Shown here in pieces: positions 1 through 34,863 of a stretch of DNA of 34,863 nucleotides. The DNA comes from Chloroflexota bacterium (lineage in GTDB: Bacteria; Chloroflexota; Anaerolineae; B4-G1; DUEL01): positions 1-34,863 of the forward strand of contig JADBJJ010000006.1 in NCBI GenBank assembly GCA_014874475.1, given 5' to 3'. The notes below the pieces were generated by a model. That model was not told the origin of the DNA and did no database searches. It saw only the letters and a list, made by a program, of their open reading frames with translations. Made by a program: the position numbers and the translations under genes. Each line of letters starts with the position of its first letter. Position 1 is the stretch's first letter.

Positions 1-85
1 GGAATGGCGCTTTACTTCTGCGGAGGCGCGGGACTGGCTGAAGCGCCTATACCGTCAATAATCATTGTGGTCAAGTAGTAGTGTA
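1..85 (+). mobile_element. 3' end of an IS630-like insertion sequence
   Basis: Bases 2-58 read, in one plus-strand frame open from the left edge, a short C-terminal peptide (EWRFTSAEARDWLKRLYRQ, then TAA). It resembles the usual end of IS630-family DDE transposases, which finish with a W-x-F-T-x-x-x-A-R-x-x-L-K-R-L-Y pattern. The following 25 bases would be the element's terminal repeat. The glycosyltransferase reading on the minus strand loses its expected sequence at about base 85, just at a TA dinucleotide (84-85); IS630 elements target TA. The rest of the element lies outside the window. The family call rests on 19 residues and is from memory of the family. Confidence 0.5.
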
Positions 86-998
86 CGGGGCAGACGGCCA
101 CCGCCGCGCGGGCCAGGTAGGGGCGCATGTCCTCCACGGTGCCGGTGACGGTGATGCGCGGGTCCCGGGCCAGGCGCAGGACTACCTCCGGCGGGTCTTT
201 GCCCACCACCCAGAACTGAACCTCCGGGTCTCTGGCCCAGATGAGGGGGAGCACCTCGCGCGCGAAGTAGAGGGCCCCCGCCACGTTGGCGTGGTAACTC
301 ATTTTGCCGGTGAAGACCGCTGTGCGGCGGTCCCGGGGGCCGGGCTGGGGACGGAAGTACTCCGTGTCCACCCCGTTGGTGACCACGGTGATCGGCGCGC
401 ATCGCGCCTGGCGGGGCAGGTAGCGATGGGCCAGGCTCTCTAATGCCTCTTTGTCCCGTCGGGACGTGACCACCGCCTGGTCGTACCGGGTCAGCAGGTG
501 GGCCTCGTAGCGACGGGTGCGGGCCAGGTCCAGCGCGGCCAGCATCCGGGAAGTCCAGCGAGGGGTCCGCTTGAGGGTCTGCTCAAAGAGCAGGGAGATG
601 CAGTCCACCGAGTCGTAGACGGTCGGGGTTCCCTCCACGGCGCGCACCAGCCGGGCCGCGCGCAGGTGCTCTATGTGGACCCAGTCAAACTCCCCGCTCC
701 GGGCCAGTTCCGCCAGCCGCCGCTCCATCGCCGGGTGGTAGGCGTAGACGGCCTGCAGGGGCTCCCGGGTCGGGAGTGCCAGCAGGCAATTCCCCAGGGA
801 ACGGGCGCGGGGGACCTGGAAGGCTTCTACCCGAACGCCCCAATCGCGCAGTCTCTCCGCATCCCGCGCTTCTGAGTCCGATGTCGCGGCCGTCAACAGA
901 GTGACCTGATGCCCCTGCCGTACCAGTTCCCGGATGAGGTGGTAGGGCCGGGTGCGGATGCGGGAAGGAACGTAGGGGGTGACGTACAGGATTCTCAT
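12..998 (-). pseudogene. GT4-type glycosyltransferase, 3' end cut off by an insertion sequence
   Basis: The gene encodes a GT-B fold sugar transferase that would add a sugar to a surface glycan in the cytoplasm. The start is taken as ATG at 998 because the family begins MRILYVTPYVPS; a TTG at 1037 overlapping the upstream stop is an alternative. The N-terminal acceptor domain (MRILYVTPY, RPYHLIREL) and the start of the C-terminal nucleotide-sugar domain (TVVTNGVDTEYF, AVFTGKMSYHANV) are present. After the CPV of a typical 'A-x-x-x-V-x-P' strand, at about residue 304, the reading leaves the family and runs 24 residues into foreign DNA before a stop at 12. The E-x7-E region and last helices, roughly 80-100 residues, are missing, so activity is doubtful. 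It resembles the sugar transferases linked to PEP-CTERM/exosortase loci. It is the last gene of the operon, 35 nt after its neighbour. Confidence 0.75.
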
Positions 999-1033
999 CG
1001 GGCGTGTTCCGTACCGGTCGTTTCGCGGTCCGT

Positions 1034-2041
1034 TCAAGGTTGGGGCAGCAGGCCCAGTTTGACTTTTACGGCCGCGATGACGTCGGGCGCGGAGGGTGTT
1101 TCCAGCCGGGCCAGCGCCTCTTCCCGGCGCAGGTATCCCTCCCGGACCAGACTGGCGAGTTCCATCGCATAGGGGTGATAGCCCCTCCGCTCTATGTGGA
1201 CCTGGTTGGCGAAGGCGTTCAACAAACAGTTGGTGGAGTTAGGGTCGGTATCGGTGGGGGGCTCCCAGCCCAGGGCGCGCAGGCGAATCAGGGCGGCCTC
1301 CTCGCTATAGTCCAGAAAAGCCAGCGGGGCGATGTTGTAAGGAAGGTCGGCAGCCCGAAGCACCATCCAGTCGGACGGGAAATAGGGCACAATCTCGTCC
1401 CCGGCGACGGCCTGCAGGGGGAGCAGGGCCGTCTGCAGGAAGGTGCGGAGCATAGGGAGCGTGAACCGGAAGAGGGCTGAGGCCAGCGGAATCTGCCCGG
1501 GCGACCAGCCGTAAATCACAGAAGAAACATTCCGCTCCAGGGCCAGTCGCAGGCCGATGCCCTTCGCCAGGCCCATACAGGAGTTGCAGATGCTGCTGGC
1601 CCGCTCCAGCGCGCGGGGCGGGTAGAGGCTGTCCTGCTGCGCAGAGGCGAGGAAGATGGTCCGCAGCAGGTCAAAGCGCGGCTTGACGATGATGTGGTCC
1701 ACCGCCAGGTTCTCCGCCACCACGCGCATATTTTTCAACGCCGCGGGGGACGTGAAACTGTTATCCAGGGTGAAGGCCAGGACGCGCAGGCCGTAGTGCT
1801 CCCGCAGGAGCCAGAGGGTGTAGGTGCTATCCTTGCCGCCGCTCCAGGCCATCAGGGCGTGATACCCGGGCCGGGGACGGAGTTTCTCCACCAGGGCCTC
1901 AAACCGGGCGCGCAGTCGGGCCTTCTGCGCGGCCCGTTTCTCCGGGTCCGGCGTTTCCCGGCAGTACTGGCAGACGCCCTCTTCGTCAAATCGGATGCCG
2001 GGGAAGGTCTCCGGCAGGACGCAACGGGTGCAGTATTTCAT
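1034..2041 (-). CDS. N-acetyl sugar amidotransferase (WbuX/PseA-like)
   Basis: This 335-residue protein belongs to the ATP-pyrophosphatase amidotransferases that convert an N-acetyl or carboxyl group on a nucleotide or lipid-linked sugar to an amidine, as in the WbuX/PseA family (TIGR03573-like). The N-terminus MKYCTRCVLPETFPGI is the family signature. Cys4, Cys7, Cys24 and Cys27 form a zinc-ribbon-like pair of CxxC motifs. The PP-loop SGGKDS lies at residues 67-72. Later cysteines (ICNSC, TNCL) are also family-typical. ATG 2041 is chosen over longer in-frame starts because AGGAGG lies 5 nt before it and the signature begins there. It lies 103 nt after the asparagine synthetase gene and 35 nt before the glycosyltransferase gene, so the ammonia donor and the sugar are probably handled by these neighbours. 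The exact sugar substrate cannot be read from the sequence. Confidence 0.82.
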   Translation of the reverse strand: MKYCTRCVLPETFPGIRFDEEGVCQYCRETPDPEKRAAQKARLRARFEALVEKLRPRPGYHALMAWSGGKDSTYTLWLLREHYGLRVLAFTLDNSFTSPAALKNMRVVAENLAVDHIIVKPRFDLLRTIFLASAQQDSLYPPRALERASSICNSCMGLAKGIGLRLALERNVSSVIYGWSPGQIPLASALFRFTLPMLRTFLQTALLPLQAVAGDEIVPYFPSDWMVLRAADLPYNIAPLAFLDYSEEAALIRLRALGWEPPTDTDPNSTNCLLNAFANQVHIERRGYHPYAMELASLVREGYLRREEALARLETPSAPDVIAAVKVKLGLLPQP

Positions 2042-2144
2042 GACTCCTCCTGAAAAGCCCTTCGGCCCACCCCGCCTCCAAAGTCGGGCGAAGGCGGCAG
2101 GATACAGCCCAACGCTCAAAACTGTCAGGTAATTTGATTCGCGT

Positions 2145-4127
2145 TCATCCGCATCCTGGGTTCTGGCGGCAGACGCGCACCGGATCGGCTTCCCGGACCG
2201 GCTGGGGCGGGAAGTGCTCCACAAACAGGTGGTGGAGCATCTGAACAGAAAGGATACCCACCAGCGCCATCTCCTCCCGCTCGCTGATGGCCGCCCCGGA
2301 TCGCAGTTTGCGGACCAGGTGGACAACAGCATCGGGGGCAAAAATGCCCCCCGCGCGGACGGCCTCTGGCGCCAGCGACGCCTCCACATAGTCCGGCGGG
2401 CGGGCCAGAAAAGCGGGCGCGATGGGCGCCCGGTATGGGTGCTTTCGTCGCTGCCAGACAGCAGGTGGGATCAATCCTTCCGCGCTCTTCCGCAGGATAT
2501 GCTTCTCTCGCAGTCCCTTCAGTTTGAAATGAGGTGGAAGATGGCCGCAGAATTCCACCACGCGGTGGTCCAGGAATGGGAATCGTCCCTCCACCGAGTG
2601 GGCCATCGCCACGCGGTCACCCTGGGAAGAGAGTAGGTAGGGGGAGAGAAAGGTCGTCACTTCCAGGTACTGGGCCTGGGCGAGAGGGCTCCAGTTGCCC
2701 AGATCGCCGTCCAGGGAAGCCAGAAGTTCCCCCACGGGGTCGTAGCCGTCCAGCGCCCCCAGCACCTCAGGGGCGAAGAACCCCCAGAGGTGGGATGTGT
2801 TCTGCCACCGAACCCAGTGGGAGTAGCCGGGCCGATCCACCGCCAACAGGTCCTTCCCGAAGAAGGCTCGCAGATGGGCATCGCCGGTCCGGGCCAGGTT
2901 ACTCACGTAGGGATGAAGGCGCCGGAGCAGCAGGGGGCGCAGCGCCGAATCGGGGTGGGCAGCCCAGAACCGCCGCACTTTGTCTTCCTGGAAGATGCTG
3001 TAGCCGCCCAGAAACTCATCGGCCCCCTCGCCTGTCAGCACAACCTTGATGCCGCTCTGGCGGACCAGGCGGGAGAGCAGGTAGAGGGGGGCTGGCGCGG
3101 TCCGGAGAAGCGGAGCCTCCGTGTGCCAGACGACCTGGGGGAAGACGGCCGCAATGTCGGCGTTGGTGCATTCGGTGCGCCGGTGGTCGGTGCCCAGGAA
3201 GGCGGTCGCTATTTCCTGGTACTCCCGCTCGTCAAACGCGCGCTCCTCAAAGACGATGGAAAAGGTGCAGAGGGTGTGGGGGATGTGCTGCCGGGCCAGC
3301 GCGGCCACCAGAGTGGAATCCAGGCCCCCGCTCAGGTAACTGCCAACGGGGACATCGGCGCGGAGGCGCAGGCGGGTCGCGTCGGCCAGCATGGCCTGCA
3401 ACTCTTCCGCCGCCTCCTCCTCAGAAATCCGCAGTTCCTCCCCCACGCGGGGAAAGGTCAACCGCCAGTACCGATGGATGGCGAGCCCGTCACCGGACGC
3501 CTGCATGAAGTGACCGGGCGGCAGTTCCCAAATGCCCTCAAAGGCCGTCCGGGGCGGCTGGGGAGCCCAGAAAGTGAACGCTTGCGCCAGACCGTACGGG
3601 TCCAGGCGGGCCTCCACGCCGGGGACCAGGAGCAACGCCTTGATCTCCGAAGCGAAGGCCAGACCACCGGGGAGTCGGATATAGAACAGGGGCCGGATAC
3701 CCAACCGGTCGCGGGCCAGGAAGAGTTCTCCCCGCCGGGCATCCCAGATGGCGATGGCAAACTGACCGTTGAAATGGTGCAGGCATTCCGGGCCCAGGTC
3801 CTCGTACAGGTGGAGAATCACCTCGGTATCGGAGCGGGTGCGGAACCGGTGTCCGTTTCGTTCCAGACCCTCTCGCAACTCCGGATGGTTGTAAATCTCT
3901 CCATTGAAAATGACCCAAAGCGTCTCATCCTCGTTGGGGATGGGTTGCTGCCCCGTCTCCAGGTCCACGATGCTCAGGCGCGCACAGCCGATCCCGGCCC
4001 GACTGTCCACATAGAGGCCGAACTCGTCGGGGCCGCGGTGGCGGATGATGCCCAGCATACGGCGGAGAAGCCCCTCCTCGGGCGGCGCGTCCCCGCGCCA
4101 GTGGGTGATGCCGATGATGCCACACAT
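2145..4127 (-). CDS. asnB: Asparagine synthetase-like amidotransferase (glutamine-hydrolysing)
   Basis: This is a 660-residue class II glutamine amidotransferase fused to an asparagine-synthetase ATP-PPase domain. It uses glutamine-derived ammonia to amidate an ATP-activated carboxylate: aspartate in AsnB, possibly a sugar acid or peptide in polysaccharide loci. After Met removal Cys2 is the glutaminase nucleophile (MCGIIGI). RHRGPDE, NGEIYN and the TRSDTEV loop follow within residues 29-103. The synthase P-loop SGGLDS is at 266-271 and TGEGADEFLGGY is the conserved second motif. ATG 4127 is required because the nucleophilic cysteine must be residue 2; an upstream in-frame start at 4157 would bury it. 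It resembles the amidotransferase 1 family found beside exosortase A genes (TIGR03108-like), but ordinary AsnB cannot be excluded. It follows the acyl-CoA ligase gene by 34 nt. Confidence 0.88.
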   Translation of the reverse strand: MCGIIGITHWRGDAPPEEGLLRRMLGIIRHRGPDEFGLYVDSRAGIGCARLSIVDLETGQQPIPNEDETLWVIFNGEIYNHPELREGLERNGHRFRTRSDTEVILHLYEDLGPECLHHFNGQFAIAIWDARRGELFLARDRLGIRPLFYIRLPGGLAFASEIKALLLVPGVEARLDPYGLAQAFTFWAPQPPRTAFEGIWELPPGHFMQASGDGLAIHRYWRLTFPRVGEELRISEEEAAEELQAMLADATRLRLRADVPVGSYLSGGLDSTLVAALARQHIPHTLCTFSIVFEERAFDEREYQEIATAFLGTDHRRTECTNADIAAVFPQVVWHTEAPLLRTAPAPLYLLSRLVRQSGIKVVLTGEGADEFLGGYSIFQEDKVRRFWAAHPDSALRPLLLRRLHPYVSNLARTGDAHLRAFFGKDLLAVDRPGYSHWVRWQNTSHLWGFFAPEVLGALDGYDPVGELLASLDGDLGNWSPLAQAQYLEVTTFLSPYLLSSQGDRVAMAHSVEGRFPFLDHRVVEFCGHLPPHFKLKGLREKHILRKSAEGLIPPAVWQRRKHPYRAPIAPAFLARPPDYVEASLAPEAVRAGGIFAPDAVVHLVRKLRSGAAISEREEMALVGILSVQMLHHLFVEHFPPQPVREADPVRVCRQNPGCG

Positions 4128-4161
4128 AGAATGTTCTCGGGATAATGTTCCAGGCACACGA

Positions 4162-5703
4162 TTAGTCTGGCGCTACCAGAGCGCGCCGGTCAATCTTCCC
4201 CGACGGAGTCCTGGGAAGACGCTCCCGAACCTCCACGTAGCGGGGGACAGCGAAGTCCTCCAGGTGCTGCGCGCAGTGGCGAAGAACGTCCTGCCGGGTG
4301 AGCCGGACACCGTCCCCGCAAACGATGACCGCCTTAATGGCCTGCCCCAGGACTTCGTCCGGCACGCCGACGACGGCGGCCTCCACCACCCCCGGTAGTT
4401 TGTAGAGCACTTCCTCCACCTCGCGCGGGGCCACCTTCTCCCCCCGCGTCTTGATGACGTCGTCCTTGCGGGCGACGAAGTACAGGAATCCGTCCTCGTC
4501 CATATAGAAGAGGTCGCCGGTGTAGAGTAGCCGCTCAGCGGGATACCGACCAGGACGGTAGCGCCGCGCCGTCTCCTCCGGGTCGTTCCAGTACCCCTGC
4601 ATGACGTGAGAGCCTCTCACGACCAGTTCCCCTATCTCTCCCGGCCCCAACCTTCGTCCTGTCTCGTCCTCAATCCAGACCTCGGTGCCAGGGATGGGGA
4701 TACCGACGGAGCCAGGCCGCCGGTCCAGTTCCTCCGGGGGCATATAGCAGACCCGCTTGCATTCCGTCAGGCCGTACATGGAGTAAAAGCGCACCCAGGG
4801 AAAGCGCTCCCGCAGGCGGCGAATGTGCTCCACTGGCAGCGCGGCTGCCGTGTTGGTCATATAGCGCAGAGAGGATAGGTCAAAACGGCTCAGGTTCATC
4901 GGGAGCAACATCGCGTAGAGGGTTGGGACGCCGGGAAGCCCTGTCACCCGCTCCGCCTCAATCCGGCGCAGGACCGCCGCTGGATAGACGAAGGACCGCT
5001 CCAGCACCAACCGGCCGCCGAACTTGAAGACCATGAGCAACTGATAGAGACCGTAGTCAAACGAGAGCGGCAGAACGTTGATGACGACGTCGTCCGGGGT
5101 GTTCTCCAGATACCGGATGATGGACGACGCGGCGAAGACGACGTTGGCGTGGGTGGACATAACCCCCTTCGGCTCGCCAGTACTGCCGGAAGTGTAGATG
5201 AGGCAGGCCAGGTCCACGTCAATGGTGGGACAGCGTGGACGGGCCGACGGCGCGGCGTCCAGAACCTCGTCCCACCGTTCGCCGGGCAGGTCAACCGGGG
5301 TGTCCGGCGGCTCCCCGCAGAGGATGACGGTTTGGAGCGATGGGACGGCCTGGCGCAGAAACCGAGCATCCCCGGCCTGATGGGCGGGAAGGACCAGCGC
5401 GCTGGCCGTGCAATTATTCAGGATACGGGCCACCTTTCCGGCGGGGGTGGTAGCGTGCAGGACGACGAAGATGCCCCCCGCCTTCAGCGCACCAAAGATG
5501 GCGACGACGGCTTCAACGGAATTGGGAAGCCAGATTGCGACCCGGTCGCCCCGCTGGAGCCCCTGTGCGCGCAGGGCATGGGCCAACTGGTTGGCCTGCG
5601 TCTCTATCTCTGCGTAGGTCAACCGTCGCCCGTCGCAGACCAGCGCAACTTTGTCCGGGAATCGTTCCGCACCGTCTTCCAGAAAATGGTGAACTAACTG
5701 CAT
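4162..5703 (-). CDS. AMP-forming acyl-CoA/acyl-ACP ligase, exosortase-locus type
   Basis: This 513-residue member of the ANL superfamily activates a carboxylic acid as acyl-adenylate and passes it to CoA or to a carrier-protein thiol. The core motifs are all visible: YTSGSTGEPKG at 170-180 (ATP binding), MYGLTEC near 312, YTGDLF near 402, and TPSGKIDR near 500-507 with the catalytic lysine. The N-terminus (LVHHFLEDGAERFPDKVAL) matches the ligase family that accompanies exosortase A/EPS clusters (TIGR03098-like), whose usual partner is a small acyl carrier protein. An ACP is encoded at the head of this same operon (12372-12656), which supports acyl-ACP formation. ATG 5703 is preceded by GGGAGA. 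The 110-nt gap to the giant surface-protein gene upstream has no convincing promoter. The substrate is unknown. Confidence 0.85.
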   Translation of the reverse strand: MQLVHHFLEDGAERFPDKVALVCDGRRLTYAEIETQANQLAHALRAQGLQRGDRVAIWLPNSVEAVVAIFGALKAGGIFVVLHATTPAGKVARILNNCTASALVLPAHQAGDARFLRQAVPSLQTVILCGEPPDTPVDLPGERWDEVLDAAPSARPRCPTIDVDLACLIYTSGSTGEPKGVMSTHANVVFAASSIIRYLENTPDDVVINVLPLSFDYGLYQLLMVFKFGGRLVLERSFVYPAAVLRRIEAERVTGLPGVPTLYAMLLPMNLSRFDLSSLRYMTNTAAALPVEHIRRLRERFPWVRFYSMYGLTECKRVCYMPPEELDRRPGSVGIPIPGTEVWIEDETGRRLGPGEIGELVVRGSHVMQGYWNDPEETARRYRPGRYPAERLLYTGDLFYMDEDGFLYFVARKDDVIKTRGEKVAPREVEEVLYKLPGVVEAAVVGVPDEVLGQAIKAVIVCGDGVRLTRQDVLRHCAQHLEDFAVPRYVEVRERLPRTPSGKIDRRALVAPD

Positions 5704-5813
5704 CTTCGTTTCTCCCTTTTGAACTTTTGTTTCACCGCAGAGGCCGCTACAGCCTCACCCTCTGACTTCTCGCAGGTGCGGGTTTTTTGTAAAGAGGGAC
5801 AGGGAGTGAGGGC

Positions 5814-8800
5814 TCACTGCCCCCGACACACCAGTGGCAGGTACACCTCGTAGGGCCGCAGGACCAGCGGCCCCGCCACATTGTTCGCCTCATCCGATTC
5901 CGGCACCAGGCCGTATGGGTACAGGCGGTGATTGTCCACCCGGGCGTAGAACTCCCGGATACCCTGAATCTCCTGAGACGTGAAACCGCTGTGGTGCAGG
6001 GTTACCGTAGATCGCTCCCCCGGTGCCAGAACAGGTACGCCCGCATAGGCGAAACCGTAACTCTCGCAGGGGTAGGAAGGTACGGGGGTCGTGAAAACGT
6101 CCACCCAGAATCCCCCGTTGTTATCCGGATTCCAGGCCATTCCCGTCCCCTGATTCCATATCCCGATGGTAAAAGTGACAGGTTTGTTCGGCTCAAGCGT
6201 CGCCGGGTCCACCTGAAAGTCGGTGATGACCAGGTCGGGGACGCCGATGGAGACTATGTAGGTGTTGTCCGCTGGCTGCGCGTCCCCGTGCGGGTTGCTG
6301 ATGGTGAACGGGATGGAGAACTGGTTCGCGCCGACGTTCATCTGCTGAACGTGGCTGATGACCAGCGTCACCGTCGGCCCTGTGCTTCCGGCAGGCAGGG
6401 AGCCGACCGGATAGGTGTACGTCTGGCTGCCAGCGGGCTGCCAGCCGCCCCCCCGATAGACCGTCGCGGCCGGGATCACCGCGGTGATGACCACGTTCTC
6501 CGCGTGCATGGCTCCGGTGTTGGAGTACGTCACGGTAAAGGTCATCACCTTGCCAGGAGAGAACAGGCTGGGCTTATAGGTGACCACCAATCGCAGGTCG
6601 GGTCGGGTGCCGATGAGGTCCACATCCTCTACCTCAACCGGCGCGGCCAGCGAGGGGGCCGTCATCCGGGCGCGGTTGACCAGCCGGTCGGCTCCCGCCG
6701 CCAGCGGATGATTCACCTGCATCGCCACCTGACCCTGGAAGACGCCGGGCGCGGCCAGGAAGGGGATTGGGAAGACAACCTTGTCGCCCATTCGCTGACA
6801 ACTCGCCGCCGGCTGGCAGCCCAGATACTCCGCGTGGTTCGGCAGCGTGTCGGTGACCACGATCCCATAGGCGTTCTCGTTGCCGCTGTTGGTAACGGTG
6901 AGGGTATAAGTCAGCCGGTCGCCCGCATAGACGACGGTCACCCCGTCGCTCTTGACCAGCGAAAGAACCGGCGCGCTGGTGACGGTCGTCTGCGCCGTGG
7001 CGGTCAGCGGAACCCCCTCGGCGTACGACAGCCGGGCCTGGAAGGGGAGCACCGTGCCATTGGTCAGCGGAGAGGTCACCAGGACGCGCAGGTCTATCCG
7101 CCCGCTCCCGCCCTCGCCGGGGATGGTGCTGACGGTCCAGTACCAAGTCGTTCCAGCGCCTCCGGTGGGTGGGATCGTCGCCTCGGAGAAGGTGACGCGC
7201 GAGTCCAACGTGGCAGTGACCACCACGCTGGTAGCGTCGGCGTTGCCGGTGTTGGTGTAGCGCAAGGTGTAGGTCAATGGCGCCCCCGCTGGGACCGGGT
7301 CGGGCGAATCGGTAACGCTGAGAGTGACGGTCGGCGCGGCCGTGACCTGGGTGGTGGTGATGAAACTCGCTGGCTGCGACTCGTTGCTGCTCACGGTGAC
7401 CCTATTTGCCAGCATTGTCCCGTTGGGCAGAGGAGAGTGGACCCGTACCCGTACCACGAAGTTGTATGATTCGTTCGGATTGAGCGTCCCGACAACCCAG
7501 ACGTTGTTCCCCTGGGTCGGGGGCGGATTTGCCGAGAGGAAGGTCACCCGGCTGTCGTAGGTGTCGGTGATGCGGACGCCGGTGGCGGGCGCAGTGCCCA
7601 CGTTGTAGCAGGCGATGGAGTAGACCAGTTCCCCGCCCGCTGCCACCGGGTCCGGGTCGTCTACCTGCACGACGCGCAGGCTGGGCTCCGAAAGGGCCTG
7701 CGTGGTTTCGGTGATGGTGAAGGGGGCGGTCTGGTCGGTGGCCAGCGTCACCCGGTTGGTCAACACCGTCCCCGCCGGGAGAGGGCTGGCGACTCGGACG
7801 ATGACATCAATGGTCTGCGGGCTTCCGACGGGCAAACTTCCGAAGACCCAGCGCCGGTTGCCGCTCCCCGGCTGGGGCGGCGGGTTGGCGGAGACAAAGG
7901 AGACGTTGGCGTCGTACGTCTCGGTGACGACGACGCCCGTCGCGTTCTCGTTGCCGCTGTTGGTGATGACAATCGTGTAGTACAAAATCTCCCCGGCCAC
8001 GACCGGGTCGGGGTTATCGCTCTTGGTCATCGTGAGGACCGGACGGGAAGAGACAGTGGTGGTCTGAACGACGGCGATGGGCAGCGTCTGGTCCGAATCC
8101 AGCCAGGCGCTGTTGGTCAGTACCGTGCCATTGGGCAGCGGGCTCTGGACGGTGGCGGTGATGCGGATGGTGGCCGGCGCTCCAGGCGCCAGGTCTCCCA
8201 GAACCCAATAGCGGGTCTGTCCACTCCCCTGGGACGGTGGGATGGAGCCCACAAAGAGGGTCCGGATGTCCAGGACGTCGGTCACCACCACGCCGTGCGC
8301 CACCTCGTTGCCGGTGTTGCGGTACGTCAGAGTGTAGACCAGTTGGGCGCCCGCTTCCACTGGATCGGGGCCATCCGTCTTGGTCATAAGTAGAATGGGG
8401 GACGAACGGACGATCGTTGTCTGGACAGCGGTGACCGGCGTCGTCTGAGCACAGCCGATGACGGCAATGTTGGTCAGCACTGTCCCGTTGGTCAGAGGCG
8501 TTCGGACCTGCACCCGTAAAGTAATCTGACCGGAAGTGTTAACGGGCAGAGAGCCGAGCGTCCAGTAGGGGTTGCCGCCGACGAACCCGCTGGGAAGCGG
8601 CGTGGCGCCGCTGTAGGTCACGTTCCCGTCCAGCGTGTCGGTGATAACGACCCCTGTCGCCGCCTGGTTGCCGGTGTTGGAGTAGGTCAGGGTGTAGGTC
8701 AGATAGGCTCCGGCGTCCACGGGGTCAGTCATGTCTGTTTTGACCAGATTCAGGATGGGGGCCAGGACGGTCAGGACGGCGGTATCGCTGATGCCGCTGT

Positions 8801-11417
8801 GGGTCCCCACCACCGTCCACGTGCCCGGATTCTTTGAGACGTAGACGTTATTCGTCCAGGAGCCCCCGTGGCCGCCCTGGAGGATGCTGAAAGTCGTCTG
8901 GGCTGTTACATCCCCGCGCCAGTTTCCGTACACGTCGTACGCAGCGGTGGTGTACGTCTGGGACTGACCAGCCTGGATGGTGGCGGTATCCGGAGAGACG
9001 ATGATGTGGTGCAGCGCGGCCGGCTGGATGGTGACGCGCGCGGTGCTGGTGGCGGCCGCGTGCTGAGCGTCCTCTACCCGCAGGGCGACGGTGTAAACAG
9101 CAGCGACAGTCCAGGTGTACTGAACGGTCGCCCCCACGGCGTCGCCGTACTGACCGTCAAGATTCAGGTCCCAGGCGAAGAAGAGGGCGCCGCCGCCGGG
9201 GTCGGAACCGGTGCCGGTGAGGGTCACAGGTGCTCCAGCGGTTCCGGTATACGGCCCACCGGCGCTGGCGGTGGGCGGGAGGTTGAGGACGGTGACGGTG
9301 GCGAAGGCGGTGGCGGTCAGGCCACCGGAGTCGGTGACCCGAAGCGAGACGGTGTAGAGGCCGGGCTCGCCCCAGGAGTAGGAGGTGGTGGCGGTGAAGG
9401 CGTCGGTGAAGACGCCGTCGCCGTTCAGGTCCCAGGCGAAGGAGAGGATGCCGCCGCCGGGGTCGGAACCGGTGCCGGTGAGGGGGATGGTCGCCCCCTC
9501 GTTGCCGGAGTAGGGACCACCGGCGCTGGCGGTGGGCGGGAGGTTGAGGACGGTGACCGTCAGGGAGTCACTGCCTACGCCGTCGTCGTCGTCGGTGACC
9601 ACCAGGGTCACCAGGAAGGACCCTGGCTCGCTATAGATGTGGGTGGGAGTCAGCGCGCCGCCGAAGAGACCACCGTCTCCAAAGGTCCAGAGGATGGTGT
9701 GGGTATCCCCAGTTCCGGGGTCGGTGAAGACACCGGTAAACTGGACCGCTGCACCTTCATTGACCTGCTGGTCTGGGCCCGCATACACGGTCGGGGCGGC
9801 GTTGGTCACCGTCACCGGCGCCGTATCCAGGCCGGATGTGTTATTGTCATCCCAGACCCGCAGCGCGGCAGTGTAGAGGCCGTTTTCCGTGTAGGCGTGG
9901 GTCACAGTTACCCCGGTGGCGCGTTGTTGGAAAGTACCGGTGTAGTTAAAGTCCCATTCGTACAACGTGATGTCGTTGCCGGGGTCAGTGGAGGTGCGGC
10001 CATCAAAAAGGATGGGACTCCCCTCGGGGGCGGTGTAGGGCCCCCCGGCGCGGGCGGTCGGCGGAACGTTGGTCACCGTCAGCACGGCGGTATCCCAGAC
10101 CATTCCCCAGGTGCCGGTGATGGTCCAGATGCCGTCCTTCTCCGCCGTGTAGAGGTTGCCGTTCCAGGCCCCCCCTGCGTCGGGGCTGATGGTGAACGCG
10201 GTGCCGGAGGTGACGTCGCCGATGGGATTGGCGCAGAGGTCGGCGGAGGCCGCCGTGTAGGTCTGGACCTGTCCGGCGGCGACGGTGGCGCTTTTGGGGG
10301 CGACGGAGAGGCTGGCGGGCGGGCCGGGGGTCACCGTCAGCGTCGCGGTCGCCAACAGTGCCCCATAGGTGGCGGTGACGGTCCAGGTTCCGGCGACGCA
10401 GGCGGTGTAGCGGTTGGCGGCCCAGATACCCCCCGCGGCGGGGACGACGGTGTAACTTCCCACGCCGGTAGCGTCCCAGGAGTTACTGTAGGCGTCGTGA
10501 GCGGTGAGGGTGTAGGCGATAGATGCCCCGGCAGAAATGGCCGCCGTCGGTGGGGCCAGGGAAAGAGAGACCGGCTCGCCGTGGGCGAGAACAGCAGTCG
10601 TTTCGGTGACGATAAGGGGAACCGCGCCGTCGCGGCCGATGTGGGCGGCGTTGGTCAGGACGGCGCCGCCCTCCAGGCCGGGGGTGACCGTCACAAAGAC
10701 CAGAATCTGGCCGGAAATGGAAGCAGAAAGGGTGCCGATAGCCCAGTACGGGGCCGTCGGGGTGCCGCCATTCGGGGGTGGGGAGGCGCCAGCGTAGAGG
10801 ACGCGGGAATCCAGGACATCGGTGATGACCACGCCGGTCGCAGGGGCGCTCCCCGCATTGGTGTAGTGGAGGGTGTAGGTCAGCGGAGCGCCCGCCACGG
10901 CCGGGTCGGGGTTGTCCCCTTTGGTCATCTGCAGGTTCGGCGCGGCGACGGTAGTGGTGACCTGCGCGAATTGGGGGGGCACATCATCCCCGGCAATCGT
11001 TACCGTGTTGGTGACGACGGTGCCGTCCGGAAGGGTCAATGGGACGGTTACCGTCAACACAATTTCCCCGGCGGCCGATCCAGTAAGAGGACCGATGTTC
11101 CAGAAGGGAGCGTTCGGGAGGCCGCCGGACGGTTCGGGGAACGCGGAGACATACACGAGTGCGGGGTCCAGCGTATCGGTAATCACGACGCCGGTCACCG
11201 TCTCGGTGGTGGGGTTTCCGTAGGTCAGGGTGTAGACCAGAAGGCTGCCCGCCAGGACTGGGTCGGCGCTCTCCGTTTTGGAGAGGTCCAGGGGGACTTG
11301 CTGAAGAGCCGGGCGGGCGCTGGCGCGGGGAGAGAGAGCCAGCGAGAGGGCAATGACGCTCAGCAGGCCCAGCAGCACGGGAAGGCCCAGACGGTGGAGG
11401 GGATGGCAACGGTTCAT
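5814..11417 (-). CDS. Giant secreted surface protein with DUF11, PKD and CARDB-like domains
   Basis: This 1867-residue secreted protein is probably an elongated cell-surface stalk or adhesin. A signal peptide (hydrophobic core LGLPVLLGLLSVIALSLAL, ending near ASA at 35) is followed by two DUF11 repeats (about 40-275), two Ig-like invasin-type domains (about 285-455), four PKD domains with GGPY and WDFN/WDLN motifs (about 455-830), another Ig-like domain (about 835-910), and seven more DUF11 repeats (about 915-1720), most carrying a DPV.AG..L.YT core. A CARDB-like domain (from about 1725, PDLVITDFQVDP) closes the protein, which ends VYLPLVCRGQ. The last residues match the short C-terminal motif of another secreted protein here (12848-15142). 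The start codon overlaps the upstream lipoprotein stop (ATGA), so the two are translationally coupled. No catalytic domain is visible. Confidence 0.9.
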   Translation of the reverse strand: MNRCHPLHRLGLPVLLGLLSVIALSLALSPRASARPALQQVPLDLSKTESADPVLAGSLLVYTLTYGNPTTETVTGVVITDTLDPALVYVSAFPEPSGGLPNAPFWNIGPLTGSAAGEIVLTVTVPLTLPDGTVVTNTVTIAGDDVPPQFAQVTTTVAAPNLQMTKGDNPDPAVAGAPLTYTLHYTNAGSAPATGVVITDVLDSRVLYAGASPPPNGGTPTAPYWAIGTLSASISGQILVFVTVTPGLEGGAVLTNAAHIGRDGAVPLIVTETTAVLAHGEPVSLSLAPPTAAISAGASIAYTLTAHDAYSNSWDATGVGSYTVVPAAGGIWAANRYTACVAGTWTVTATYGALLATATLTVTPGPPASLSVAPKSATVAAGQVQTYTAASADLCANPIGDVTSGTAFTISPDAGGAWNGNLYTAEKDGIWTITGTWGMVWDTAVLTVTNVPPTARAGGPYTAPEGSPILFDGRTSTDPGNDITLYEWDFNYTGTFQQRATGVTVTHAYTENGLYTAALRVWDDNNTSGLDTAPVTVTNAAPTVYAGPDQQVNEGAAVQFTGVFTDPGTGDTHTILWTFGDGGLFGGALTPTHIYSEPGSFLVTLVVTDDDDGVGSDSLTVTVLNLPPTASAGGPYSGNEGATIPLTGTGSDPGGGILSFAWDLNGDGVFTDAFTATTSYSWGEPGLYTVSLRVTDSGGLTATAFATVTVLNLPPTASAGGPYTGTAGAPVTLTGTGSDPGGGALFFAWDLNLDGQYGDAVGATVQYTWTVAAVYTVALRVEDAQHAAATSTARVTIQPAALHHIIVSPDTATIQAGQSQTYTTAAYDVYGNWRGDVTAQTTFSILQGGHGGSWTNNVYVSKNPGTWTVVGTHSGISDTAVLTVLAPILNLVKTDMTDPVDAGAYLTYTLTYSNTGNQAATGVVITDTLDGNVTYSGATPLPSGFVGGNPYWTLGSLPVNTSGQITLRVQVRTPLTNGTVLTNIAVIGCAQTTPVTAVQTTIVRSSPILLMTKTDGPDPVEAGAQLVYTLTYRNTGNEVAHGVVVTDVLDIRTLFVGSIPPSQGSGQTRYWVLGDLAPGAPATIRITATVQSPLPNGTVLTNSAWLDSDQTLPIAVVQTTTVSSRPVLTMTKSDNPDPVVAGEILYYTIVITNSGNENATGVVVTETYDANVSFVSANPPPQPGSGNRRWVFGSLPVGSPQTIDVIVRVASPLPAGTVLTNRVTLATDQTAPFTITETTQALSEPSLRVVQVDDPDPVAAGGELVYSIACYNVGTAPATGVRITDTYDSRVTFLSANPPPTQGNNVWVVGTLNPNESYNFVVRVRVHSPLPNGTMLANRVTVSSNESQPASFITTTQVTAAPTVTLSVTDSPDPVPAGAPLTYTLRYTNTGNADATSVVVTATLDSRVTFSEATIPPTGGAGTTWYWTVSTIPGEGGSGRIDLRVLVTSPLTNGTVLPFQARLSYAEGVPLTATAQTTVTSAPVLSLVKSDGVTVVYAGDRLTYTLTVTNSGNENAYGIVVTDTLPNHAEYLGCQPAASCQRMGDKVVFPIPFLAAPGVFQGQVAMQVNHPLAAGADRLVNRARMTAPSLAAPVEVEDVDLIGTRPDLRLVVTYKPSLFSPGKVMTFTVTYSNTGAMHAENVVITAVIPAATVYRGGGWQPAGSQTYTYPVGSLPAGSTGPTVTLVISHVQQMNVGANQFSIPFTISNPHGDAQPADNTYIVSIGVPDLVITDFQVDPATLEPNKPVTFTIGIWNQGTGMAWNPDNNGGFWVDVFTTPVPSYPCESYGFAYAGVPVLAPGERSTVTLHHSGFTSQEIQGIREFYARVDNHRLYPYGLVPESDEANNVAGPLVLRPYEVYLPLVCRGQ
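9188..9559. repeat. Near-identical duplicated PKD-coding segments, 261-bp period
   Basis: Within the giant surface-protein gene, the blocks at about 9188-9298 and 9449-9559 contain long identical stretches at a constant offset of 261 bases. Examples are the run beginning CCGCCGCCGGGGTCGGAACC and the run beginning CCACCGGCGCTGGCGGTGGG. Each copy encodes the same part of a PKD domain (PPTASAGGPY and the TGTGSDPGGG loop). The conservation at DNA level points to a recent internal duplication or gene conversion. Confidence 0.8.
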
Positions 11418-12433
11418 GGCGCGGGGGTTCCTCTCTCCGGCGTGGGGGTGGGGCGCTCCGGTGTGTCAGTGGGCGGCGGCAACGGCGTATCCGTCGGCAG
11501 AACCGGCGGGCTGGTGGGCGGTGGGGGTGGCGGCGGGGGCGGCGGGGGTGGCGGAGGCGGTGGGGATGTCACCGTGGGCGTCGGGGTAAACATCCCCGGA
11601 GTGGGCGACGGCGTCGCCGTTATGGTCCTGCGCGGCCGGGCCGGCTTAGTCAATGTCGGAGATGGAGATGGCGGCACCGGGGATGGGGAGGGCAACGGCG
11701 GGGATATCTGGGTCGGTGTCGGATTCGGGCGGGTGGCCGTGGGAGAGGGGGTAGGGATACTCGTGGCACAGAACGTGCCAACCTGTGCTGCCTCTCCCTC
11801 CGGCTTCCGCATCTCCCAGCAGGTGGGGAGCGTGATGGACTCATCGTTGGTTGCGCAGTTCACCGCCCCTTCCTCAATGCGCACATAGACGGCCCCCCCG
11901 TTCAGCCGGACCCGGGCGCGGGTGGGTACCTCCAGAAGGGTCATAGAGACCGCGGTGGTGCCGATACGGTAGGACGCCTTCTGAGCGATCAGAGTCACCT
12001 CTCCATCCAGCACGGTCACATCCAGCAGGGGAAATGAACTGGGCTCATGAGTGGTGACGCGAGCGCCAGGGGAGAGTTCCATCGTGCTGCCATCGCCCAG
12101 GCAGAGGCGGGCCCCTTCTGTGAGGGCCATCATCTCCGCGGGCTTTCGGAGGATAACGGGGATTCCCGTCTGCATATCGCTCCATTCGGCGGCCTCGGCC
12201 CAACGGATCCGTGCCGCACCTCCGCACAGGGAAGCCTGAAGGTATGGGGGGACCCAAGCCTCAGTGGGCGCGGGGGTGCTCTGGCAGGCCAGAATGCCCA
12301 GCAGCATCAGTCCAGCCGCGATGAGGACCGTCCAGTGCTGGAGAGAAGCGGCGGGGAAGGCCTGCGCATACTCACCAGACCGTAATAGTCTCTGCACTGA
12401 CGAATGCGGGTTCCCGAATTTTTGCTTCCACAT
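11414..12433 (-). CDS. FecR-like lipoprotein with long proline-rich tail
   Basis: This 339-residue protein has a short cytoplasmic leader, a hydrophobic segment (VLIAAGLMLLGILAC) and a lipobox cysteine at residue 50, so it should be a membrane-anchored lipoprotein outside the cell. Residues about 80-205 resemble a FecR/FecR-like beta domain: an acidic start (LCLGDGSTMELSPGARV), a GEVTLIAQ strand and a VRIEEGAVNC strand. Residues about 220-339 are a low-complexity Pro/Thr/Ser tail, including 16 consecutive prolines, as expected of a cell-wall-spanning stalk. Its stop overlaps the start of the giant surface-protein gene by four bases, so the two are made together. The ATG at 12433 lies 62 nt inside the upstream ACP gene; a GTG at 12397 is an alternative but still overlaps. 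FecR domains usually sense or bind at the envelope; the partner here is unknown. Confidence 0.72.
   Translation of the reverse strand: MWKQKFGNPHSSVQRLLRSGEYAQAFPAASLQHWTVLIAAGLMLLGILACQSTPAPTEAWVPPYLQASLCGGAARIRWAEAAEWSDMQTGIPVILRKPAEMMALTEGARLCLGDGSTMELSPGARVTTHEPSSFPLLDVTVLDGEVTLIAQKASYRIGTTAVSMTLLEVPTRARVRLNGGAVYVRIEEGAVNCATNDESITLPTCWEMRKPEGEAAQVGTFCATSIPTPSPTATRPNPTPTQISPPLPSPSPVPPSPSPTLTKPARPRRTITATPSPTPGMFTPTPTVTSPPPPPPPPPPPPPPPPTSPPVLPTDTPLPPPTDTPERPTPTPERGTPAP
11508..11575. repeat. GGN-rich microsatellite encoding poly-proline
   Basis: A run of GGC/GGT/GGG triplets on the plus strand encodes, on the minus strand, the 16-proline tract and its flanks in the lipoprotein at 11414-12433. 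Such triplet runs change length by slippage, so the tail length is likely to vary between strains. Confidence 0.8.
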
Positions 12434-12656
12434 ATCGGATCAAGCGCTCCACCGAATCAAAGTTCTCTGGCAGGATTTCCTCATCGGCGACCTCAATTCC
12501 GAAGGTCTCTTCCACGAACATCACCAGTTCCAGCACCCCAGTGGAGTCCACGATGCCTTCCTCCAGAAACGAGGCATCGTCGCGCAACCGGGCCTCGTCA
12601 TCGGTGAACAGGAAATTTTCCAGAATATACCGCCGGATTGAGGCTTTGATGGACAT
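12372..12656 (-). CDS. Acyl carrier protein
   Basis: This 94-residue acidic protein has the ACP fold signature. Ser38 in the motif GIVDSTGVLELV is the expected 4'-phosphopantetheine attachment site (D37-S38), and the following helix (ELVMFVEETFGIEVADEEI) is typical of helix II recognised by partner enzymes. It would carry an acyl or aminoacyl thioester in the cytoplasm. Its likely loading enzyme is the AMP-forming ligase further along the operon (4162-5703), as in exosortase-associated EPS clusters. ATG 12656 is preceded by GAGGGA at good spacing. It appears to be the first gene of the minus-strand operon, with a divergent gene starting at 12848. It is unlikely to be the housekeeping fatty-acid ACP because no fab genes are nearby. 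Confidence 0.88.
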   Translation of the reverse strand: MSIKASIRRYILENFLFTDDEARLRDDASFLEEGIVDSTGVLELVMFVEETFGIEVADEEILPENFDSVERLIRYVEAKIREPAFVSAETITVW

Positions 12657-12847
12657 GCTTTATCCCTCGCTGAGCAGATTTGATGGGTCACCGCGGGGTG
12701 ACAACTCTATTGTAGGAAACAGGGGTCGGTTTGGGGTAAAAAAATCCATAAAAAGATGTTAGGCTGGGTCAAAGAGGAAGTATTCTTGTCATTTACTCCG
12801 GCTTATTCACGTCCGAACCTCAGAACAAGATTTGTCATTCGCCCCAA
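12657..12847. promoter_or_regulatory. Divergent intergenic region with a small perfect palindrome
   Basis: This 191-nt gap separates the ACP-led minus-strand operon from the plus-strand DUF5107 gene and must hold both promoters. A perfect inverted repeat GTCACC-GCGG-GGTGAC lies at 12687-12702, about 30 nt before the ACP start, and could be an operator or a leader hairpin. On the minus strand TACAAT just upstream could be a -10 box, but no good -35 is seen. An A-run at 12738-12744 is the only AT-rich stretch. These assignments are weak. Confidence 0.3.
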
Positions 12848-15142
12848 ATGGGTGTATTCTACCTATGCCCGTGCGCCATCGGCAAGGTAGAGGCCAATCA
12901 GCGGCCGTCAAAGGTTGTTTATAACACTGTGCAACATACCCGAGAGTTCCCAACCCCTCTGCGCTTATTTTGGGCACTCGGCATCGCTCTGGGAGCCGTT
13001 GCCATTCTCCTGGTAGTCGGTAGCCCTGAGGGCCTGCTCTCTCCGCCTCGGTCCGCCGTTGCGCAAACTTCTCCCCCCTTTCAGATTGTCTCCATCGCCA
13101 TTCCCACCTATCCCTATTCGCCCTGCCTGCGAGAGGCCTGGGACGGCCCCTACCGCTACCACTGGATGGACTGGTCCTGTTACCCCTCTTCCCCTTTTCC
13201 TGTGTCCGTCACCTACACCCTGCTGGTGATGGAGAACGACTATCTGCGGGTAACCATCCTGCCCGAACTGGGCGGGCGAGTTTACCAGATGATCTATAAG
13301 GCGACCGGCAGCAACGAACTCTACCAGAATCCCGTCATTAAACCCAGCCACTGGGGTCCGACCAACCAGGGCTGGTGGCTGGCAGTCGGCGGCATAGAGT
13401 GGGGTCTGCCGGTGGACGAGCACGGTTACGAATGGGGCGAGCCCTGGGCCTGGACGGTGGTCACCTCCGCCGCAGGCATCACTGTGACGGTGCGGGATAC
13501 CGATGCGGCCGACCGACTCCGCGCGGCCATAGACCTCTTCCTCCCTGCCGACCGGGGCTACCTGGCGGTCACCCCCCACCTGGAGAACCCGACCTCTTCG
13601 GCCCTCCGCTACAAGTTCTGGATCAACGGCATGCTGGCACCCGGGCCTGCGAACACCGTCGGCCCGGACTTGCGCTTTATCTTCAACGCCCCCGAAATGG
13701 CCGTCCATTCCACGGGCGACGATATCCATTTCCCGGGGTGCGCCTGGCGGACCTATACCAGTCCCGACTGCCGCTTCCCCTGGCCCATCCACCAGAGCGT
13801 GGACTTTTCCCGTCTGGGGAACTGGTACCGGTACCTGGGCTTCTTTGAGTATCCCCAGGCAGCCGCCAATTTCTTCGGTGTCTACGATACGGCGGCGCAC
13901 GAGGGCGTGGCCCGGGTCTTCCCCTCCACCGTTGCCCGGGGCGCCAAAGGGTTTGCTATGGGGTGGTCCGACCCGATAGACCCGTCCAACTGGACGGACG
14001 ACGGTTCTACCTACATAGAACAGCACGGTGGGGTGATGCCGGCCTTCTGGGACGAAGCGACGCTGCCGCCGCAGGAGACCCTCTTCTGGACGGAGTACTG
14101 GTACCCCGTTGGCGGCATCGGCGGCCCTTTTTCAGACGCTACGGCGGAGGCCGCGCTGCGGGTGGCCGGAGAGGACGGGGTCCTGCAGGTCGGTGTCCAC
14201 GCCACGGCCCCGCGTGCGGCAGGAGAGAGTCGCCTGCGGGTCTGGGAGACGGCGACCTGTGCGCCGGTCGCACGGTTGGACCTCCCCGAGGTGGACCCGG
14301 CCCGCCCGTTCACTGCCACCCTTCCCCTGGGGGGCCGGACTCCGGGGCAGGTCTCGGTGGCCTACGTGGACGCGCGGGAGAACGTCCCGGCGGGCCACCG
14401 ACCAGTGGGCTGTGCCGCCTTTCCGGCGGCGCGCGTGGCGCCGCTGCCATCCTACGTGACCACTGCGACCTTTGCCCTCTCCTGGCTGAAGCCGGATCCC
14501 TGGTGGGGCCCGGCAACGTTCCAGGTCCAGGTGCGGGATGGCTCCGATGGCCCCTGGACAGATTGGCTGACCGAAACTCAGGACGTCTCGGCGACATTCA
14601 CCGGTGTTCACGGCCACACGTACTTCTTCCGCGCCCGTACGCTGGAACGGGGGGAAGGATTTGCCGGGGGTGACGAAGGGCAGGCCTTCACATCCGTCCT
14701 GCTGGAGCCCGCGCCCGTGCTGGTCACTTCCCGCAAGACCGCCGCGTGGAGCCTGGGCGTTGTCCTCTCCGATGACACGCCCATCGCGGCCGAAGTCCTC
14801 TCCTATCGGGTTGTCCTCTCCAACACCGGCAACCTGACGGCGACGACCGTCATCACTGACACCCCGTTTTGGGGAACGCGCGTCCTGACGGAGACCCTGG
14901 CAGCCGATAGCGGGCCGCCGCCGGTGTGCGAAGGGGGCCGGATTCGCTGGAGCGGGGAGATCAGGCCGGGAGAGAGTCGCTGGGTTCAGTACACCGTCGT
15001 CCCCACTGATGCCCTACGGCGTGGAGACCTGATTACCAATACGGTGGAGGTGATGGGGAGCGTCTTGGGGCCTTTCACCCGTCAGTTTGTGACGGTCTGG
15101 CCCTGGCACTGCTATCTTCCGCTGGTGCGGCAGGGAGGGTAG
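12848..15142 (+). CDS. Secreted DUF5107-domain protein with C-terminal DUF11-like domain
   Basis: This 764-residue exported protein has no assigned activity. After a leader of about 40 residues, a hydrophobic segment (FWALGIALGAVAILLVVGS) and an AVAQ cleavage-like site form the signal. Residues about 125-420 match DUF5107, a galactose-mutarotase-like beta-sandwich fold (ENDYLRVTILPELGGRVY is its start). Residues about 535-620 look like a fibronectin-type domain, and about 630-755 form a DUF11-like repeat (LSYRVVLSNTGNLTATTVITD). The protein ends CYLPLVRQGG, sharing the YLPLV tail with the giant protein at 5814-11417. Start choice is uncertain: ATG 12848 has no clear ribosome site, and a GTG at 12929 would give a more normal signal peptide. 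It is transcribed away from the surface-polymer operon. Carbohydrate binding is plausible but inferred. Confidence 0.8.
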   Translation: MGVFYLCPCAIGKVEANQRPSKVVYNTVQHTREFPTPLRLFWALGIALGAVAILLVVGSPEGLLSPPRSAVAQTSPPFQIVSIAIPTYPYSPCLREAWDGPYRYHWMDWSCYPSSPFPVSVTYTLLVMENDYLRVTILPELGGRVYQMIYKATGSNELYQNPVIKPSHWGPTNQGWWLAVGGIEWGLPVDEHGYEWGEPWAWTVVTSAAGITVTVRDTDAADRLRAAIDLFLPADRGYLAVTPHLENPTSSALRYKFWINGMLAPGPANTVGPDLRFIFNAPEMAVHSTGDDIHFPGCAWRTYTSPDCRFPWPIHQSVDFSRLGNWYRYLGFFEYPQAAANFFGVYDTAAHEGVARVFPSTVARGAKGFAMGWSDPIDPSNWTDDGSTYIEQHGGVMPAFWDEATLPPQETLFWTEYWYPVGGIGGPFSDATAEAALRVAGEDGVLQVGVHATAPRAAGESRLRVWETATCAPVARLDLPEVDPARPFTATLPLGGRTPGQVSVAYVDARENVPAGHRPVGCAAFPAARVAPLPSYVTTATFALSWLKPDPWWGPATFQVQVRDGSDGPWTDWLTETQDVSATFTGVHGHTYFFRARTLERGEGFAGGDEGQAFTSVLLEPAPVLVTSRKTAAWSLGVVLSDDTPIAAEVLSYRVVLSNTGNLTATTVITDTPFWGTRVLTETLAADSGPPPVCEGGRIRWSGEIRPGESRWVQYTVVPTDALRRGDLITNTVEVMGSVLGPFTRQFVTVWPWHCYLPLVRQGG

Positions 15143-15151
15143 GGGTGAGGG

Positions 15152-15186
15152 ATGATGTTGGGGCGACGGAGCCGCCCCAGCATCAT
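15152..15186. terminator. Long hairpin between convergent genes
   Basis: Arms at 15152-15165 and 15173-15186 pair over 14 positions (one G-T wobble) around a 7-nt loop. It lies just after the DUF5107 stop (15142) and overlaps the creatininase stop at 15183-15185, so it can end transcription from both sides. Neither side has a T-run, so it may act with Rho or only as a 3'-end stabiliser. Confidence 0.65.
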
Positions 15187-15992
15187 GGTTGATGGTGGTC
15201 CCGGCGCGGGCGGACGGGGATGGTGCGGAATTCCCGCACGAATCGGATGAAATTCTCCACCGTCGTCTCAAAGAGCGCCTGGCCGAATTCGGCGGTGGCG
15301 ACGGTCGGGTCGCCGCAGACCCCGCTTTCGCTCATTCGCGACCACCAGTCCTGCCAAGCCAGCGCGCTGGGCTCGGGGTGGTCCCAGTTGAAGTAGGTCA
15401 GTTTGACCTGCCCAATTTCCCGCACCGCGCGGTCCATCTGGACCAGGTCGGGCCGGAGATAGAGCATCATCGCCGTCTCGTACTCGCCTGCGTGGGCGAC
15501 GCCGCCGGGGCCGGAGCGGCGCATCTGGGAGAACGTCGGCTCCGCCAGGGTGGGGTCAATGGCGGCATTGGGACTGACGGCGCCGCAGATAGCGCCCGTC
15601 TCCAGTACCACCCGCCGGGCCGCCAGGTCGGCGATGGAGGTGTTGGAGCCGTGACCGTTGACGATGAGGATGTGGGTAAAGCCGTGGCGGGCCGGGCTCA
15701 TCGCCACGTCGGCCACATAGGCGATGAGGGTCTGCATATCCACCGAGACGGTGCCAGGAAAGTCCATATGGTGCTCGTCCAGGCCGTAGGCCACCAGGGG
15801 CATCACCAACATCTCCCCCGGCGCTCGCCGGGCCGCCTCCAGACAGATTGCCTCTACGATGACGTTGTCCGTATTGATGGGGAGGTGCGGCCCGTGGTCC
15901 TCCACCGTCCCGAAAGGGAGCAGGACCACGGGCTGACGGACAAGCGCCTCCCGCATCTCGGGCCAGGTCAGTTCGTCGTAGCGGTATTTCAC
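15183..15992 (-). CDS. Creatininase-family amidohydrolase
   Basis: This 269-residue protein belongs to the creatininase/creatinine-amidohydrolase fold (PF02633), metal-dependent enzymes that open cyclic amides or act in cofactor biosynthesis (the MftE and FAPy-deformylase relatives). Visible metal-site residues are E31, H33, H36 and D42 in GTVEDHGPHLPINTD. The NGHGSN loop (about 111-116) and HAGEYET (about 166-172) complete the family signature. The start is GTG at 15992 with GGAGG 5-10 nt upstream. It is flanked by hairpins on both sides, which suggests a single-gene transcript. The substrate cannot be told from sequence; true creatininase activity is only one option. Confidence 0.85.
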   Translation of the reverse strand: MKYRYDELTWPEMREALVRQPVVLLPFGTVEDHGPHLPINTDNVIVEAICLEAARRAPGEMLVMPLVAYGLDEHHMDFPGTVSVDMQTLIAYVADVAMSPARHGFTHILIVNGHGSNTSIADLAARRVVLETGAICGAVSPNAAIDPTLAEPTFSQMRRSGPGGVAHAGEYETAMMLYLRPDLVQMDRAVREIGQVKLTYFNWDHPEPSALAWQDWWSRMSESGVCGDPTVATAEFGQALFETTVENFIRFVREFRTIPVRPRRDHHQP

Positions 15993-16011
15993 CAGTACCT
16001 CCGCGAGGGGG

Positions 16012-16051
16012 GATGATGGGGGCAGCGACTTTGCCGCCGCTCCCCATCATC
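16012..16051 (-). terminator. Hairpin at the end of the CCA-adding enzyme gene
   Basis: Arms 16012-16021 and 16042-16051 pair perfectly over 10 bp. After a 2-nt bulge, four more pairs follow (16024-16027 with 16038-16041) around a 10-nt loop. The stem begins inside the stop codon of the gene at 16050-17561. Its arm sequence (GATGATG followed by a G-run) is very like the hairpin at 15152-15186. No T-run follows. Confidence 0.6.
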
Positions 16052-17561
16052 ATCCCGTGGATTTCAGCCTTTGGGCCAGGACCAGGGCCTCTTCCCGCGT
16101 GGTGACCTCTCCGGCAGCCTGCGCCTCCCGAATTGCCTCCAGCAGCCGCCCCACTTCTGGCCCCTCGGGTAGCCCCAACTCCCTCATCAGGTCGCGCCCG
16201 TTTACCAATGGCGGGGGCACGATGGCCCCCTGGCTTCGGTGGAAGAAGTACTCCAGGAGCGCGCTGGCCGCCGCCCGACGGCGGGCCCACCGCTCCGGTT
16301 GAAGGTTCGGGCCCCAGATGGCCAGATGGTCGGCCAGAGCCAGCAGGATGACCTCCACCCCGGCGTCGCCGGTAGCCCGGAAGAACCGATAGGCGGCGCG
16401 CCCCGTCACGCCGCCGGGTGCATCGGCGATTTGGGAGGGGCGCAGATGAGCGCGCACCATCGTGGCGACGGATTCCGCCTCGGCCCGGCTGAAGCGCAGG
16501 TCGTGCATCCACTCCGCCGCCCGTCGTGCGCCGATCGACTCGTGAGCGTAGAAGTGGAGAACGGGTTGAGATTGTCCTGGTTTGATCTCTTCAGTGACGG
16601 TGAGAGGCTTACCCACATCGTGGAGCAGTGTGGCCAGGATAAGGAGAGTCCGCCGGTAGCGGCGGACGGCAGCGGGCCGCCGGAGATGCTGGACCAGCGC
16701 GGGGGCGAAGGGGGCCAGCGTCTTCTGGACCTCGTCCCATACCCAGTCCGGTGCGTCTGCGTAGAGGGTTTCCGGTTTCCCACCGACGGCGCCGACCCGG
16801 CGCAGGATGTTCTCCGCCGCGTCCACCGTCATCAGCGTGTGCCACCAGACGTTGGTGCGATGGGGAGGGGTCTGGGATTGCTCCCGGAGGGCCTCCACGT
16901 CTGGGAGGATGGAGGTCATCAGGCCCAGTTCGTCCAGCAGTTGCAGATGGTAGGCGACAGAGCGGGCATTCAGCAGGCGGACAAATTCATCCCGGATGCG
17001 TTCCGAGGAGACGCGGAGGAGTTGCCCCGCGCGCTCTATGATCCACTGGGCGGTATGCACCTCCAGCCGCAGCCCTCGTTCCGCCACAATGCGGACGGCG
17101 CGCAGCATCCGGACGGGGTCCCGGTCAAAGGCATCCGGCCCCACGGCCCGCACCAGGCGAGCCTGCAGGTCGGTCAGGCCGCCGGTGGGGTCAATCAGTT
17201 CCCCGTCCGGCCCGATGGCGATGGCGTTGATCGTGAAATCCCGATCGCGCAGGTCGGCTTCCAGGTCCAGGCCGCGCAGGCGAGCGAAGTCCAGTTCCAT
17301 CCGCCGGCCCTCCCGCCGGACGATGACCCGCCCCGTATCCCGTTCTTCGTCCAGGGGATAGAAAGCGCCCCTCAACGCGTCCGCCACGGCGCGGGCCAGC
17401 CCTAGGGCGTCCCGGTCCACGGCGAAGTCCCAATCGTGGACGGGCCAGCTCAGGAGCAGGTCTCGCACGCAGCCACCCACGGGCCAGACCCGGACGCCCC
17501 GTTCAGCCGCCACTTGACGGACGATATCCCAGGGCCATGAAGGGAGCGAAACGGCGAACAT
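16050..17561 (-). CDS. cca: CCA tRNA nucleotidyltransferase / poly(A) polymerase family with HD domain
   Basis: This 503-residue enzyme of the class II nucleotidyltransferase family adds or repairs the 3'-terminal CCA of tRNAs. The head carries GGCVRD at 29-34 and the metal-binding pair D43-x-D45 in HDWDFAVD. The neck has the RRD-like LRDRDFTINAIA. A head-and-neck RNA-binding region (DPVRMLRAVRIVAERGL) follows, then an HD phosphohydrolase-like domain with LLHDVGKP and a conserved H in MVRAHLRPS. Such HD-fused forms are common in bacteria outside the gamma-proteobacteria. ATG 17561 is preferred because the family begins at the helix it opens; a GTG at 17579 adds six residues, and neither has a clear ribosome site. 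The gene stands alone and ends in a hairpin. Confidence 0.87.
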   Translation of the reverse strand: MFAVSLPSWPWDIVRQVAAERGVRVWPVGGCVRDLLLSWPVHDWDFAVDRDALGLARAVADALRGAFYPLDEERDTGRVIVRREGRRMELDFARLRGLDLEADLRDRDFTINAIAIGPDGELIDPTGGLTDLQARLVRAVGPDAFDRDPVRMLRAVRIVAERGLRLEVHTAQWIIERAGQLLRVSSERIRDEFVRLLNARSVAYHLQLLDELGLMTSILPDVEALREQSQTPPHRTNVWWHTLMTVDAAENILRRVGAVGGKPETLYADAPDWVWDEVQKTLAPFAPALVQHLRRPAAVRRYRRTLLILATLLHDVGKPLTVTEEIKPGQSQPVLHFYAHESIGARRAAEWMHDLRFSRAEAESVATMVRAHLRPSQIADAPGGVTGRAAYRFFRATGDAGVEVILLALADHLAIWGPNLQPERWARRRAAASALLEYFFHRSQGAIVPPPLVNGRDLMRELGLPEGPEVGRLLEAIREAQAAGEVTTREEALVLAQRLKSTG

Positions 17562-17610
17562 CGGGGAGCATGATACCACAGGTGGCTGTCAAAGGAAAGG
17601 GGACGCGTTC

Positions 17611-18600
17611 TTTCACGTAAAATGTTACCGGATGCCATACTGTCACCAAAAGAAAATGTTACCGGGAGGTCAGTATGCATCCGGAGGAACAGATGAACTT
17701 CACCGAACGCCGCAAGTATCTGGCGGTGATGTCTCGGCGATACCAGAAGACCTCACCCAGAGAGCGCTCCGCTCTCCTGAATGAGATGGAAGCCGTCACC
17801 GGCCTTCATCGGAAGTCTCTGATCCGTTTAATGCACAGCCCTCTTCCCTTACAGCGGAAACCCCGCCGAACTGAGCGGGGAATATGTCCTGACCCTGCAA
17901 CGGGTGGATGTGGCCACCGGTTGGGTGAAACTCGGGGCTGTCCTAGGCCGCAGTTACCGGGTGATGGAAGACGCCTTCCGGCAAAGGCTCCGGCGAATCC
18001 CCTTCCCTATCCGGGAACTGTACCCGGACAACGATAGCGCTTTCTCCAACGCCCATCTGTTTCGGTTCTGGACAGAAGTTCTTCCTGCGGCTGTCATCTC
18101 CCGCAGCCGCCCCTACCATAAGAATGACCACCGTTTCGTGGAAGAGCGGAATCCCTTTCTGGTCCGTTCCTGGATCGGCGATGACCGGCTGGACACCAGG
18201 GCATAGACCATTCTGCTGAATCGGATTTACGAGCGGCTCTGGATATACGCCCATCTCTTCTTGCCGGTTATGCGAATCCGGGAGAAAGTCCAGATTCCCA
18301 TCGGTGAAGGGAAGTTCCGCACTCGGCGAGTGTATGACCCGGCCCGCCCACCGCTGGAGCGGTTAGAAGATACGGAAGCGGTGCCCCCTCAACGATGGGA
18401 GCGGTTGAAGAGGCTTCGGGATGCGACGAACCCCCTGCAACTGCGGCAGGAGATGTATGACCTGATAGAGCAACTGTTCTCTCTGCCGGGGGCGATGCCA
18501 GGGGTAACCGAGAATATCTTTGAAACTCTGAATCTGCCATCGGGCCTGCCAGAAGAGCTCCTTGCCCCGTTAACATTATCATTTGACTTGACGCGCTTGT
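17611..18600 (+). mobile_element. Decayed insertion sequence with imperfect terminal repeats
   Basis: AATGTTACCGG occurs at 17621-17631 and again at 17655-17665. Its near-complement CCGTTAACATT lies at the other end (about 18567-18577). The outer bases (ACGCGT on the left, ACGCGC on the right) also mirror each other. These flank the broken transposase at 17675-18590, so the ends are probably the terminal repeats with subterminal transposase-binding copies. No clear target duplication was found. Confidence 0.6.
17675..18590 (+). pseudogene. DDE (integrase-catalytic-domain) transposase, deleted and stopped
   Basis: Three reading pieces belong to one former transposase. The first (from ATG 17675, with GGGAGG just upstream) carries the N-terminal helix-turn-helix part (ERRKYLAVMSRRYQKTSPRERSALLNEM). 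At about 17845 the frame jumps to the DDE core. There SGEYVLTLQRVDVATGWV, a PDN motif in altered form (PDNDSAF instead of PDNGSEF) and SRSRPYHKNDHRFVEE are recognisable. The block before it, including the first catalytic Asp, is missing, so several hundred bases were deleted. An in-frame TAG at 18204 interrupts the rest (RIYERLWIYAHLFLPVMRIREK, DATNPLQLRQEMYDL). With a lost catalytic residue, a frameshift and a stop, it cannot be active. The family is of the rve-type integrase fold; the exact IS family is not certain. Confidence 0.8.
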
Positions 18601-19133
18601 GCTCTTGGAGTGTGTCCACCCAACGAAAGTCTCTTCTTTCAGCCCGGCGGCGGTGAAACCGACGGGAGGCCTGAGGTTGTTCTAACGAAAATCTTATACC
18701 CTTCCATTGTTCTTCTAACGGGAGCAGGCTATCATTTCCCGCGGGTGCTATCCGCGGGTGGTCTCCCTTCGGAGAGTTGCCAAAAGATGACGCTTTTGGT
18801 TCACGGGCAAAGTTTGTGCTGGCCCAGGATGGGGCTTTTGGCGCCCCCTCATCCCCCGGGGAGGGGGGCCAAAATCCCCCCTCCCCGCACGGCACGGCCG
18901 TGGGAGGAGGGAGCAGGGGTGGAGCCGATATGCTGAATGGCACGCCCGTCCGTATCCCAGAAACGGCGCTTAGCATTCCTGCGCGGCGGTGAATGTTCAG
19001 CAACCCTCTATGGGGAGACTGCCCGATCCACGAAGAGGAATGAACTTTGCCCGTTCGCGGAGACCTTTCCCCTGCCTCGCAGGTGAAGACCTAACACATA
19101 TGGTGTACATTCAGTAGTGGTGAGGTGATGAGT
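18601..19133. other. Gene-free stretch upstream of clpB with a strong GC hairpin
   Basis: No convincing gene is seen here. Bases 18858-18868 (GGGGAGGGGGG) pair perfectly with 18876-18886 around a 7-nt loop. A direct repeat of CCGCGGGTG lies near 18740-18762. The clpB promoter should be in the last 150 nt; I see no CIRCE-type inverted repeat and no clear heat-shock box. Any open frames in this stretch have no family resemblance. Confidence 0.4.
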
Positions 19134-21707
19134 ATGGACATAAATCGGTACACGGAAAAAGCACAGGAAGCCATTTTTGCCGCTCAGCGGTTGACCAGTG
19201 AGTACAATCACGGCCAGATTGAGCCGGAGCATCTGCTGCTGGCTCTGGTCCGGCAGGCCGATGGGGTGGTGCCCCAGGTTCTGGCGAAGATGAACATCCC
19301 GCCGGAGACCATCGCGCTGGCAACGGAGCGCGCGCTGCGGGAGAAGCCCAAAATCTACGGGCCGACGCAGATCGGGCTTTCCCGGGACCTCTCCCGCGCG
19401 CTGGAGGAGGCGGAGAAGATCGCCGCCCGGATGCGGGACGAGTTCATCAGCACGGAGCATCTCCTGCTGGCTCTGCTGGGGACGCACGGGAACGGCGCTG
19501 CGCGCATCCTCTCCGCCCACGGCGTCACCGAAGACGCTGTCCTGCGGACCCTGACCGCCATTCGCGGCAGCCAGCGGGTCACATCCCAGAACCCAGAGGC
19601 CACCTACCAGGCACTGGAGAAGTACGGGCGGGACCTCACTGCGCTGGCCCGCCAGGGAAAACTGGACCCGGTCATCGGACGGGATGAGGAAATCCGGCGC
19701 GTGATGCAGATTCTCAACCGCCGCACCAAGAACAACCCCGTTCTCGTCGGCGACGCGGGTGTCGGGAAGACAGCCATCGTGGAAGGGCTGGCCCAGCGCA
19801 TCGTCCGGGGCGACATCCCGGAGGGGCTGAAGGATAAGCGTATCATCGCCCTGGACCTGGGTGCACTGGTCGCCGGGGCCAAGTACCGGGGCGAGTTTGA
19901 GGAGCGCCTGAAGGCTATCCTCAAAGAGGTCACCGACGCGGAGGGGGAAATCATCCTGTTCGTTGACGAGATTCATCAAGTCGTCGGCGCGGGGCGGGCT
20001 GAGGGCGCGCCGATGGACGCCGCCAACATCCTCAAGCCTATGCTGGCGCGGGGCGAACTCCACTGCATCGGCGCGACAACGCTGGACGAATATCGCAAGT
20101 ACATTGAGAAAGACGCCGCGCTGGAGCGACGCTTCCAACCCGTCTACGTGGACGAGCCGTCGGTGGAGGATACCATCAGCATCCTGCGCGGCCTGAAGGA
20201 GCGGTACGAAGTCCACCACGGCGTCCGCATCCAGGACGCTGCGTGTATCGCGGCTGCTGTCCTCAGCCACCGGTACATCGCTGACCGGCATCTGCCCGAC
20301 AAGGCCATTGACCTGATAGACGAGGCCGCGTCCCGCCTGCGGATGGAGATAGACTCCAAGCCCGCGGAACTGGATGAGGTGGACCGGCGCATCATGCAAC
20401 TGGAGATTGAGCGAGAGGCGCTGAAGAAGGAGACGGACGAGGCCAGTCGGGAGCGGATGCAAAAACTGGAGAAGGAACTGGCCGACCTGCGGGAGGAGAG
20501 CCAGGCCCTGCGGGCTCGGTGGGAGCGGGAGAAGGCTGCTATCCAGGCCCTGCGGGAGACGAAGGAGCGCATTGAGCAAGTCCGTCACCAGATTGAGGAA
20601 GCCCAGCGGGCCCTGGATTACGCCCGCGCATCTGAACTCCAGTACGGTGTACTGATAGAACTGGAGCGTCGGCGGCGGGAGCAGGAAGAACAGTTAAAGC
20701 AACTCCAGTCCGACCGGCCGTTGCTCAAGGAGGAGGTTGGCTCGGAGGACGTTGCCAAAGTAGTGGCCGAGTGGACCGGCATCCCGGTCACCAAACTCCT
20801 GGAGGGGGAACTGGAGAAACTCCTGCGGATGGAGGAGGCACTCCACCGGCGCGTCGTCGGGCAGGACGAGGCGGTCCGGGCCGTCGCCAACGCCGTCCGG
20901 CGCGCCCGCGCTGGGCTCCAGGACCCTAACCGGCCCATCGGTTCTTTTATCTTCCTAGGGCCGACGGGGGTGGGCAAGACCGAACTGGCCCGCGCCCTGG
21001 CGGAGTTCCTCTTTGACACCGAAGAGGCGATGGTCCGGATTGATATGAGCGAGTACCAGGAGCGGCACACCGTCTCCCGGCTCATCGGCGCTCCGCCGGG
21101 CTACGTGGGCTACGAGGAGGGCGGACAACTCACTGAGGCGGTCCGTCGCCGGCCCTACAGCGTGGTCCTGTTTGACGAGATAGAGAAGGCCCATCCGGAG
21201 GTCTTCAACACCCTGCTCCAACTCCTGGATGAGGGCCGCCTGACCGACGGTCACGGCCGCACGGTGGACTTCCGCAACACTATCATCATTATGACCAGCA
21301 ACATCGGCAGCCGCTGGATCAAGGAACTGGGCGTTGAGGCGGCCCGGGAGCGAGTGATGGAGGAACTGGACCGGACCTGCCGGCCGGAGTTCCTGAACCG
21401 GATTGACGAAATCATCCTCTTCCACAGCCTGACGCGGGAAGACTTGAAGCGGATTGTGGACATCCAGATGGAGCGGCTGCGGGGCCTGCTGGCCCAGAGG
21501 CAGATTGGGCTGGAATGGACAGACGGGTTACGGGAGTACCTGGCCGAGGTGGGCTACGACCCGGTCTTTGGCGCGCGGCCGCTCAAGCGGGTCATTCAGC
21601 GGGAGGTGCAGGACCCGCTGGCGCTGGCCATCTTGCGCAGCGAGTTCCGCGAGGGAGACACGGTGCGGGTAGACGTCCGGGATGGCCGGGTGGTGTTCGT
21701 AAAGTAA
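19134..21707 (+). CDS. clpB: ClpB-type AAA+ disaggregase
   Basis: This 857-residue hexameric ATPase works with DnaK to pull polypeptides out of aggregates in the cytoplasm. A Clp N-domain (1-145, two HLLLALL repeats) leads into AAA-1 with Walker A GDAGVGKT at 206-213 and Walker B ILFVDE. A long coiled-coil middle domain (about 405-530, rich in Glu/Lys/Arg) is the feature separating ClpB from ClpA. AAA-2 has GPTGVGKTE near 608 and [15 protein letters not shown]. The gene could start at GTG 19125, ATG 19128 or ATG 19134. The last is chosen because GAGGT is well spaced before it and the family begins MD[12 protein letters not shown]. It is a single gene ending in an intrinsic terminator. The upstream region shows no recognised heat-shock operator. 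Confidence 0.95.
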
Positions 21708-21718
21708 GCAATGGGTTG

Positions 21719-21751
21719 CGGCGGTGGCTGGGCCACCGCCGTCAACTTTTT
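21719..21751 (+). terminator. Intrinsic terminator of clpB
   Basis: A perfect 10-bp stem (21719-21728 with 21732-21741, loop TGG) is followed within five bases by a run of five T (21747-21751), 12 nt after the clpB stop. Confidence 0.9.
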
Positions 21752-21825
21752 CGGACCTGTGGTAGAATAGCAATGAAAACGATCCAGCCCTTATCTGGTC
21801 CCTCTGGCGGACAAGGAGGCCGAAG

Positions 21826-22386
21826 ATGAGGATTCAAATCCATCGCACTGCGCTGGAACTGGTGGAAGGGGACATCACGGAGATGGAGACCGACGCTATC
21901 GTCAACGCGGCCAACGAATACCTGGCCCACGGAGGTGGGGTGGCAGGGGTCATTGCGCGCAAAGGCGGCCCGACGATCCAGCGGGAAAGCGACGAGTGGG
22001 TCCGCCGCCACGGTCCCGTCCCTACCGGCTCCGCTGCTATCACTTCTGGGGGTTACCTGAAGGCTCGCTACGTGATTCACGCCGTCGGGCCAGTATATGA
22101 TCGGACGGCCCCCGAGAGGTCAGCCCAACTCCTGGCTTCGGCCGTGCGCGCTGCCCTGCGGATGGCGGATGAGCACAACCTCAAATCCATCGCTTTGCCC
22201 GCCATCAGCACCGGCATCTTCGGGTACCCAATGGAAGAGGCCGCGGAGGTGATGCTGCGGGCGGCGGCCGACTACCTGCAGGGTGAGACAGGGCTGGAAC
22301 GGGTCGTTTTCTGTCTCTATGGCCAGTCGGCCTACAACATCTTTGCTGACACGCTGGAGCGGCTGATGGGCCCGGCGGCCCGTTGA
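21826..22386 (+). CDS. Macro-domain protein (ADP-ribose binding or hydrolase)
   Basis: This 186-residue protein is a single macro domain, the fold that binds ADP-ribose and often removes ADP-ribose or O-acetyl groups from proteins, RNA or sirtuin products. The ligand-binding motifs are present: GDIT at 15-18, IVNAANEYLAHGGGVAG at 25-41, and PAISTGIFGYP in the second half. ATG 21826 has an excellent AAGGAGG 5-10 nt upstream. A TAGAAT at 21763 may be a -10 box after the clpB terminator. The last codons abut the Rhs fragment encoded on the other strand (22387-22630), whose toxin region is lost exactly here. Whether it once countered an ADP-ribosylating toxin is speculation. It could equally be a general repair enzyme. 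Confidence 0.88.
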   Translation: MRIQIHRTALELVEGDITEMETDAIVNAANEYLAHGGGVAGVIARKGGPTIQRESDEWVRRHGPVPTGSAAITSGGYLKARYVIHAVGPVYDRTAPERSAQLLASAVRAALRMADEHNLKSIALPAISTGIFGYPMEEAAEVMLRAAADYLQGETGLERVVFCLYGQSAYNIFADTLERLMGPAAR

Positions 22387-22630
22387 CGGTTCGTTTTCCT
22401 GTAGTGAACCCCTCTCGCCGGATGTCGTTGATCGTCAGCCCCAGCGAGATGATGTCTATGGCCGTCTCTACCCAGTGGCCGGTGGGGTCGGTGTATTTCA
22501 GCGGGTTGTTGTGAACGTACGCGTACCGGTTCAGGCTCTGTGGGTTGGCCGGATTCGGGATGAGGGTGTCCGGCGAGATGAACCGCCCCACCCCTGGATG
22601 GTAGTAGCGGGCGCAATAATCTTGTACCAA
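22387..22630 (-). pseudogene. Rhs/YD-repeat core fragment, both ends lost
   Basis: The minus strand encodes the classical end of an Rhs core: ARYYHPGVGRFISPDT, then NPQSLNRYAYVHNNPLKYTDPTGH. It continues with WVETAIDIISLGLTINDI, the usual linker into a polymorphic C-terminal toxin. Upstream of about 22630 the reading has no Rhs resemblance, and downstream it runs into the convergent macro-domain gene without a toxin domain. Complete Rhs proteins exceed 1000 residues, so this is a small relic of a toxin-delivery gene. The overlap-free junction with the macro gene suggests a deletion or insertion endpoint at about 22387. Confidence 0.8.
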
Positions 22631-22763
22631 TTGCCCTATCAAAGACCCCGCATTCCGCCCATATATGGGGCTTGCGCAAACAGGGTGTTTTGCATCACAA
22701 TTGGTATCACCAGAGCAGAATCCCACTGGCGGCCAGTACATTGGCGCTCAACAACCCAGCGCC

Positions 22764-23351
22764 TTACGGCAGCGGTGTCGCTGGTGTCATTTCACGATAA
22801 AACGCATCCATATCTCCCGTCGGCGAATCGGGGGAAAGCCACATATGCGCCAGAACCAATTCCCCACTACGCAATCGCCGAACATTGAGAACCAGCTTAT
22901 CCACCATCCTAACCCCTTCATCGCCGAATGGATCAAAGAACTCCATACTCTCAGAGGAAGTCCCAGACAATCGGCCTCGCCATTCTCCCATCTCGGTACT
23001 ATAACGGTAATATCGTGCTCCCTCCAAATGCACCCACACTCTCCCATCCGGAAAGCGCTCCACCCACCATTTGTTCCAGGAGGTCTCAAACTTGAATTTC
23101 TTGATCTGACTTATGTAAATCTGTTTGAAAGTCCCGTCCGGCCGCAAGATTAGACGGTCAATTATCTGAGAACCACTATATGCCGCCTTCCATGTACCCA
23201 CGAGATCTGATTCCCGAAACGCTATCCCCGGCGATTCCGACTTCTCCAGTTCCGAAGGACGAAGCACCGCAGCCATCAAACCCAAACAGCATATCATGGT
23301 TATTATCAAAGGCGACAAAATGAGAAGCAAACACCAACGCCGCTTGCGCAT
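22764..23351 (-). CDS. Membrane-anchored protein of unknown function near the Rhs relic
   Basis: This 195-residue protein starts at ATG 23351, with GGGAGGG four bases before it. The N-terminus is basic and then hydrophobic (WCLLLILSPLIITMICCLGLMAAVL), giving a signal anchor, possibly with lipidated cysteines. The rest is a soluble domain beginning LVGTWKAAYSGSQIIDRLIL, with RPDGTFKQIY and HLEGARYYRY motifs. It reads like a small lipocalin-type beta barrel of the 'L-x-G-x-W ... F/DGTF' kind. I recognise no named family. It lies 130 nt upstream of the Rhs fragment on the same strand; such small exported proteins often lie beside Rhs tails, where they may be immunity proteins, but that is inferred from position only. 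The gene is somewhat AT-richer than its neighbours. Confidence 0.65.
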   Translation of the reverse strand: MRKRRWCLLLILSPLIITMICCLGLMAAVLRPSELEKSESPGIAFRESDLVGTWKAAYSGSQIIDRLILRPDGTFKQIYISQIKKFKFETSWNKWWVERFPDGRVWVHLEGARYYRYSTEMGEWRGRLSGTSSESMEFFDPFGDEGVRMVDKLVLNVRRLRSGELVLAHMWLSPDSPTGDMDAFYREMTPATPLP

Positions 23352-23443
23352 TTTTCCCTCCCTACGGCTTTGGTGCATAAATTGCGCTACAAACAAACAT
23401 GAGCAGCACTCTCTGTTTCTTGATGACTGTTGCCGGCTCCATG

Positions 23444-23603
23444 GCCTGAATTTCGCCCCCTGTGCTCTCTACCGCCAGATGGAATACCCGCCAGGTGCGC
23501 CGTTTTGATGGGCCGTGCAGACGGATTTTCCACTCCCCTTTCACCATAGACCTTCAGCCCGGTATGGCCGGGCACTGGCAGGGGAATTCCCATCTTCTGG
23601 AAC
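23444..23603 (-). pseudogene. IS5-type transposase fragment with internal deletion
   Basis: This minus-strand stretch matches the transposase at 34184-34756 (plus strand) base for base over long runs: from GTTCCAGAAGATGGGAATTC to the CCATACC block, then from GGGCTGAAGGTCTATGGTGA to GGGGGCGAAATTCAGGC. About 85 bases between the two blocks are missing here, and one extra A in GGTGAAAGGGG shifts the frame. Both ends are cut, so only about 160 bases remain. The flanks up to 23351 and 23748 contain no other recognisable gene. Confidence 0.85.
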
Positions 23604-23748
23604 GCTGAGTAAGCATCACCTGTTCCTCACACTTACCACTTTCGCTATCATAATGTCACCAGCGAGTAGACCGCCTCCGACCGCAGATTCCGAACTTGCA
23701 GCCTGGCGGCCTGCTCTGTGGCGATCTGCCCTCAGTGGCCCACGAATG

Positions 23749-25263
23749 TTATCTCAGGTCATAGAGAAAGACGGCCGCGTTTTGGGTCTCTAGGCGGTCC
23801 AGTTGCGTCCCCCGACCGTCCAATTGCGCCAGCAAAAACGACTGCTCACTAATGCCGTTAAAGGAATAGATGTGGGCGAACAGGGCCCACACCCGCCCCG
23901 GAGGTAGGCGGGCCACGTCGTCTTGAAGAACGGTGAAATCCCCGTTGGAAGCCCGGCCCATCTGATAGAGCGTCGGGTCGTCCAGGCCAAAGCGGGGCGC
24001 ATAGTAGGCAAAGGTCGGCGCCGCGCCATGGTACACATACACCCGGTCCCCTTCCTGCCAGTGGTCACGGATGTACTGAATTGCCGGTCGCACCTCTTCG
24101 TTCATCAAGGGGCTGCTCAGCACCGTCAGGGAGCGATAGAGTGGGTGGAGGAGCAGCAGGGCTATCCATAAAAGGGCGATGGCGCGGGAATGAGGGGATA
24201 GCGCCCGATGGACGGCCTCCCCACCACAGGCAATCAGCAGGAAAGTGGGCGGTACCGCGAAGAGAATGACACGAATGTAGAGGGGGTAAAGTTTCAGTAT
24301 GGAGGCAGCCGTTGCGCCGAGAAGCGGCAGGACCAGCGCCAGGGCCAGAGCACGGCGCCCAGCCTGCCAGAGAGTGATGCCCCCCGCCAGCCATGCAAAG
24401 GTCGCCAGTCCGTAGAACGGCACCCCCCCGGCCCAAACCAGGAAGTCAAACCAGGCCTGGAGATACCAGTACAGGGCAGCCAGGGACCAGGGCGGGAAGG
24501 GGGCGAAGAACTCCCGCCAGAAGGTGCGCAGGAACGGGTCGCTCAGGCCAGGCCGGAGGACAGCCGCGTACAGCGCCAGCAGGCTCAACCCCCAGAGGGC
24601 GGGAGGGATGGCCAAGCGCAAGGCCAGCCGGTACTGGCGACGAAGAAAGGGAGTCGCTAACATCGCCACCGCCAGTCCCCCCAGGACGAAGGCAGAGGGA
24701 TAGGAGAACCAGGGCATCAGCGCGCCCAGGGCACCGGTGAGGAGGAGACGTCGGACCGAGGGTCGGGCCGCCGCCGGACTCTCTACCAGGGGCAGGACCA
24801 GCGCGCAGGCCGCGATGGCGGTCAGGGCATCGGTGGCATAGGGCTTGACCTCGGAGGCGTAGCAGATGAGCGGCTGGGACCAGGCAAGCAGCGCAGTCGC
24901 CAGCCAGGCGCCAAGAGGCCCCAGCACCCGCTGAGCCAGAAAGTAGAACAGCGGGAGCGCCAGGATGCCCCCGATGAGAGGGACCAGTCGCAATATCGCC
25001 TCGCCGTCCCCCCAGAGAGAGACAGCCAGTTTGACGGCCCAGAGGAAAAGAGGGGGCGCAATCTGATGGTGATCCAGTGGACGGAGGAGGTCGGGGAAGT
25101 CGCGGCCCAGGATGTTCAGCGCCAGGTACGCCTCGTCCAGCCAGAGGGAACGGTTGCTGAGGTACTGGGCCAGCCGGGCGGCGATGCCCAGAGCGAACGT
25201 CGCCAGCAAGGCCACGAGGGGCCAGGCCTGGTTACAGTGGAGTTGAGGTGAATTCCGGCTCAT
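23749..25263 (-). CDS. Membrane glycosyltransferase, GT39/ArnT-like (GT-C fold)
   Basis: This 504-residue integral membrane protein would move a sugar from a polyprenyl phosphate donor onto a protein or glycan on the outer face of the membrane. About ten to eleven hydrophobic helices are seen. The first loop carries the family's acidic motif RSLWLDEAYLALNI, with the D-E catalytic pair, followed by HHQIAPPLFLW, typical of PMT_2/GT39 proteins. YASEVKPYATDA is another common loop. The last 110 residues after LLLHPLYRS are a soluble external domain. ATG 25263 has AGAAGGG nearby at short spacing. A terminator for the upstream SIMPL gene lies in between (25315-25354), so it probably has its own promoter in 25264-25314. 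The exact sugar and acceptor are unknown. Confidence 0.8.
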   Translation of the reverse strand: MSRNSPQLHCNQAWPLVALLATFALGIAARLAQYLSNRSLWLDEAYLALNILGRDFPDLLRPLDHHQIAPPLFLWAVKLAVSLWGDGEAILRLVPLIGGILALPLFYFLAQRVLGPLGAWLATALLAWSQPLICYASEVKPYATDALTAIAACALVLPLVESPAAARPSVRRLLLTGALGALMPWFSYPSAFVLGGLAVAMLATPFLRRQYRLALRLAIPPALWGLSLLALYAAVLRPGLSDPFLRTFWREFFAPFPPWSLAALYWYLQAWFDFLVWAGGVPFYGLATFAWLAGGITLWQAGRRALALALVLPLLGATAASILKLYPLYIRVILFAVPPTFLLIACGGEAVHRALSPHSRAIALLWIALLLLHPLYRSLTVLSSPLMNEEVRPAIQYIRDHWQEGDRVYVYHGAAPTFAYYAPRFGLDDPTLYQMGRASNGDFTVLQDDVARLPPGRVWALFAHIYSFNGISEQSFLLAQLDGRGTQLDRLETQNAAVFLYDLR

Positions 25264-25314
25264 CCCTTCTGCCGAATATTTTACGTCCGGAGGAGAATTT
25301 GGGCAACCGGACGG

Positions 25315-25354
25315 AAAAAAGAGATACCGGGCACTTTCGCGCCCGGCATCTCTT
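25315..25354 (-). terminator. Intrinsic terminator of the SIMPL gene
   Basis: On the minus strand a 14-position stem (25354-25341 with 25332-25319, one G-U pair) has an 8-nt loop. It is followed at once by six T (25320-25315). It lies 16 nt after the stop at 25370. Confidence 0.92.
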
Positions 25355-25369
25355 ACAATCTTACATCCG

Positions 25370-26158
25370 CTACCGGATCTCGTAGACTACCTGAACGCTG
25401 ACGGTGACGGAGAAGGCACCAGGAGAAATAGGGGGCGCCTCTACGCCGCCACCCCCCATTCCTTCTGCTCTTGCTGCGGACACAACCGGCGGATACCAGC
25501 CTCCTTCGCTCACCAGGACCGGTTTGCCCAGGGAGATACCCAGGACCTGGGCCATCTGTTCGGCCTGGGCGCGAGCATTCTCCAGCGCTTTCCGCCGCGC
25601 TTCCTTCATCAACTCGTCGGTGTTCTCCACGGTGAAGTTCACGCTGGAGACGGAGTTGGCGCCGGCCTCTATCACGGTGGCCAGCAGGTCGCCGGTCTTG
25701 CTCAGGTCCCGCAACGTCGCCATCACAAAGTGGGAGACATGGTAGACCACTTGCCCGGTGGGTTGTCCGGTCTGTGGGTCGTAGATGGTCTCCACCCATA
25801 CGTTGTAGCCAGTGGTCTGGATGTCTTTTTCGGCCACGCCCAACTGGCGGACGGCAGCAATGGCCCGGTTGATTTTCTGGGCGGCCTCGTTCACCACCGC
25901 CGCCGGATCATCGCCCCGCAAGTCCACGCCAAAAGTGACCTGGACGATTTCCGGTTCGGCGCTGACAGTCGCCGTGCCGTTCGCGACCAGTCCCTGGGTG
26001 ATCGTCCCACTGGAGACATAGGAGACGCCGCCTCCCCCTCCCAGCACCCGCGCTGGCTCGCCAGCAGCCAGGGTGGGGGCTGTTCCAGCCTGCCCGCAGG
26101 AAGACGCCGTCAGCACCAATAGGATTGGCAGGGCTATGAGCCAGTATTTCGGTTTCAT
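25370..26158 (-). CDS. SIMPL-domain (DUF541) lipoprotein
   Basis: This 262-residue exported lipoprotein has a short signal (WLIALPILLVLTASSC) with the lipobox Cys at 21. A low-complexity Gly-rich linker follows, then a SIMPL/DUF541 domain (about 58-262). The domain starts GLVANGTATVSAEPEIVQV and contains TTGYNVWVETIYD and the helix EARRKALENARAQAEQMAQ, all typical of this widespread family (BP26/OMP28/YggE relatives). Family members are linked to oxidative-stress resistance or oligomeric channel-like rings, but the biochemical role is not settled. AAGGAGG lies a few bases before ATG 26158. It is a single gene closed by a strong terminator. No regulatory box is evident upstream. Confidence 0.9.
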   Translation of the reverse strand: MKPKYWLIALPILLVLTASSCGQAGTAPTLAAGEPARVLGGGGGVSYVSSGTITQGLVANGTATVSAEPEIVQVTFGVDLRGDDPAAVVNEAAQKINRAIAAVRQLGVAEKDIQTTGYNVWVETIYDPQTGQPTGQVVYHVSHFVMATLRDLSKTGDLLATVIEAGANSVSSVNFTVENTDELMKEARRKALENARAQAEQMAQVLGISLGKPVLVSEGGWYPPVVSAARAEGMGGGGVEAPPISPGAFSVTVSVQVVYEIR

Positions 26159-26328
26159 TTTCCCTCCTTTTGGTAAATTGCGCGCTTATCAGCGCTGGTT
26201 GAATCGGCCATCGCCGATCCTCATCGTCAAGACGCTGAAACGGGTCGCGGAGTTCCCGCACGCGGATAGGGATTGGGCAGTACGGGGCCACTCCAATTCC
26301 GCGCGCCCAGGAGGGCAGGGGGTGCTCT

Positions 26329-26368
26329 AAAAAGATGGTCCCCCGGGCGGGGGGATACCCGGGGGACC
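26329..26368 (-). terminator. Intrinsic terminator, minus strand
   Basis: A perfect 11-bp stem (26368-26358 with 26347-26337, 10-nt loop) is followed on the minus strand by ATC and five T (26333-26329). It lies 150 nt past the metallophosphoesterase stop, so it ends that transcript or a separate small RNA. Confidence 0.85.
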
Positions 26369-26450
26369 GCCAGCCAAGGAAAGGAGGAGAGGTGCGATGT
26401 GGCTTGGGGAGAACGCCTGCCGCACGGCGTTGGCCACGCCCACCTCGCCC
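26333..26450 (-). ncRNA. Candidate small structured RNA in the SIMPL-phosphoesterase gap
   Basis: The gap 26159-26516 has no convincing protein gene. On the minus strand TATAAT stands at 26459-26454 and the strong terminator above ends about 120 nt later. Between them, bases 26399-26440 can form a compound hairpin: GTGGC/GCCAC outside and AACGCC/GGCGTT inside. A free-standing RNA of about 110-120 nt is therefore possible. No matching -35 box was found and I recognise no known RNA family. The alternative is a simple long 3' tail of the metallophosphoesterase mRNA. Confidence 0.3.
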
Positions 26451-26516
26451 TGGATTATACCTCAGCCCGGCTCAATGAAGAGTGACGAACGGCTTAATTT
26501 CGGGATGACAATTGTC

Positions 26517-27971
26517 TCAAACGATCTCCTGCGCTTTCCTGGGCAAAGGAAGGTTGCCGCTCAGGTTATGGACGGATACCCGTAAACGACCCTCGGGGCC
26601 AGGGTCTATGCGCACATAGGTCAGATAATGGGGGGTCAGGAACGCCTCAGGATGTTCCAGCAATTGCCTCCACTCTTCCAGGCTGGCCCTGGAGAAATCC
26701 CGCCACCAGGTCCAGGTGCCGCTGTTGGCGTATACGCCCCCCTGGAGTATATCCATCCGCGCCTCGTGGGTGTGGCCGAAAACGACCAGGGAAACTCCCT
26801 GTTGCTGGATAATTTGCTGCGCTGCCCTCACCAGGTTGTCGCTGAACCCCCGGCTGATGCGCTGGCCAGTCTCCAGGAGGGCAGGCTGGACCTTTCCAGT
26901 TCGGGCGGCGCGTCGGCAAAGACGAAAAATCCGCGTCCGGAAGTGTCGGATGGCCTGGCGAATCCTGGCCAGGTTCCCCGCCCGAGCGCCGAGAGGCAAG
27001 TACCCCCTTTCCCCCTCCCCAGCGTGGACAGGGGGCGAGATAGGCCCGATGCTCCTCAGATACGCATCCAGTGCGGCGTCCATTGCCCGACGGAAATCCG
27101 GGTCGTCCGCGTAGCGGCGGGCCACATCCTCCACACTATCCGCGCGGATGACATCCAGCGGCGACAGTTCTTCCTGCCCGGCCGCGAAGGGGCGGAAAAT
27201 CATCCCCGGGATGGCGGTGAGCAGAATGGCCAGCGCTTCCAGGGCGAAGGTGGTCTCCAGCACCATCCCATAGGCGATGAGAGCAGTGATCGGCTTGACC
27301 GCATCCACCCACCACTTCTTGGACTCCACGTGGTTGAAGAATTCAACGACGAAGCGAGAGCCGATGGGCATTTTCAGTCGGTCGGGATAGCGGGGGTCCA
27401 CCGGGTTTTCAAAGTCGTCCAGGGAGTTCAGCGGGTCCCCGTACTGGTTGCCGTGTTCCACATAGATCCCCTCCCGCAGGATGAACCGTTCAGCAAAGGT
27501 CAGCAGAGAGGTCCGGGGGCCAGTGGCTCCCAGGGCCTCCCGGATGCGCTCCTGGACGCCGGGCCAGTGGAGGAGGATGTCGTGGTTGCCTTTGATGACC
27601 GTCACCGTGCGGCGGGGGCGCTCCGATAGAAAGGCCGCCAGTCCCTCAAAAACAGGGCGGTGCCCAGCAATGACCAGGTCGGTCCGCAGGACCGAATCCG
27701 CCTCGGTGGTGGTCTGGTAGGCCTCCTCGGGGTAGACCGCCCGGGGGTCGTACTCGGAGACCGGCACGGCGGGGACCTGGAGAAACTCTATAAAGTCGCC
27801 ATTGATGATGAGGTCCATTGGCCGCCCGGCAGACTCGCTCTCTTGGCGCAGAGCGAGCATAAAGTCGTAGAACTGCTGGTCGTGACGGAAGTCCTCCAGC
27901 GGGTTGGCGCCGTCAAAGAGCCCCGCGCCCAAATGCAGGTCGCTGAGGATAATTTGGGTGGATGCGTTCAT
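26517..27971 (-). CDS. Calcineurin-like metallophosphoesterase with hydrophobic insert
   Basis: This 484-residue dinuclear-metal phosphoesterase shows all five metal motifs in order: DLHLG at 11-15, NGDFIEF at 57-63, KGNHD near 124-128, EHGN near 170, and FGHTHE near 415. Between the fourth and fifth motifs there is a helical insert of about 230 residues. It includes a long hydrophobic stretch (ITALIAYGMVLETTFALEAL and ILLTAIPGMIF) that could lie in or on the membrane. Related proteins act on nucleotides, phospholipids or UDP-diacylglucosamine; the substrate here is unknown. ATG 27971 has GGAGGAGG a few bases upstream. The gene stands alone between an AT-rich foreign operon and the SIMPL gene. 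Confidence 0.85.
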   Translation of the reverse strand: MNASTQIILSDLHLGAGLFDGANPLEDFRHDQQFYDFMLALRQESESAGRPMDLIINGDFIEFLQVPAVPVSEYDPRAVYPEEAYQTTTEADSVLRTDLVIAGHRPVFEGLAAFLSERPRRTVTVIKGNHDILLHWPGVQERIREALGATGPRTSLLTFAERFILREGIYVEHGNQYGDPLNSLDDFENPVDPRYPDRLKMPIGSRFVVEFFNHVESKKWWVDAVKPITALIAYGMVLETTFALEALAILLTAIPGMIFRPFAAGQEELSPLDVIRADSVEDVARRYADDPDFRRAMDAALDAYLRSIGPISPPVHAGEGERGYLPLGARAGNLARIRQAIRHFRTRIFRLCRRAARTGKVQPALLETGQRISRGFSDNLVRAAQQIIQQQGVSLVVFGHTHEARMDILQGGVYANSGTWTWWRDFSRASLEEWRQLLEHPEAFLTPHYLTYVRIDPGPEGRLRVSVHNLSGNLPLPRKAQEIV

Positions 27972-28107
27972 CGTCCTCCTCCGAAAAATCTACTAACTCC
28001 CCGTCCATAGAATCGGGGGATGTTCACGCTTCCCCTCTCGCTACCCAGCCCCTGTGTCACCGCGGTTTCGGGTAAACGGGTCGCACGAAGCGCAGGTTGG
28101 GCTACAT

Positions 28108-29208
28108 TTATCCTTGCAACCACCAGTATCCCTGAATATCAAGATTTGTAAGCCCCAGTTCTTGCGCTCTTTTGACAACTTTTTCATATTCTTCTTTGGT
28201 TATTCTCCTTGATATTTCCGGATAATCATAGGCTTTATAGAGCGGGGTATACTGTGCCATAATATTGACATAGGTATCTTTGGGTAAGTTTTCTGCGATC
28301 CACTCCATAACTTTTTCTGAACCGCCTACATCATTTGGCATAACCAGATGCCTGATCATCAATCCTCTTTGCATAATGCCATTTTGTGCAGGTTTGGCTA
28401 CACCAACTTGACGGTGCATCTCAAGGATGGCGGCTTTTGTCACTTCAGGATAACTCTCTGCTCCAGATGAATACTTGGCGGCCATGTTGCTGTCCCAGTA
28501 TTTGAAATCAGGCAAGTAAATATCAACTACTCCATCTAGCAGTTCGAGTATCTCCAGACGTTCCCAGCCGCTGGTGTTATAGACAATGGGCAATCGCAAT
28601 CCTTTCTCTGCGGCTATATCAAGAGCTTGAAGGAGGAGGGCAGAATAATGCGTTGGGGTGACAATGTTGATATTGTGACAACCGAGTGTCTGAAGCCGCA
28701 GCATCATCCTGGCCAATTCAGTAATATCCGTTTCAGAGCCTACACCCAGCTGGCTTATTTCCCAGTTCTGACAAAACACACACCGTAAATTGCAATGGGT
28801 AAAAAAGATTGTCCCCGAGCCGCCATATCCAACAAGCGGCCTCTCTTCACCAAAATGCGGATGAAACGATGATACAACGAGTGTTGCCCCAGGAGCACGA
28901 CAGAACCCCACCATTCCTTTAAGGCGATTGACGCCGCATCTTCTCGGACAGAGCTGGCAACTTTCCATAATAGCCCAGAGTTTTTCTGCTCGCTTTCTTA
29001 GTTCACCCGTCCTGTGCAGTTTCAGATAAGCGGGTTCAAAACCAGTGTCTAGATCACGTTTTTCACCTGCTGCCGTTGTTTCATCGCGAGAAACATCTGG
29101 CCTGCAGGAGTAAAGGAAGATGGCGGCCAGCCCTCCTTTGAAGCAAAGGTCGGCAGCGATTTTCAGGAACTCTCGCCGTGTTATTTTTTTGTGAAAACAG
29201 TCTTTCAT
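28108..29208 (-). CDS. Radical SAM protein (PflX/AmmeMemoRadiSam type) with Tat signal
   Basis: This 366-residue radical SAM protein has the [4Fe-4S] motif Cys139-x3-Cys143-x2-Cys146 (CNLRCVFCQNWE). A preceding four-cysteine motif (C84, C87, C91, C103 in ESCQLCPRRCGVNR and GFCR) is typical of COG1313/PflX and of the AmmeMemoRadiSam radical SAM protein. The N-terminus is unusual for an enzyme that needs SAM: TRREFLK at 10-16 is a consensus twin-arginine signal, followed by a hydrophobic stretch and LYSC (Cys35), a possible lipobox. It may be exported folded with its cluster. GAGAGGAGG lies just before ATG 29208, and the upstream membrane gene ends 13 nt away, so they are one operon. AMMECR1 and Memo partners are absent from the window. 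The AT-rich codon use differs sharply from the GC-rich neighbours. Confidence 0.85.
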   Translation of the reverse strand: MKDCFHKKITRREFLKIAADLCFKGGLAAIFLYSCRPDVSRDETTAAGEKRDLDTGFEPAYLKLHRTGELRKRAEKLWAIMESCQLCPRRCGVNRLKGMVGFCRAPGATLVVSSFHPHFGEERPLVGYGGSGTIFFTHCNLRCVFCQNWEISQLGVGSETDITELARMMLRLQTLGCHNINIVTPTHYSALLLQALDIAAEKGLRLPIVYNTSGWERLEILELLDGVVDIYLPDFKYWDSNMAAKYSSGAESYPEVTKAAILEMHRQVGVAKPAQNGIMQRGLMIRHLVMPNDVGGSEKVMEWIAENLPKDTYVNIMAQYTPLYKAYDYPEISRRITKEEYEKVVKRAQELGLTNLDIQGYWWLQG

Positions 29209-29221
29209 TTTCTACCTCCTC

Positions 29222-31513
29222 TCACAACCCCTGCTTCGAGTAGATTGTTATGATAATAAAACTGGTCAATTTAAGCAATGCCACTGTGATGCCAGTACCA
29301 ACAAGTCCCAAAACAGGTAAAAGCACAATTGCGCCTATAATTCCGCCGAACCATCCACCCAACAGGTCAGAAGCATATAGCAACCCAGCCGTCTTGCTTA
29401 AACCTGCGCCGTCCCTTAAGTATAGTTTATTTGCCAGGGGGAATTGGGAACCAATTAGCAGTCCGCCGATAAATGACAAGACTAAAAATAACCCTTTGGA
29501 AAAAAAGAGGGCATCCGGAGTCCCTAGGTAGGCATGGGCGGCAAGAACTACACCAGGGCACCCAATAGAAAAACCTATGATGGCCAGTTCGATTTTGGCA
29601 AAAAACTTGAAACCATTTTTTATCCGCTCCAGAATCATCGTGACCAGCATTGCTCCACAGGCCGCGCCTGTCATAAAAGATGCCACAAGAAGCCCAATCC
29701 ATGAAAACACATATCCATAAACTGATTGAAATGCGAAAATCAACATAAGGTCAAATATCATTCCAGCGAAACCCGTTGTGATAATGGCTAAGGGAATGCC
29801 TCTCCTGAACGATCTCCCGTCTTTTGAACGAAAAAGGAAATAAACCAGGAAGACGAGAAACAAAAGAACACCAATCCACAGGCTCATCCCCTCAAATCCT
29901 CTAAAGAGCCAGCGCAGTGAAGGCGCATACAGGGCATTCCAATGCGCGACGCTGTAGAACACTCCTATGGGGTTGAAATCAGAATTGATTTTCTGACTGC
30001 TCCCTGCAATGAAAAGCGGGAACCACTCCAGCCATCCGGGATGCAACTTTTGCTCAATATACCAGGGAATAATCACATTCGCTTTGATGTTCCGCTGGTC
30101 CAACCTTTCTATAATCTGCATTCGGTCAAGGAGTAAAATCGCCTGAGAATCTGATAAAAGGAAAATATTGGCACCATCACCAGGAAGGACTCTAACATGA
30201 GAGAAGACACTTTTCGCAGTATGAAAAATACAACTGTTTAGGTTCTTCAATTCTTCGTTCATATAAGTCAAAGAACCAGGTAACCCAAAGACCAGGATTC
30301 CCCCTTCATGCAGTCTTGCTTTTGCAAGGGAAAAGAACTCTCGGGTAAAGAACCTATTTGTTTGCAAGTTAGATGGCTCTGTAATCCCTACAAAAATCAA
30401 ATCGTACCTATCCTGTGTTGTCTTGAGCAACAGACGGCCATCAATATGTCTTATCCTTACTCTTCTATCCTTCAACTCAGATTCCGTTAGCGGCGTGGGG
30501 AACTTCCTGAATAGGTCGATGAGTAGCGGGTCAAGTTCTGCATACTCGATGGTTTCTATCGTTGGATGTTTTAATGCCTCATTGATGACACCGCCTGCGC
30601 CGCCACTCAGGATAAGAAGTTTCTTGGGCTCAGGATGGGCAAGGAGCGGAAGATGAACAAATTCTTCAACAAATGGTATATCCGGAATAGGCGTTATAAC
30701 ATTGGGCACACCATCCTGAAAGAAAATGTACTGTCCTTCGTTTTCTATGACACAGATATTGCCGTACTGCGAGTTCTGGTAATGAACGACATTGTGGTTT
30801 TTCCATTGCGCTTTGATTGAGTCATAATGGAGTTTGTCCGCCTGACCAGCAAAAATCAAATAACCGCAAAGAAAGACCAGCCCACTCAAGATAACCAGAA
30901 TTGTTTTTTGACCCAGTCCAGTGTTCCAATGAGGAACAAGTAAAGCCAAGCATATAATCAAGTTCAACAGAGCAAGCCAGGAGAATGTCTGAAATGTATC
31001 CAGATAGGGAATGAACAGATAGGTACAAACGATTCCACCGATAATGGTACCCACGGTTTCATAAGCATAAACCCGACCGGCAAGAGAGGCGTCCTGGCTG
31101 GAAAACATAGAATAAATCTGGCAGCTGCAAGTAAACAGCGCGCCGTGAAGTACGCTTGCCGGCAAAAGTATAAGAAAAGAGGAATAAAGCATTGGTAAAA
31201 AACCGATGGTTTCACCAATAGAAACGCCGATTGCTCCTTTCAGAACACGTATGGAGGGAACCGCAATGAACAAAGATATAAAGAAGAGAACCGTAATAAT
31301 TGTAAATATTTCAAGAGGATATCTGGATTTCTCAGCAATCCTACCCAGAAAGAAAGAGCCGAAAGCCTCGAGAATGAGCCAGTGGGCTAGAACAATGCCA
31401 ATGGAAAATTCGTTGCCTGAAAAAACAATCAGAAACTCCCTTAAAAGGAGTATCTCAGCAACCAATCCGCTAAATCCCATAGCCAATATAGCTATGCAAA
31501 CACGTTTTTTCAT
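29222..31513 (-). CDS. Membrane-embedded spermidine-synthase-like protein
   Basis: This 763-residue protein has about seven hydrophobic helices, a soluble Rossmann domain and about seven more helices. The soluble part (about 230-500) resembles spermidine synthase: VIENEGQYIFFQDG, the SAM-type loop SGGAGGVINEAL, ELDPLLIDLFRKF and RVRIRHIDGRLLL. The catalytic Asp region usual in aminopropyltransferases (D-x-x-D-P-x-G-P) is replaced by FVGITEPSNLQTNRFF, so aminopropyl transfer is doubtful. Many such fused membrane proteins are annotated simply as spermidine synthase. The start MKKRVCIAILAMGF at 31513 is the natural first helix, but no strong ribosome site is seen. It heads the low-GC two-gene operon with the Tat radical SAM protein. 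It was probably acquired from a less GC-rich donor. Confidence 0.8.
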   Translation of the reverse strand: MKKRVCIAILAMGFSGLVAEILLLREFLIVFSGNEFSIGIVLAHWLILEAFGSFFLGRIAEKSRYPLEIFTIITVLFFISLFIAVPSIRVLKGAIGVSIGETIGFLPMLYSSFLILLPASVLHGALFTCSCQIYSMFSSQDASLAGRVYAYETVGTIIGGIVCTYLFIPYLDTFQTFSWLALLNLIICLALLVPHWNTGLGQKTILVILSGLVFLCGYLIFAGQADKLHYDSIKAQWKNHNVVHYQNSQYGNICVIENEGQYIFFQDGVPNVITPIPDIPFVEEFVHLPLLAHPEPKKLLILSGGAGGVINEALKHPTIETIEYAELDPLLIDLFRKFPTPLTESELKDRRVRIRHIDGRLLLKTTQDRYDLIFVGITEPSNLQTNRFFTREFFSLAKARLHEGGILVFGLPGSLTYMNEELKNLNSCIFHTAKSVFSHVRVLPGDGANIFLLSDSQAILLLDRMQIIERLDQRNIKANVIIPWYIEQKLHPGWLEWFPLFIAGSSQKINSDFNPIGVFYSVAHWNALYAPSLRWLFRGFEGMSLWIGVLLFLVFLVYFLFRSKDGRSFRRGIPLAIITTGFAGMIFDLMLIFAFQSVYGYVFSWIGLLVASFMTGAACGAMLVTMILERIKNGFKFFAKIELAIIGFSIGCPGVVLAAHAYLGTPDALFFSKGLFLVLSFIGGLLIGSQFPLANKLYLRDGAGLSKTAGLLYASDLLGGWFGGIIGAIVLLPVLGLVGTGITVALLKLTSFIIITIYSKQGL

Positions 31514-31613
31514 AAGACTGAGCTTTTAACACAGCAGGCCGTTTATTTGACACATAGAGTCTGCAGCGCAAACTCTCACACAACTGCCCCGCACGGACAA
31601 GTTGCTGTCTCGT

Positions 31614-31685
31614 TCACTCACGTACTGCACTCTCGTTCGTGTACAGATACTCCTCCGCCGCTTGCTTGAGTGGGTTGGAAAACAT
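31614..31685 (-). CDS. Tiny ORF after the first attC-like site, probably a truncated cassette gene
   Basis: A 23-residue frame (MFSNPLKQAAEEYLYTNESA, then VRE) starts at ATG 31685 with a textbook GAGGAGG 7 nt upstream, then stops at TGA 31616-31614. It lies just downstream of the attC-like site at 31732-31856 in cassette orientation, where the next cassette's gene should begin. The amphipathic sequence is not recognised. It is either a very short peptide or the start of a cassette gene whose remainder was lost when the low-GC operon joined. The rest of the gap 31514-31613 holds nothing I can identify. Confidence 0.4.
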   Translation of the reverse strand: MFSNPLKQAAEEYLYTNESAVRE

Positions 31686-31731
31686 CGCTTTGCCTCCTCA
31701 TTTTAGGCGATCACAATAGTGGTATTGCGCC

Positions 31732-31856
31732 GGCTAACGGCACGGCGCAAGTCACGCGGCTCCGGCGATGAGCCTTCAATGGAAACCCCGGCGGCAGGCC
31801 TAGCCAACTCTACAACCGCTCATGATAGCGCAGTCGGCTCCACGCCGAGGTTAGGC
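31732..31856 (-). repeat. attC-like recombination site 1 (imperfect)
   Basis: On the minus strand the site opens with GCCTAAC (31856-31850, consensus RYYYAAC) and an L-box TGGAGCCG (31842-31835). It closes with an L-box partner GGCTCA (31774-31769) and GTTAGCC (31738-31732), one base off the GTTRRRY core. The L-box pair leaves one G unpaired on the first arm, the extrahelical base typical of attC. The spacing between second L-box and final core is about 30 nt instead of 8, so this copy is degenerate. It begins 5 nt after the stop of the gene at 31862-32560. Confidence 0.5.
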
Positions 31857-31861
31857 AGCAA

Positions 31862-32560
31862 CTATCTCGGATGACAACTCCTACATCCAGCCGCCATCTC
31901 TATTGTCTCTCGCATTCGGACGACCACCCCATGTGCGAGCCCCAACGACAGTAAGTAGATCGCTCCAAATGGTATTATGAATCCTCGCGCCATCGTGTAG
32001 ACAAGTACCGTAAAGACGACAAACAGCACGCCCTGTATTGCGGCCCATATGCTCAACGTTCGTATGTAATCGCTGTTGCTACCCTGTTTGCGCGCCATCA
32101 TGCCCAACGCGACGAAGAACAAGGTGAAAAACAGAAACTCGGCCGGCAGCATCAACTTGCTCCACCACTCCGGTGGTGTAACCCCCTCCCAAAGGTTGAT
32201 CCACGAGGGAAGCGGCCACAGAATCTGAACCCCATTGAACCACACCACCAGGTCAAGCAGGATATGCATCAGCACACCAATTCCTAGCCCCAGCCCCAAG
32301 TAACCCCAGCGTGGACGTCTCACTATCCAGGCCACGACATAGAACAGCGCGATGACCGCAGCAACGGTGAAGAGACTGTGGGTGAACGTGCGATGCAGCC
32401 CCTTCGTAGACCATCCCGCTAGTGTGGCAACTGCAACAGCCAGGTTGTCAGTATCCGGCACTATGCTACCCAAGACAATGCCCAACATCAACCATTCTCG
32501 TTTGGGTACCCATCTCCGTACCGCAAGTCCAACAATCCCGTGAATTCCTGCTTGCGCCAT
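31862..32560 (-). CDS. YdjM-like inner-membrane metal-dependent hydrolase (PF04307), cassette gene
   Basis: This 232-residue membrane protein belongs to the DUF457/YdjM family (PF04307), inner-membrane proteins predicted to be zinc-dependent hydrolases and in some bacteria part of the SOS regulon. Visible metal-type residues are H7 (AGIHGIVG), D36 and D38 in PDTDN, HRTFTHSLF, and HILLD. Five to six hydrophobic helices follow. ATG 32560 is chosen over an in-frame start at 32638 because AAGGAGGAG lies just upstream and the longer start would run back into the attC-like site. The gene begins 34 nt after one attC-like site and ends 5 nt before the next, which is the layout of an integron gene cassette. 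Function in the host is unknown. Confidence 0.83.
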   Translation of the reverse strand: MAQAGIHGIVGLAVRRWVPKREWLMLGIVLGSIVPDTDNLAVAVATLAGWSTKGLHRTFTHSLFTVAAVIALFYVVAWIVRRPRWGYLGLGLGIGVLMHILLDLVVWFNGVQILWPLPSWINLWEGVTPPEWWSKLMLPAEFLFFTLFFVALGMMARKQGSNSDYIRTLSIWAAIQGVLFVVFTVLVYTMARGFIIPFGAIYLLSLGLAHGVVVRMRETIEMAAGCRSCHPR

Positions 32561-32593
32561 TTCGGCTCCTCCTTGAGCACAATAGTAGTCGCT

Positions 32594-32726
32594 GCCTAAC
32601 GGTAAAACTGAGCCGCCCTCACCCACTTTGGTGGACAAGATGCACGTGAATTACCGACGCCTTGACAGGCATGACCCGTCACAAGAAAGCGCCAGAGCGG
32701 GACGTCGGCTCCAGCGTGTGTTGGGC
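32594..32726 (-). repeat. attC-like recombination site 2
   Basis: Read on the minus strand, this 133-bp site has core GCCCAAC (32726-32720), L-box TGGAGCCG (32713-32706), a central region of about 90 nt, L-box partner CGGCTCA (32615-32609) and core GTTAGGC (32600-32594). Both cores fit RYYYAAC/GTTRRRY. The two L-boxes pair except for one extra G, the hallmark extrahelical base of integron attC sites, and the core-to-L spacers are 6 and 8 nt. It lies 25 nt after one gene and 34 nt before the next, as expected between two cassettes. Confidence 0.75.
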
Positions 32727-32751
32727 GACGATGGTTTACTGTGCTGATATG

Positions 32752-33384
32752 TTATGGCCGAGGAACCCACGGTGGTGGTCCACCCGCTCCCGGTGGTAGC
32801 CCACCTGCCCCCGGTGGTGGTCCACCTGCCCATGGTGGTGGTCCACCCGCTCCCGGCAGCCGCCCACTGGCGCCAGCATTCTCCTCCACCGCACCTGGCC
32901 CGCGGAGATGAACATTGATCCCCAAGCGGAATGGCGCAGCGCTGGTGATCCCCCGACCGACTGCCCGGAGATGCAAGTTTGCCTTCTTGCCTTCACCAGT
33001 CAGGACAAGGTTATAGGTTCCACGAATGCTGAAGCTCCCACTCTCACCCGGGCCGATGACCAACGGCAACCCGCTGGCCACCGCAGTGGCTGCTGGGGCT
33101 TGCCGCCGTGGACGCGGGGTTGTGTGGCTGAGTTGTAGATGGTCAATGCGCACCGCCTCGGCGCTGCCAGCATGATTTGTGATTGTGACGCGGATCTCAT
33201 AGTCCCCTGGGTCCAATGCATTATCGCACCAGAATCGGCTGTCCCACGTTAAAGTGACGCCTCGAGTAACGATCTTGGTCTCCTGCCTGACCGGCTCACA
33301 GACTCGGGTCTGGGCAAAGGCCGGTGCCGTGAAGACGCCAACGAGCGCCGTCACTATGAGTATCGCTATTCCTAAACGAAACAT
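32752..33384 (-). CDS. Secreted protein with proline-glycine repeat tail, cassette gene
   Basis: This 210-residue exported protein has a clean signal peptide (LGIAILIVTALVGVFTAPAFA, cleavage before QTRV). A domain of about 120 residues follows, resembling an Ig-like beta sandwich (YEIRVTITNHAGSAEAVRIDHL, GPGESGSFSIRGTYN). The tail of about 35 residues repeats G-G-P-P-P with A/L/W variation, encoded by a 21-bp tandem repeat. ATG 33384 is favoured by GGGAGGTGA just upstream; the longer in-frame start at 33423 would precede the signal. Its stop lies 25 nt before the attC-like site at 32594-32726, so it appears to be the gene of that cassette. I do not recognise the family. A cell-surface role is inferred from the export signal only. 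Confidence 0.72.
   Translation of the reverse strand: MFRLGIAILIVTALVGVFTAPAFAQTRVCEPVRQETKIVTRGVTLTWDSRFWCDNALDPGDYEIRVTITNHAGSAEAVRIDHLQLSHTTPRPRRQAPAATAVASGLPLVIGPGESGSFSIRGTYNLVLTGEGKKANLHLRAVGRGITSAAPFRLGINVHLRGPGAVEENAGASGRLPGAGGPPPWAGGPPPGAGGLPPGAGGPPPWVPRP
32771..32858. repeat. Four 21-bp tandem repeats in the cassette gene
   Basis: Units of the form GGTGGTGGTCCACCCGCTCC repeat about every 21 bases from 32771 to 32858, with single-base changes between units. They encode the GGPPP tail of the secreted protein at 32752-33384. Copy number probably varies by slippage. Confidence 0.85.
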
Positions 33385-33487
33385 AGTTTCACCTCCCTTC
33401 TCGTGTACTTTCAAGCCACCCAACGATTCGCGCTTCAGCCTACAGTATAATTATTGACGTTCGCAAAGATATAGGAATAATCACAAC

Positions 33488-34012
33488 TGGCTGCAGCGTA
33501 AATCCGCTTTCGTCCGTCAGGACGATGCTCCACCCCTGGTCACAGGCTTTTTTCACCTGGGGTCACTGCTCCTCTCGTCACTGCCGGACGGCGGCCTCGT
33601 CCCGTTTGCGAGCCCGCCGCTCCGGCTTCTGGGCATTCCAGCCCATCTCCTGTAGAATGCGCCATACGTGTCCTGGATGATACTGCACCTGAAAGTGACG
33701 CTCAATCACCTGAGCCACCCGAGCCAGCGTCCACAGATCTGTGGCAAAACCGGCTGCCAGCGCCCCTTGCTGCAGGATCTGGGCCAATGTTTGCTTCTGT
33801 TGGGAGGTCAGTTTCGGCGGTTTCCCAGGATGCGGACGCGCTTTCAGCTCTCCCATCCCCCCTCGCTCCAGCAGTCGCTTCCAGCGCGATACCGACGAGG
33901 GGGAGGCACCAACCAAGCGGGCGACTTCTCGCACCCCTTTTCCTTCCTGCAGCAACTTGCCCGCAATGCGACGACGGACTTCCAGTGCTTCGGCACTCCC
34001 TTTTGGTCTCAT
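33488..34012 (-). pseudogene. IS630-family transposase, two stops and 3' truncation
   Basis: From ATG 34012 an N-terminal helix-turn-helix part is intact (REVARLVGASPSSVSRWKR, then a second winged-helix half with HPGHVWRILQEMGWN). It stops at TGA 33580-33578 after AVRQ. In the same frame, reading on through that TGA and a second TGA 15 bases later gives the expected continuation with two tryptophans (Q-W-R-E-E-Q-W-P-Q-V-K-K) and the DDE start WSIVLTDESGFTLQP. So both TGAs are TGG-to-TGA changes. The DDE domain is then lost at about 33488. TGA is used as a normal stop elsewhere in the window, so recoding is not supported. An IS630-like 3' end is also present at the left edge of the window (1-85), but the two need not be copies of one element. 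Confidence 0.85.
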
Positions 34013-34183
34013 AATACTGACTATTATATCTCCGTCCCTTTAGAAATGCAAGGATCAATAAAAAGAGCCTATCCGAATAACCCTCCTGCCCGCAAGGCGA
34101 TGAGGGCACAAGCAAAGTGTAGAAAGGCGGGGCTTTGGTGCACAAATCTGGACAATCGGGCGAAAGAAGGCTATGATTGGAGT

Positions 34184-34756
34184 ATGAAGCGGAAAAAGCG
34201 TTCTTACTCCCAACTGCGAAAGAAGCAGAAGAAAACCCCCTACCGGGTCCGGAATTGGCCGGAATATGACCGGGCGCTGGTTCAGAGAGGTTCGGTGATT
34301 CTTTGGGTGTCGGACGATGCCATCGCCGGATGGCTGTACAATGGACCGACCCACCGAGGCGCCCCTTTTGTCTACAGCGACACGGCCATTGAGACCGTCC
34401 TGACCCTCCGGGAAGTGTACCACCTGCCCAACCGAGGAGCAGAGGGTTTTGTGCGTTCTCTGTTCCAGAAGATGGGAATTCCCCTGCCGGTGCCTGACCA
34501 TACCACCCTCTCGCGCCGGGGTAGAACGGTGCGAGTCCACCTGCCCAAAAAGGCCAAAGGCCCGCTCCACGTGGTGCTGGATAGTAGCGGGCTGAAGGTC
34601 TATGGTGAAGGGGAGTGGAAAGTCCGTCTGCATGGCCCATCAAAACGGCGCACCTGGCGGGTATGCCATCTGGCGGTAGAGAGCACAGGGGGCGAAATTC
34701 AGGCAGTGGAATTGACCGAGGCCGGCGTGCATGATTCTGCGAAGCGGCGCCAGGTG
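34184..34756 (+). pseudogene. IS5-type transposase interrupted by a group II intron
   Basis: A plus-strand frame from ATG 34184 encodes an IS5-family-like transposase: a basic N-terminus, YRVRNWPEYDRALVQRGSV, WLYNGPTHRGAPFVYSDTAI, and the DDE start VVLDSSGLKVYGEGEWKV with its first Asp. The next block (GPSKRRTWRVCHLAVESTGG) is also typical. After about residue 180 (TEAGVHDS) the sequence leaves the family, and at 34757 the 3' end of a group II intron on the other strand begins. The second Asp and the Glu are not in the window. The frame stays open to the window edge only because it reads through intron RNA sequence. A fragment of a near-identical copy lies at 23444-23603. The 34013-34183 gap upstream holds only the presumed IS end. 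Confidence 0.8.
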
Positions 34757-34863
34757 GTTACGGTCGGTGGGGCAGTCGCCCGCCCCACCGCCGTTCCAGA
34801 ACCGGACGTGAGAGTTTCCCCTCATCCGGCTCCTCAGTGCGTGGGGCCTTGTCATTGGTACAA
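34757..34863 (-). mobile_element. 3' end of a group II intron (domains V and VI)
   Basis: On the minus strand bases 34832-34799 form a 34-nt domain V. It has an 8-bp lower stem starting GAGC (AGC catalytic triad), a two-base CG bulge, a 6-bp upper stem and a GAAA tetraloop. Next comes a domain VI hairpin (GGTGGGGC with GCCCCACC) with a single bulged A (34764), followed by exactly seven nucleotides to the inferred 3' splice site at 34757. This is the canonical branch-point distance. The intron body and any reverse transcriptase lie beyond the right edge. It is inserted in the IS5-type transposase gene. Confidence 0.88.

Follow-up and report, generated by a model that had tools for sequence, protein, structure and literature searches.

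A short integron cassette array with a disrupted upstream attC site in a genome of the Anaerolineae (Chloroflexota)

Introduction

Two neighbouring minus-strand genes, each followed by a site that resembles an integron attC, raise the question of whether they are integron cassettes and, if so, whether there is an integrase that could still move them. A sequence-only reading of this DNA had described them as integron-type cassettes without an integrase (CALIN) in a probable Chloroflexota genome. The window analysed here is contig C4 from end to end (34.9 kb), and belongs to a genome of 3.0 Mb, 98% complete, from the Anaerolineae (Chloroflexota). The array on C4 is a short integron cassette array with two whole cassettes and one remnant, in a genome near the Thermoflexales. 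Our preferred reading, to which we give a probability of roughly 0.93, is that it is a decayed two-cassette integron array with a remnant, in which each cassette consists of a gene and its attC and the integrase IntI would be provided in trans from another contig.

The array and its genes

The placing of the host proved sound, as the nearest named relatives of the IntI of this genome, on comparison of the integrases, belong to metagenome-assembled genomes (MAGs) of Thermoflexales and other Anaerolineae (85% for JACIWQ010000149.1), which supports the assignment to Chloroflexota. The positions proposed for the two genes were verified, with gaps from stop codon to R'' of 5 and 25 nt, one gene per attC and a single orientation throughout (Table 1).

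Table 1. Features of the array and related loci; positions are those of the window unless a locus (L) is named.
Feature	Position	Strand	Basis or remark
Third-cassette remnant, short ORF MFSNPLKQ...	31600..31737	-	sequence; lower boundary approximate
attC site 1, end of cassette B	31732-31856	-	model R1 33.0 bits; weaker L' box
Cassette B	31738..32599	-	core positions in sequence
Cassette B gene, YdjM-family membrane-bound metal-dependent hydrolase homologue, 232 aa	31862..32560	-	PF04307 6e-20
attC site 2, end of cassette A	32594-32726	-	model R1 34.8 bits; strict rule
Cassette A	32600..33423	-	between R' cut points of site 0 and site 2; core positions in sequence
Cassette A gene, 210 aa, secreted, C-terminal 7-residue repeats	32752..33384	-	ORF
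Site 0 right half (L'/R'), GGCTGAAGCGCGAATCGTTGGGT; R' = GTTGGGT at 33418-33424	33418..33440	-	C11 match
IS630-like transposase N-terminal ORF, truncated element inside site 0	33578..34012	-	HTH_33/HTH_32/HTH_29 Pfam matches
Truncated DDE transposase gene, insertion-sequence remnant inside site 0	34184..34738	+	PF13737 5e-36, PF01609 6e-7
Site 0 left remnant, CACCTGGCGCCGCTTCGC	34739..34756	-	directly after intron 3' end
Group II intron 3' end (domains V/VI), cut by contig end	34757..34863	-	Rfam RF00029 34757-34834, 61.3 bits
Group II intron copies beyond the window	L068 5258-5508; L069 about 4408-4934 and 7857-8923	+	domain V
Decayed intI copies	L012 about 14530-14980; L013 about 11340-11760; L014 1-180		attI-like regions and cassettes after the L012 and L013 copies

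The YdjM-like hydrolase that had been named as cargo is indeed carried by cassette B, its protein matching most of the PF04307 profile. The product of the cassette A gene has no Pfam match over the cut-off and no NCBIfam match, and so falls in no named family; the repeat in the tail of this gene is 21 nt long, which corrects an earlier note. A search of the proteins of both cassettes for defence families gave no match. The third cassette is a remnant with no attC after it and with no homologue among the fetched loci. At the far end of the contig, positions 1-81 of the window hold a repeat common to the left end of C4 and the end of contig C17 (98.8% over 81 nt), which is probably an insertion sequence.

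The attC sites

Site 2 has the full set of attC features, as had been proposed, with an R'' core GCCCAAC (consensus RYYYAAC), an R' core GTTAGGC (consensus GTTRRRY), complementary L boxes, one extrahelical base and a variable centre. Site 1 was expected to be the weaker of the two and is, having an R'' of GCCTAAC, an R' of GTTAGCC that is one letter off RRR, and an L' that pairs poorly; the cores are usable, and it may be that site 1 recombines poorly on account of its weak L' box. On alignment both sites carry the inner sequence of other attCs, with the conserved internal sequence AGCCGAC..GC.CTATC..GCCTGCC common to site 1 and the attCs of a sister genus.

A covariance model (R1) was trained on five attCs, none of them from the window, four being from sister-genus arrays that adjoin an intact intI in G001 and G002, and the fifth from C17 of the genome studied here. 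The structure that RNAalifold predicted for those five alone has the R and L boxes together with the internal loop and the extrahelical position. R1 recovered both of the proposed sites in the 34.9-kb window and, at E<=10, matched nothing else there, with E-values of about 4e-6 for site 2 and 9e-6 for site 1, which rise to 3e-4 and 8e-4 when the search covers the whole genome; the model was trained on few sequences, and its short calibration makes these E-values rough. A rule that demands strict cores and L boxes picks up site 2 in the window and has no match in 1.88 Mb of Markov-shuffled sequence. A search of the array part of the window against Rfam gave no attC match and found the intron alone.

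Both sites stand directly after genes, as terminators do, and might on that ground be thought unrelated inverted repeats and not attCs, yet this is very improbable given the consensus R'' and R' cores at their two ends, the lack of a T-run, their R1 scores and their homology to attCs that adjoin intI. A terminator or chance-repeat identity was rejected on the R1 matches and the shuffle control. Judged by their sequence, both sites are integron attC sites.

A third attC upstream, split by an intron and insertion sequences

Only two complete attCs are found on C4, and a third (site 0), which the sequence-only reading missed, bounds cassette A upstream as two separated arms. The left arm is the 3' exon also seen in the intron-interrupted attCs of contigs C32 and C11, and the right half matches the 3' half of the intact C11 attC, GGTGAAGCGCGAGTCGTTGGGC; by this match the two arms would belong to one attC. 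Between them lie a truncated DDE transposase gene and a truncated element that was named IS630-like by inspection, the reading of its ORF going on in another frame to a stop near 33484. Next to the left arm a group II intron ends; its 3' part has the orientation of the cassettes, is 97.6% identical to a C32 copy and finishes in ..CCGTAAC, as does the complete copy on C11. As the arms of site 0 are parted by transposase remnants, the array once extended further upstream and its upstream attC has been destroyed.

Integrase and attI sites elsewhere in the genome

There is no IntI on contig C4, which ends 2.1 kb upstream of site 2. Contig C27, however, carries an intact IntI of 317 aa (TIGR02249, 487 bits against a cut-off of 265), in which the R, HxxR and Y residues and the IntI-type insert are visible in the sequence. 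Upstream of this gene comes an attI-like region (core GTTGGGC), followed by two cassette genes and then an attC, after which the contig ends, so that the genome has, on C27, a complete integron with an intact intI adjoining attI and cassettes. On C10 and C17 alike, a decayed intI is accompanied by the same attI-like region (its last part lost on C17), after which come cassettes and an attC, and C16 starts within a further intI remnant. The GTTGGGC core is conserved in the attI-like regions of C27, C10 and one genus-mate. As two of the decayed intI copies are followed by attI-like regions and cassettes, this one genome has several platforms for attI but just one IntI that is intact.

At least 14 attCs were found in the genome, on seven contigs and including the two in the window. 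C32 with five and C11 with three hold multi-attC arrays, and C6 contributes as well. A fifteenth candidate on the other strand of C11 scores 28 bits. In a genus-mate (G007:C56, L033 1-1540), cassettes that have no long obvious gene and are rich in GGGAGCG/GGAAGGG-like repeats were seen between attI and attCs.

The description of the array as lacking an integrase is therefore right for the contig and wrong for the genome. The name CALIN may fit. It calls for at least two attCs less than 4 kb apart, which the array has, and for no intI next to them; none lies on C4, but the contig is broken in a repeat and the genome has an intact IntI. The array in the window is an IntI-less array fragment within an IntI-positive genome. 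With the contig breaking inside a repeat, the group II intron upstream, a CALIN and the distal portion of a broken integron would here look alike. It is possible, and we hold it tentatively at somewhat under even odds, that the array is such a distal part and no CALIN, having been split by the assembly at the repeated intron from an integron that bears intI on C27, C10, C17 or C16. The repeat in which C4 ends has four copies, an attC lies less than 70 nt from the end of C27 and likewise of C10, and C16 begins in its intI remnant, all of which would suit such a split. No overlap exists, though, between the right end of C4 and any of the intI contigs (the left end of C4 being the repeat common to C17), and C32 and C11 are themselves arrays without a nearby intI in the same genome.

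A second alternative, which comes close to an even chance, is that the array is dead, an immobile set of relics with site 0 destroyed and site 1 degenerate. The splitting of site 0 by the intron and insertion-sequence remnants, the few L pairs of site 1, the truncated third cassette and the two decayed intI copies elsewhere in the genome are in keeping with this, whereas the good attC at site 2, the intact IntI and the open reading frames of both cassette genes speak against it.

Under the preferred reading of a decayed array served by IntI in trans, the bottom strand of an attC would fold and the C27 integrase would cut it at G/TTRRRY, so that a cassette could be excised or inserted at attI, with the array in the window forming a decayed branch of the integron system of the genome. 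As the group II intron and insertion sequences entered the upstream attC, site 0 should no longer serve for the exchange of cassette A. We infer the action of the C27 IntI on the attCs of the window, the present mobility of the cassettes and the way in which the array came apart from an intI.

Distribution of the cassettes among relatives

In relatives the two genes are either missing or found outside cassettes. The gene of cassette B has no homologue in the other genomes of the family (12 of 12), and its best relatives within the class are 59-66% identical and occur in other Anaerolineae with no detectable attC alongside. For the gene of cassette A, one genus-mate carries a homologue (61%) that no attC follows, and among other Anaerolineae no second cassette-borne copy of either gene was found, the homologues lacking detectable flanking attCs. 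The spermidine synthase and radical SAM genes downstream of the array are conserved as a pair in three genus-mates, where different genes lie upstream of them and cassettes are absent. Presence thus varies among relatives at the species level, the genus-mates being different species, and this distribution fits lineage-specific gain on a comparison of species, not of strains. Along with the attC sites, the intact IntI of the genome and the attI-like regions with the same core, the lineage-specific presence of the two genes is apparent from the sequences compared.

Group II introns within attC sites

Domain V of the group II intron occurs in exactly four copies in the genome, allowing up to 3 mismatches, and a reversed control pattern had no match there. 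All four introns (Rfam RF00029) lie inside attCs, in the top strand and in the orientation of the cassettes. The intron of C11 is 251 nt long, and its exons, once joined, form a whole attC whose L box measures 11 bp; the C32b intron is about 1,067 nt and has an N-terminal piece of a reverse transcriptase (RT) fused to an HNH domain. The copies seen in the genome are without a reverse transcriptase core and, since RVT_1 has no match anywhere in the genome, they look RT-less and would have to move in trans.

Insertion is within L'' at GCGCTTC^CA, and the same point is used in the genus-mate G007 (G007:C42, L199), with the same 3' junction found twice in another genus (G139, L222/L223). The top-strand pattern accordingly holds for the four copies of this genome, for the one of the genus-mate and for both in the other genus. 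G157 has a related intron (G157:C313, L194) that sits after the bottom strand of an attC, as the rule for group IIC-attC introns says. It is an evenly balanced proposition that a sub-lineage of group II introns in the Anaerolineae has switched strand, so as to enter the top strand of attC at GCGCTTC^CA (L'') in the orientation of the cassettes; such introns would share the transcript of the cassettes and could, by splicing, restore the attC in RNA whilst blocking the excision of cassettes in DNA.

Comparison with known systems

Cassette arrays had been called little described in this phylum, which is true only in part: earlier papers count Chloroflexi/Chloroflexota among the phyla that carry integrons (PMC2426708, PMC8618304, PMC9668308), and IntI is present in about a quarter of the sampled Anaerolineae, scoring over the TIGR02249 cut-off in 97 of 396 genomes, several of them with two or three copies. 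A full-text search of the literature on integron and attC in Anaerolineae found a single paper, which dealt with sul4. Set against the figure of about 20% of Gammaproteobacteria with IntI, as quoted in PMC8618304, this frequency makes the class a large and little-sampled source of cassettes. Integrons of Chloroflexota were thus already known, and what is less expected is the frequency of IntI in Anaerolineae and the top-strand introns. What the genome adds, for a lineage whose arrays have hardly been described, is an integron system that looks as if it works and includes IntI, attI and many cassettes.

The system is much like the sedentary chromosomal integrons and CALINs (Cury et al. 2016, cited in PMC8618304; IntegronFinder 2.0, PMC9024848), sharing attCs built of R''/L''/L'/R', gene-attC units in a single orientation, an IntI of the TIGR02249 family, an attI core GTTGGGC and attCs that are more similar within a lineage. 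It differs in little beyond the host lineage, with a lineage-specific attC family of about 130 nt (AGCCGAC..GCCTGCC) and with several attI regions that have decayed intI beside one intact IntI. The YdjM family (PF04307) is here found as a cassette, unlike its nearest homologues (66%), which lie in other Anaerolineae away from detectable attCs.

The introns resemble group IIC-attC introns in being group II introns within the attC sites of cassette arrays, with a group II catalytic core inside the attC. Those introns enter the bottom strand of attC at TTGT^T and opposite to the cassettes (PMC7923331), a paper that also cites one top-strand IIC case, from Enterobacter cloacae. None of bottom strand, opposite orientation or TTGT/T was found here; in this genome, in G007 and in G139 the introns are in the top strand within L'' at GCTTC^CA and follow the orientation of the cassettes, which is a departure from the published rule. 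The attC-borne introns therefore offer a test of how group II introns pick the strand of a folded attC.
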